49,680 bases of DNA from Anaerolineales bacterium (GTDB lineage: Bacteria > Chloroflexota > Anaerolineae > Anaerolineales > RBG-16-64-43): NCBI GenBank assembly GCA_016932475.1, contig JAFGCU010000119.1, positions 1 to 49,680 of the forward strand, read 5' to 3'. Below the pieces are notes generated by a model that saw only the letters and a program-made list of their open reading frames with translations, did no database searches and had not been told where the DNA came from. The translations under genes and the position numbers were made by a program. The first letter of the stretch is position 1. Every line of letters starts with the position of its first letter. This document shows, piece by piece, positions 1 to 49,680 of the stretch.

Positions 1-62
1 AGTAGAGTCCCTCATGGATTCCCGCTGCGAACATGCGGGAATGACGAACATTCGACGCCGCG
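1..62. repeat. Dispersed palindromic intergenic repeat
   Basis: A copy of the common repeat of this genome: arms ATTCCCGC (from 17) and GCGGGAAT (36-43) flank a short loop, followed by GACG. Related copies lie near 17412, 23755 and 29697. It sits just downstream of the minus-strand nuclease gene and has no T-run, so a terminator role is not evident. Confidence 0.6.
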
Positions 63-68
63 GTTTTT

Positions 69-845
69 TTAGACATCCGACCGTCTCCAGCCCGCGGCGG
101 CCGCCTCCGCCTCGGAGCAGAACCAGCGCTCGCCTTTTTCCGGTTCGATCACCGTTTGCTCGTAATACTTGCCGCCCGGGACGTGATAGATCTTCTCGCC
201 TTTTCTGTTGATGTTGCCCTTGATCACGCAGCCCGCCGGCGGCGTGACGCATCCATCGACGCAGCTTCCCCATTCATGCGTGAAATACGTCGGCGATCCG
301 AGCAGCCCCCAGATGCCCCGGCCCGCTGTCCGCGCCTCTTCTTCCGCCGCACGGAAATCCTCGTAGCAGGAAAGATCCGGCGGGTAGTGTCCGGCGCGGG
401 CGAGTCCCTCGCGCACCAGTTCGCGGTTGACAAAGATCCCGTCCGCGAAGACGTGGCGCAGCAACCGGCCGTAGCGGTCGGCCTCGGACAGGTCGCGGAT
501 CATCACGATCCGCTTCCCGTCCACGAACGCGGCGTTGGCGGCGCGCGATTCCTGCCCCAGCGGTTCGCCGTTCATCTCCGGCGCGTCCATCCCGATGTAG
601 CGCACCCGGAAGGCCACGCCGCCCACCTCCACTTCGATCGAATCGCCGTCGGTGATCCCGGTGACGACCGCCTCTTCGCGCCGCGCGGAGGCCGGGATGC
701 ACGCCGAACCCGGCGTCGCGGTGCCGGTCTCCGTCACGGCGGCATTGGAGGGCGCCGGGACGGTCGGCGCCGGCGTCCGCGGAGCGCACCCGGCCGCGAG
801 GAATAATATAAACGAAAAAAATCTGAAAAGAGTTTTTCTGCGCAT
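69..845 (-). CDS. Thermonuclease-family (SNase) lipoprotein
   Basis: Predicted secreted, lipid-anchored nuclease of 258 residues. The start at 845 is chosen over upstream in-frame ATGs because GGGGGAA precedes it at good spacing and a lipoprotein signal follows directly (hydrophobic run ending LAAGC, Cys near residue 20). After a Pro/Thr-rich linker, residues about 57-180 form a staphylococcal-nuclease domain. The likely catalytic set is visible: TDGD, then R and D/E in RVRYIGMDAPE, then R in DRYGR. The C-terminal ~70 residues contain CVIKGNIN, EKIYHVPGG and GERWFCSEAEA, a tail that often follows such domains in bacteria. It is divergent from the next gene, with 104 bp between them. Family assignment is firm; the substrate (extracellular DNA or RNA) is inferred. 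Confidence 0.88.
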   Translation of the reverse strand: MRRKTLFRFFSFILFLAAGCAPRTPAPTVPAPSNAAVTETGTATPGSACIPASARREEAVVTGITDGDSIEVEVGGVAFRVRYIGMDAPEMNGEPLGQESRAANAAFVDGKRIVMIRDLSEADRYGRLLRHVFADGIFVNRELVREGLARAGHYPPDLSCYEDFRAAEEEARTAGRGIWGLLGSPTYFTHEWGSCVDGCVTPPAGCVIKGNINRKGEKIYHVPGGKYYEQTVIEPEKGERWFCSEAEAAAAGWRRSDV

Positions 846-910
846 GAGTTCCCCCATCGAATAGGTTGGATCCATTGTACTCCCCCAGCCCCTCCCCTGC
901 TCCTCCCCAA

Positions 911-941
911 TTTGGGCGGGGGAAGGGTATGCGGCTATAAT
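911..941 (+). promoter_or_regulatory. Promoter placing the next start codon at the transcript 5' end
   Basis: TATAAT at 936-941 with TTGGGC at 912-917 (18-bp spacer). Only 8 bases separate the -10 box from the ATG at 950, so the transcript should begin at or next to the start codon. No Shine-Dalgarno sequence fits in between. Confidence 0.55.
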
Positions 942-949
942 TCCTCTTT

Positions 950-2344
950 ATGAGCTACCTGAACCCGAAGCGGCGCGGCCCGACTCTATTTTCCGTCATC
1001 GCCCTCCTAATCCTCGGAGCGGGGGCCGGTTTGGCCGCCGCATTCTTTGCCTTCGCGCCGCGGGTGACCGCCGTTTCGCCCGCCGGGAACATACGGACGG
1101 GGTCGTACGCGGCGATTGAAATCCGCTTCAGCACCCCGATGCAGGCGGCCTGCACCGCGGATCATTTTACGGTCGAACCCTCGGTCGAAGGCGATCTGGT
1201 GATCGCGGGTGATACGCTCCGGTTCACTCCGCACAGCCCGTGGCCTTCGGGAGGCGGCGTGCGCGCGGCCATCCGGGCCGGCGCCTGCAGCGCGCGCGGA
1301 TTGCCGCTCCTGGCCGGGCGGTCTTGGACCTTCACGCCGTCGCTCGTCCGCATCGCCTACATCCCGAGCGGCGAATCCACCGGCCTGCTGATGGGGCTGG
1401 ACGCCGACGGCGGCGATCCGGCGACGCTTGCGCAGACTCCCGCACTCGTCCAGGATTTCGATATCTCGCGGCGCGGCGATTTCGCCGTTCTCTCCACCGG
1501 CTCCTACGGGCGGCCCGGCAAGCTCTGGCTTTCCCGCCTCGACGGGGGATCGGCGCAGCTCCTCCTGGATTGCGGCGCGGATTCCTGCCGCGATCCGGCC
1601 ATCTCCCCGGACGGATTGCTTGTGGCGTATACCCGCCAGGACATCGGCGCCGGTCCGGACGATCCGGCGCTTCCCTCGGGATCGTTTATCGAAGTTCTGG
1701 CCATCGCGGACGGCCGGATCCGGAATATCTCGATTGCCGGGAACACCTCCGACAACCCGACCTGGTCCCCGCAGGGCTGGCTTTCCTTTTACGACGGCGT
1801 GCGCCAAGTGGTTGTTATCGACGACCTGGCCGGCGGGCAGACGGCCGTCCCCAACACGACCGGCGCGGCATGGGATTGGCTTCCGGACGGATCGGCGATC
1901 ATCTTCCCGGAACTTTTCGTCGATCTTGAGGGGGAGACGGAAGGAACCTCGTCGAACGTGTACAGCATCCTCTTCCAGGTCGAGGTAAAAACCAACCGGC
2001 GCAACAATCTCAGCGGGACCGGCTTGCTAGAAGACGCATCGCCCGCCGTCTCTCCGGATGGGAACCGGCTGGCGTTTTCCAGAAATTTCTTCGACAACCG
2101 CTGGACCCCGGGCAGGCAATTATGGATCATGGATCTCAGGACCGGGTCGCCGCGGCAAATCACCCGGTCTCCGGAATACTCCCATTCCTCGATCCACTGG
2201 AGCCCGGACGGCGCACGCCTCGTCTACATGATGTTCCACGAAACGGCACCCGGCGATCCGCCGGAGATTTGGTCCATCCAGGCCGACGGATCCAATCCGC
2301 GGCGACTGGTCGTCGGCGGCTTCCTGCCGAAGTGGCTTCCATAA
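950..2344 (+). CDS. Membrane-anchored Ig-like plus PD40 beta-propeller protein
   Basis: A 464-residue protein with one N-terminal membrane helix (about residues 15-36), so probably anchored with its bulk outside the cytoplasm. Residues about 40-130 resemble a bacterial Ig-like domain of the SbsA/Big_5 type (TAVSPAGNIRTG, then IRFSTPM). The rest is a TolB-like propeller with repeated SPDG and SWSP-like blade motifs (ISPDGLLVAYTR, VSPDGNRLAFSR, WSPDGARLVYM). Such propellers bind proteins or ligands; no catalytic residues are seen. The start is supported by the -10 box 8 bases upstream, implying leaderless translation. It appears monocistronic, followed by a hairpin-rich gap. Function unknown. 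Confidence 0.85.
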   Translation: MSYLNPKRRGPTLFSVIALLILGAGAGLAAAFFAFAPRVTAVSPAGNIRTGSYAAIEIRFSTPMQAACTADHFTVEPSVEGDLVIAGDTLRFTPHSPWPSGGGVRAAIRAGACSARGLPLLAGRSWTFTPSLVRIAYIPSGESTGLLMGLDADGGDPATLAQTPALVQDFDISRRGDFAVLSTGSYGRPGKLWLSRLDGGSAQLLLDCGADSCRDPAISPDGLLVAYTRQDIGAGPDDPALPSGSFIEVLAIADGRIRNISIAGNTSDNPTWSPQGWLSFYDGVRQVVVIDDLAGGQTAVPNTTGAAWDWLPDGSAIIFPELFVDLEGETEGTSSNVYSILFQVEVKTNRRNNLSGTGLLEDASPAVSPDGNRLAFSRNFFDNRWTPGRQLWIMDLRTGSPRQITRSPEYSHSSIHWSPDGARLVYMMFHETAPGDPPEIWSIQADGSNPRRLVVGGFLPKWLP

Positions 2345-2944
2345 AATCCTCCCTCACTCCCCCTCGCCCGGCATAAGCCGGAAGAGGGGGAGTAAGAAGA
2401 TCAGGAATAAATTACCATCGCCAAAGGCGGTGGCCCCGTCTACAATCACGACGGGGCATGCTTTAGAACGTCGCACCTGGAAGGTGCACTCCTACCGGTT
2501 ATTTATCGTTGCCGGGCAGCCTTCCCGGTTCCCCTCCCCCCGAGATCGCTCCCCCCATCCCGAAGGGATGGGGGGATTAGAACCATCCTCTGAAACGGAG
2601 GAACCCTGGAGGGAAGGGTTGTCGGGCTGCGATGCGGTATTTTCCCTGTATCCTTTGAGAACACATCAGCCCGATTGTCACATGATTATTCAGCTTAAAA
2701 AATTTCCACTTCACCGGTAGAACCTTTTCATTCTACTCACTGCCATAGGCAGTGGTTTTGAAACAAATAAAAAAGGAGGATCCATTTAGGTCCTCCTCAA
2801 ATATCCTTTTCTTCCTTTGGCCATCGAAAAAGGACTCTCTCCCCCTTGTAAAGCATAGGTCTTTTTTATTTCATAATTTTTCTCCGCGTCCTTCGCGCCT
2901 TTGCGGTACAAAGGTTTTTTCAGCCACGCTCAGAACGTGAGCGC
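2345..2944. other. 600-bp gap holding a cluster of GC-rich hairpins
   Basis: No convincing gene. Hairpins: 2356-2391 (CTCCCCCT against AGGGGGAG, imperfect), 2415-2433 (one wobble), 2433-2457 (GCCCCGTC/GACGGGGC), 2473-2487 (GCACCT/AGGTGC), 2551-2575 (perfect 11-bp stem, GAA loop) and 2738-2754 (CACTGCC/GGCAGTG, ATA loop). The right part is AT-rich. Bases 2880-2910 resemble the CTTCGCGCCTTTGCGG-type repeat also found near 47080. Short open frames here have no family features or ribosome sites. Confidence 0.6.
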
Positions 2945-4126
2945 CTACGAGACCATCCCCAGGTTCTTCCCCACCTTGGCGAACACCTCCAGCACGCGGT
3001 CCATCTGCGCGTCGGTGTGCGAAGCCATGTAGGAAGTGCGCAACAACTGCCGGCCCTGGGCCACGGCGGGAGAAAGGACGGGATTGACGAACACCCCGGC
3101 CTCGAACAATGCCTTCCAGGAGAAGACCGTGCGCAAATCGTCGCCGATGATGATCGGGATGATCGGCGAAACCGTCGTGCCGATGTCGAATCCCATCCGG
3201 CGGTATTCGGCCCGCATCCGGTCCCCGATGGCGGAGAGCCGCTCGGTGCGCTCGGGCTCGTCGCGCATGATATGCAGCGCCGCGAGCGCCGCGGCGGCGT
3301 TGGCCGGCGGAATGCTCGCGGAAAAAATCAGCGAACGGGCGTGGTGCTTGATGTAATCAATCACCAGCTCATCCCCGGCGATGAACCCCCCGAGCGAGGC
3401 GAAGGATTTGCTGAAGGTCGACATGATCAGGTCGACGTCCTTGGTCATCCCGAAATGCGCCCCGGTCCCGCGCCCCTTCCCCACCACGCCGATCCCGTGC
3501 GCGTCGTCCACCATCAGCCGCGCGCCGTATTTCTTGACGATCGGAACCATCTCCGGCAGAGGCGCAAGATCGCCCTCCATGCTGTACAGGCCGTCGACCA
3601 CCACCAGCTTGCCCTTGTCTTCGGGCAGGGAGGCCAGCACCCGCTCCAGGTCCTGCATGTCGTTGTGCTTGAAGCGCTTGGTCTCGCCCCAGCAAAGCCG
3701 CGAGGCGTCGACGATGCTGGCGTGGTCCTCCTTATCGAGGATGACATAATCCCCGCGGCCGACGACTGCGGAGATCGTCCCCAGGTTGGTCTGCATCCCG
3801 GTCGAAAACACGAGCGCGGCTTCCTTGCCCACGAATTCCGCAATCTCGCGCTCGAGCTGCAAATGCATCTCCAGGGTGCCGTTGAGGAACCGGGAACCGG
3901 TGCAGGAGGTGCCGTATACGCGGATCGCCTCTTCGGCCGCGTGGCGCACGCGCGGGTCCATCGTCAACCCGAGGTAGTTGTTGGAGCCGCACATGATCAG
4001 CCGGCGCCCCTGGAAGATCGCCTCGGTCCCCTCATTCCCCTCCATCGGGATAAAATACGGGTAGAAGCCCGAAGACTTGGCGTCCCTGGCGTCCGTGAAT
4101 TTTCCGCACTTCTCGAAGATATCCAT
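2945..4126 (-). CDS. Serine palmitoyltransferase-like alpha-oxoamine synthase
   Basis: A PLP enzyme of 393 residues that by family condenses an acyl-CoA (or acyl-ACP) with an amino acid. Within the KBL/AONS/ALAS/SPT family the closest remembered match is the Bacteroides-type serine palmitoyltransferase: GFYPYFIPME near residue 20, CGSNNYLGLT, GTSCTGSRFLNGTLEMH, FKHNDMQDLE, VVDGLYSMEGDLAPLP. The PLP lysine is in STFSKSFAS (about residue 240) and the cofactor-ring Asp in VDDAHGIG (about 208). The start ATG is preceded by GAGGAG. It follows the SDR gene by 54 bp on the same strand, and that SDR resembles the next enzyme of sphingoid-base synthesis. Glycine C-acetyltransferase or BioF are alternatives; the motif pattern and neighbour favour SPT. 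Confidence 0.82.
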   Translation of the reverse strand: MDIFEKCGKFTDARDAKSSGFYPYFIPMEGNEGTEAIFQGRRLIMCGSNNYLGLTMDPRVRHAAEEAIRVYGTSCTGSRFLNGTLEMHLQLEREIAEFVGKEAALVFSTGMQTNLGTISAVVGRGDYVILDKEDHASIVDASRLCWGETKRFKHNDMQDLERVLASLPEDKGKLVVVDGLYSMEGDLAPLPEMVPIVKKYGARLMVDDAHGIGVVGKGRGTGAHFGMTKDVDLIMSTFSKSFASLGGFIAGDELVIDYIKHHARSLIFSASIPPANAAAALAALHIMRDEPERTERLSAIGDRMRAEYRRMGFDIGTTVSPIIPIIIGDDLRTVFSWKALFEAGVFVNPVLSPAVAQGRQLLRTSYMASHTDAQMDRVLEVFAKVGKNLGMVS

Positions 4127-4180
4127 CCCAACTCCTCTTTTTTTGATGGGGGGTTGCGCCCGGAAAGAGCGCCGCTCCCA

Positions 4181-5053
4181 TTATACGCGGGCGGGTTTTT
4201 TGGATTCCGCGGATTTTACTTTTCGGATCGCATCCGCCACGATGAGATCGATCACCGGGTATTGGAACGGACCCAGGAGATTGGTGAGCCAATAGAAGAG
4301 GTTCATCTCAAAACCGGTGATGACGATGTAGCGGTTGCGCTCCACTCCGGAAAGAATGTCGCGCGCGACCGCCTCGGGCGGGTAAACCGAACTCGTGGAG
4401 GAAATGATATCCAGTTCCCGGGGCCGGATCTTCTTCTCCCGTTCCAGCGACGGCGTATCGGTGTCGGGCGGCATGGCAATCGTCATCCGGATCCCAAGCG
4501 GTTTAAGCTCGGATCGCAGCGCGTCGCTCAGGCCGCGCACCGCGCATTTGGCGGGCGCATAGGAGGAATACCCGAATATCGGCAGGTACGCCGCCGCGGA
4601 TGAAACCATGACGATGTGCCCCTTCCCGCGGCGGACCATCTCCGGAACGACAGCGCGGGTCATATTCAGCGTGCCGAAATAATTCGTGTCCATCGTCTCG
4701 CGGAATATTTTTGCTTCCATTCCCAGGAAGTAACCGGGGTGGGACGTGCCGGCGTTGTTGATCAGCAGATCCAGCGGTCCGAGTTCCTGCGCGGCCTGCT
4801 CCGCTGCGCTCCGCGCCTGGCTTTCCACCGCGACGTCCGCCGCGGCAGACCCGATGCTCTGCGCCGGATCGGGCGCGGCGGCTCGTAATTCCCGGCATGC
4901 GGATTCGAGTTTTACGCGGTCCCGGGCCGCCAGCCAGACGTTCGCCCCGCGCGCCACCAGTTGCCGGGCGAGAGCAAGCCCGATTCCGCTGGAACCGCCC
5001 GTGAGGAGAATGTTCTTCCCGTAATAGAAATCCCTGCGAAGATCCTTCGTCAT
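4181..5053 (-). CDS. 3-ketodihydrosphingosine reductase-like SDR
   Basis: Classical short-chain dehydrogenase of 290 residues. The nucleotide-binding motif is TGGSSGIG (about residues 19-26), followed by NNAG and the active site Ser plus YSSYAPAK (Tyr and Lys present). After the core, PPDTDTPSLEREKKIRP, then ISSTSSVYPPEAVARDI, parallels the region typical of eukaryotic KDSR/FVT1/TSC10, and a hydrophobic stretch (FEMNLFYWLTNLLG) near the C-terminus could be a membrane helix as in that family. It would reduce 3-ketosphinganine to sphinganine with NADPH. GGGAGGG precedes the ATG. Directly upstream of the SPT-like gene, probably one transcript. The SDR call is certain; the sphingoid substrate is inferred from motifs and neighbourhood. 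Confidence 0.8.
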   Translation of the reverse strand: MTKDLRRDFYYGKNILLTGGSSGIGLALARQLVARGANVWLAARDRVKLESACRELRAAAPDPAQSIGSAAADVAVESQARSAAEQAAQELGPLDLLINNAGTSHPGYFLGMEAKIFRETMDTNYFGTLNMTRAVVPEMVRRGKGHIVMVSSAAAYLPIFGYSSYAPAKCAVRGLSDALRSELKPLGIRMTIAMPPDTDTPSLEREKKIRPRELDIISSTSSVYPPEAVARDILSGVERNRYIVITGFEMNLFYWLTNLLGPFQYPVIDLIVADAIRKVKSAESKKPARV

Positions 5054-5090
5054 GCGGACCCTCCCTTCCCGGCAGTTTATTCCTTATGAG

Positions 5091-5158
5091 CGTCACCCCG
5101 AGCGAAGCGAAGGGTCTGAAAACGCGGGGAAAGATGCTTCGCTTTGCTCAGCATGACG
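5091..5158. repeat. Palindromic repeat, GAGCGAAGCGAAGG type
   Basis: A 68-bp inverted repeat opening CGTCACCCCGAGCGAAGCGA and closing CTTTGCTCAGCATGACG, the arms pairing through GCGAAGC and GCTTCGC. It is the uninterrupted form of the element that carries two insertions at 33641-33838. It fills the gap between the GT-C gene and the SDR gene. Confidence 0.75.
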
Positions 5159-5189
5159 GCCATTAATTCGGTCGCAATATTATTATTTT

Positions 5190-7073
5190 TTAAGGGGTAA
5201 GGACTGGTTCGGTGGTGGATGGAAGTATACCCGATATGAAGGAGGAATCGATCCGGAAAATCCACACCTTGCCGGTATGAAATATCTCCATCACGCCGCG
5301 GCACGAATCAAAGGTTTCCGGTTTCAGCGAGCCGACGCCTTCTTTAATATAGACATGGGTCACCCCCTGTTCCCGGACAAGCCTCCAAAAATCAACCGTG
5401 CATCCCTCCAGCCGGCTGACCTCTTCCGCCAGACCGTTCGTTTTAAGGATGTACGCCCGATCGGCGAAACTGTACAGCATGGGCGGGAGCAGAGTCCGCC
5501 GGTTGGCCAGCGGCAGCAGCCACCACCCGCCGTCCGATCCCCGGTACAACCCGTTTTGCCAGTACTCGGTGTTGATCAGGAAGACCGCATCGGCGGGCGT
5601 ATTGGCCGCCGCCCACAGAACGGCCCGCCGGTCGTCGGTATCGGCGAAGACCGTCCGCGGGCTGAGGATGTCGCGGGTCTGCCAGACGCCTACCGCGCAG
5701 AGGGCAAGCGCGGCGCCGGCGAAGAAGAAACGCGGGCGCAACACCGGACGGCGGCGGTCGATCCAATCCGCCAGGGCGATGAAACCGTCGGCGGCGAGCA
5801 CGGCCGCCGGCAGGAACAGCACGATCGCGAGATGATCCGGCCGGAACGGCTCAAAGCGCAGACCCCAGGGCAGGGTCTGCAGACCGAGGATCAAACCCCA
5901 AACGGCAAGGATCCGCAGCGGCCCGCGCCGGAACAGCGCGGCCAGCGCGGCGAGCAGCCCCGCCCCGAGGAAAATCTGATTCCGGAGCGGTCCGAGCAGC
6001 CTCCAAATATAAGACGCGTAATCGGCAAAGTAGGCGGCATCCGCCGCCGCCTGCGAGGCGACCACATCGAAGCCGACCTCGACGGTGGAATAGCGGAGCA
6101 TGGGGATCAGCCACGGCAGCGCCAGCGCGGTCCCCGATCCGGCCGAGACGAGCAATCCGATGATCCGCCGCCTTCGTTCACGGCGCAGCAATACATACAC
6201 GCCGGTCAGGGTCAGGAACACCGCCAGAAGAATCGCCGCCAGGTAATGGGTCAGAAGCAGCCCTGCGGTCAGGATAGCAAGCCGCAAAAGTGTCGAGCGC
6301 CGCGGAGCCCGCGCGGCGAACTCGAGCGCTTCGGCCATCGCCAGCGGCAGGAGAACCATCCCCGCCAGCAGGGTATACCGCCCCCAGCTCAGGTAAAAAG
6401 CCGGCATCTGCGTGAAAAAGCCGACCAGCACCATGACCAGAAGCGCCCGCCGGCGGTCCGGGCGGATCGCCATCGAGAGCCGGTGCGCCGATACTGCCGC
6501 GGCGGCGTTGAGGAGCTGGCCGAAAACGAGGATCGCCGCGTCAGGTGTTAATCCTGAGAAAGCGGAGAAAACCGCCGCCGATGCGTGAAACCCGATGTGA
6601 TAATAAAAGGGACCCGGTATCCACGGTAGAAGATCGGCGGGGATTCCGCCCTGTTCGAGGAAAAGCCTAACCAGGAAAGTGTGGTGAACCGAATCCACCC
6701 AGGCTGGAAGCGCCAAATCCCGCGCCTGAAAAAACCGGAGGGCGATCACCCCGAGCAGCGCAAGGATCTCCAACGCGATGAAGCTCGTGACGCGCCACCG
6801 CGGCCTGCGCCGGAAAATGCCGAGGACGAGCAGGACCGCGGAAATAATCTCAACCGCAATCAGCGCCGCAGGGGAAAAGCGAACCCCGGCCATCCGTCCG
6901 GAAACCGCGAGGAGCGCGACGATGGCCATTCCCAGGCCGAACGAAATCGAAAGTGCCTCGATCCAGGATCTGCGGCGGCCGGATTGCCAGGCAAGCCCGG
7001 CCGCTCCCGGCAGAATTATCCCGAGGATGGCGAGGATGCTGGTGATCACGGCGGCCGGGTCAGGGAACATCAT
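5190..7073 (-). CDS. Polytopic GT-C-like membrane protein
   Basis: A 627-residue protein with about 12 hydrophobic helices over residues 1-470 and a soluble C-terminal domain of about 150 residues (contains NTPADAVFLINTEYWQNG and GGWWLLPLANRRTLLPP). An acidic loop motif after an early helix (LPAWVDSVHH) and PGPFYYHIGFHA resemble lipid-linked-sugar glycosyltransferases of the GT-C fold (PMT/ArnT-like). It would act at the outer face of the membrane on an unknown acceptor. Start at 7073 or the adjacent ATG at 7070; GATAAT at 7083-7088 lies 9 bases upstream, suggesting leaderless expression. It precedes the SDR/SPT pair on the same strand but is separated by 136 bp with a repeat, so co-transcription is unsure. 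Confidence 0.75.
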   Translation of the reverse strand: MMFPDPAAVITSILAILGIILPGAAGLAWQSGRRRSWIEALSISFGLGMAIVALLAVSGRMAGVRFSPAALIAVEIISAVLLVLGIFRRRPRWRVTSFIALEILALLGVIALRFFQARDLALPAWVDSVHHTFLVRLFLEQGGIPADLLPWIPGPFYYHIGFHASAAVFSAFSGLTPDAAILVFGQLLNAAAAVSAHRLSMAIRPDRRRALLVMVLVGFFTQMPAFYLSWGRYTLLAGMVLLPLAMAEALEFAARAPRRSTLLRLAILTAGLLLTHYLAAILLAVFLTLTGVYVLLRRERRRRIIGLLVSAGSGTALALPWLIPMLRYSTVEVGFDVVASQAAADAAYFADYASYIWRLLGPLRNQIFLGAGLLAALAALFRRGPLRILAVWGLILGLQTLPWGLRFEPFRPDHLAIVLFLPAAVLAADGFIALADWIDRRRPVLRPRFFFAGAALALCAVGVWQTRDILSPRTVFADTDDRRAVLWAAANTPADAVFLINTEYWQNGLYRGSDGGWWLLPLANRRTLLPPMLYSFADRAYILKTNGLAEEVSRLEGCTVDFWRLVREQGVTHVYIKEGVGSLKPETFDSCRGVMEIFHTGKVWIFRIDSSFISGILPSTTEPVLTP

Positions 7074-7083
7074 GCGGGATTAA

Positions 7084-7527
7084 TTATCGCGGGGAGAAGG
7101 ATGCATTGATTAAACCACATCCAGGGGGAAGCACACAAACCGGGATGATCGGAGGAATTGTCTTGCCCGCGTCTGCCCTTGCGCCCGCCCCCCGCGAACG
7201 GTTCGTCATCCCCGCGCGGTTTACTCGGAGATCCAGGACTAACTCGAACAAAACCCCAATCCAAAAAGCTGCAATCCCGGAATGCCCGCGCCTGCCCCCG
7301 CGAAAGCATCACAACTCGGTTCTGTTCTTGGAGGCAGGATGCTTGCGAAGCGGGGGCGTGTTCGGCAGGCATCCACGAAAATAATCCTGCGCGGGGTAAG
7401 GCTATGCGGAAAGTTGTTGTGGATTTCCCGAGAAAACCGCCCCGCATCGCATTCATCCCGGCTCATGAACCGGAAGCGGGCCGGGGTGCTCCGCGGGAGC
7501 AGGCTCGGGGATAATGATTTACCCGCA
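7084..7527. repeat. Mosaic of nested palindromic repeats
   Basis: No gene is evident. The gap includes a palindrome at 7294-7357 (GCCCCCGC/GCGGGGGC outer arms, AAGCATC/GATGCTT inner arms). A ~42-bp segment at 7448-7489 (CATCCCGGCTCATGAACC..., then GCGGGCC) recurs in reverse orientation at about 29780-29822. Outer flanks resemble the CGTCATCCCCGCG family. The pattern suggests small elements inserted into one another. Confidence 0.6.
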
Positions 7528-7935
7528 TTATGGGACGACGGTGATCACCCCGGACATTCCTTCGCCACCCGGTCCCCCGTCCTTCTCGCAGTAATACGGG
7601 AAGGTTCCCGGGTTGTCGAAGGTATGGGAAAACATCTGCCCGACGGCCAGCATGGTGCTCTGAAACAGGCCGGTATCGGAAACCACAGTGTGAAAAACCG
7701 GATCGCGGTTGATCCAGGAGACCGTCGTCCCCGCCTTTACCGTTAACCGGTCCGGATGGAATTCGTACTCCTGGATGGTGACCGTCACCTTTCCCGAAAG
7801 CACATCGGAAGTGGGCGTGCCGGTGCCGTCGGGAGAAGGACCGGACTGCCCCCTGCATCCGGTTAATCCCGCCAAGGCGATCAAGATCGCCAATCCTCGA
7901 AGGATGTTTCTGTTGCGCATGGAAGTGCGTTCCAT
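7528..7935 (-). CDS. Cupredoxin-like lipoprotein with one expected ligand replaced
   Basis: A 135-residue lipoprotein: signal ending LAGLTGC (Cys near residue 27), short linker, then a plastocyanin/azurin-type domain (VTVTIQEYEFHPDRLTVKAG, VSWINRDPVFHTV, FPYYCEKDGG, EGMSG). Expected type-1 copper ligands are His (FHTV), Cys (YYC), His and Met (EGMSG). At the second His position, normally YYCxxHGGPGG, this gene reads YYCEKDGG, so Asp replaces His (GAC where CAC is expected). A normal blue-copper site is therefore doubtful. AAGGGAA lies upstream of the ATG at 7935; a second ATG five codons in is possible. Role in extracellular electron transfer is inferred from family only. Confidence 0.85.
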   Translation of the reverse strand: MERTSMRNRNILRGLAILIALAGLTGCRGQSGPSPDGTGTPTSDVLSGKVTVTIQEYEFHPDRLTVKAGTTVSWINRDPVFHTVVSDTGLFQSTMLAVGQMFSHTFDNPGTFPYYCEKDGGPGGEGMSGVITVVP

Positions 7936-8277
7936 TTATTCCCTTCCCGAAACCATTTCCGCCGGATCCGATCCGGAGGTTCCATGGAATTCCGGCAACC
8001 TGGCGGATGCCCCGCCCGGGCGCCTTGGGGCAGGCGGAGGAATCCTCCGCGCCGCGAGAAAAAACCCGGAGCGGCGCCGGGGCGGCTACTTCAACAACCC
8101 AATTTTATCCGGATGGATTTCGGCCGGCGGATGGGCGGTAATTCTCTCACGAAATTCTCAGCCTTGCCCAACGGGAATGCGGTCCGCCGTTTTCCCGATC
8201 CGTAAACGCGCGGAATAGAACGGCGGCCGGTTTTTTCAACCGGCCGCCTGTTGCAGGAACCGCTGCCGCACGATCGC
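7936..8277. other. Gap without a recognisable gene; strong hairpin at 8222-8248
   Basis: The only clear structure is GGCGGCCGGTT (8222-8232) pairing with AACCGGCCGCC (8238-8248), placed just after the stop of the minus-strand pilin at 8278. It lacks a downstream T-run on that strand but may act as a transcript end or stabiliser. Nothing else was identified. Confidence 0.5.
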
Positions 8278-8424
8278 CTAGATATTGGTAATCACCAGGC
8301 TGAACACATTGCCGATGGCGGGACCAAGGACCGACAGAATAATAATGATCACGATAGCAACCAGAACAAGGATAAGTGCATATTCCACCAAACCTTGACC
8401 TCGCTTCTGCATTTTCCTGAACAT
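8278..8424 (-). CDS. Flp-type type IVb pilin, copy B
   Basis: A 48-residue protein beginning MFRKMQKRGQGLVEYALI, followed by a 20-residue hydrophobic helix and GPAIGNVFSLVITNI. The GQGLVEYAL motif with Glu five residues after the first Gly is the Flp/Fap pilin signature: a short prepilin leader is cleaved by a TadV-like peptidase before assembly by a Tad secretion machine. A near-perfect AAGGAGG lies seven bases before the ATG at 8424. It is a near-duplicate of the gene at 8728-8874, differing mainly at the C-terminus. No tad genes are in the window. Confidence 0.92.
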   Translation of the reverse strand: MFRKMQKRGQGLVEYALILVLVAIVIIIILSVLGPAIGNVFSLVITNI

Positions 8425-8665
8425 GGGATTACCTCCTTTCTGAAGAATTGGAATCCGGAGAAGGATAATTGCGCTGGTTTTATCTTCCTTCAGATTGGAA
8501 TGGGTTTTAATAAAAAATGGATTAAATCAAGCCTTCAGGATCCGGGATTTTACGCCGGAGTGAGCCGAATTAGCTTAAGCTCCCTGATTTTCAACTGGAA
8601 ATACCGGATAGTTTTACTCCATTTTCTCCCGGATAAAGCCCCCCTGCCATACCCTCAATCAAATG

Positions 8666-8695
8666 AAAAGACGGCCAGGAAAAAACCCTGGCCGT
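8666..8695 (-). terminator. Rho-independent terminator after pilin copy A
   Basis: ACGGCCAGG (8671-8679) pairs with CCTGGCCGT (8687-8695). On the minus strand the hairpin is followed by CTTTTC. It lies 32 bp downstream of the pilin stop at 8728, separating the two pilin genes into distinct units. Confidence 0.7.
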
Positions 8696-8727
8696 CAGAT
8701 GGACTATTCGGAAATCAAAAAAAACGA

Positions 8728-8874
8728 CTAGATGCTGTTGACGATCTGGCTGAACACGTTGCCGATGGCGGGACCAAGGACCGACAGAATGATGATAATC
8801 ACGATCGCCACCAAAACGAGGATCAGAGCATATTCCACCAAGCCTTGGCCTTTCTTCTGCATTTTCTTGAACAT
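8728..8874 (-). CDS. Flp-type type IVb pilin, copy A
   Basis: A 48-residue pilin beginning MFKKMQKKGQGLVEYALI with the same hydrophobic helix as its neighbour, and the C-terminus VFSQIVNSI. The start is fixed by AAAGGAGG seven bases upstream of ATG 8874. The Flp signature is certain. Tandem duplication with copy B is clear from near-identical sequence across the whole frame and ribosome site. It should be processed and assembled into thin adhesive pili by Tad components encoded elsewhere. The leader of about 120 bases runs from a TATAAT box at 9000-9005. Confidence 0.92.
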   Translation of the reverse strand: MFKKMQKKGQGLVEYALILVLVAIVIIIILSVLGPAIGNVFSQIVNSI

Positions 8875-8999
8875 GGGATTTACCTCCTTTCCTGAAAAAT
8901 TGGGCAATGAGGAACGCTTGCTACGATGTTCATATCATCCTACAAAACAAATGTTTTTACCGTAAAAGGCAAATTAATTGCCCGAAGCAGGCTGGCTAC

Positions 9000-9005
9000 A
9001 TTATA
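9000..9005 (-). promoter_or_regulatory. Probable -10 box for pilin copy A
   Basis: TATAAT on the minus strand at 9005-9000, about 125 bases before the pilin ATG. No good -35 hexamer at the usual spacing was found, so this is a weak call. Confidence 0.35.
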
Positions 9006-9244
9006 CCCAGAAGTGTGAAATTTTCCAGCCCCTTTCTCCAATCCTTCAATTACCCCAATATCCGGATAATTATTGTCCTATTCAATCCATGGGAACCTGC
9101 TTCTGCCGCCCCTCTCTCCCGGAGTCTGCTGCCGCAAAATCGGATGGATTTATCTGGAACAGCCCGATGAAATCTTCGATTCTCTCCCGGGAATTTCCTG
9201 CGGATTCCAGTCCGGCCATCGGATCCAATAAATCCTTATGGCCA

Positions 9245-10033
9245 TTAATCCAGGACCATCACCCGGAAGGCTTCGGCGGATTTCAAGCCGCGGGGTTTCC
9301 CTTCCTCCTCCGCCCACTCGCGCATCATCCGGTCCAGCTCCTTCCCCTCGCCCACCTGGCTGCGATGCCGGCGCAAAGCCCGGATTTTCACTTCGATCGT
9401 CTCGGCGGTATCGATCCAGACGTCCGGCTTCTCGGACCCGTGCATATAAAGCCGCTTAACCGAATGCGGCGGATATCCTTCCTTGAGCAACTCGGTAAAA
9501 ATGAGCCGGGTTCCGGCGGATGGGAAGACCGCGTCGCAGGCGGCGTCCGCCGCGGCGCGGTGGTCCGGATGGTTCATATACGAGTTGCCGTAGAAACGCG
9601 CGGTCGGGTCGCCGCACATCACCGCCTCGGGCTTGTGCTTGCGGATCAGGCGGGTCAGGTCCCTTCGCAGCGCCAGCGTATGCTGCAGCTCACCGTCCGG
9701 GTAACGCAGAAAAACCGTATCCTTAACCCCGATCTCCCGCCCCGCCGCCAGCTGTTCCTCCTCGCGGAGCGTGGCCAGCGCGGGTTTATCGGCGGCCTCT
9801 TTGGCCGGGTCGTTGCTGCCGGCGTCGCCGCTGGTGACGCATACGACTGTAATTGCGCATCCGGCGCGGGCCCACTTTGCAAGAGTCCCCGCGATCGTAA
9901 ACTCCTGGTCGTCCGGGTGCGCGTGGATGGTCAGGACGCTCGCCGGCGCCGGCGGTTCCTTGTAGGTATCCACCTTGCCCACCGCGCGTTCGGGGATCGA
10001 GGAATCGGTCAGGACGGGATTGTCTTCGGGCAT
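9245..10033 (-). CDS. LmbE/PIG-L family N-acetylglucosaminyl deacetylase
   Basis: A 262-residue PIG-L/LmbE metal-dependent deacetylase. The zinc motif AHPDDQE is near residue 40 and the second site is NHPDHRAAAD near residue 160; TSGDAG and an EEQLAAGREIG helix are also typical. Family members remove acetyl from GlcNAc-linked small molecules or lipids (GlcNAc-PI, mycothiol and bacillithiol precursors). The substrate here cannot be told. The ATG at 10033 is preferred over one two codons upstream because GGAG then sits at correct spacing. It appears monocistronic. Confidence 0.88.
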   Translation of the reverse strand: MPEDNPVLTDSSIPERAVGKVDTYKEPPAPASVLTIHAHPDDQEFTIAGTLAKWARAGCAITVVCVTSGDAGSNDPAKEAADKPALATLREEEQLAAGREIGVKDTVFLRYPDGELQHTLALRRDLTRLIRKHKPEAVMCGDPTARFYGNSYMNHPDHRAAADAACDAVFPSAGTRLIFTELLKEGYPPHSVKRLYMHGSEKPDVWIDTAETIEVKIRALRRHRSQVGEGKELDRMMREWAEEEGKPRGLKSAEAFRVMVLD

Positions 10034-10039
10034 GGTCAT

Positions 10040-10368
10040 TCTCCATTCCGGCTGCTTGGCGCTCCATCAGAAAACCGGCTTTCTAGTACCGCAGCCGATA
10101 CATCCTATTTTAACAAACGAAGCCCGAAAGATGGCGTAAACAATCCCAATTCCTCCGCATCCGCAGGGCGACTTTATTTTTTCTATTGGATTTCCACCTC
10201 GGATCCGATCCGGATTGCGTTTTCACCGCCGCCGTCTGAGGCGACGCCATCGCGGCCGGCGCCTCGATCGTCGCGTCCCCCGCATCGCCGCGGTAGAGGA
10301 CCAGATTGCATCCGGTTGCGGGTAAAACCATCTCGACCATCGCGGAGATTGTCTGAAGTTTACCGGAG
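10040..10368. other. Gap with an unassigned minus-strand open frame
   Basis: A 76-residue minus-strand frame (10110-10340) begins MVEMVLPATGCNLVLY and looks protein-like at first, then becomes Arg/Lys-rich. It matches no family I recognise and has no ribosome site. It could be a decayed gene or chance. Confidence 0.25.
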
Positions 10369-11781
10369 TTAAAAATTACCGTATAGGAACGGCTGGCCGC
10401 CGCCGTCCGTCGCCCAGTTCATCAGCCAGAGGGCGCCGACCATGACGGCGGCGGCGGCGAGGATTGCATGGCGGAGAAAAGCGGAGGAGGACACAATGGC
10501 GGGTTTATGCGTAGAAAGCGCATCGACGGCCCAGACTGCCGCCGCGGAGGCGGCCACGGGCAGCGCGCATTCCGGCATCAGGAACCATTGCCCGCCCGTG
10601 AACAGTCCGGCGAAGAAACGGCCTGCGGCCGGCAGTGATTCCGACCGGAAAAGAACCCACCCCGCCGCGACAAGGTGGAATACCGCCAGGCACGCCGGAA
10701 GCCGGATCCACCCCCGCGCCGGCTGCGGATTCAATCGCTTTTCAACGGCCAGCAGCGCCCCATGCCACAAACCCCAGATCAGGTACGGCAACCCTGCCCC
10801 GTGCCACAGACCGATGAGCGCCATCATGCCGATGGTGGTTCCGGTCTGGACGAGCGCCGGGCGGATCTTCCGGCGCGACGACAACAGGGCGCGGGTGGCC
10901 GGGAAGAATACGTATTCGCGGAACCACTGCGTGAGGCTCGCATGCCAGCGGTTCCAGAATTCGGTGATCGAGGAAGCGGCATACGGGCGGTTGAAATTCT
11001 CCGGCAGCGGAATGCCCAGCAGCCGCCCCGTTGCCCGGGCGATGTCTGTGTATCCGGAAAAATCCGCATAGATCTGAAACGCAAACAAATAAAAGCTGCG
11101 CCAGTAAACCGGCGCCGGGAAGGCGTCCGCGCCGGAGATCGCCGCCGCCTGAAAGCCGACTCCGGCCAGGCCGGCCAGCGCATCCGCGATCACCACCTTC
11201 TTGAAAAGGCCGCGCAGGAAAAGCGAGTAGATCTGCGGGAGATCTTTTGCGCCCGCCGGCTCCGGCCCTCCGGCCAATAGACGGAAGAAATCCACCGGGC
11301 GGACGATCGGCCCGGCCACAATCTTCGGAAAGAACGCCATGTACAAGCCGAAATCCATGGCATTCCGCACCGGCTCGATCCGCCGCCGGCGGACATCCAC
11401 CAGATAGGAAACCGCTTGAAATGTGTAGAAGGATATGCCGACCGGAAGAACCCAGCCGCCGATTTCCTCCGCAAAAACCGGGCCGAAGGCGGGCAGCCAG
11501 ACCGCGGAATATTTATAAAAGGCCAGGGTTGCCAGCGCGGCGGCGATCCCCGCGGCCGCGCACCAATCCGCCCGCCCGCCCCGGCCAATCGCAATCCCAA
11601 GCGCGTAGGTCAGCGCCCCGAGCATGATCACCAGGAACAGATAGCGCAGGTCGAGCAGGGCATAAAAAAGAAGGCTGGCGGAAAGCAGCAGGATTTTTCG
11701 GGAGTTCGGCCTGCGCAGCGCGCGCATCACCAGCCAGACGGCGCCTGCAAACAACAGGTATACGGGGGTGGCAAATGTCAT
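10369..11781 (-). CDS. MBOAT family O-acyltransferase, AlgI-like
   Basis: A 470-residue polytopic membrane-bound O-acyltransferase. Diagnostic stretches are GISFYTFQAVSYLVDV, FFPKIVAGPIVRP, YADFSGYTDIARATG, the conserved NRWHASLTQWFREYVFFP (near residue 279) and GLWHGAGLPYLIWGLWHG with the catalytic-type His (near 325). AlgI/DltB-type proteins pass acyl groups across the membrane to polysaccharides. The start at 11781 is chosen because the ATG shares bases with the stop of the upstream SGNH gene (TGATG), a translational coupling that also fits protein function. With the AlgX/AlgJ-like partner it forms a typical O-acetylation pair. Polymer identity is unknown. Confidence 0.9.
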   Translation of the reverse strand: MTFATPVYLLFAGAVWLVMRALRRPNSRKILLLSASLLFYALLDLRYLFLVIMLGALTYALGIAIGRGGRADWCAAAGIAAALATLAFYKYSAVWLPAFGPVFAEEIGGWVLPVGISFYTFQAVSYLVDVRRRRIEPVRNAMDFGLYMAFFPKIVAGPIVRPVDFFRLLAGGPEPAGAKDLPQIYSLFLRGLFKKVVIADALAGLAGVGFQAAAISGADAFPAPVYWRSFYLFAFQIYADFSGYTDIARATGRLLGIPLPENFNRPYAASSITEFWNRWHASLTQWFREYVFFPATRALLSSRRKIRPALVQTGTTIGMMALIGLWHGAGLPYLIWGLWHGALLAVEKRLNPQPARGWIRLPACLAVFHLVAAGWVLFRSESLPAAGRFFAGLFTGGQWFLMPECALPVAASAAAVWAVDALSTHKPAIVSSSAFLRHAILAAAAVMVGALWLMNWATDGGGQPFLYGNF

Positions 11782-12944
11782 CAACGGCAGTTCCCGCCGT
11801 CCATCGCCGCCGCCAGCGCGCCGGCCGTCAGCGCATGGCCCGCGGCGCTCCAATGGCTGTCGTAGCGCATGAACGGATCGGTCCCGCTTCGGCCGGCCGC
11901 CGTGAACGCCGCCGTCGGATCCACCACGCAGACTGAGAGTTCCCCGCCAAGGTCCTGGATCAGTTCCGCCGATGCAATCGAGTTGGATTGGATGATGCGC
12001 GGATCGGTTCCGGCGGCGGTCTTTCGCAGCACGCCGTCCTCAAGCACCCACGACCCCGCGGCGGCCGTTGCGCCGGCCAGGGATGCGGGATCCGAGACCA
12101 GCGGAGGATAGACCGTCTCCTTGGTGGGCACATACAGCAGGATCGGGACGACGCCCGCAGCGCGCATCACCGCGATCAACCCGGCCAGATCATTGCGGTA
12201 AGCGGCCCACTCGGCGCTGGCGGCCCAATCCTCCCGGGATAGCGATAGCGCCGCGAGATAACCGGAATAGAAGACGCAGTCGCAGCCGCCGCCGGGCCAC
12301 TCCAGCCAAAGCGGGTACACGTACCCGGATGATTCTCCTCCGGCTTTAAGCGGGAACAGCCGCCGCAATGCGGTCTGTGCAAATGGGAACGCCGCGCGCT
12401 GGACGACCAGCGGCTCGGCGGCCGGTCCGAATTCGAGGATGTCTTTCGGGGGAATGATTTCGATGACGGCGTATTTCGGATTGCGCGGCAGTCCGAAGCG
12501 GGTGAGAAAATCCCGCTTCTCGCGGATGCCGGCGCCGGTCTGGGAAAGGTTCAGCACGCGGTAACCCCGCCCGCGCAGCAACGACGGCCAGGGCTCCTCC
12601 GCCTGCGCCCCCATGGCGTAGGAGCGTCCGAGGACAACCAGGTCCACCTGCGCGGGCACCGGCGCCGGATTGGGGAACCCGAATTCATCCGTCCGCCAGT
12701 GGACAACCGCCTCCAGCAGGTCTTCTTCCGGCGGCAGAATGATCCCCGACTGCCAATAGAAGATATCCGCGTCCGTGTATCGCACCTCGTACCAGCGGTC
12801 GGTCAGGGGCGGATCGACCGGGAGCGGCGCGGCAATCCCGCGCGGAAGCAGGGTGGTGTTGGACCGGAAGACCGGCTCCAGAAGCAAAATCCCGGCGGTC
12901 ACGCCCGGCACAAACGCCAGGATGGAAAGCGCGATTCTTTTCAT
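11781..12944 (-). CDS. AlgX/AlgJ-like SGNH-fold acyl-transfer protein
   Basis: About 387 residues with an N-terminal membrane anchor (MKRIALSILAFVPGVTAGIL). The nucleophile block is VVLGRSYAMG; the C-terminal catalytic block is FMRYDSHWSAAGHALTA, a DxHW-type pair as in AlgJ/AlgX. These extracytoplasmic enzymes move the acyl group delivered by an MBOAT partner onto polysaccharide, and the MBOAT gene overlaps immediately downstream. Start at 12944 is chosen at the signal-anchor; an upstream in-frame extension lacks hydrophobic character. Acyl group and polymer are not identifiable. Confidence 0.85.
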   Translation of the reverse strand: MKRIALSILAFVPGVTAGILLLEPVFRSNTTLLPRGIAAPLPVDPPLTDRWYEVRYTDADIFYWQSGIILPPEEDLLEAVVHWRTDEFGFPNPAPVPAQVDLVVLGRSYAMGAQAEEPWPSLLRGRGYRVLNLSQTGAGIREKRDFLTRFGLPRNPKYAVIEIIPPKDILEFGPAAEPLVVQRAAFPFAQTALRRLFPLKAGGESSGYVYPLWLEWPGGGCDCVFYSGYLAALSLSREDWAASAEWAAYRNDLAGLIAVMRAAGVVPILLYVPTKETVYPPLVSDPASLAGATAAAGSWVLEDGVLRKTAAGTDPRIIQSNSIASAELIQDLGGELSVCVVDPTAAFTAAGRSGTDPFMRYDSHWSAAGHALTAGALAAAMDGGNCR

Positions 12945-13036
12945 CGCATGGAGTGGATTCCCGGATTGATTATATTCGACCCGCGAGGGAGCCCCAAATG
13001 CCGCAGGAAGAGGCATGCGGTTACCCGCGGCGGCTG

Positions 13037-14434
13037 CTATCGAAAAATCATATTCTCAAAATCGCAGTCGATCGAGGCGATGACCGTCCGTCCATCGCGG
13101 AAATATTTCCACCCCGCCCCCGCTTCTTCCGTTTCGTACGCCGCCAGATTCCAGCCGCTCAGCACAAACGGGATCGGCCCGCCGGCCAGCATCCATTCGC
13201 CGTTGAATTTGCGCGCCATGTGCACATGAATCCCCGTGCACAACCCGCCCTCGCACGACGCATACCCGATCTTCTGCCCCTGGAAGACCCGGCTGTTTTG
13301 CCGGGCGCGTCCCTGTTCGGCAAGATGGTAATAGACGAGGTTCCATCCGGTTTGTTCCGACCCGTCGCAATCCAGATCCAGCACGACCGTGTTCTTCTCG
13401 GAACGTACGACGCAGCCCGAAGCGGAGGCCAGGATCATGCGGGTCAGTGGACCGCTGAATTCATCCTGCGGGGGCGCAAAATCGAGCGCCGCTGCGGGGC
13501 CTTTGGCATCCCAGGCTCCATGCGGACCGTTTGAAAAACACCAAGACTGCCTCAGCCCAAACGGCAGGATCAAATAGGGTTGGTACACCTCCCCCGAATA
13601 CAGCGGAGCCGCCTCCGCGGCCCGCGGATCGCCGAATAAATCCGAATGGATGCCGAGGAATTTTTCCATTTCCGCGCGCCACGCGGCGGAGGTTCCGGTG
13701 ATTCTGCTGAAATAGTACATCACCGCGACCGTCCCGGCGTTCAGGTCCGGAGCCAGCCGGATGTTTTGCCCGTCGTTGAAATACAGGCGCAGGATTTTCG
13801 CCTCGCGCCAGCCGTAATATCCCCGTTCCAGGTAATCGACCGCCAGCATCATCTGGCTGTACAACCCGCGATGATGAATATCGCGGAAACGCATCGGGTA
13901 GTCGAGGCTGCCGGGGGCAGGATCGGTCTGCGTCAACCATCCGCTGGTGTACTCCAGCAGCGAAAGCATGATTCCCGGATTGACGGAATTATCCCTGGCC
14001 AGTTTGGCGATAATGTCCGCGCCCGACCGGCCGTCCTCATCCCGGTAATGCAGTAAAAAACCGCGCTTCCCGAGGATAAAATTTTCCACGTCGAATTTCG
14101 CGGAGGTCTGCGAATGGATAAATTCCGCGTCCGGCAGCAAATGAGTCGATTCCGTCAGGCCTGCGAGTCTCTTGGGAATGGATAAAATTAACCCGGGCGC
14201 GAGGAAGCCCCTGTCGGAAAGATGCAATCCACTGGTATCCCAAATCTCGCTTTTGCCCACGCCGAACCGTACGGCAATCGAGGACAGGGAATCACCCGAT
14301 TGTGAACGGTACGCGTAGTACTCCTCCGAAGGACGGCGGCCGGCATATCCCATGGGGGGACCATCTGCGCCAAACCCCAAACCCGAAAGGGAAAGCAGCG
14401 CCAGCAGGAAGGTCTTTACAGGCCGAAGCCGCAT
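13037..14434 (-). CDS. LysM plus M23-like exported protein
   Basis: About 465 residues from the chosen ATG, which begins a signal sequence (MRLRPVKTFLLALLSLSGLG). A LysM domain follows (YRSQSGDSLSSIAVRFGV ... LAPGLILSIP), then a central helical domain, and a C-terminal M23/LAS-like domain with NGPHGAWDAKG, ALDFAP and GIHVHMA (HxH). It may hydrolyse or bind peptidoglycan, though the degenerate spacing leaves activity unsure. The open frame continues upstream to 14611 (ATG 14593 with GGAGG), but that extension consists of two 45-bp copies of a dispersed repeat, so the signal-peptide start is preferred. It lies 92 bp upstream of the SGNH/MBOAT pair. Confidence 0.8.
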   Translation of the reverse strand: MRLRPVKTFLLALLSLSGLGFGADGPPMGYAGRRPSEEYYAYRSQSGDSLSSIAVRFGVGKSEIWDTSGLHLSDRGFLAPGLILSIPKRLAGLTESTHLLPDAEFIHSQTSAKFDVENFILGKRGFLLHYRDEDGRSGADIIAKLARDNSVNPGIMLSLLEYTSGWLTQTDPAPGSLDYPMRFRDIHHRGLYSQMMLAVDYLERGYYGWREAKILRLYFNDGQNIRLAPDLNAGTVAVMYYFSRITGTSAAWRAEMEKFLGIHSDLFGDPRAAEAAPLYSGEVYQPYLILPFGLRQSWCFSNGPHGAWDAKGPAAALDFAPPQDEFSGPLTRMILASASGCVVRSEKNTVVLDLDCDGSEQTGWNLVYYHLAEQGRARQNSRVFQGQKIGYASCEGGLCTGIHVHMARKFNGEWMLAGGPIPFVLSGWNLAAYETEEAGAGWKYFRDGRTVIASIDCDFENMIFR

Positions 14435-14445
14435 GGAACGGAACC

Positions 14446-14545
14446 GTGCCGGCGATACCGTGCGCATGCAGGCGCTCGTTCCGAGGCCGATGGCCGGGAG
14501 TACCATTCGCATGCAGGAGGTCATTCCGAGGCCGAAGGCCGAGGA
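14446..14545. repeat. Two tandem 45-bp repeats abutting the LysM gene start
   Basis: Two copies of a unit containing CGCATGCAGG then TTCCGAGGCCGA and GGCCG, spaced 45 bp apart. The second half matches the palindromic CATTCCGAGGCCGAAGG type of intergenic repeat. Because 45 is a multiple of three, the region stays open in the frame of the downstream protein and would encode two related 15-residue segments (GLGMTSCMRMVLPAI and GLGTSACMRTVSPAR). Confidence 0.7.
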
Positions 14546-14622
14546 ATCGGCATTGAATGGATTCGTTGTTGGTTCTGTCTTTCCCGTTATCATCGAACCG
14601 CCGGCCTCCAATACAGAAATGA

Positions 14623-14628
14623 TTGTAC
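14623..14628 (-). promoter_or_regulatory. Possible -10 box upstream of the LysM gene
   Basis: TACAAT on the minus strand, followed after 12 bases by GGAGG and then ATG 14593. No good -35 hexamer is seen. If real, it would favour translation of the repeat-derived N-terminal extension. Confidence 0.3.
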
Positions 14629-14705
14629 CGGCTTAAAAGAACTTTGGACCTTCGTAACCGATTTGCAACAACCATCGGCTTCTGTCACCGATTCGTAACA
14701 AGCCT

Positions 14706-14744
14706 AAAAAAACGCGGGAACCTCTCATGTAGAGAGATTCCCGC
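14706..14744 (-). terminator. Rho-independent terminator of the EF-G-like gene
   Basis: GCGGGAA (14714-14720) pairs with TTCCCGC (14738-14744), with CTC/GAG inside the loop. On the minus strand the stem is followed by a run of seven T (14706-14712). It ends 35 bp after the stop of the GTPase gene. Confidence 0.88.
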
Positions 14745-14778
14745 ATATGGGTTATTTTACCGGGGAGGGATCGGGGAT

Positions 14779-16857
14779 TTATTCCTCTTCTTCGGTCTTG
14801 CCGGATGTTTCCTTCTGATGCGCGGCGATGATCGTCTCGGCCACGTTGCGCGGGATTACCTGGTAATGGTCGAAGGTCATCGTGAAGATGCCCCGCCCGC
14901 CGGTGATCGAGCGCAGCTCGGTGGCATAGCGCTGAACCTCCGCGAGCGGGATGGTGGCATTGACGACGCTCTTGCCGTGTTCGGTGTCCATCCCCTGCAC
15001 GTGCGCGCGGCGGGTGTTGAGGTCGCCCAGCACATCGCCCATGTTGGATTCCGGAACGATCACCCGGATGGTCATGATCGGCTCCAGCAGCACCGGGCTC
15101 GCGCCGTGCACGGCGAGCTTGAACGCCTCGCGGCCGGCCGTCTCGAATGCGATCGGTTTGGAATCCACCGGATGTTCCTTGCCGTCGAAGACCGCCACCT
15201 TGATCTTCTCCATCGGGTAGCCGGCGATCGCGCCGTGCTGCATCACCGAGTGCACGCCCTTTTCGATGGCGGACATGTAGGAGGAGGAAATTGCCCCTCC
15301 CACGACCTCGTTCTCAAATTCGAAATTGCCCTCCGGGAGAGGCTCGACGCGCAGGCTCACTTCCCCGAACTGGCCGGATCCGCCGGTCTGCTTCTTGTGA
15401 CGGTACATCGCGCTGTTGGATTTGGTGATCGTCTCGCGGTACGGGACCCTCGGCAGCTCGATGTGCAGCCCGACCTGGAATTTGGATTCCGCCCGCCGGA
15501 TCGCCACGTCGATATGCTGGTCGCCCATGCCCTGCAGGATGGTCTGGGAGGTGCTCGGCTCGTTATGCCAGGCGAGGGTCATATCCTCCTCGCACAGCCG
15601 GGTGAGGGTGGGCGAAATCTTGGCCGCGTCGGCCTGGGTCTTGGGCGTAACCGCGACCGAATACAGCGCGGCGGGATAGGTTGCCGCGCTCAGGGTCAGC
15701 GGATGAGTCTTGTCGCACAGGGTATCCCCGGTGACCGTGGCGGAGAGTTTGGGCACGATCCCGATATCCCCCGCGTGCACGTTCTTCACCGGCAGGGTTT
15801 CTTTGCCGCGCGGGATCGAAATTGTTCCCAGCCGCTCCTCCGCCGATTTTTTCGAATTCCACACGCGCGTATCCGAAACCATCGTCCCGGAATAGACCCG
15901 GAAGTAGGTTTGCTTGCCGACGAACGGATCCGCCGTGGTTTTCCAGACGTAAACCGCCAGCGGACCGGCATCCGAGCAGGCCAGCTCTTCCGGACCGTCC
16001 TTCCCTTCCGCCACCGCCTTGGGCATCTCCGTCGGCGAGGGGATGAGCTTGGTCGCACAGTACAGCAACGGCTCGATCCCGATTTCGGCCGATCCGGCGC
16101 AGGCAAAGACCGGCATAAGCACGCTGTTCCAGACCGCTTTGCGCAATCCGCGGATCATTTCCTCCTGGGTCAGTTCGGTCCCGCCCAGGTATTTTTCCAG
16201 CAGTTCATCCTCGCCCTCCGCGGCCGATTCCATCAGGGTCACCCGCGCCTGTTCGGCGGCGGCTTTCATGTCGGCCGGAATCTCGGCCGCTTCCTTGCCG
16301 GCGCCCATCCGGGCTTTCATTGCCATCAGGTCGATCACACCCTTGAAGTTCTGGCCCTGGCCGATCGGCAGCTGCACGGGGACCAGTTTCGCGCCCGGGA
16401 GCGCTTTGGCGCTGGCGAGCGCGCGCTCGTAATTGGCGTTCTCGCGGTCCATCTTGGCAATCACCACGAACCGCGGCAGTTTAAATTCCTCGCAGTACTG
16501 CCAGGTCAGCTCGGTGCCGACTTCCACGCCGGCGGTCGCATCCACCAGCACCATCGCGCCGCTGGCCACCCGCAGACCGGAGATGACCTCGCCGACGAAA
16601 TCCGGAAAACCGGGCGTGTCGAGCAGGTTGATTTTGCAATCCTGGAATTCGACGGGGATGACCGAGGTGGAGAGGGAGATCTTGCGGCGAATTTCTTCGT
16701 CTTCGAAGTCCGACAGGGTCGTGCCGTCGGCGATCTTGCCAAGGCGGGTGGACGCCCCGGTGAAGTGCAGAAAGGCTTCGACCAGGGTGGTCTTGCCCGC
16801 GCTGCCGTGCCCGATCAGCGCCACATTGCGGATGGCATCGGTACCGTATTCCTTCAT
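14779..16857 (-). CDS. EF-G-like translational GTPase
   Basis: A 692-residue protein with the full EF-G layout: G domain (P-loop GHGSAGKTT at residues 16-24, DTPG near 81), domain II, domains III/IV (GGSGQFGEVSLRVEP, GHI-like region replaced by VVGGAISSSYMSAIEKGV) and domain V (EPIMTIRVIVPESNMGDVLGDLNTRRAHVQGMD). The P-loop and divergent domain IV place it with the EF-G-like/EF-G II group rather than the canonical fusA product. The G4 motif reads IAKMDREN, so the usual Asn of NKxD is Ala. It probably works on the ribosome, perhaps in recycling or under stress; that is inference. It has its own consensus promoter and terminator, so it is monocistronic. Confidence 0.88.
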   Translation of the reverse strand: MKEYGTDAIRNVALIGHGSAGKTTLVEAFLHFTGASTRLGKIADGTTLSDFEDEEIRRKISLSTSVIPVEFQDCKINLLDTPGFPDFVGEVISGLRVASGAMVLVDATAGVEVGTELTWQYCEEFKLPRFVVIAKMDRENANYERALASAKALPGAKLVPVQLPIGQGQNFKGVIDLMAMKARMGAGKEAAEIPADMKAAAEQARVTLMESAAEGEDELLEKYLGGTELTQEEMIRGLRKAVWNSVLMPVFACAGSAEIGIEPLLYCATKLIPSPTEMPKAVAEGKDGPEELACSDAGPLAVYVWKTTADPFVGKQTYFRVYSGTMVSDTRVWNSKKSAEERLGTISIPRGKETLPVKNVHAGDIGIVPKLSATVTGDTLCDKTHPLTLSAATYPAALYSVAVTPKTQADAAKISPTLTRLCEEDMTLAWHNEPSTSQTILQGMGDQHIDVAIRRAESKFQVGLHIELPRVPYRETITKSNSAMYRHKKQTGGSGQFGEVSLRVEPLPEGNFEFENEVVGGAISSSYMSAIEKGVHSVMQHGAIAGYPMEKIKVAVFDGKEHPVDSKPIAFETAGREAFKLAVHGASPVLLEPIMTIRVIVPESNMGDVLGDLNTRRAHVQGMDTEHGKSVVNATIPLAEVQRYATELRSITGGRGIFTMTFDHYQVIPRNVAETIIAAHQKETSGKTEEEE

Positions 16858-16953
16858 GAGCTCTTGTCAACCTCCAGGGACGGGAGCCGGTTGCTTCCCG
16901 CGGGGTGTGTGGACTTTTTAAAAGGAAGAAGGCAGATTTCCGAAGGCGGCGGT

Positions 16954-16982
16954 ATTGTAAAGGACGCGGGTGCGGTTGTCAA
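16954..16982 (-). promoter_or_regulatory. Consensus sigma-70 promoter for the EF-G-like gene
   Basis: On the minus strand TTGACA (16982-16977), a 17-bp spacer, then TACAAT (16959-16954). Predicted leader of about 90 bases to ATG 16857. It is one of the two best promoters in the window. Confidence 0.8.
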
Positions 16983-16989
16983 AGAGGAG

Positions 16990-17480
16990 GTTTGTGTCCG
17001 TCATTCCGGCGCGGTTTGATCCGTCATTCCGGCACGGCTTGATCCGTCCTTCCGGCATGTTTTTGTTCGTCATCCCGGTGCTTTTTATTCGTCATCCCGG
17101 CGTGATCTCAGCCGGGATCCCTATCTTTGTAATATGCGATCGAATTATTGTTAGAGAAACTCCTGGATGCCGGCCTCGTGCACGCCGACATGACGGATAC
17201 TGAAAAATCCCGGATGCCGGCCTCGTGCACGCCGGCATGACGGATTCTGAAAATTCCTGGATGCCGGCCTCGTGCACGCCGGCATGACGGATACTGAAAA
17301 ATCCCGGATTCCCGAGCCTGCCCCCGTTGGCCAAGTGGTCGTCATCCCGGCGTGATCGTGGCCGGGATCCATAACGCGCCCTTTCATAACCTGCTCCCCC
17401 AATAAAAAAACCTGGATTCCCGCTAAGAACACCCTTGCTTCGCGAGGGCAAGCGCGGGAATGACGATCCCTGTCTACCCC
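16990..17480. repeat. Repeat-dense gap with a 47-bp tandem array
   Basis: Bases 17000-17120 hold several degenerate CGTCATTCCGGCG-type units. From 17165 a 47-bp unit (GGATGCCGGCCTCGTGCACG, then CCGGCATGACGGATACTG) is repeated at 17165, 17212 and 17259, with a diverged fourth start at 17306. Further palindromes lie at 17340-17372 and 17412-17465, the latter containing a small inner hairpin (CCCTTG/CGAGGG). No gene is evident. Confidence 0.75.
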
Positions 17481-17545
17481 CTTTATCTCACTCGGGATTG
17501 ACGAACGATCGACGCGCCCGCCGCCCAGCTCGTTCCCGCGTATTC

Positions 17546-19612
17546 CTATTCCAACGAATACAGCGTATACCCATCCCCGAACCGTTCCACTACCGGGAGC
17601 TCCATTTGCAGCCGATCCAGCTCCTCCCAGTCCGCTTCCGCATATTCGCTCCGTGAGGCGCGCTCGAAACCGGCTCCCGTGTCAAAAAGCAGCACGTGGG
17701 TCCATCCTTCCTCGCGCCACTGGGCGATGATTTCCTCCGCCGTCAGCCCGCTGCGCATCAGCAGGTACCAGCGGTCGATGGTGGCATCCTCAGAGCATGC
17801 CTGCCCGCAGTAAAAACCGCGCGGCTCCCACAGCATCAGCACCCGCGAGCCGTCCGGGAGCGCCCGCGCAGACTCCGCCGCCCGCACGTGCCAGCCCAGA
17901 TTCGTTTCCAAATATTCCGCGCGGGTCTGGGAACCGGAAAGGTATCCGGGGACTCCGGACGCGATCCAGGATTGTCCGAACCCGGCCAGCTGGACCGCGA
18001 GGACGAGCGCGCCCAAAACGGCCGCCGCCGCGCCAAGCCGGACAACCCTCAGCCGGATTCTCCACAAACCTTCGAAACCGTACGCCGCGAGAAGCGCGAT
18101 CCCGGGGAACAGCGAGAGGTACAAGCGCGGTTGAACCAGCAATTCCGAGAAGAATCCGCCCACGCCGCACACCGCCCAGAAAACAATCGCGCTCAGCCAG
18201 CACAGCTTCAGCAGGAGCCGCGCCGCGGGCGGCTCGCCGGTGCGGGCCACAAGCGCGCCCGGCAGGAACGCCAGCAGGAGCGGACCGATCGTCACCGCGA
18301 AAGGCGCCGCGCCGTAGGCGCCGATCGTCGATTGCAGCAGCGGCGTCACGGCCGCCATCCACCATGCGCCTTCAAGCGGCCGGCCGGTGAAAAAATCCAT
18401 CCGCTGCGCGGCCAGCGGGCCGGCATCGAGGATCGGCGGCAGCGGATTACCGAAGAACGCCATTCCTCGGAAGATCCACGGAAGAAAGGCCAGGGAAAAA
18501 ACGGCCAATAGGATGGTAAGGCTTCGGAGGGATTCTTTCGGGTGCTTCCGCGACAGGACGGCGAAGATCAGCACCCCAAGTAGACTTCCGGCCGTGTATT
18601 TGGTCCCGGCCGCGAACCCGGCCAATATTCCCGCGAATACAAGCCGGGTCGGATCTTCCCGGCTGGAAAATACGCTCAGCGCGGCGAATCCGAACAGCGC
18701 GGAGAGCCAATCCACGTACCCCCATCCCATCGAACGGGCCAGCGTATCCCCTGAAAGCAGCAGCGCGGCGGGGAGCAGGGTATGCCGGAGGCCCATCCGG
18801 CGCGCGGTTCCCGTCAGCCCAAGAAGGACCAGGCAGGCCGTCCCCCAGCCCAGCACGGCCGCGGTCTCGCCCCGCCCGGTCAGTCCCATCGCCGCGGTGA
18901 AGAGCATCTCCCCCGACAGCGGCATCTCCCGGAAAAGCGAATCGCCGGCGTACGAAAGCGATCCTCCGGCGAGGATCTGCTGTGGAATGCGGAAGTGATA
19001 GACGAGCGCATCCCAGGCGGCGGGCGGCGCCAGCGCGATCCCGAGCGAAAGCGCGAGTGATCCGGCGAGAAAAAATCCCAGGCCGAGCGGGAACGCGCCC
19101 TTTTCAATCGGCGGACGGGGCGCGTGTTTTGCGAAATCCACCATCCCGATCAACATCGGCCGTGAGACCAGCAGCGTCAACCCGGCGCACAGCACCAGCG
19201 CCGCGGAGCGGGTCATCCACCCGGCCCAGGCGGTCCCGAGGAACAGCAGCGCCAGCGTCCCCAAGCCGAGCGCTCCGGATATGGCAATCCTTTCGGGAGT
19301 GGAAATTTCCCTGTCGCGGAAGAACGGCCGCCCGATCCCGACGCTTATCCAAAGAATCCACCCGGCAGCCGAGAGATCGACCAGCGCATCCCGGATTCTT
19401 TCCCCTGCCCCGGCGGCCGAGAGATGCGTCAACGCATCCGAAATCCTTTCCCATGCTCCGGGGGAAAACGGTTTGTGGAAAATGTAGAAAACCGCGATCG
19501 GGACGATCACCCAAAGGCTCGCCGCGATGAAGCCCAGGACACGGCGAACGGTTATTTTTTCTCCGGCGGGTGAAGCCTTTGGAGAGGGTTCCGTCTGAGA
19601 TCGGAATGTCAT
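17546..19612 (-). CDS. GT-C-like polytopic membrane protein with C-terminal soluble domain
   Basis: A 688-residue integral membrane protein with about 12-13 helices. The loop motif PPAAWDALVYHFRIPQQIL is typical of PMT/GT39-like glycosyltransferases of the GT-C fold, which use polyprenyl-phosphate sugars at the outer membrane face. The last 150 residues are soluble and contain a CGQACSEDATIDRWY segment. An in-frame internal duplication near residues 55-85 reads SDALTHLSAAG and RDALVDLSAAG. It resembles the 627-residue protein at 5190-7073 in plan but not in detail. Acceptor unknown. The start at 19612 has a weak ribosome site. Confidence 0.75.
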   Translation of the reverse strand: MTFRSQTEPSPKASPAGEKITVRRVLGFIAASLWVIVPIAVFYIFHKPFSPGAWERISDALTHLSAAGAGERIRDALVDLSAAGWILWISVGIGRPFFRDREISTPERIAISGALGLGTLALLFLGTAWAGWMTRSAALVLCAGLTLLVSRPMLIGMVDFAKHAPRPPIEKGAFPLGLGFFLAGSLALSLGIALAPPAAWDALVYHFRIPQQILAGGSLSYAGDSLFREMPLSGEMLFTAAMGLTGRGETAAVLGWGTACLVLLGLTGTARRMGLRHTLLPAALLLSGDTLARSMGWGYVDWLSALFGFAALSVFSSREDPTRLVFAGILAGFAAGTKYTAGSLLGVLIFAVLSRKHPKESLRSLTILLAVFSLAFLPWIFRGMAFFGNPLPPILDAGPLAAQRMDFFTGRPLEGAWWMAAVTPLLQSTIGAYGAAPFAVTIGPLLLAFLPGALVARTGEPPAARLLLKLCWLSAIVFWAVCGVGGFFSELLVQPRLYLSLFPGIALLAAYGFEGLWRIRLRVVRLGAAAAVLGALVLAVQLAGFGQSWIASGVPGYLSGSQTRAEYLETNLGWHVRAAESARALPDGSRVLMLWEPRGFYCGQACSEDATIDRWYLLMRSGLTAEEIIAQWREEGWTHVLLFDTGAGFERASRSEYAEADWEELDRLQMELPVVERFGDGYTLYSLE

Positions 19613-19864
19613 CCGGCCACGCTTTCTACATTATTTCAAACACCAAATCCACTTGAGATAAACCATTATATGGAAGCGTTGAGGGGAAGTCAAAAAGCGG
19701 TAATTTGTCATGCCGGCGGGTTCGTAGCCGGCATCCAGAGGTTTTTATGCCACCCCAAGGGAATATTGGAGTGCGTTTTGGATCCCGGCTAGAAGCACGC
19801 CGGGATGACGTACTCACTTCAGACCGGCGCGATCTATCTGACCGCGCCGGTCTGCGCATATCCC
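19613..19864. repeat. Two palindromic repeats and a hairpin between convergent-spaced minus genes
   Basis: TGTCATGCCGGC (19707) with GCCGGCATCC (19727), then GATCCCGGC with GCCGGGATGACG (to about 19810), both members of the common family. AGACCGGCGCG (19821-19831) with CGCGCCGGTCT (19843-19853) forms an 11-bp stem directly after the DUF4173 gene stop and may end its transcript. Confidence 0.65.
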
Positions 19865-21454
19865 CTAATCCATCCACCCGTATTGACCCCAACAATCCAC
19901 TTCGTTCCCATTCACCGTCACGTACAACCACCCGCGTTCCTCGTGGACCGGATAATCCGCCGCGACCGAACTCGCCCGCAGCAGGCGCAGCGCCGTCTCG
20001 ACCGGCCAGAGGTACGATTGCCAGGCGTCATCATGGTTTTGCTCCATCCGCGCCAGCCGGCAGGAGAGGCCGGCCCCGATCCGATCCCGGTCGGCCGGCA
20101 ACGCGCTGGTGTCATACAGCGCCAGCAATTCCGGCACGGCATCCGCCGAGAGCTGATCGAAGTATTCCGTATCCAGGTCCTCCTCCACGGCCGCCCGCGC
20201 CCCGCCCTCCGCCCGGAAGCCGATCGACCGCAATCCGTTCAAGCGGACGATGGATGCGTCGACGTTCAGGATCGCCAGTGTCAGAGTGAAACCGAAAGCC
20301 ACGGAAATCGCCGCCGCGCTGAACCAGCGGATGCGCCCGAGGATCTCGAGCGCCGCCACCGCCACCAGGAGAATTCCCAGCCAGATGATGAAGACATGGG
20401 TGTACAGGCGCAATCCGCTGAAGCCGTAGGCGTCTTCATACAGCGTCAGCCGCCGGAAGGAGGAGACGAGGATGACCACGACCAGCGCCACCAGGAACAG
20501 CCCGATCCCGGAGTAGATCCGCCGGCGCGCCGGATCCTCGCGCCGGGTGAGCGAGCCGAATCCGAGGAAGAGGACCAGGCTGAAGAACGCCACCGCCACC
20601 AGTTCGCCGAATCCGCGCCGGGCGTATTCCGAATAGGTGAATCCTTCGGCGGTGATGTTTTCCACGCCGCCGAAGAAGTAGCGGAACTGAATGACGACGA
20701 ACACGGTGAACAGAAGGCAAACGCTGCCCAGCACCACCGCGGCTTCGACAAATCCGATGAACGGCTTGACGCGCTGGTTTTCCGGCTGCGCGAGCCACTC
20801 TTCCCGGCTGGAGAGCATCGCGTGCAAAAACACGCCCGCCAGCAGGTACATCCCGATCAGGATGTACGCCGCCCGGAAAAGGTATTCCGGCAGGCGTTCG
20901 ATGTCGAACAGGAATTTCATCGCCCGTTCGAAGACCGGATCGGCCGCCGAAAGCAGCGCGGCAAAAACCAGCACCACCGGCAGCGCCAGGACAAGCCCGC
21001 GCAGGACGGCCGGCAGCCAGCGCCGCCAGCCGGAAGCGCCGGAATCCGCCGGCTTCTTCTCCGCCGGAAGGAGGGCCGGGTGCAGCGCGGCCGAGGCGGC
21101 CAGTTTGAACGCGGCGATCAGATGATCGACCATCCCGTAGAACGGCCAGTTCCCGCCGCGGTAGGTGTAGGCCAGGATCGCGAGCAGTGCCAGCGAGAGC
21201 ACCCCGCCGCAAAACACCGTGAACGGCTCCACCCGCAGGAAGGTGATCGCCGCCGCAGCCAGGATGCACGGAATGAGGATGACGGATTTCCAGTTCGGCC
21301 AGACGCCGACCAACCCGGCCGAGATGACCCCGGCCGCCAGGCACACGACGATAAACAGGAAGAAGCAAATCCCCGGCGCATGGCCCCAGAAGAGGACATC
21401 GAACAAGACGGCGGCCGCCAGGGCGATCCACCAGATCCATTTTCGTTGAACCAT
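19865..21454 (-). CDS. DUF4173/DUF4153-type integral membrane protein
   Basis: A 529-residue protein with about 12 helices and a soluble C-terminal ~120 residues. The block ITAEGFTYSEYARRGFGELV is typical of the DUF4173 family, which sometimes neighbours two-component sensors. The start at 21454 is set by GTGGAGG five bases before the ATG and by the helix that follows (KWIWWIALAAAVLFDVLFWG); an upstream extension of 85 codons lacks any signal. The C-terminal part (LDTEYFDQLSADAVPELLALYD ...) is Asp/Glu-rich. Biochemical function is unknown in the family. It appears monocistronic. Confidence 0.8.
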   Translation of the reverse strand: MVQRKWIWWIALAAAVLFDVLFWGHAPGICFFLFIVVCLAAGVISAGLVGVWPNWKSVILIPCILAAAAITFLRVEPFTVFCGGVLSLALLAILAYTYRGGNWPFYGMVDHLIAAFKLAASAALHPALLPAEKKPADSGASGWRRWLPAVLRGLVLALPVVLVFAALLSAADPVFERAMKFLFDIERLPEYLFRAAYILIGMYLLAGVFLHAMLSSREEWLAQPENQRVKPFIGFVEAAVVLGSVCLLFTVFVVIQFRYFFGGVENITAEGFTYSEYARRGFGELVAVAFFSLVLFLGFGSLTRREDPARRRIYSGIGLFLVALVVVILVSSFRRLTLYEDAYGFSGLRLYTHVFIIWLGILLVAVAALEILGRIRWFSAAAISVAFGFTLTLAILNVDASIVRLNGLRSIGFRAEGGARAAVEEDLDTEYFDQLSADAVPELLALYDTSALPADRDRIGAGLSCRLARMEQNHDDAWQSYLWPVETALRLLRASSVAADYPVHEERGWLYVTVNGNEVDCWGQYGWMD

Positions 21455-21824
21455 TCTGCCTCCACGGTAATTGATTTCCGCCAATATAACAAAGTCGTCA
21501 AACCGCTTCCAGCACCCGGGTGCCCGCGGATTGGCCTTTGAAATCAGCCGGAAAATACCGAAAAACAGGCGCCATTTCATCCCGCGGGAGAGATGCACCC
21601 CCCAGATACACCTTCCGACCCATGACAATGCACCCCCTTGTAAACCATTATTGGGCTCAGCGGAACCGTTGCATTCGAAAATTCTTGCGCGCCCAATACC
21701 GGAATCCACGGATTTCGCCGACGACCTAACGGGAAAAAGAAATCAAAAATCCGTGCCTTCCGCTTTTTTCCGAGCAATCCGCGTGCGAGAGATTGTTCCC
21801 GGACCATAGAGAGAGGTGTTTGCC
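21455..21824. other. Gap between divergent genes; nothing assigned
   Basis: Contains upstream regions of the DUF4173 gene (minus) and the acyltransferase gene (plus). No strong promoter pair, hairpin or gene was found; short open frames lack coding character. Confidence 0.4.
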
Positions 21825-22544
21825 ATGCATTCCATGTTCTTCCGCCTCGGATTACCGGTGATCGACCTTTACGAAAACCTGATGTTCGATATCGACATCC
21901 GCAGGCAGAAACCGCTGCCGGCCGGCCCGAAAATCCTCGTCTCCAATCATCCAACGACGACGGATCCCTTTCTCATTCTGGAGATCGCTCCGGAACCGGT
22001 GCGGATCCTGATCGAGGAGCGCCTGTTCCAGGTTCCCCTCTTCGGAACGTACCTGCGCCTGGCTGGGCATATCCCTGTGCTGCAGAGCAGCGGCCGCTCC
22101 GCATACGACACCGCGCTTCAGACTCTCCGCGAGCGGAAATCGGTCGCCCTGTACCCGGAAGGCGCGATCAGCCCAACGGAGGGGGGAATCCATCGCCCGC
22201 GCACCGGCGCCGCGCGCCTGGCGCTCGAATCGGGTGCGCCCATCGTTCCAATCGGAGTCGCGCTCGACCGCGCCCGAATCCGCCGGATTGAGACCAAAGT
22301 CCGGAATGAGCCGGCGCTCGGGACTTGGTATTTCCACGGCCCGTACGCCATCTCGGTCGGATCCCCGATGATCTTCCGCGGGAATGTGGAGGATCGGGAA
22401 CTGGTGGAATCGATCTCGCAGGAGATCATGGAGCGGATCGCAAGCCTCGAGCATGAAAGCCGTCTGAGGCTGGACGCCCGGAAATCCGTAAAACGGTCCG
22501 GCGCCGGGCTGCGCACGGTGATCGGCGAGGTCATCTATGAATGA
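21825..22544 (+). CDS. PlsC-type 1-acyl-glycerol-phosphate acyltransferase
   Basis: A 239-residue acyltransferase of the PlsC/LPLAT family. The HX4D motif is in SNHPTTTDPF, followed by a middle block VPLFGTYLRLAGHIPV and the third motif LYPEGAISPTEGG; a Pro-containing fourth block (APIVPIGVAL) is present. It transfers acyl chains to a glycerolipid or other lipid acceptor at the inner membrane face. The ATG at 21825 is chosen for the AGAGAGG eight bases upstream; a GTG three codons earlier is possible. Its stop overlaps the next ATG by eight bases (ATGAATGA), so the two are coupled. Acceptor specificity is not evident. Confidence 0.87.
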   Translation: MHSMFFRLGLPVIDLYENLMFDIDIRRQKPLPAGPKILVSNHPTTTDPFLILEIAPEPVRILIEERLFQVPLFGTYLRLAGHIPVLQSSGRSAYDTALQTLRERKSVALYPEGAISPTEGGIHRPRTGAARLALESGAPIVPIGVALDRARIRRIETKVRNEPALGTWYFHGPYAISVGSPMIFRGNVEDRELVESISQEIMERIASLEHESRLRLDARKSVKRSGAGLRTVIGEVIYE

Positions 22545-23718
22545 CCGTACCCGCACCGGCGCGGGCTCGCCTCCGCTGATCGCCGAAATCCGGGTCGGCG
22601 CCTGGCTGGAAGATGGGCCGGCCGCCAAATGGTTCCCCGGTTTTTCCATGCGCCGCGTCAGGGACGGTGAATCCCTGCTACGCGGCCCGCTGCCCGATCA
22701 GGCGGCATTGTTCGGTGTCCTGCACCGGCTGCGCGACCTCGCCATCCCGCTGCGGTCCGTGAACATCCTGACCGAACCAAAACAAACCCGCGCGGCGGTC
22801 TTTGCGCGCCAGACTATACAGGGAGATCCGACGATGAATCCTGTTGCCTCTCCGCCCGACCCGCATCCCGCGGGCGAATCGATCCTGATCACCGGCTGCT
22901 CCTCGGGAATAGGCCTGGCGATGGCGCTGCACCTGGCCTCGCGCGGGTTCCACGTCCTGGCCGCGGTCCGGCGCGAGCCGGATGCCGAGCGCCTGCGCGG
23001 GTTCCACCTCTCAAGCCTGGAACCCGTCTGCCCGCTGGATCTTGCCGATCCCGCGCAGATAACCGCCGCGGCGGCTTCCATTAACGAAAGCCTGGCCCGC
23101 AAAGGTCGCGACCGCCTGTACGCCGTCATAAACAATGCCGGCGGCGGATTTATCGCGCCGGTCGAGCTCATGGATATCGGTCGCTTCCGCGCGGAGATGG
23201 AAACCCGCGTGATGGGGCCGGTCGCGCTTCTGCAATCCCTCCTGCCCCTGGTGCGCCGCGCGCGCGGCGGGCGGATCCTGTGGATCGCCACCCCCGCGCT
23301 GGTGGCAATTCCATACGTCGCCAGCATCCACGCCTGCGAATTCGCGATGAACTGCGTCGCGCAGAATCTGCACCTGGAGCTTTCCCCGTGACGGATCCCC
23401 AACATCCTGATCGGCTGCGGCGGAATCCGGACCGCCGCACCGGGCCGCACGAAAACAGAACTGGAGGCGTCCCTGCGAGGTTGGCCGCGGGAGACTTCCG
23501 ATTTGTACGCCAAATCCCTTCAGAAACTGCAGGATCAATTCGAGCAGTTTGACGACCGGCGGACTGAACCGGAGGCGGTGGCGAAGGCCGTCTATTCCGC
23601 GCTGATGGCGGAAAAACCGAAGCGCAAGTATCTCGTCGGGCACCAGGCCGGGCTGCTTAATTTTGCGAGCCGGCTCCCGCAACCGGTGGTCGACGGGATT
23701 TTTCAGAACCGGATCTGA
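22537..23718 (+). pseudogene. Small domain fused to an SDR that is interrupted by in-frame TGA
   Basis: One reading frame holds two parts. Residues 1-95 (MRRVRDGESLLRGPLPDQAALFG..., LRDLAIPLRSVN) resemble short proteins often found beside SDR genes. From ATG 22834 (ribosome site GGGAGA) follows an SDR domain with TGCSSGIG and NNAGGGF. The frame meets TGA at 23389-23391 in LHLELSP-stop-RIPNILIGCGG, then stays open in the same frame to 23718. Related SDRs usually have Trp after the Pro, so TGG to TGA is the simplest change. The active site reads PYVASIHACEF, lacking Lys four after Tyr, so activity was doubtful even before the stop. Pseudogene, sequencing error or recoding remain possible; the first two are likeliest. 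Confidence 0.72.
22821..22836 (+). promoter_or_regulatory. Internal ribosome site for the SDR part
   Basis: GGGAGA (22821-22826) lies seven bases before ATG 22834, inside the longer open frame. It supports the SDR being also, or originally, translated as a separate protein. Confidence 0.5.
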
Positions 23719-23970
23719 GCGGCGATCACAACGCCTGAGGCATGTCGAAGCCCGTCATTCCCCCAGGCTCTTAGCGGGAATCCACAAGGAACATGGACAA
23801 CTCTCTTCTCAATGTTGGCTTGATCTGGTGTGTGCTTGCAGCGATTCCGCCGGTTTGACGATCGTTGAGACCCCCCGGATGCCCGCTTAACGCGCGCGGG
23901 CATGGCGCACGTACCGGACAGGGCCGGCGCGGGCAAGACGAACACTTACCCGAGAGCATTCGGCGCCCTC
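23719..23970. repeat. Repeat-bearing gap
   Basis: Includes a CGTCATTCCC...GCGGGAATCC unit near 23753-23785 and a palindrome near 23877-23906 (GATGCCCGC/CGCGGGCAT). No gene was recognised. Confidence 0.5.
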
Positions 23971-23973
23971 GTT

Positions 23974-24008
23974 CAAGGGGAAACAGAAATTTCCCCTTGG
24001 GATATAAT
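23974..24008 (+). promoter_or_regulatory. -10 box preceded by a 10-bp inverted repeat (possible operator)
   Basis: TATAAT at 24003-24008. Immediately upstream CAAGGGGAAA (23974-23983) and TTTCCCCTTG (23990-23999) form a perfect inverted repeat with a 6-base spacer, covering the -35 to -15 zone where no good -35 hexamer is seen. This fits an operator or activator site; a hairpin ending upstream transcription is less likely without a T-run. Confidence 0.45.
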
Positions 24009-24032
24009 CAGGGCAAGAATTCGCCGAACATC

Positions 24033-25706
24033 ATGGACCAGCCCGCTCATCATCCATTGCTGCAGAAGGCCATCGCCCTCGCCCAATCCGGGAAGGTGGA
24101 GGACGCCCACGCGCTGCTGCACCGGATCACCGCCGAGGATCCGACTCAGGAATTGGCCTGGCTGTGGCTGGTCCAGACCGAACCCGATCACCAGCAGCGG
24201 ATTCAAATTCTGGAAGAGTGCCTGCGCCACAACCCGCAAAGCGAATACGCGCGCAAAGGCCTGGCCGGTTTCCGCACCGGCCCCCTGACGGGCAACCGGC
24301 CTCCGGGAAAACCCCCCACTTACTACCGGCCGAAGAAAGGCACCGGGCCGTTGAAGCGTTCCGGCTGCCGCTGGAAAACTCTCCTCGCGCTGGCCGCTCT
24401 GGCCGCCGGAATTTCCCTGATCATCGCCGGAGTGGTTTTTTATCCCGAGTGGAGAGGCTTCTTCGGGCTGCCGGCCAATCCTTTGGCGCTGCTGCCGATC
24501 CCGGCGGGGAAAACCGCCACTTCCACCCCCACGGCCGCCGAGACCGCAACCTTCACCGCATCAAATACCTACACTCCCTCCGTGACCAGTTCGCGGACCA
24601 GAACCTTCACGCCGTCCCTGACATACACGCCGACCCTCACCCTGGTTCCGACCTTGTACCTCGGCACTCCGGTGGCGGATGAACCGGCTCTTCTGTTCGT
24701 CAGCGAGGAAGGCTGCAGCGTGATGCGGCTGCCCCTGTCCGGCGGGGTTCCGGTATCCCTCACCAGGGAAATCGCCGCGGATTGCATTCAGCCGCGGATT
24801 TCCCCCGACGGCCAGAAGCTGGCCTTTATCGCCGATCCGCCCGGCAATCAGATCGTGACGACCAACCTGGATGGTTCGCGGCGCAGGGTGTTCACCACGC
24901 TGACGGCGAGCACCGGCGCCGGGCGGACGATCTGGACCTTTGCCTATTCCCCGAACAGCCAGCAGGTCGCATTTGTGGCGTCCGGCTTCACCAAAGATGC
25001 GCTGGGCGCGCTGCAGATCAACAACGATTTCGGTTTTCTGTACACCGCTCCGGTGGCCACCGGGTATGCCAAGCAGCAGAAGGCGCTGGGAGTCGAATCC
25101 AGCCTGTCGGGACGGATAACCTGGTCGCCGGATGGAGAATGGGTGTTTTCCTACGACCGGGGCAATCCGCTGGAAGAAGCCTCCTACCCGTTTGCGTTCC
25201 GCGCTTCGGATTCACGCACGGTGTGGGTGGCCCAGGAAGACCCGTACCTCGGACATTACGATTGGTCGCCCGACGGCCTGTACCTGGCCTCGCTGTTTCC
25301 GAAGAAACCCTCCACCGCCGCGCTTGCGGAGGATGCCGCCGCGGACCAAAATTACATCATCATCTCCGGGCTGGATGAAACCAAGCACTACATCCCGCTG
25401 AAGGACAAGGGCTACGATCCTGTGTTCGGCGCGCGCTGGTTCCCCGACCGGTCCGCCTTCCTCCTCTTCCACACGCCGTCGCGGAAGCTGGTCGCGGTTT
25501 CGGAGGAAGGGGAAATGCTGTATCCGGTGGCCGGGCTGGAGACGGCGCCGGCGCAAATCGCCTGGTCGCCGGACGGGCAATGGATCGCGATCCTCGAAAA
25601 ATCCTCGCCCCAATCTCCCGGGACTCTGATGATCGTCCATCCGGACGGCACAGACCTGCGCTTCATGGCGCGGGGCCTGGCGGACGCTCCCGTGGCGTGG
25701 AGATAA
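24033..25706 (+). CDS. TPR, membrane helix and PD40 propeller protein
   Basis: A 557-residue protein from ATG 24033. Residues 1-90 form a TPR-like helical region (QKAIALAQSGKVEDAHALLH, then EDPTQELAWLWL). One transmembrane helix follows (LLALAALAAGISLIIAGVVF, about residues 113-135), then a Thr/Pro/Ser-rich spacer and a PD40 beta-propeller with ISPDGQKLAFI, WSPDGEWVFSY, WSPDGLYLASL and WSPDGQWIAIL blades. The topology suggests a cytoplasmic TPR part and an extracellular propeller. The design is common in Chloroflexota; no enzyme motif is seen. Start supported by the -10 box 24 bases upstream. Confidence 0.85.
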   Translation: MDQPAHHPLLQKAIALAQSGKVEDAHALLHRITAEDPTQELAWLWLVQTEPDHQQRIQILEECLRHNPQSEYARKGLAGFRTGPLTGNRPPGKPPTYYRPKKGTGPLKRSGCRWKTLLALAALAAGISLIIAGVVFYPEWRGFFGLPANPLALLPIPAGKTATSTPTAAETATFTASNTYTPSVTSSRTRTFTPSLTYTPTLTLVPTLYLGTPVADEPALLFVSEEGCSVMRLPLSGGVPVSLTREIAADCIQPRISPDGQKLAFIADPPGNQIVTTNLDGSRRRVFTTLTASTGAGRTIWTFAYSPNSQQVAFVASGFTKDALGALQINNDFGFLYTAPVATGYAKQQKALGVESSLSGRITWSPDGEWVFSYDRGNPLEEASYPFAFRASDSRTVWVAQEDPYLGHYDWSPDGLYLASLFPKKPSTAALAEDAAADQNYIIISGLDETKHYIPLKDKGYDPVFGARWFPDRSAFLLFHTPSRKLVAVSEEGEMLYPVAGLETAPAQIAWSPDGQWIAILEKSSPQSPGTLMIVHPDGTDLRFMARGLADAPVAWR

Positions 25707-25806
25707 TCCATTCCCCGGCAGGCTACATTATATGAATCCTGTCCGAGCGGCCCCCCGCCAGCCTCCGCACCCAATACCCATGACACCCGAGCTTGAGAAG
25801 GTTTGA

Positions 25807-26958
25807 ATGCAAAAAGATAAATTATTCCGGCGGGCGGCCCTTCCATCCGCGGCGCTGCTCGGCATCCTGGCCTGCGCCACGCTCCGTCCGCCCGCGCCCC
25901 CCATCGATTCGGTTTTCGATTCCGGCCGCACGGCATTCGGCTTTTTTCCCTCCGCGCCGGAAGTCAGCATCCTGAGCGTATGGAATAATTTCCGCGCCAT
26001 GAGCGCGCACGCGGATTCGGTCCTCATCCAGCAGCCGGTGGCCTGGGACGATTTCCGCGCCGGGATCGACGGCCAATCCGCGCGGATCGAAGACATCCGC
26101 GGGCAGGTGGAGCTGGCCTGGCGGAATGGAATGGAGCCGATCTTCGTCGTGGACCCGCTCAACGGCCTGAACCGCCGTGAATTCTCCGGACTCCCGCCCG
26201 AACTTGCCGGCGCCGGCTTCGGCCACCCGGACGTGCGCAGCGCCTTTCAGAACCAGGCTGTGCGCATGGCCCGCGATTTTCACCCGCGTTACCTCGGGCT
26301 GGCTTCGGAAATCAACACCTACGCCGACGCCTTCCCGGAGGATTTCCCCAATTACCTGAGCCTGTACCGTGATACGTATCGAAAAATCAAAATGGAATCC
26401 CCCGGCACACAGGTTTTCGTAACCTTCCAATGGGAGGACCTTTACAACCTGGGCGTGTTCGCCGAGGGGGGAGGCCCCGGCATCCAATGGGATCTGATCG
26501 AAGCCTTCGAACCGGAGCTGGACCTGTGGGTGATCTCATCCTACCCGTTCGCCGCCTTCGAAACCGCGGCGGAAATTCCGGAAGACTATTACACGCCGCT
26601 CCTGGACCGGACCGAAAAACCGCTCGCGGTCGCCGAGGGCGGCTTCGGCTCCTCAGACATCCCGCCGTTCCACGGAACGCCCGGGGATCAGGTGTTGTAC
26701 CTGAACGCGGTCCACGACCAGCTCGGCGGCCGGCTGGCGTTCTGGATTTACCTGATCCTGGATGATTTCAACATGGAGTCGTATCAGGCGTTCTTGGAAG
26801 CCCACGGCATGGGGAAGGATGTGGAGACCCTGCGCTTATTTTCGACTCTCGGTTTGCGGCAGCGCGACGGAACCCCGAAGCCGGCGCTTGCGGTCTGGGA
26901 CGGATACCGCGAAGACGCAATCCGGCAAACCACCCCTCCAGCGGAGGCGGGGCTGTGA
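25807..26958 (+). CDS. TIM-barrel glycosidase-like lipoprotein
   Basis: A 383-residue predicted lipoprotein: signal ending LLGILAC (Cys near residue 23), then a domain with alternating strands and helices suggestive of a (beta/alpha)8 barrel. Glu in GLASEINTY and Glu in [11 protein letters not shown] lie where clan GH-A enzymes place the acid/base and the nucleophile; WVISSYPF also fits. No specific GH family can be named. AGAAGG precedes the ATG. Its stop overlaps the GTG start of the MalT-like regulator (GTGA), so the two are translated together, unusual for a lipoprotein and a cytoplasmic regulator. It may act on a glycan that the regulator senses; that is inference. Confidence 0.7.
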
Positions 26959-29612
26959 ACCGCGATATTCTCCTGGACAGCAAGACCAATCCGCCGGCAT
27001 TGCGGGCTAATCTGGTTTCCCGCCCGCGCCTGCTGGACCAGCTCGAAAACGGATTGGCCGCCGGGCGCGAGGTGACCCTGATCTCCGCGCCGGCCGGTTT
27101 CGGAAAAACAACCCTCCTCGCGGAATGGGCCGGCCGCACCGCGCGTCCGGTCTCCTGGCTGGCGCTCGAAGAATCCGAAAACGATCCGGCGCTGTTCCTG
27201 CGGTATCTGATCGAATCCATCCGCAAGTCGGCGGAATCGCTCAGCCCGGTCCTCTCGCAGGTGATGCAATCCCCCCAGCCCGTCCCTCCCCGGAGCCTGC
27301 TGCCGCCCTTATTAAATGAACTCGCGCGCATCCCGCCGATGGTGCTGATCCTCGACGATTACCATCTCGTCACGTCCGCCCCGGTCCATGAGATCGTCGG
27401 GTTCCTGATCGAGCACATTCCACCCTCGCTGCACCTCGCCCTGGGCACGCGCGAGGATCCGCCCCTGCCCCTGGCGCGCCTCCGCGCGCTCGGAAAGATC
27501 ACCGAACTGCGCGAGGCCGATTTGCGGTTCTCGCCCGCCGAAACCTCGGAGTTCCTCTCCCGCTCGATGGATCTCCCCCTTCCGGCGCAGGCGGTGGAAA
27601 CACTGGAAGCCCGCACCGAAGGCTGGGTGGCCGGATTGCAGCTTGCGGCGTTCGCCCTCCGGCAGGAACACGCCCGGGGGGAAAATTTTCTGGCCGCCTT
27701 CCGCGGCGATCACCGCTATGTGATGGATTACCTCGTCGTCGAGGTGTTGGAGCGGCTTCCGCTGGAGACCCGCGATTTTCTGCGGCGCACGTCGATCCTC
27801 GACCGTTTGTGCGCGCCGCTGTGCGACGCGGTGATCGACGGCGGCGGCAGCCAGGAGGTGCTGGAGCAGCTCGAAACATCCAACATTTTCCTCTCCCCGC
27901 TCGATGGGCGCCGGGAATGGTTCCGGTACCACCGCCTGTTCGCCGAGTTCCTCAAGGCCCGGCTCGCGCCGCAGGAGGAAGCAACGCTCCAGGAACGGGC
28001 GGCGGCCTGGCACGAAAAAAACCACCTGCCCTTCCTGGCCGTCCGGCACGCGCTCGCCGCGGGCGCTCTTTCCGGAAATTATCAAAATGCCGCGCGCTTG
28101 ATCCATCGTAATGCGGAAGCCGGGATCCGCGAGGGCCAGGCCCAGACCCTGCTCGGCTGGCTGGATTCTCTGCCGAAGGAGCTGGTGCTTTCGGACCCGG
28201 ATCTCATCCTGGATAAAGGCTGGGCGCTGACCCTGACCGGGGGATTTCCGGAGGCCGCCGAGCTGGCGGCATACGCGGAGCAGCAAATTGCCGGCCGCGC
28301 GGGGAGCGAAGGCGTGCGCGGGAAGGCGTATCTCCTGCAGGCGTTTCTGGCGTTGATGGGAAGGATGGATTTTTCCGAAACCATCCGCCTGGCAACGCTC
28401 GCGATCGGGGATTTGCGCGGCCGTGAAGACCAGTGGCTGCCGATGGCCTACTGGCTGCTGGCCGAACCGCACGAGCGGATGGGCAACATCCGGCAGGCCA
28501 TCCAGACGCTCAAGGAATCCCGCGAGCTGCTGCCGACGGCGCTCTCGCATCTGTTCACCGATCTGGTGGATATGATGCTGGTGTACGACCTGGACCTGGC
28601 CGGCCGGCGGCGCGAAGCGCTGGCGGTCTGCGAGGATACGATCCGCCGGCACACCATGCCCGACGAACAATCCTCTCCGACCAGCTGCATGATGCTCGCC
28701 CGCCGGGCGATGCTCTACTACGAATCCAACGAGCTCGCGCGCGCCCGCGAATTGTACGCGGAGGCGACGGCCTACGGCGAGCGCCACCGCCAGGAACCCT
28801 TCCTCACCCTCGCGCGCGGGATCTGCGCGCCGCTGATCGCGGCGGCGGAAGGCGTCGAGGCCGCGCTGGCGGCGCTGGAACAGGCGGCGGATTCCGCCCG
28901 CCAAACCGGGCTGACGGATCTGGGAACCATTCTCGCGGCGCAGGCCGGGGTTCATCTCCGGCTCGGCCGCCTCGAGGTGGTTGCGCGCTGGGCGGAGGAA
29001 GCCGGTTGTTCGATCGACGAGGAGCCGCAATACATCCGGCTGGATACCCACCTGGTGTACGCCCGCTGGCTGCTTGCCCGGGGAGCGAACGCGGAAGCCG
29101 GGCGCTTCCTGGCGCGGCTGCGGTCGTTTCTCGAGCGGAATAATATCCACCGGCCGTTGATCACGGTCTGCATTCTCTCGGCGCTGCTGGCCGAGCGGCT
29201 GGGCGACCCGGCCGCGGTCCGCGCGAACCTGGAAGCGGCGTTGCGGCTGTCGGCGCCGGAAGGATACATCCGCCTGTTCCTCGATGAGGACGGCCGCGTG
29301 CTGGATTTGCTGCCGAGAGTCCGCAACGCGGCGCCGGGATTCGTCGACCGGTTGCTGGATTTTCGGGATGCCGCGCCCTCACCCCGCCCGGCCGCAGCAT
29401 CGGCCGGCATCCCCATCGAACCGCTCAGCGAGCGGGAGATTGAAATCCTGCGGCTGCTCGCCAAAGGGCTTTCCAATGCGCAAATCGCGCAGCGGCTGGT
29501 GATCGCACTCGCGACCGTCAAGCGCCACATCCAGAACATCTACGGCAAGCTCGGCGTGAACAGCCGCACCCAGGCCGTGGCGGAGGGGCGGGAAAAAGGA
29601 TTGATCGGGTAG
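26955..29612 (+). CDS. MalT-like LuxR-family ATP-dependent transcription regulator
   Basis: An 885-residue STAND-type regulator. Walker [12 protein letters not shown] is near residue 45 and Walker [11 protein letters not shown] near 130; sensor and winged-helix segments follow ([17 protein letters not shown]). Then come many TPR-like helices, and a C-terminal LuxR helix-turn-helix ([20 protein letters not shown], then [20 protein letters not shown]). MalT-type proteins oligomerise on binding an inducer and ATP to activate promoters. GGAGG seven bases before the GTG start at 26955 supports it, with a 4-bp overlap with the lipoprotein gene. The inducer is unknown; the linked TIM-barrel protein hints at a sugar. 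Confidence 0.92.
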
Positions 29613-29640
29613 GCAACAGAAAAGATGAACGGGATTGCGT

Positions 29641-30060
29641 CAGGATAGACAGGATTTGTATTTCATAAAATTTTCAACTGCGCTGCCTGTCGATCGTCAT
29701 GCCGGCGCCTGTCCCCGCGCCTGCCCTCCGAGCGATGAGCGCCGGCGGTTTCCCGGTGCGAAGTTCTCGCGAGCGGGGACGCATCCCGGCCCGCTTCTGG
29801 TTCATGAGCCGGGATGAACGCAAAGCGGGGGTGAACCTGGCCGGCATCCATAAACCGCGAAAATCACTGGACCCCGGCCTCGAGCACGCCGGGGTGACGG
29901 ACGAAAACGAGCCCGCCGGTGGGACGGGCGAAAACGGACGCGCCCGGATCGTGCATGGGCGATTTTTCCCCCGGAGCAGAGTTGCGCGGCCATGGTACGA
30001 GGGGAAGGTTGATCGGTTATACAAAAAACTGTAAATCCTGAATCCATCTTGTCTATCCTG
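29641..30060. repeat. 420-bp non-coding element with related ends, carrying nested palindromes
   Basis: The left end CAGGATAGACAGGATTT (29641-29657) matches in inverted orientation the right end (CTTGTCTATCCTG at 30048-30060). In between are a CGTCATGCCGGC...GGCCGGCATCC palindrome (about 29697-29850) that carries an inserted element at about 29720-29779, and a second palindrome (GGACCCCGGC...GCCGGGGTGACGG, 29870-29900). No gene or ribosome site. Confidence 0.55.
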
Positions 30061-30232
30061 TCTATGGATTCTTCCCGCGCCGTCCGGCGGCGCATTCTCA
30101 AATCCTCACGCGCAATTTATCTCCGACCCCGGCATCCGATTATTAAACACGGCGGTTTTATCCCAATCCGGGCGCAACCGCCCGGATTATAGAATTCTTC
30201 CATCCCGCCTTAATCAAAACTTCACACCTGCG

Positions 30233-30247
30233 GGTTAAGCTTTAACC
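30233..30247. promoter_or_regulatory. Small inverted repeat upstream of the PepSY operon
   Basis: GGTTAA-GCT-TTAACC, perfect 6-bp arms, 43 bases before the PepSY start. It could be an operator for the OmpR-type regulator encoded downstream, though those usually bind direct repeats. Weak call. Confidence 0.3.
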
Positions 30248-30289
30248 AGGAAAACGGCGCCACAAACGGCCGGTTTCCGGGAGGCATAC

Positions 30290-31063
30290 ATGCGAAGCTG
30301 GTGGATCGGTATCGGAGTGGCCGTGGCCGCCGGAGCGCTCGGCGTCGGCGCAGCCTACGGTGGAAGCGAACTGATAAAAACCTACCGGCCCGAACTCGTC
30401 CAGGGCGTCCGATCCGTCCGCGGTGCGGATGCGCGGGACGGCGTTTTTTGGACGAGGGGATCGGACGCGGGTCCGCGCGATCCCGCCGACCCGGGCGGAA
30501 TCCGCGAGCGGCTAAAGGACCGGTTCGACAAGATGCGGGACCGCAGACCGGGCCGGTTCGGCGGCACGGACGGCGAACGCATTTCCCTCGATGCGGCCGC
30601 GGAAAAAGCGGAAGCCTACGCGGCGGATCTGGGATCCGAATTCCGGGTGGCGGAAGTAATGGAGTTCGAGCGCAACTTCTATGCGGTGATCGTCGAGAAG
30701 GACGGCGGGCGCGGAGCCGTTGAAGTGCTGATCGACCCCTACCGCGGGAACGTCACCCCGGAGCCGGGGCCGAACATGATGTGGAACGGCAAGTACGGCG
30801 GCCGCATGCACCGCACCGGCCAGACCGGCGAGAACGCGCTCACGATCGAGGAAGCCCGGGCGGCCGCCCAGGAGCACCTCGACCGGGTCAACCCCGGAGC
30901 GACCGTCCACGAAGGCGGGTTTTCCTTCTATGGGTACTACACGTTTGATTATTCCGTCGACGGCGAAACGGCCGGGATGCTGAGCGTGCACGGATCGACA
31001 GGGGATGTCTGGCTGCATACCTGGCACGGGGCGTTCATCGCGGAAAAGGAGATGGAGCTATGA
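30290..31063 (+). CDS. PepSY-domain membrane-anchored protein
   Basis: A 257-residue protein with an N-terminal helix (WWIGIGVAVAAGALGVGAAY), a charged Arg/Asp-rich segment (residues 60-95) and two PepSY-like domains: about 97-165 (ISLDAAAEKAEAYAADLG ... VEVLIDPYRGNV) and 185-250 (LTIEEARAAAQEHLDRVNPG ... MLSVHGSTGDVWLHTWHG). PepSY domains often sit outside the membrane in proteins linked to metal or envelope-stress sensing. GGGAGG precedes the ATG. The stop overlaps the next ATG (ATGA). Its position ahead of a two-component pair suggests it is an accessory sensor or target. Confidence 0.82.
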   Translation: MRSWWIGIGVAVAAGALGVGAAYGGSELIKTYRPELVQGVRSVRGADARDGVFWTRGSDAGPRDPADPGGIRERLKDRFDKMRDRRPGRFGGTDGERISLDAAAEKAEAYAADLGSEFRVAEVMEFERNFYAVIVEKDGGRGAVEVLIDPYRGNVTPEPGPNMMWNGKYGGRMHRTGQTGENALTIEEARAAAQEHLDRVNPGATVHEGGFSFYGYYTFDYSVDGETAGMLSVHGSTGDVWLHTWHGAFIAEKEMEL

Positions 31064-31416
31064 AAAGCGTTTGGAAGTGGATCCTGCTCGGGATTGCGGT
31101 GTTCGTCGTGGCATTCCTCATCGCCCTGCCGCTGTGGGCGGGCTTTCCCATGGCATCCGGCGAGCCGATCTACGGCTACGGGATGATGAGCAGGGGAATG
31201 CTGAACTGGGGCATGGGCGGGATCTGGTGGATCGGGATGCTGTTCCGCCTCGCGGTGCCGATCCTTGTGATCGGCGGCGTTGCGGCGCTGGTGTACTGGC
31301 TGGCGAAGCGGCCCTCCGCTCCCCCGCCGGCCGCGACCGTGCCGTGCGAATATTGCGGAAAACCGCTTGATCCGGGTTGGGTGGCCTGCCCGCACTGCGG
31401 GAAGAAAAAGAAGTAA
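31060..31416 (+). CDS. Small two-helix membrane protein with C-terminal zinc ribbon
   Basis: 118 residues: helix 1 (WILLGIAVFVVAFLIALPLW), a Met/Gly-rich outer loop (GYGMMSRGMLNWGMGG), helix 2 (VPILVIGGVAALVYWLA), a Pro/Ala linker and a zinc ribbon (CEYCGKPLDPG, then CPHCGKKKK). The zinc ribbon should face the cytoplasm and the Met-rich loop the outside, an arrangement that could bind copper or silver outside and signal inside; this is inference. It overlaps the PepSY gene by 4 bp and ends before a long palindrome. No named family recognised. Confidence 0.8.
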   Translation: MKSVWKWILLGIAVFVVAFLIALPLWAGFPMASGEPIYGYGMMSRGMLNWGMGGIWWIGMLFRLAVPILVIGGVAALVYWLAKRPSAPPPAATVPCEYCGKPLDPGWVACPHCGKKKK

Positions 31417-31440
31417 CCGCCCCTGAGCCGGAGTTGCCAC

Positions 31441-31472
31441 AGACCGACGCGGTCTTAAGACCGCGTCGGTCT
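31441..31472. terminator. Perfect 32-bp palindrome between zinc-ribbon and regulator genes
   Basis: AGACCGACGCGGTC-TTAA-GACCGCGTCGGTCT, a 14-bp stem with a 4-base loop, 25 bp after the zinc-ribbon stop. It lacks a T-run, so it may end, attenuate or stabilise the upstream transcript, or bind a protein. Confidence 0.5.
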
Positions 31473-31552
31473 GTCATGATCCGCAAGGCGTCCGCCCGCC
31501 CGCCCCGCCGGGAGAGCGAGGCGGCGGCCGGGAACGGATCTCCGCATTCCAA

Positions 31553-31558
31553 TATAAT
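31553..31558 (+). promoter_or_regulatory. -10 box directly before the response-regulator start
   Basis: TATAAT, 7 bases before ATG 31566. This predicts a second, leaderless transcript for the regulator and kinase. No clear -35 hexamer. Confidence 0.45.
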
Positions 31559-31565
31559 GGACCAT

Positions 31566-32249
31566 ATGACAGCCCGTATCCTGATCGTCGACGATGAACC
31601 GCAACTGGTGCGCGTGATCCGCTCCTACCTGGAAAAAGCCGGGTTTCAGGCCGCGACCGCCAGCCGCGGCGATGAAGCCCTGCAGGCATTCCGCGCCAGC
31701 CGCCCCGATCTGGTCATCCTCGACCTTAACCTGCCGGGGATGGACGGGCTGGACGTGGCGCGCGAGATCCGGCGTCTGGGGCAGACGCCGATCATCATGC
31801 TCACCGCGCGGGTCGAGGAAACCGACCGGCTGGTTGGGCTCGAGCTGGGCGCCGATGATTACGTGACCAAGCCGTTTTCCCCGCGCGAGGTGGTCGCCCG
31901 GGTGCGCGCGGTCCTGCGCCGCGCCCAGGGCGGCGCCGCGGCGCCCGAGATGATCCGCACCGCCGATCTGGAGATCGACGTCGTGCGGCACACCGTCCGC
32001 CGCGGCGATCAGTTGCTCGACCTGACGCCCACGGAGTTCAGCCTGCTGGCCGGGCTGGCCGGCCAGCCCGGCCGGGTGTTCAACCGGATGCAGCTGCTGG
32101 AACTGGCGCAGGGCAGCGCCTTCGAAGGCTACGAACGCACGATCGACGTTCACATCAAGAACCTGCGCGCCAAGATCGAACCGGACCCGAAGAACCCGGC
32201 CCGCATCCTCACCGTTTTTGGAATCGGGTACAAGTTCGCGGAAGAGTGA
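31566..32249 (+). CDS. OmpR/PhoB-family response regulator
   Basis: 227 residues. Receiver domain: ILIVDDEP acidic pair, phospho-acceptor Asp in LVILDLNLPGMDGLDV (about residue 54), Thr in IIMLTAR and Lys in DDYVTKPFSPRE. C-terminal winged helix ends with SAFEGYERTIDVHIKNLRAK and RILTVFGIGYKF, typical of OmpR/PhoB. The ATG at 31566 is chosen because the receiver starts there and a TATAAT box lies 7 bases upstream; ATG 31557 overlaps that box. The gene is 3 bp from the kinase gene. It probably controls the upstream PepSY/zinc-ribbon genes. Confidence 0.92.
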   Translation: MTARILIVDDEPQLVRVIRSYLEKAGFQAATASRGDEALQAFRASRPDLVILDLNLPGMDGLDVAREIRRLGQTPIIMLTARVEETDRLVGLELGADDYVTKPFSPREVVARVRAVLRRAQGGAAAPEMIRTADLEIDVVRHTVRRGDQLLDLTPTEFSLLAGLAGQPGRVFNRMQLLELAQGSAFEGYERTIDVHIKNLRAKIEPDPKNPARILTVFGIGYKFAEE

Positions 32250-32252
32250 TCC

Positions 32253-33587
32253 ATGCGCCTGACGACGAAACTCGTGCTGGCCTTCGTACTCCTGCTCCTG
32301 ACCACCCTCGGCGGCGTCGTGCTGTTCACCAACCGGACGGCGGGACGCGAGATGGGCCGCGCGCTCTCGCAGTACGAGATGCTGCCGGATCACATGCTGG
32401 CCCGCGAACTGGCGGCCTATTACAGCGCCAACCAATCCTGGACGGGCGCGGAGAGCGTGCTCTTCTCCCCGGGGCCGTTTCAGGCCAGCCGCAATTACCG
32501 GTTGCTGGTGGTGGCATCGGACGGGACCGTGGTGATCGATACCACCGGCGATCTGACCGGTAAACCCTTCACCTCCCTGCCGGGAACCGCGGCATTCCCG
32601 ATCCGGACGGCGGATCAGATCGTCGGCCAGTTGGTGACTTTCAATGAACCGTTTCGCAAGGGGCCGGAAGAAACGCTGCTCGTGGCGGTTAACCGGGCCC
32701 TCATTTGGACGGCCATCACGGCCGGGATGGCCGGTTTGCTGATCGCGCTCTTTCTCAGCCAGAGCCTGACCTCGCCGCTGCGCCACCTTTCCACCGCCAT
32801 GCAGCGCTTCGCGCGCGGCGAGCGCAACCTTTCTCTGCCGCGCGCCTCCGGGGATGAAGTCGGCGATCTGACGCGGTCCTTCCAGGGGATGATGACCGAA
32901 ATCCATCAGCAGGAAACCCTGCGCAAGGAAATGACGGCCGACATCGCCCATGAATTGCGGACTCCCCTGTCGGTCATCCGCGCCAACGTCGACGCGCTGA
33001 CCGACGGTGTCTACCCGCTGACAAAGAAAAACCTTGCCCCGATCCGCGAGAGCGCGGAACTCCTGGATCGGCTGATCGAGGATCTGCGGACTCTCGAACT
33101 GGCCGACGCCGGCCGGCTGACGCTGGAAAAATCGGAAATCGATTATGCGCGGCTGCTGCAGAGGGTTGCCGCGCGGTTCGCGCCGCGCGCCGAAGGCTGC
33201 GCGCAGAAGATCGAGACCGCCTGCGGCGGGAATCTGCCCGAGGCGATGGCCGACCCGCAAAGGCTGGAGCAGATTCTCAGCAACCTGGTGGATAACGCCC
33301 TGCGTCACACTCCCGACGGCGGCGTCGTCCGCCTGAACGCGGACTCCGACGGGGCGGCGGTCCGGATTACGGTGGATGATTCCGGGCCGGGGATCCCCGC
33401 CGACTCAATCGACCGGATCTTCGAGCGGTTCTACCGGCTGGATTCCGGGCGCGCCCGCGCCGAAGGCGGATCCGGCCTGGGCTTGGCGATCGCGCGCAAG
33501 CTGGCCGAGGCGCACGGCGGCGCCCTCACCGCCGAAAACCGTCCCGAAGGTGGCGCGCGGTTTACGCTTCGATTGCCGGGTAAGTAA
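32253..33587 (+). CDS. Sensor histidine kinase (HAMP, HisKA, HATPase)
   Basis: 444 residues: helix 1 ([19 protein letters not shown]), an extracytoplasmic sensor domain of about 130 residues, helix 2 ([19 protein letters not shown]), HAMP, then HisKA with [20 protein letters not shown] (phospho-His) and ATPase boxes [22 protein letters not shown] and [10 protein letters not shown]. It resembles BaeS-like kinases. The signal is unknown; operon partners with Met-rich and PepSY domains suggest metal or envelope stress. Translation is likely coupled to the regulator stop 3 bp upstream. Confidence 0.93.
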
Positions 33588-33640
33588 TAGACAGGATTTA
33601 CAGGATTTTTTCAGGATTGACAGGAAGAAATCTCTGAAAA

Positions 33641-33838
33641 TGTCACCCTGAGCATCCGCCCCTGAGCGTCCGCCCCCCGAGCGATCAGCATCGGTGATTT
33701 TCCGATGCGAAGAATTCGCGAGTGGGGGCAGCGAAGGGTCTAGACACACAGAAACAGATGCTTCGCTTCCCTCCAAAAAGCGCAGGACAGCCCTGCCCCG
33801 GCTCCGCCGCGGCGAATCCAGGGGCGCTCAGCATGACA
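33641..33838. repeat. GAGCGAAGCGAAGG repeat disrupted by two inserted palindromes
   Basis: Ends (TGTCACCCTGAGC and GCTCAGCATGACA) and core (GCGAAGGGTCTAGA, AGATGCTTCGCTT) match the intact 68-bp element at 5091-5158, but the copy is 198 bp. Insertion 1 (about 33671-33730) has CCCCC/GGGGG and GCATCGG/CCGATGC arms. Insertion 2 (about 33766-33822) opens CCTCCAAAAAGCGCAGG and is also palindromic. Confidence 0.75.
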
Positions 33839-33914
33839 CCACTTTTTTGAGGTTGCAGGTAATAAGACGACCATCGACGATGGACCATGAACGATAGTCA
33901 CATAATATGAAAAG

Positions 33915-33939
33915 CGCCGCTGTAATTAGCGGCGTTTTT
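33915..33939 (+). terminator. Rho-independent terminator
   Basis: CGCCGCT (33915-33921) pairs with AGCGGCG (33928-33934), followed by TTTTTA on the plus strand. It lies 330 bp after the kinase gene, past a repeat, and is the nearest plus-strand terminator for that operon. Confidence 0.65.
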
Positions 33940-33974
33940 ATTTTAAAATTTTTTGTTCCCATGTGCCGGTTGAC

Positions 33975-34140
33975 ATCCCATCCCACCTCCCCAAACCCCT
34001 CCTCCCTTCCCGTTATACGGGAAGGGAGGAGGGGAACGTCCCGAGCGCCTGTCCCCCGAGCGATGAGCATCGGTGAAATTCCGATGCGATGTTTTCGCGA
34101 GTGGGGGCGAGCGAGGGACGGGGGAGGTGGGATGGGATGG
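33975..34140. repeat. Composite three-way-junction palindrome
   Basis: Outer arms CATCCCATCCCACCTCCCC and its complement at 34122-34139 enclose two hairpins. The first is CCCCTCCTCCCTTCCCG/CGGGAAGGGAGGAGGGG, perfect 17 bp with loop TTATA. The second is an element at about 34051-34107 with GTCCCCC...GTGGGGGC and GCATCGG/CCGATGC arms. It lies between convergent genes and could act as a two-way transcript end. Confidence 0.75.
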
Positions 34141-34165
34141 CATCGATGGTCAACCATCGATGGTC

Positions 34166-35143
34166 TTAACCCGAATAGAACCGCCGAAACACTCTGCAGA
34201 CCGCCAGATCCAGCCAATACGGCAGGGCTTTGTCTTTCCCCTTCTGAATTTTCAAAGTCCAGCCGCCATCCTTGCGCTGGCGACTCGTGAACCAATCCAA
34301 ACCTTTGCGCACATCCGGATCCTCCGCGGAAAAACCCAGCCTTGAAAGCGCATCCAGCGCCGAAAGCAGATCGGTGAACCAGAACGGGAAGCTGAAGCCG
34401 GTCCAGAATCCGGGCGTTCTGCGATCGACATAGGAATCGGATTTGAAAAAGCGCGACGCCAGCAGCCGGCCGGCCCGGACGATTTCCGCATCGCCGCGGA
34501 AACCGGCGCCGGCCGCGAACGCCCTCAGCACCACACCGGTGATCACGTGGGAAAACGGCCGGGTGCGGTCCGGTTCCGCCTTTTTCGAACGCATGATGTC
34601 GGTCAGCCCCTTTCCGGCGACCGCCGTGCGAAACGGGATCGCCCACCCCCCGTCCGCCTGGCGGACCGAAAGCAGCCAGCGCAGCCCGCGGGCGATCCGG
34701 CGATCGCGCCCGTAGCCCGCCTTGATCAGCAGTTCCATGATTGCGGCCGAATAATTCGGCGTGTACTGTGTTCCGTATATCCCCCGGAAATCTCCGGCCG
34801 CCGTTTGGCAGGCAAACAGGTACGCGGCCGCCTTCGGGATCGCCGGGTGGGCGCGGGTGAGCCCGAACTTCTCCACAAGAAAACCGAGGTTGCGGTAGGT
34901 CTCGAGCTGGTCGTAATTTTCCGGGCTGCGCGCAGCGGCGCCGGAGGGCGGATACTTCCATCTGCCGCTCTTCAATTGTTTGCGCGTGATCTTCTGCGCG
35001 TCGGGCAGTTCCCATAATTGCTCGACCGGTCCCGGATTTTCGTCCAGCAAATCGCGGCGGGAAAAATACACCACCGGCGTGCAACCGGAATCGAGGAGGA
35101 GCGGTATTGGATTATGGGGAAGCTGTTTCCGCCAGGAAGCCAT
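34166..35143 (-). CDS. Terpenoid-cyclase/prenyltransferase-fold (alpha-toroid) protein
   Basis: 325 residues of repeated paired helices with blade-like motifs AYLFACQTAAGDFRG, RWLLSVRQADGGWAIPF and DWFTSRQRKDGGWTLKI, as in squalene-hopene cyclase and prenyltransferase-beta toroids. The DXDD motif of true cyclases is not seen, so enzymatic identity is unclear; a glycan- or protein-binding role is possible. ATG 35143 is chosen because TATAAT (minus strand 35155-35150) lies 6 bases upstream, implying a leaderless transcript. It is divergent from the giant glucan synthase gene, with 97 bp between the starts, so shared regulation is plausible. Confidence 0.72.
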   Translation of the reverse strand: MASWRKQLPHNPIPLLLDSGCTPVVYFSRRDLLDENPGPVEQLWELPDAQKITRKQLKSGRWKYPPSGAAARSPENYDQLETYRNLGFLVEKFGLTRAHPAIPKAAAYLFACQTAAGDFRGIYGTQYTPNYSAAIMELLIKAGYGRDRRIARGLRWLLSVRQADGGWAIPFRTAVAGKGLTDIMRSKKAEPDRTRPFSHVITGVVLRAFAAGAGFRGDAEIVRAGRLLASRFFKSDSYVDRRTPGFWTGFSFPFWFTDLLSALDALSRLGFSAEDPDVRKGLDWFTSRQRKDGGWTLKIQKGKDKALPYWLDLAVCRVFRRFYSG

Positions 35144-35149
35144 GCATCC

Positions 35150-35155
35150 ATTATA
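35150..35155 (-). promoter_or_regulatory. -10 box for the toroid-fold gene
   Basis: TATAAT on the minus strand, 6 bases before ATG 35143. An A-tract (T on the minus strand) occupies the -35 zone rather than a good hexamer. Confidence 0.5.
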
Positions 35156-35204
35156 GAATGATTCGGAGGAAGAAAAAACATCCCGGCCCGGATGCCGGAG
35201 GATT

Positions 35205-35233
35205 TTGACCTGCCCCATCCGGCAGGATATACT
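35205..35233 (+). promoter_or_regulatory. Strong sigma-70 promoter for the glucan synthase gene
   Basis: TTGACC (35205-35210), exact 17-bp spacer, TATACT (35228-35233). Predicted transcript start near 35240, which is the A of the leader-ORF ATG. Confidence 0.75.
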
Positions 35234-35239
35234 GGCGGG

Positions 35240-35263
35240 ATGGAGCAAAGATTGCGGTCATGA
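35240..35263 (+). CDS. Seven-codon leader ORF coupled to the glucan synthase gene
   Basis: ATG at 35240 opens a frame encoding MEQRLRS and ends TGA at 35261-35263; the synthase ATG (35260) overlaps that stop as ATGA. The -10 box ends 6 bases before this ATG, so it should be translated from a leaderless 5' end. The synthase ATG has no well-spaced Shine-Dalgarno sequence, so it may depend on ribosomes finishing this peptide. Existence as a translated peptide is inference. Confidence 0.5.
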   Translation: MEQRLRS

Positions 35264-38200
35264 TTATCCCGCCCATAAACGGAAATCCGGCGAACGCATC
35301 GATTCACAGCCATTCCATCCATCAATCCATCCTTGCCGCCTACTACGCAAAAATCGGAGACGCGCGGAAAGCCCTCTGGGAAATGGAGAAAAAGGGGTAT
35401 ATCCGCACGGCCGTGTTGCACCGTTCCGCAACCGGAAACATAAAGGTACAGGATCCTTTTCCCGCCTTCCGGATCCTGCTGGCGGTTTTGTCGGCCTCCC
35501 TCTTTTCAGGACTGGCAGGCTTGGCACATCATCTTCTGCGCGGTTCGGCAATCCTGCCGGCGGAAGCGTATCCCGCCTGGTTTCCCATCCTCGCCGGCGC
35601 CCTGGTTGGCTTGGCCTGCGGATGGACGGCCGTCCGGCGCTCTCGTTTCGGGATCGATCGCAAGGTGCTGGCCGAGCACGCGTTGTGGCTGCTGCCGAAG
35701 GAAAATGTCCTCCTGCTTCAGGCGCCGCTGCACACATTCCGATACCCTCAGATCGTCATCCGCGACAGCGGAGAAACGCAACCCACGGTATTCCTCCTGC
35801 ATCCCCGCCGGGCCCCTTCCCGCGTCGATGTTCCGGGAACGGGCGTATTGCTTCCGCCCTCGCAGCTTCGGGAATACGCGCGGCGGCTGGCCAAAGAACA
35901 CCGCCTGCACACCCGCCAGATCCGCAACGGCGCGCTGCTCAAGCGCATCACCCGGGTCGCAAAATCCATCCACCAGATTTGCCGGGATCTCTCGGATGCC
36001 AGCCGCTTGGAACAGCCCACCACCCCGTCCGCGGAATGGATCCTCGACAACGAGTACATCATCGAGAGCAACGTCCGCGACATACAATCCAATCTGCCCC
36101 GCAGCTATTTCCAGGAACTTCCGGTTCTCAACTGCGAACCCTACCGGAATTTGCCGCGCGTCTTCGGCCTGGCCCGGGAGCTCGTCGCCCATGCGGATCT
36201 GCGGCTCGACCGCGAAACCATCCGCGCCTTCCTCGACGGCTACCAATCCGTTCATCCGCTGACGATCGGCGAGCTTTGGGCGCTGCCGCAGGTTCTGCGC
36301 CTGGCGCTGATCGACGGCGTCCTGAACCTCGCGGAGAGAACCCTGGCGGAAATGGGCGAACGCGAGACGGCCGGGTTCTGGGCCAACCGGCTGATTGCCG
36401 CGAACCGTCACGATCCGGGGCGGCTGTTTTCCGTCCTGGCCAGGCTTACGGAGAGCCAGCCCGCGCCCAGCGAATACTTCTGCTCACAACTGATCAGCTA
36501 CCTGTATGACGAGACCAACGCGCTGGCTTTGGTTCAGAGCTGGCTGGGGCGCACGCTCCTCAAACCCCTCGGCGAGTTGAACCTGCGCGAGCAAAACCGC
36601 CAGACCAAAGATCAGATTTCCATCGGAAACGCTTTCTCCAGCCTGCGTCAGCTCAGCCACTTGGATTGGAGAACCATTTTCGAGGATACCTGCCGCGCCG
36701 ATCACCTCTTGCGCCGGGATCCCGCCGGGATCTACCCGCAGATGGATTTCGAAACGCGCGACCGCTACCGCCATGCGCTGGAGGAAATCGCCCGGAGATC
36801 CAAAACGCCGGAAAGCCATGTCGCGGAACGCCTTCTGGATCTGGCCGGCAAAGCGCCGCCGGAGGATGACCGGATCCGCCATGTCGGGTATTACCTCGTC
36901 GCCGAAGGCCGCCGCGAACTTCTCCGCGATCTGCGGGGGCGCGAGTCGGTTTGGAACGCCATCCGCCAGTGGGTGTACGCCCACCATACGTCCGTCCTCT
37001 TCGTTAGTCTCGCCGTCACCTTTGCGGCGCTTTTCCTGCCGCTGCTTTTCCTCTGCCGGACCGGGCAGGGATTCGGCGTCCGGTTTGTGCTCCCGGTTCT
37101 ATTTTTGCTGCCCCTCAGCCAGGCCGCCATCGAGTTGATGAATTTCACCCTGACCCGCGTGCTCCCTCCCCGGACGCTGCCGAAAATGGATTTCGAAAAG
37201 CCGGGGATCCCCGATGCGTTTCAGACTCTGGTAGTGGTGCCGATTCTGCTGACGGATGCCCAGACCGTCCGGGCGGAAGCGGAAAAACTGGAGATCCGGT
37301 ACCTGTCCAACAAGGATCCGAACCTGTTCTTCAGCCTGTTCTCGGATTTTGAGGATTCGGATTCTGCCGAGCAGGCCGGAGATTCGGAACTTCTGCAATC
37401 CGCGATGGATCAGATTCGTGCGCTTAACCGTCGTTACGGGGACGGCCGTTTCTTTCTGTTTCACCGCGGCAGGCGGTGGTCTTCTTCCGAACAGTGCTAT
37501 ATCGGCTGGGAACGGAAGCGCGGGAAGCTGGAAGAATTGAACCGGTTCCTCACCGGCACCCGGCCGGAAACGGATCCGCCCCTGGTGGTCGCGGGGAACG
37601 GCGAACGCCTCGGGAGCATCCGGTTCATAATCACGCTCGACAGCGACACCCAGCTTCCCCCCGGCTCCGCGCGCCGGATGATCGGCACGCTTGCCCATCC
37701 GCTCAACAGTCCCCGGCTGGACGATCGCGGAAGAGTGCTCGCGGGTTCCTATACCATCCTCCAGCCGCGCGTTACCCCTTCCCTGCCGAGCACCCTGGCC
37801 TCGCCGTTCAGCCGCCTCTTTGCGGATGCGACCGGAATCGACCCCTACACCAAGGCCGTCTCCGATGTGTATCAGGATCTTTCCAGCCAGGGTTCCTACA
37901 ACGGCAAAGGCATCTACGATTTGCACACCTTCAGCCGGATCCTGACCCGCCGCTTTCCGGATGAACGGCTGCTCAGCCACGACCTGATCGAAGGCGAACA
38001 TGTGCGGGCCGGGCTGGTCAGCGATATAGAGTTGTTCGACGAATTTCCGCAGAGCTATCTCGGGTACAGCCAGCGGCAGCACCGTTGGATCCGCGGGGAT
38101 TGGCAGATCATCGACTGGCTGTTCCCCCGCGTCCCCATGGCGGGCGGCAAAACGGGGGCCAATCCGCTGCCGGCGCTGAGCCGCTGGAAGATATTCGATA

Positions 38201-41200
38201 ATTTGCGGCGGAGCCTGGTGCCGATCGCCGACCTGGTCCTGCTGGCGGCTTCCTGGTCGGCCGCTCCCGCGATCGGCTGGGCGGCCGCGCTGGTGGTGGG
38301 AGCGCAACTTTTTTTCCACCCGCTGACCCGGCTCCTCTCCACCCTGACCAGCCGCCAAAACCGGAAAAATTTTTCCGCCGCGCAGATAACCCACGACCTT
38401 CTCCGCGGAATTGTCGACGCGGCGCTGCTCCCGCATCAGGCGCTCCTGTCTGCCGGCGCCATTCTGCAGGTGGGGTACAGCCGGATGGTTTCGCACCGCG
38501 GCCTGCTGCGCTGGGTTTCCGCGCAGAACTACCGCCGGCTTGTCCCCGACCTGGTCACGGAATTTGTGCTTGCGATGATCCCGATTTCCGCGGCGAGCGG
38601 CGCGGCGGGCTGGATCCTCTTCGCCGCAAAACCGGATGCGCTGGCCGCGGCGGCTCCGTGGCTGGCGGCGTGGTTCCTGTCCCCCCTTGTCGGCTGGATC
38701 CTCAACGTCCGCTTCACGCCGCGGCCCAGGCGATTCTCCCTGTCCACCGCCGATCGCGGATTCCTCCGCACCGTCGCCCGCCGGACCTGGCGCTTCTTTT
38801 CGGATTGCATCGGGGATTCCACCTCCTGGCTGCCGCCCGATAATTATCAGGTCGCCTACCAGAATCAGAAGGCGATGCGGACCAGCCCCACGAATATCGG
38901 CCTGGGGATGATCAGCACTCTCGCCGCCCGCGATTTCGGATACATCACGGCCGACCAGGTCATCCAGAATCTGACCCGTTCCATGGAAACCATCTCCAAA
39001 CTGCAGCGGTTCGAAGGCCATCTGCTGAACTGGTACGACATCCAAACCCTCGCGCCGCTCGAACCCCGCTACGTCTCGACCGTGGACAGCGGAAACCTGC
39101 TCGCCGCCGTGTACGCGCTCGGACCGGGCCTGGAGGAGCTTGTCCGCAAGCCGCTGCTGGACGCGAGCGTCTTTGCCGGCCTGGCGGATACGATCACAAT
39201 CCTCGCGCAAGCCTGCGCGCAGGAAACCCATTCCGGGAAACTCGCGCGCAGCCTCCGCCTGCTTGCGCGATCGGTGGAAGAACCCCCGCAGCGGGGCATC
39301 GACGCGCTCAAACTCCTCCGCCGGACGGGCGGCGCGCTCGAATCCCTCGCCGTTGCGGTCCGGCAGGACGCGGGTCCGGAATCCGTTTCCGCCGCCTGGG
39401 CGGATCAATTGGAGGGCCAGGTGAAGGCCTGGCTTCTTTCGGCCGACCGGTATCTTCCATGGATGGAAATTCTCGCGGAAAAGTGCGGGGATGAGACCGC
39501 CGCTCCCGAATCCGAACCGCTCAAAACGCTTGCGGAAGCGCTGGACCGTTCGCCGAGCTTGGCCGATCTCGCCGACGGAAACGTGCCGGGTCTATCCGTC
39601 CTGCAATCGATCCGCGGGAATCTCCAGAATCCGGATCCATCCCTCCTGGAATGGCTGGACCGCCTGGGCCAGGCCTTCTCCGTTTCCAAGTGGCTCTCCG
39701 GAGAGATGATCGGCTTGAAGAAAAGCCTCGCGCGGGATCTGCGGGGATTGCATAAAGCGGTCAACCTGCGCTTTTTATACGATAACGACCGCAGGCTGTT
39801 CTTCATCGGCTACAACATTTCCGAAGGCCGACATGACGCTTCGCATTACGATCTGCTGGCCAGCGAAGCGCGGCTGGGAAGTTACCTCGCCATCGCCCGC
39901 GGAGAGGTCTCCCCGGAACACTGGTTTTCCCTGGGCCGCCTCTTCCGGGAAGTCGACCGGCAGCAGGTGCTGATCAGTTGGACGGGAACGATGTTCGAAT
40001 ACCTGATGCCGCTGCTCTTCCAGAAGACGTACGGGAATTCACTTCTGGAGCAAATGACCCGCAAGGCCGTTGAAATCCAGATCTCCTTCGGGCGGAAAAA
40101 CAACGTTCCATGGGGCTTCTCGGAATCGGCGTTCGGGGATCTGGATATCCACAAAACATACCAATACAAGGCCTTCGGCGTGCCCGCGCTCGGGTTGAAG
40201 CGCCAGGGGGAAGAGGAAATCGTGGTGGCCCCGTATGCCGCGCTGCTGGCGCTGAACATCGCGCCGAGGGAGACGGTGAAGAATCTCCATCGCCTGGCCG
40301 GCCTGGGAATCCTCGGGGATTACGGGTATTACGATGCGATCGATTTCAGCCGGCGCGCCGACCGGAAGGAACGGCGCGGGATCAACATCCACACCTACAT
40401 GGCGCATCATCAGAGCATGTCGTTTCTCTCCCTGGCGAACTTCCTGCTCGGGAATCCCATTCAACGGTTGTTCCATGCCAATCCACCCCTGCGCGCGGCG
40501 GAATTGCTGCTTCAGGAAAAGATCCCCCTCTCGCCGTCGCTGTTTATCGTGTCCTCCCGTGATCGCACGACCGTAATGCCGCAGCTCGTGGAAACCGCGC
40601 CGGCCGAGGGACGGTTCGATACGCCGCACACCCCGAGGCCGAGAACCCAGCTCCTCGGCCATGAAGGCTACTGTGTGATGACGACCAATTCGGGCGGGGG
40701 ATTCAGCCGCTGGGGCCGCCAGGATGTCTCCCGGTGGCGGGCGGACCGCACGCAGGATTCGCATGGAACCTTTTGTTACCTTCGCGATACCGCAACCGGA
40801 AAATACTGGTCGGCCGCATACCATCCCGTCGGCGGAAAAATCCCGGACGATTATTCCGTTCATTTCGCGCTGGACCGGACCGTGTATACGCGCAAGGATG
40901 AGGGGATCAGCACCGGGACCGAAGTGTTCGTCTCGGCGGAAGACAATGTGGAGTTCCGGAGGATCACGCTGATCAACCGGTCGGATTTCACCCGCACCCT
41001 GGAGCTTACCAGCTACCTCGAACTGGTCCTGGCCCCCCACAACGCCGATCTTCAGCATCCGGCTTTTCAGAAATTATTTGTGCATACCGAGGCGCTGGCC
41101 GCGCCTCCCGCGCTGCTGGCCCGCCGCAGGCTGCGCAGCCCGGAGGAACCGTCGATGTATGTCGCCCACCGGCTGACAAACGCGCAGCCGGACGGCGGCC

Positions 41201-44200
41201 CGATCCGGTTCGAAACCGACCGCCGCCGCTTCATCGGACGCGGCCGGACTCTCGCCAACCCGATCGGCCTCTCCCAGCCGCCGGGCAACAGCCAGGGGTA
41301 CGTTCTGGATCCCATCCTGAGCCTGAGGGAAAGCATCGTCCTGGGCCCCGGCCAGCGGGCTCAGGTGACCCTGGTAACCGCCGCCGGCGGGACGCGCGAG
41401 GAAGTCCTTTCCCTGATGGGAAAGTACGGCAACCCGCCCGCCATCGACCGGGCGATGGATTTCACCTGGGCGGCCGCCCAGCTCGAACTGCGGTCCCTGC
41501 GGATCCAGCCCGACGACGCCCGGCAGTTTCAGAAGCTGGCCAACCATCTCTTCTACGTAAATCCGCTTCTGCGCCCTTCCATGGAGCGGCTGGAGGAAAA
41601 CCGCAAGGGGCAGGCCGGATTGTGGCCGTACGGCATCTCGGGGGATCTGCCGATCGCAATGGTGACGATCGGAGAGCCGGGCGATCTGGGTCTGATCCGC
41701 CAACTGCTCCAGGCGCACAGTTACTGGCGGAAGCACGGTTTCTGGGCGGATCTGGTCATCCTAAACGAGGAGGCCGGCGGATACGAACGGCCGCTCAAGG
41801 AGGAGCTCGACCGGCTGGTCCATGCCTACGCCATGTACACGGGGATCGACCAGCCCGGAGGGATTTTCCTGCGCAACGCGGATCAGATCCCGAAGGAGGA
41901 CCTGAGCCTTCTGAAAGCAGCCGCGGGCGTGGTGCTGGTTGCCGCGCGGGGCGCGCTTCCCCAGCAGCTGGGAGTCCATTTGGAGGTCCCTGAACTGACG
42001 GAACCGATCGCCAAAAAACGCCCCGCCCGCGATCCATCGGCGCAATTGCCGTTCATGGAGCTGCCGTACTTCAACAGCCTGGGCGGGTTTACAAAAGACG
42101 GTCGGGAATACGCGATCTACCTCGGGCCGGACACGCACACCCCCGCCCCCTGGATCAACGTGATCGCCAATCCGGATTTCGGGACGATCGTGAGCGAAAC
42201 CGGCGCGGGATGCACCTGGTTCGGAAACAGCCAGCGCAACCGTCTGACCGGCTGGTCGAATGATCCCATCCTGGATCCCCCATCCGAAGCGGTGTACATC
42301 CGGGATGAGGAAACGGGCGCCTTCTGGACTCCGACCGCCTCGCCCGTCCGCGAGGATGCTCCCTACCGCGCCCGGCACGGCACGGGTTATTCGGTGTTCG
42401 AACACAACAGCAACGGAATCGAGCAGGAACTCACCGTGCTCGTCCCTCTGGATTCCGAAGGCGGAGCACCGGTCAAACTTCAACGACTGCGGTTGAGAAA
42501 CAACACATCCCGGATCCGCAGGCTGTCGATCAATTACTATGTCGAATGGACCCTGGGGGAACACCGTGAGAATTCCCAGGTGCACATCGCCACCCGCTGG
42601 GACGAGGAATCCCATGCCCTGATCGCCCGCAACCGCTACCATCCGGAATTCGGCGACCGGGTGGCGTTCACCTCGATCCACCCCCCGCCGGATTTCTACT
42701 GCGGCGACCGCGCCTCTTTTGTGGGACGCAATCGTTCCCTGAGCAATCCGGCCGCCATGGATCGAAACCAGCGCTCACAGCGGGCGGGGACCGGATTTGA
42801 TCCGTGCGCCGCCTTGCAGATAGACCTGGAACTGAACCCGGGCGAGGAGAAGGAAGTAACCTGCATCCTGGGCCAGGCCGGCACGCTGGAACAGGCCCGG
42901 GAATGGATTCACCGTTACCGCGGCGAAGGAAGTTTTGAGGAGGCCCTGCAGCAGACCCGGAGCGCGTGGGACGATCTGTTGGGCGGGATCGAGATCCGCA
43001 CTCCGGAGCTCTCGGCGGATCTGATGGTCAACCGCTGGCTGCTGTATCAAAACCTGAGCTGCCGCATCTGGGGGCGCTCCGCTTTTTATCAATCCGGCGG
43101 CGCTTACGGGTTCCGCGACCAGCTGCAGGATTGCCTGGCCCACCTGTACACCCGCCCCGAACTGGCCCGCGAACACATTCTGCGCGCGGCGGGCCGGCAG
43201 TTCCTGGACGGAGATGTGCAGCATTGGTGGCATCCGCCCGGCGGCGCCGGCGTGCGGACGCGGATTTCCGACGACCTCCTGTGGCTGCCATTTGCCGCGT
43301 CGCAATACGTGCGCGTGACCGGCGACGCCGCCATCCTCCAGGCCGAGATCCCGTTCCTGTCGGGGCCGGAGCTGGAGAAAAACGAGGCCGAGAGTTTCGG
43401 CCAACCGGAGACGACCCTGGAGCAGGCCACGCTGTTCGAACACTGCCGCCGGGCCGTGGAACGGCAGCTGTCCTTCGGCGCGCACGGCCTGCCCAGGATG
43501 GGCACCGGCGACTGGGACGACGGAATGAACCGGGTCGGAGCCGGCGGGGAGGGAGAAAGCGTCTGGCTGGGCTGGTTCCTGGCGGATGTCCTGGAGGGCA
43601 TGATCGGGCTCTCCGAACGGGTGTCGCACCCGGAACTCGCACGGAAATACAAGCGCACGCGTACCGCGCTCATTGGGCATCTCGAAAAAGCGGCCTGGGA
43701 CGGCGAGTGGTATCTGCGCGCCTTCTTCGACGACGGCACACGCCTGGGGACGGGCGAATCCACGGAAGCCAGGATTTTTTCCCTGCCGCAATCGTGGGCC
43801 CGCATCAGCGGCGCCGCCGATCCGCAGCGCACCGAAAAGGCTCTGGATTCAGCCTGGAAAAATCTGGTGCGGAAGGACGATGCCCTGGTGCTGTTGTTCG
43901 ATCCCCCCTTCCAGGATTTCCAACCGTTTCCCGGTTACATCCAGGCGTATCCGCCCGGCGTTCGCGAAAATGGCGGCCAGTACACGCATGCTGCGGTTTG
44001 GCTGGCGATGGCGCTGGCCCGGCAGGGATCCGGCGGCCGCGCGGTGGAAATTCTGCGGATGATCAATCCGGTCGAACGGGCGCGGGATCCGGCTTCCGTC
44101 TGGCGCTTCGGGCTGGAGCCGTACGCCGCCGCCGCGGATATCTATCACGCGGAGGGCATGATCGGCCGCGGCGGCTGGTCGTGGTACACGGGCTCCGCCG

Positions 44201-44478
44201 GATGGATGTACCGGGTGTGGATCGAGGAGATCCTTGGGTTGAAAATCCTGGGCGGGCGGATGCGGATCGATCCGGCCATTCCCGGCTGGTGGGACGGGTT
44301 TCAGATTCGCTATCGTCACGGGGAAGCCGTATATGAAATCCAGGTGGAGAACCCGGAGCATTGCGAGCACGGCGTGGTGAGCGTGGCATTGGACGGCCAG
44401 CCTATGCCGGACGGAGAGATCCTGCTGGACCGCAGCCTGGTGATGCACAAGGTCCTGGTAAGGATGGGGAAAGCCTGA
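35260..44478 (+). CDS. Cyclic beta-1,2-glucan synthase homologue (GT84 + GH94), 3072 residues
   Basis: One open frame of 3072 residues with the NdvB/Cgs layout. Hydrophobic helices occur near residues 72-130, 580-640 and 985-1160. Between them is a GT-A domain with DSDTQLPPGS (about 794-803) and RQHRWIRGDW (about 940), assigned to GT84. A glycoamylase-like part (YMAHHQSMSFLSLANFL, about 1715) and two GH94-type regions follow; GTGDWDDGMNRVG (about 2748-2760) carries the likely catalytic Asp of GH94 phosphorolysis. In proteobacteria this enzyme makes, trims and cyclises beta-1,2-glucan in the membrane and periplasm. A cyclic product here is inferred. It is longer than the usual 2800-2900 residues. 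Monocistronic behind a strong promoter and leader ORF. Confidence 0.9.
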   Translation: MIIPPINGNPANASIHSHSIHQSILAAYYAKIGDARKALWEMEKKGYIRTAVLHRSATGNIKVQDPFPAFRILLAVLSASLFSGLAGLAHHLLRGSAILPAEAYPAWFPILAGALVGLACGWTAVRRSRFGIDRKVLAEHALWLLPKENVLLLQAPLHTFRYPQIVIRDSGETQPTVFLLHPRRAPSRVDVPGTGVLLPPSQLREYARRLAKEHRLHTRQIRNGALLKRITRVAKSIHQICRDLSDASRLEQPTTPSAEWILDNEYIIESNVRDIQSNLPRSYFQELPVLNCEPYRNLPRVFGLARELVAHADLRLDRETIRAFLDGYQSVHPLTIGELWALPQVLRLALIDGVLNLAERTLAEMGERETAGFWANRLIAANRHDPGRLFSVLARLTESQPAPSEYFCSQLISYLYDETNALALVQSWLGRTLLKPLGELNLREQNRQTKDQISIGNAFSSLRQLSHLDWRTIFEDTCRADHLLRRDPAGIYPQMDFETRDRYRHALEEIARRSKTPESHVAERLLDLAGKAPPEDDRIRHVGYYLVAEGRRELLRDLRGRESVWNAIRQWVYAHHTSVLFVSLAVTFAALFLPLLFLCRTGQGFGVRFVLPVLFLLPLSQAAIELMNFTLTRVLPPRTLPKMDFEKPGIPDAFQTLVVVPILLTDAQTVRAEAEKLEIRYLSNKDPNLFFSLFSDFEDSDSAEQAGDSELLQSAMDQIRALNRRYGDGRFFLFHRGRRWSSSEQCYIGWERKRGKLEELNRFLTGTRPETDPPLVVAGNGERLGSIRFIITLDSDTQLPPGSARRMIGTLAHPLNSPRLDDRGRVLAGSYTILQPRVTPSLPSTLASPFSRLFADATGIDPYTKAVSDVYQDLSSQGSYNGKGIYDLHTFSRILTRRFPDERLLSHDLIEGEHVRAGLVSDIELFDEFPQSYLGYSQRQHRWIRGDWQIIDWLFPRVPMAGGKTGANPLPALSRWKIFDNLRRSLVPIADLVLLAASWSAAPAIGWAAALVVGAQLFFHPLTRLLSTLTSRQNRKNFSAAQITHDLLRGIVDAALLPHQALLSAGAILQVGYSRMVSHRGLLRWVSAQNYRRLVPDLVTEFVLAMIPISAASGAAGWILFAAKPDALAAAAPWLAAWFLSPLVGWILNVRFTPRPRRFSLSTADRGFLRTVARRTWRFFSDCIGDSTSWLPPDNYQVAYQNQKAMRTSPTNIGLGMISTLAARDFGYITADQVIQNLTRSMETISKLQRFEGHLLNWYDIQTLAPLEPRYVSTVDSGNLLAAVYALGPGLEELVRKPLLDASVFAGLADTITILAQACAQETHSGKLARSLRLLARSVEEPPQRGIDALKLLRRTGGALESLAVAVRQDAGPESVSAAWADQLEGQVKAWLLSADRYLPWMEILAEKCGDETAAPESEPLKTLAEALDRSPSLADLADGNVPGLSVLQSIRGNLQNPDPSLLEWLDRLGQAFSVSKWLSGEMIGLKKSLARDLRGLHKAVNLRFLYDNDRRLFFIGYNISEGRHDASHYDLLASEARLGSYLAIARGEVSPEHWFSLGRLFREVDRQQVLISWTGTMFEYLMPLLFQKTYGNSLLEQMTRKAVEIQISFGRKNNVPWGFSESAFGDLDIHKTYQYKAFGVPALGLKRQGEEEIVVAPYAALLALNIAPRETVKNLHRLAGLGILGDYGYYDAIDFSRRADRKERRGINIHTYMAHHQSMSFLSLANFLLGNPIQRLFHANPPLRAAELLLQEKIPLSPSLFIVSSRDRTTVMPQLVETAPAEGRFDTPHTPRPRTQLLGHEGYCVMTTNSGGGFSRWGRQDVSRWRADRTQDSHGTFCYLRDTATGKYWSAAYHPVGGKIPDDYSVHFALDRTVYTRKDEGISTGTEVFVSAEDNVEFRRITLINRSDFTRTLELTSYLELVLAPHNADLQHPAFQKLFVHTEALAAPPALLARRRLRSPEEPSMYVAHRLTNAQPDGGPIRFETDRRRFIGRGRTLANPIGLSQPPGNSQGYVLDPILSLRESIVLGPGQRAQVTLVTAAGGTREEVLSLMGKYGNPPAIDRAMDFTWAAAQLELRSLRIQPDDARQFQKLANHLFYVNPLLRPSMERLEENRKGQAGLWPYGISGDLPIAMVTIGEPGDLGLIRQLLQAHSYWRKHGFWADLVILNEEAGGYERPLKEELDRLVHAYAMYTGIDQPGGIFLRNADQIPKEDLSLLKAAAGVVLVAARGALPQQLGVHLEVPELTEPIAKKRPARDPSAQLPFMELPYFNSLGGFTKDGREYAIYLGPDTHTPAPWINVIANPDFGTIVSETGAGCTWFGNSQRNRLTGWSNDPILDPPSEAVYIRDEETGAFWTPTASPVREDAPYRARHGTGYSVFEHNSNGIEQELTVLVPLDSEGGAPVKLQRLRLRNNTSRIRRLSINYYVEWTLGEHRENSQVHIATRWDEESHALIARNRYHPEFGDRVAFTSIHPPPDFYCGDRASFVGRNRSLSNPAAMDRNQRSQRAGTGFDPCAALQIDLELNPGEEKEVTCILGQAGTLEQAREWIHRYRGEGSFEEALQQTRSAWDDLLGGIEIRTPELSADLMVNRWLLYQNLSCRIWGRSAFYQSGGAYGFRDQLQDCLAHLYTRPELAREHILRAAGRQFLDGDVQHWWHPPGGAGVRTRISDDLLWLPFAASQYVRVTGDAAILQAEIPFLSGPELEKNEAESFGQPETTLEQATLFEHCRRAVERQLSFGAHGLPRMGTGDWDDGMNRVGAGGEGESVWLGWFLADVLEGMIGLSERVSHPELARKYKRTRTALIGHLEKAAWDGEWYLRAFFDDGTRLGTGESTEARIFSLPQSWARISGAADPQRTEKALDSAWKNLVRKDDALVLLFDPPFQDFQPFPGYIQAYPPGVRENGGQYTHAAVWLAMALARQGSGGRAVEILRMINPVERARDPASVWRFGLEPYAAAADIYHAEGMIGRGGWSWYTGSAGWMYRVWIEEILGLKILGGRMRIDPAIPGWWDGFQIRYRHGEAVYEIQVENPEHCEHGVVSVALDGQPMPDGEILLDRSLVMHKVLVRMGKA

Positions 44479-44587
44479 CCTAACCCCCTCACCCCACCCT
44501 CTCTCCCTTCGCTTAAGGGAAGGGGGAGAGGGTCGCCAGAGCTTCGGTGTTTCCGAAGAGCAAGCGGGGAGTGGGGATAAGGTCAGG
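44474..44587. repeat. Composite three-way-junction palindrome over the synthase stop
   Basis: Outer arms CCTGACCT (44474-44481) and AGGTCAGG (44580-44587) enclose hairpin 1 (CCCTCTCTCCCTT with AAGGGAAGGGGGAGAGGG) and hairpin 2 (CTTCGG-TGTTT-CCGAAG near 44541-44558, then AGCAAGCGGGGAG). The plan matches the element at 33975-34140. It starts two bases before the synthase stop codon and may end that transcript. Confidence 0.7.
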
Positions 44588-44602
44588 GCCCCGGATCGCC
44601 AA

Positions 44603-44638
44603 AAAACAGGAAACCCCCTTGCGGGGGTTTCCTGTTTT
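44603..44638 (-). terminator. Third copy of the rplL terminator
   Basis: AAAACAGGAAACCCCC pairs with GGGGGTTTCCTGTTTT around loop TTGC, a perfect 16-bp stem nearly identical to the terminator of rplL at 49452-49481. It now lies 82 bp after the WD40 gene on the minus strand, which it probably serves. Confidence 0.8.
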
Positions 44639-44702
44639 ATGGCGGATGGAGTTACTTGACTTCGACGCTCGCGCCAGCGGCCTCGAGCTTAGCCTTACTT
44701 AA
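44639..44702 (-). pseudogene. Decayed 3' end of rplL (copy 3)
   Basis: About 60 bp adjoining the terminator copy read GGATGGAGTTACTTGACTTC, then CTCGCGCC, then GCGGCCTCGAGCTTAGCCTT, matching the last codons of rplL and its trailer at 49489-49543 with a few substitutions. Identity ends abruptly near 44700, just before the WD40 gene stop. Confidence 0.82.
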
Positions 44703-44720
44703 CGGGCCAATAACTACCGG

Positions 44721-46751
44721 CTAGATAATCCCCCACAGACTGATGGTACCGTCCCATGATCCCGAGACCAGCAGCTTTCCATCCGGCGAGAAAGATACGA
44801 AGGTTACCGGCCCGCCATGCATTACCTGTTTCCATACCAGCTTTCCATCCGGGAAACTCCAGACCTTGATGGTTCCGTCATGCGATCCCGAAGCGAGCAG
44901 TTCTCCGTCCGGCGAGAAGGATATGCTCCAAAAATTACTCCCCCCCAACCACCGCAACAGCGTTCCGTCAGCCACCTTCCAGATCCAGATCGTTCCATCA
45001 TGATAGCTCGAGGCGATGTACTCCCCATTCGGGGAAAAGGATATTTTCGATGAGGATCCTGTAAATCCACTCAGTGTACGCAACAGCGTGCCGGTGGAAA
45101 CGTCCCAGAGTTCTACATCTCCAGACCACCCAGACCGTAAAGCCAGCAGTTTTCCGTCGGGCGAAAAGGCTGGTTCGTCGGAATTTATGCTGTCCAGCGA
45201 TCGAGCGAGAGTGCCATCCGCGACATTCCAGATTTTTCCCGATCCCGATGCCAGCAGCTTTCCATCCGGGGAGAAGGAGACACCCCCCGAATCATCCTCA
45301 AAAATTCTTTCCACCTTGCCATCCGCGACATTCCAGATCCTGATCGTCTTGTCTCCATGCGATGCTGATGCCAGCAACCGTCCATCCGGCGAGAAGGATA
45401 CTTGCGATGCACAGCCTGTATGCCCCTGCAGCGTCCGGATCAACATTCCATTCGCGACATTCCATATCTGAACACCATTTAGGTGCTCTGATCCCGAAGC
45501 AAAAAGTTTTCCGTCTGGCGCGAAAGAAATGTCGGATACCCAACCCAATTCCAGCCCCAATATATTCACCAATTTGCCGTCGTCGACATTCCATATCCCG
45601 ATAGCGCCAACGTCCGAACTCGAAGCCAAATGCCGTCCATCCGGCGAAAAAGACAGCAAATAAGCAGCCCCATGAATCATTCGAATCAACGTCCCATCCA
45701 CGACATTCCAGATATTGATTTTGGGATCAAAGGCCGAGTCCGAGGCCAGCAATGCTCCATCGGGGGAAAAGGATATGCAGCTTACACCATTTGAAATGGT
45801 TCTTTCTCCTTCCGGAAGCTCCCTCATCGTGTGTAATAAGGCACCGTTGATGACCTTCCAAATCCTAACCGTGGCATCCCCTGATCCCGAAGCCAACAAT
45901 TTACCATCCGGAGAGAAGGCCACACTATCCACGTCCCCGGCATGCCCTTCCAGTGTTCGGATTAGGCCGCCATCCGCAAAATTCCAGATCTTAATCACCT
46001 CATCACACGAACCCGAGGCCAACAACTTGCCATCCGGCGAGAAGGATACGCTTTCCACCCGATCGGTATGCCCTTCCAAGGTCCGCAGTAATTCGCCGTC
46101 CGCGACATTCCAGATCTTAATCGCCTTGTCATCCGAACCCGAAGCCAGCAGTTGGCCATCCGGCGAGAAGGAAACGCTCTCCACAGCGTCGGTATGCCCA
46201 TCCATTTTCCACACCAGAGCGCCATCGGCGGTATTCCAGATACTGATTGATCCGCGCTCGGATCCCGTTGCCAGCAGCCCGCCATCCGGCGAGATGGACA
46301 TAATTCCGCCGTTGGATTCTGTGACAGGTTCCGTAATATTCTTGTGGGTTACCTTTCCGGAAGCAACTTCATATAAATCGACCCCCCGGCTATGCGCAGC
46401 CGCAATGGTTTTTCCATCCTGCAAATAAACAAGCTGACGGATATACCCCGATCCAATCCGCCCCCATTCCCCAATATCAGAAATGCTATTGGAGGTGATG
46501 GGACGAGTAAGCGGCGGAAACGGTATCGGCGTGTTTTGCGGAGGGAGGGTTTCCGACTGCGTATACGTTAGAGTCGGAGAAGGAGACGATCTGCGGGTGC
46601 GGGTGGTGGTGCGGGTGCGCGTGGGTGACGGCACCGCGCTCAACCTCGCCGGGTAAGACGGAGTCGGCTGCATGGAAGGGATCCCGTTGCAAGCCGAAAC
46701 GAGAGCGGCAACGATACAGACGATCGGGGTGAGAATTAATTTAGTTTTCAA
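44721..46751 (-). CDS. WD40 lipoprotein with 14 repeats
   Basis: 676 residues: lipoprotein signal ending ALVSAC (Cys near 21), a Pro/Thr/Ser/Arg-rich spacer to about residue 85, then 14 WD40 units with the pattern VSFSPDGKLLASGS, IKIWNVADG and RTLEGH. Fourteen units suggest two seven-blade propellers. It is a binding scaffold outside the cytoplasm; no enzyme domain. The start codon is TTG at 46751 (AAGGAG about ten bases upstream), chosen because no in-frame ATG precedes the signal. The highly similar repeats suggest recent expansion. A truncated copy of its first ~85 codons lies at 49080-49395. Confidence 0.88.
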   Translation of the reverse strand: MKTKLILTPIVCIVAALVSACNGIPSMQPTPSYPARLSAVPSPTRTRTTTRTRRSSPSPTLTYTQSETLPPQNTPIPFPPLTRPITSNSISDIGEWGRIGSGYIRQLVYLQDGKTIAAAHSRGVDLYEVASGKVTHKNITEPVTESNGGIMSISPDGGLLATGSERGSISIWNTADGALVWKMDGHTDAVESVSFSPDGQLLASGSDDKAIKIWNVADGELLRTLEGHTDRVESVSFSPDGKLLASGSCDEVIKIWNFADGGLIRTLEGHAGDVDSVAFSPDGKLLASGSGDATVRIWKVINGALLHTMRELPEGERTISNGVSCISFSPDGALLASDSAFDPKINIWNVVDGTLIRMIHGAAYLLSFSPDGRHLASSSDVGAIGIWNVDDGKLVNILGLELGWVSDISFAPDGKLFASGSEHLNGVQIWNVANGMLIRTLQGHTGCASQVSFSPDGRLLASASHGDKTIRIWNVADGKVERIFEDDSGGVSFSPDGKLLASGSGKIWNVADGTLARSLDSINSDEPAFSPDGKLLALRSGWSGDVELWDVSTGTLLRTLSGFTGSSSKISFSPNGEYIASSYHDGTIWIWKVADGTLLRWLGGSNFWSISFSPDGELLASGSHDGTIKVWSFPDGKLVWKQVMHGGPVTFVSFSPDGKLLVSGSWDGTISLWGII

Positions 46752-47228
46752 TACCTCTCATCTCCTTCGCAAATGTTTTCGCCCGTTACTTGGCCAATAA
46801 ATTATATTCTTTTACGGCTATCTACAAATAAATCCTGATCTCCGGGAACCTCCGAAAGACCTTTGAAAACATGGCGATTGCTTGGCGAATGTCAAGAAAT
46901 AGGGGATTCTACCGGGGATATAGTTGCCTAAAAGAAGACCCTTCTTTGATTTACAGTTAACTTTATTTTCACATTTTTATTACCACAAAGACACTAAGGC
47001 ACAAAGTTTTTCAATTTATTACCAGGCTTCGTGTCTTTGCGTCTTAGTGCCTTTATGACTTTACGCCTAAGTGTCTTCGTGCCTTTGTAGTGAAATAACC
47101 ATTACTGAAGAGTGATGCTTGGAAAACAATGAAATGTATACTTGACGCCATGCATTAATTAAAGCAGATTTTTATCCTGCTCCAGATAACACTAGCGATT
47201 CATATGCCGCTTTCCCGAGACAGGATTA
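46752..47228. repeat. AT-rich gap with CACAAAGACACTAAGGC-type inverted repeats
   Basis: At 46981-47098 are several units of an ~25-bp repeat: ACCACAAAGACACTAAGGCA on one strand, then GTGTCTTTGCGTCTTAGTGC and AGTGTCTTCGTGCCTTTGTA in the opposite sense. No gene found; base composition is clearly lower in GC than the neighbours. Confidence 0.65.
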
Positions 47229-47264
47229 AAAACCAGAAACCCCCTTGCGGGGGTTTCTGGTTTT
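47229..47264 (-). terminator. Second copy of the rplL terminator
   Basis: AAAACCAGAAACCCCC pairs with GGGGGTTTCTGGTTTT, loop TTGC. The stem differs from the other two copies by one compensated base pair, so pairing has been kept. Confidence 0.78.
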
Positions 47265-47310
47265 CCTGGAAGCAGGATCACTTGATTCCACGCTCGCGCC
47301 GGCGCGGACG
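47265..47310 (-). pseudogene. Decayed 3' end of rplL (copy 2)
   Basis: Directly beside the terminator copy: GGATCACTTGATTCCACGCT and CGCGCCGGCGCGG align with the end of rplL (GGAGTTACTTGACTTC..., CGCGCCGGCGGC). More diverged than copy 3. The next 275 bp (47311-47587) show no recognisable gene. Confidence 0.68.
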
Positions 47311-47587
47311 GCGGCGCCGGCGGTTCGCCGCGGCAATCCTCACCGACCTCCGGGGAAACAACCTCGGCATCCCCCAAATCCGCCAGTCTGTCCGCCGTTT
47401 CCGGTCAGGCGGAAAACATCCGCAGATGTCACCTGCTGAGGGCGCCTCCGAACGCGGGCACGCTCTCGATCATCCGTCGGACCGGCCGGATGGCGGCTTG
47501 CGAGGTGATGGCCGTCGTAAACATAAACAACGGGCCGGCGCGGGAGAGGTTCTCGGGCGCAATTCCGCCCTCCTTTCCCGGCCGGCG

Positions 47588-48574
47588 TCACCCGGACGCC
47601 GCATTCAGCAGGTCTTCAAATGCCGCGTCGTCGATCGGAAACTGCAATGCCCGGAATTCCTCCCGAAGGTCTGCGGAAAAGGCATACGAAAGGGCGGCCA
47701 CCATCCACGTCGCCCGGAAAGTCTCAGCGGCGGGCGAATTGGCGCCTGCGGAATACCTCGCCCGCCAATCCGGGTTGAACTTCTGCAGCAACAACATCAT
47801 CCGTTTCACCGGTCCGCTGTATCCGTTCCCGTCCGCCTCCGCCCGTTCACAGAATTTGTACGCGATCGTCATGAACGTGCCGAAGGTTTCGTCGCCGGCG
47901 GTGGCCGGATCGTTCCACGAATGGAACGGCTTCCCTGCGGCTAGGTAGTCCTCGTAGCCTTTCCGCGTCACCGCCATGGCCAAACGCGCCGTCTGCCGGA
48001 TTTCCGCCGCCAGTCCGTCGTCCAGCCCGAACTCCCCGGCATTGCGCAGCATCTCGTACGCCGTGGCGTGGGCGAAAATATTGGCCAGGGTCTCGGAGTA
48101 GATCGCGTTCGCGTTCCCGTCGATCTTGCCGCCGGTGTAGTACGCCGCCGGGCTGTTAAGCGTGACATTGTGGCCCATTTCGTGGAAGAACGAACTGTAT
48201 TGCACGACCCCGCTCAGACAGTACTCCCCCGAGGCGAAACTGACGGGGTCGGTGAACCACAGCGAATACATCCCGTAGGTATGGGGATCCTTCAACAACA
48301 CCTGGGGGAAGCCGTCCCCGCTGGCGTACACGTCCCCGTTGGCGAAATCGTATTGGAGGTAGGCCGCGAGGGAGAGCACGTACTCGACGGCCTCGCGGGG
48401 GATCAATCCACCGGAGAAAAACTCATCGGTGAAGGTGGTCAGTCCGCCCGGCACGGCGTACAGCCGGCTGGTCAATCTAGGCTTTTGGACGGGTATGGTG
48501 ACGCGGAGGTTTTCAGGCAACGGGACGGGCTCGATGACGGGGGGGCGAAAAGCGCACCAGCAGTTCGGCGGCAT
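47588..48574 (-). CDS. Gluzincin-type metallopeptidase domain (C-terminal part of a frameshifted gene)
   Basis: Zinc motif FFHEMGHN (HExxH) with a third ligand candidate in YSETLANIFA about 30 residues later, the gluzincin pattern. The domain continues with helices (TARLAMAVTRKGYEDYL, WNDPATAGDETFGTFMTIAY). The frame has no ribosome site of its own. Its first residues run opposite the end of the PKD lipoprotein, and removing one C from the seven-C tract at 48539-48545 joins the two into one protein (SPPVIEPVPLPENL). So this is most likely the catalytic half of a secreted PKD-metallopeptidase lipoprotein of about 480 residues. Peptidase family is not certain. Confidence 0.75.
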   Translation of the reverse strand: MPPNCWCAFRPPVIEPVPLPENLRVTIPVQKPRLTSRLYAVPGGLTTFTDEFFSGGLIPREAVEYVLSLAAYLQYDFANGDVYASGDGFPQVLLKDPHTYGMYSLWFTDPVSFASGEYCLSGVVQYSSFFHEMGHNVTLNSPAAYYTGGKIDGNANAIYSETLANIFAHATAYEMLRNAGEFGLDDGLAAEIRQTARLAMAVTRKGYEDYLAAGKPFHSWNDPATAGDETFGTFMTIAYKFCERAEADGNGYSGPVKRMMLLLQKFNPDWRARYSAGANSPAAETFRATWMVAALSYAFSADLREEFRALQFPIDDAAFEDLLNAASG

Positions 48575-49016
48575 CGGTGTCGGTTTGGGAGTAATGGGCC
48601 GTCACCGCGACGAGGTAGTTCCGGCCGGTGTCCGCATACGTGTGTTGAAAGGGAAACCAGGCATCGGCCGTTTCCCCATCGCCCCAATCCACCGTGAACG
48701 GTGTGGTCGGCCTGTTCAGGTCGACTCCGTTGACGACCACCTTCCCGCTGCGCTGATCGAGTTCCTCGATCCACAGACTCAGCTGGGAAGGACGTCCCGT
48801 CAGCTGTTCCTGGAAACTGAATTGCGTGGGTTCCGGCGTGGGGGTCTGGGTATCCGTGGGGCTGGCGGCGGCCGTCGCCGTCGGCTTTGGATTTGCCCCT
48901 GCGGTCGGCGTATCCGCCGCCGGAAGCGGCACATCCGGAGCGGATCCCGCCGCCGCGCAGGACGACAGGGCAAGCGACAATACAAGAATCATCATATCTC
49001 CTTTAATTCGGTCCAT
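48513..49016 (-). CDS. PKD-domain lipoprotein (N-terminal part of the same gene)
   Basis: Start ATG 49016 has AAGGAGGAG upstream. Lipoprotein signal MMILVLSLALSSC (Cys near residue 20), Thr/Pro-rich spacer to about residue 65, then a PKD-like fold (TPFTVDWGDGETADAWFPFQ and HTYADTGRNYLVAVTAHY). After LLVRFSPP the frame runs into an unrelated 8-residue tail and stops at 48513, whereas a one-base shift continues into the metallopeptidase. As given the product would be a 167-residue anchored PKD protein without enzyme. The shift lies in a homopolymer, so it may be a phase-variable switch or a read error. Confidence 0.8.
   Translation of the reverse strand: MDRIKGDMMILVLSLALSSCAAAGSAPDVPLPAADTPTAGANPKPTATAAASPTDTQTPTPEPTQFSFQEQLTGRPSQLSLWIEELDQRSGKVVVNGVDLNRPTTPFTVDWGDGETADAWFPFQHTYADTGRNYLVAVTAHYSQTDTDAAELLVRFSPPRHRARPVA
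48539..48545 (-). other. Seven-C homopolymer at the frameshift
   Basis: C7 on the minus strand inside the codons TTTTCG-CCC-CCC-CGT. Six C would restore a continuous PKD-peptidase frame. Position between two otherwise intact domains makes this the point of the shift. Confidence 0.75.
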
Positions 49017-49079
49017 GGATCTCCTCCTTCCCGACGGGGAACGATAAATATAGGGGGGCTTCGCGACGCTCACCGGTCC

Positions 49080-49395
49080 ACCGCAGGCCGCAGCCAAATT
49101 ATACCGGCAGGCGCCAACAGCCCTATCCGCGCCCATTCCCCATTATCGGATATGTCCGCAGAGGGAAAGGACGAGTGCGCGGCGGGAATGGGATCGGGGT
49201 GTTTTGCGGAGGGAGGGTTTCCGTCTGCGGGAAAGTTATCGCCGGAGAAGAAGCCGATATCTGAGCGGGATCGTGGGTGCGCGTGGGCGACGGCGCCACA
49301 CCCGCCCACTCCGTGAGCGACGGCGTCGGCTGCGGTGACGGGGTCCCGCCGCAGGCCGAACAGAGAATGGCGATTCCATCCTTAACGAAATCTGC
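49080..49395 (-). pseudogene. Truncated, frameshifted copy of the WD40 lipoprotein N-terminus
   Basis: Minus-strand translation gives AILCSACGGTPSPQPTPSLT, later FPQTETLPPQNTPIPFPP, then after a one-base shift SADISDNGEWARIG. These align with the intact protein's VSACNGIPSMQPTPS, SETLPPQNTPIPFPP and ISDIGEWGRIG. There is no start codon in frame and no propeller follows. It is a relic of a second WD40 gene. Confidence 0.83.
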
Positions 49396-49403
49396 GTTCA
49401 GTA

Positions 49404-49442
49404 TTGGAACCCTTAGGGTCCTCCGAACCCGAAGGGTTCCAA
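49404..49442. repeat. TTGGAACCCTT inverted repeat
   Basis: TTGGAACCCTT (49404-49414) and AAGGGTTCCAA (49432-49442) flank a 17-base loop. It sits between the rplL terminator and the WD40 relic. Intergenic repeat of unknown role. Confidence 0.65.
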
Positions 49443-49481
49443 TAAAAAAACACAGGAAACCCCCTTGCGGGGGTTTCCTGT
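49443..49481 (-). terminator. Rho-independent terminator of rplL
   Basis: ACAGGAAACCCCC (49452-49464) pairs with GGGGGTTTCCTGT (49469-49481), loop TTGC. On the minus strand a run of seven T (49444-49450) follows after GTG. It ends 17 bp after the rplL stop. Confidence 0.9.
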
Positions 49482-49497
49482 TTTATTTTGGATGGAG

Positions 49498-49680
49498 TTA
49501 CTTGACTTCCACGGCCGCGCCGGCGGCCTCGAGCTTGGCCTTGGCATCGGCGGCGACTTCCTTGGTGACCGCATCGAGGACCTTGGCGCCGGCGGTCTCG
49601 GTCAGGTCCTTGGCTTCCTTGAGCCCGAGGCTCGTCAGCTGCCGGACGACGCGGATGACGTCGATCTTCTTCGCGCCGGC
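49498..49680 (-). CDS. rplL: Ribosomal protein L7/L12, C-terminal part (runs off the window)
   Basis: The last 60 codons of rpl[40 protein letters not shown] and [14 protein letters not shown], the C-terminal domain of the ribosomal stalk protein that contacts translation factors. The TAA stop is at 49498-49500; the start lies beyond 49680. Usually rplL follows rplJ and can precede rpoB; here accessory genes follow instead, after a strong terminator. Two decayed copies of this 3' end occur at 47265-47310 and 44639-44702. Confidence 0.95.

Follow-up and report, generated by a model that had tools for sequence, protein, structure and literature searches.

REPs lying within other palindromes, insertion sequences that target REPs, and tiny mobile hairpins of mitochondria are already known. 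The first are represented by GTAG-15 in Anabaena variabilis, GTAG-23 in Thermomicrobium roseum, and CGTC-1 dimers in H. neapolitanus (PMC3733652); the target palindrome of GTAG-23 is present in hundreds of copies, and T. roseum belongs to the Chloroflexota (PMC3733652). The same report describes CGTC-tagged REPs as being without a dedicated transposase. IS1397, ISKpn1, and IS621 are insertion sequences targeting REPs (PMC1525189), and the GC clusters or repetitive hairpin-forming elements of mitochondria are tiny non-coding hairpins that spread, merge, and cluster (PMC4478555, PMC2800124).

The window analyzed here, a 49,680-nt stretch (contig C23) of a 3.65-Mb Anaerolineae MAG in 129 contigs (97.8% complete), resembles the REPs-in-palindromes systems (PMC3733652) in that short tagged hairpins lie within other palindromes, but the tag is CCTG or CCCG and several unrelated hosts are occupied; exact insertion after loop nucleotide 1, self-nesting, and additive loop lengths, all observed here, are undescribed in that report. 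The commonest host is a CGTC repeat that shares an 8-bp stem and a CCA tail with the CGTC-tagged REPs (PMC3733652), yet its loop is 9 nt in place of 4-5 nt and it is the host and not the insert. With the RAYT/REP and IS200/IS605 systems (PMC2817692, PMC6006769) the elements share tag-plus-hairpin anatomy, flush insertion, and a likely single-strand substrate, and they differ in that none of the RAYT genes found in these genomes has this hairpin beside it and in lacking GTAG; a hairpin of 20-40 bp with a 4-nt unpaired tag, as in RAYT/GTAG-type REPs, is found (21 bp), the tag being CCTG/CCCG. Inverted arms are present as in MITEs, but comparison with exact empty sites reveals no target-site duplication. 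IS1397, ISKpn1, and IS621 likewise use palindromic repeats as targets (PMC1525189), but they are complete insertion sequences that have transposases of their own, whereas the inserts here are 21-60 bp long and non-coding. The mitochondrial GC clusters, similar in size and habit, carry short flanking repeats resembling target duplications, and the parts of those sources available to us make no mention of the hairpin-tip targeting seen here (PMC4478555, PMC2800124). A limited literature search returned no report in which several unrelated hairpins are entered at a single loop position, with additive loops and self-nesting; the precision at hairpin tips, the quantised nesting, and the self-targeting look new.

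An element family with fixed ends

The repeats at 33641-34140 are intergenic, flanked on one side by a histidine kinase gene (32253-33587) and on the other by a convergent cyclase-like ORF. The features delineated in the window are listed in Table 1, in which ^ marks an insertion point.

Table 1. Host hairpins and inserted elements of the window
Feature	Positions	Strand	Remarks
68-bp host palindrome TGTCACCCTGAGC...GCTCAGCATGACA, one insert per arm (33654-33729, 33769-33824)	33641..33838	+	intact copies at 5090-5158, L063
60-bp element (form A) in left arm of 68-bp host	33669..33728	+	preceded by partial element 33654-33668
Second insert, 56 bp, in right arm of 68-bp host, between GAGCG and AAGCG (minus-strand reading)	33769..33824	-	
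Large host hairpin CATCCCATCCCACCTCCCC...GGGGGAGGTGGGATGGGATG with two inner hairpins	33974..34139	+	DNA fold z -11.7
60-bp element (form A) in tip CGTCCCGAGCG^...^CGAGCGAGGGACG	34048..34107	+	empty tip GTCCCGAGCGAATGCGAGGGAC at L177, same genome
Four-part Russian doll, outer part a CGTC-type repeat	29695..29849	+	21-bp element split 29708-29719 / 29823-29831; form A 29720-29778; ~44-bp form B 29779-29822
CGTC-type repeat with bare 21-bp element CTTGCCCTCGCGAAGCAAGGG in loop (17432-17452)	17414..17465	-	
21-bp element CCTGCCCCCGCG..AAGCGGGGG with 45-bp form-B hairpin (7303-7347) in tip	7291..7356	+	host a degenerate CGTC-type repeat
68-bp host palindrome, empty (uninterrupted)	5090..5158	+	

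The smallest family member is 21 bp long, CCTG + CCCTCGC-GAA-GCGGGGG, and comprises a 4-nt tag, a 7-bp stem, and a GAA loop; larger members measure about 44 bp (form B) and 60 bp (form A), and all are built from an unpaired CCTG or CCCG tag followed by a C-rich stem and the tip GCGAAGC or an elaboration of it. The 60-bp form gave 41 BLAST matches across the window genome, and the genome-wide search with the inner core that an initial annotation of this DNA had called for returned 43+32 matches vs. 2+1 for the reversed pattern. The 21-bp pattern occurred 16 times in the window genome, 45 times in G001 (same genus), and 10 times in G003 (same family), all three being draft assemblies of 110-140 contigs, and never as the reversed-pattern control; it was absent from 38 other relatives and from 200 more genomes sampled from the phylum. 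The repeat family is not due to chance, and among the genomes searched it occurs in just three, all of a single bacterial family. A relaxed pattern search of a named contig collection yielded three stretches from an Anaerolineae MAG from fen and one Rhizobiales record, the latter rejected as a family member because recognisable element boundaries are absent. Comparison with Rfam gave nothing near the gathering score of any family.

The phenomenon exceeds the extent given in the initial annotation, which had missed the bare copy at 17432-17452 (-). That annotation had correctly recognized the 68-bp element as recurring with two inserts, which lie one in each arm, had placed a CCCCC/GGGGG element inside different host repeats, which are indeed of distinct kinds at 34048-34107 and 29720-29778, and had listed a relative at 7294-7357 that proved to be a member (7291-7356) with a 45-bp hairpin in the tip of a 21-bp element. 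The inner arms ascribed to the 29720 copy (GCATCGG/CCGATGC) were incorrect: the element is present, but its arms read GCGCCGG/CCGGTGC and it belongs to a sister subfamily. The possible relative at 44532-44575 is like the innermost hairpin alone, and its membership is doubtful. The insert at 33769-33824 occupies the same site in the 68-bp palindrome arm, yet it is a different, unclassified hairpin sequence.

Probable insertion at hairpin tips

Elements follow loop nucleotide 1 in the tip of a second hairpin, in most cases at GCG^. The search for filled and empty sites produced empty counterparts, exact or near-exact, and base-exact for several unrelated hosts. CGTC repeats are present both empty (9-nt loop) and filled (longer loop). 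The 68-bp palindrome is empty at window position 5090 and at L063; at GAGCG^AAGCG it holds different inserts at L064/L079, L071, and L072, and at window position 33641 both of its arms are filled. The hairpin GTCCCGAGCG^AATGCGAGGGAC is empty at L177 and filled at window position 34048 and at L102 (G001); TCTCCCAGCG^TATGCTGGGAGA is empty at L170 and filled, base-identical, at L085; and CTCGCCCGGCG^AAGCCGGGGCGGG is empty at L186 and filled at L078 (G001). One example of a host hairpin is TCTCCCAGCGTATGCTGGGAGA. The same elements occur singly in no fewer than five unrelated hosts for which empty counterparts exist; every empty site is paralogous, so that insertion is deduced from paralogous sites. 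The corresponding intergenic region of G001 has diverged too far for an orthologous comparison, and no orthologous locus was seen both filled and empty. Junctions are flush against the empty sites and none requires a target duplication; the GAGC or AGC letters that had been taken as a hint of one are host hairpin stem. Shared boundaries and empty-site counterparts support the earlier proposal of a non-autonomous palindromic element preferring hairpins as targets.

Hairpin targeting was also assessed with a flank-blind set comprising nearly all 21-bp copies with flanks from the three genomes (61 unique sites, those in one host family being not fully independent of each other). GCG directly preceded 44 of the 61 copies, matching the IS200/IS605 pattern of insertion 3' of a fixed short motif without duplication. 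Twenty of the 61 lay at loop nucleotide 1 of a perfect stem with 7 or more base pairs vs. 0.16 expected, an expectation taken from all GCG positions in the window-genome sample and thus from that genome's background only, and four G001 copies (L222, L232, L252, and L261) lay within perfect 20-bp stems. A mismatch-tolerant stem test was positive for 7 of 25 copies vs. a background of 2.8%. RNAfold flank pairing did not discriminate (5.82 pairs vs. 5.83 with permuted flanks), and some copies, e.g. L246, L275, and L264, are at sites without a clear hairpin.

Candidate mechanism and mobilizing enzyme

Comparison of the copies establishes, in sequence terms, a family with fixed ends, an exact insertion point, empty sites, unrelated hosts, and self-nesting. 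The inserts are probably a non-autonomous family of tagged hairpins that insert flush after the first loop nucleotide of hairpins closed by G-C or C-G and that nest recursively. Elements would enter without duplication, mostly at GCG^, and later copies would enter the tips of earlier copies, such that nested hairpins grow from inside. Fixed ends, flush junctions, and a short loop motif in a hairpin together suggest that a tip-reading enzyme joins DNA that is single-stranded or extruded; the inserts may move as hairpins, either single-stranded or extruded, and the joining could be carried out by a HUH-type (RAYT/IS200-like) single-strand transposase or by another enzyme that reads hairpin tips. 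More tentatively, and with somewhat less than even weight, we suggest that the elements constitute a separate superfamily of miniature elements, with DNA shape plus a short motif as target and with recursive self-nesting by an enzyme or repair route new for REPs.

The search for a RAYT/Y1 gene that the initial annotation had recommended was successful in part: RAYT-like (Y1) genes are present, three in the window genome and others in the sister species, but none of those found in G000 and G001 is flanked by this hairpin, and the adjoining repeats differ. Assignment of a RAYT as the cognate transposase by adjacency is therefore unsupported. The repeats beside the RAYT-like genes L061, L196, and L197, all of one genome, are different ones, namely GACCTGTCAGGTC, GGTTCC/AAGGGTTCC arrays, and many GACCGACGCGGT units.

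The main rival is a repair or replication accident requiring no transposase. SbcCD opens extruded hairpins on the loop's 5' side, and a break made in this way might be healed by template-switch copying or by capture of another hairpin. The 5' position of the insertion point in the loop, the absence of a target duplication, the SbcD encoded in the genome, and the failure to find a dedicated transposase are all consistent with such a route, which accounts for position but not for the fixed donor ends: the ends (CCTG...GGGGG) and lengths (21, ~44, and 60) are constant in unrelated hosts, whereas microhomology capture should vary the ends. Furthermore, the family was found in only three genomes of one family among those searched, whereas 13 of 14 controls have SbcD. 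We consider the repair route unlikely. Under the preferred reading of a mobile tagged hairpin, the base-exact filled and empty tips, together with the 21-bp minimal form, provide a testable substrate for how REP-like hairpins move; the element would provide a route for long imperfect palindromes to grow from within, and may reflect a natural activity inserting at folded single-stranded DNA.

Quantised loops and self-nesting

CGTC was the commonest tag before stems of at least 8 bp in the 848-kb sample of the window genome surveyed for host repeats (29 cases), and the commonest host has the form CGTC-ATNCCNGC-loop-GCNGGNAT-CCA, with the tag, the 8-9 bp stem starting AT, and the CCA tail of CGTC-tagged REPs. 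Its loop was exactly 9 nt in 30 repeats, and the next class was exactly 30 nt (9+21; four copies), in which CCTGCCCTCGCGAAGCGGGGG or close variants follow nucleotide 1 of a 9-nt loop; chance matches aside, no CGTC-repeat loops fell between the two lengths. Further classes occurred at 69 (9+60), 73/74 (9+21+43/44), and 133/134 (9+21+44+60) nt, and loops of 122 and 146 nt deviate by one 12-nt half-unit. Across the whole genome 51 CGTC repeats ran directly into GCG+CC(C/T)GCCC, as against 0 for the reversed pattern. The sole CGTC+CCYGCCC match in another member of the class (G243) was rejected, being a truncated REP adjoining a second REP. No long coding relative was seen within a CGTC-type repeat in the genome sample. 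Elsewhere in the window, three CGTC-type repeats form a 47-bp tandem array (17157-17312).

Many copies are located in the tip of another copy, with up to five balanced levels; copies nest in copies because the element's own tip, GCG^AAGC, is a target site. Half-units to the left (12-mers) and right (9-mers) of the innermost copy, on opposite sides of the center, were counted at 53 loci: their numbers were correlated (Spearman 0.78) and were equal at 39 of the 53 loci vs. 22.3 in permutations (maximum 34). At L245 (G001) a CGTC-type repeat encloses five units to the left and five to the right, and L242 has two units inside a TCTCCTGG hairpin. Large composites, with ~20 copies in G000, have probably spread in part as units, and for this reason nested copies cannot each be counted as an independent event.

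Alternatively, composites might have been built once and then amplified whole as large REPs, making the nesting a record of old events with no current tip preference. The ~20 G000 copies that share a composite of CGTC repeat, 21-bp, 60-bp, and 44-bp elements fit this account, but it is quite improbable given that single elements occupy five or more unrelated hosts that also exist empty and that nesting depth ranges from one to five among loci. Stepwise hairpin expansion by slippage or gene conversion within long inverted repeats, with no insertion at all, is suggested by short, G+C-rich, near-tandem units but is very hard to credit, since tandem slippage would not balance 12-mer and 9-mer numbers, the loop classes are discrete, and the same insert is present in unrelated hosts.

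Other repeats

The G001 loci L105, L110, L112, and L128, among others, carry a large asymmetric hairpin family, CATCCCATCCYACCTCCCC..CCCCTCCTCCCTTCCCGT.., in which a constant inner hairpin is accompanied, on either side, by a variable second inner sequence. In the window, the 3' end of an L7/L12 ribosomal protein gene plus its terminator is present twice (44601-44696 and 49447-49542; 91% copy); the L7/L12 C-terminus is encoded at 49498-49680 (-), the copy of its 3' end lies just downstream of a WD40-repeat ORF (44721-46751, -), and a third copy, of just the terminator, lies at 47228-47264.
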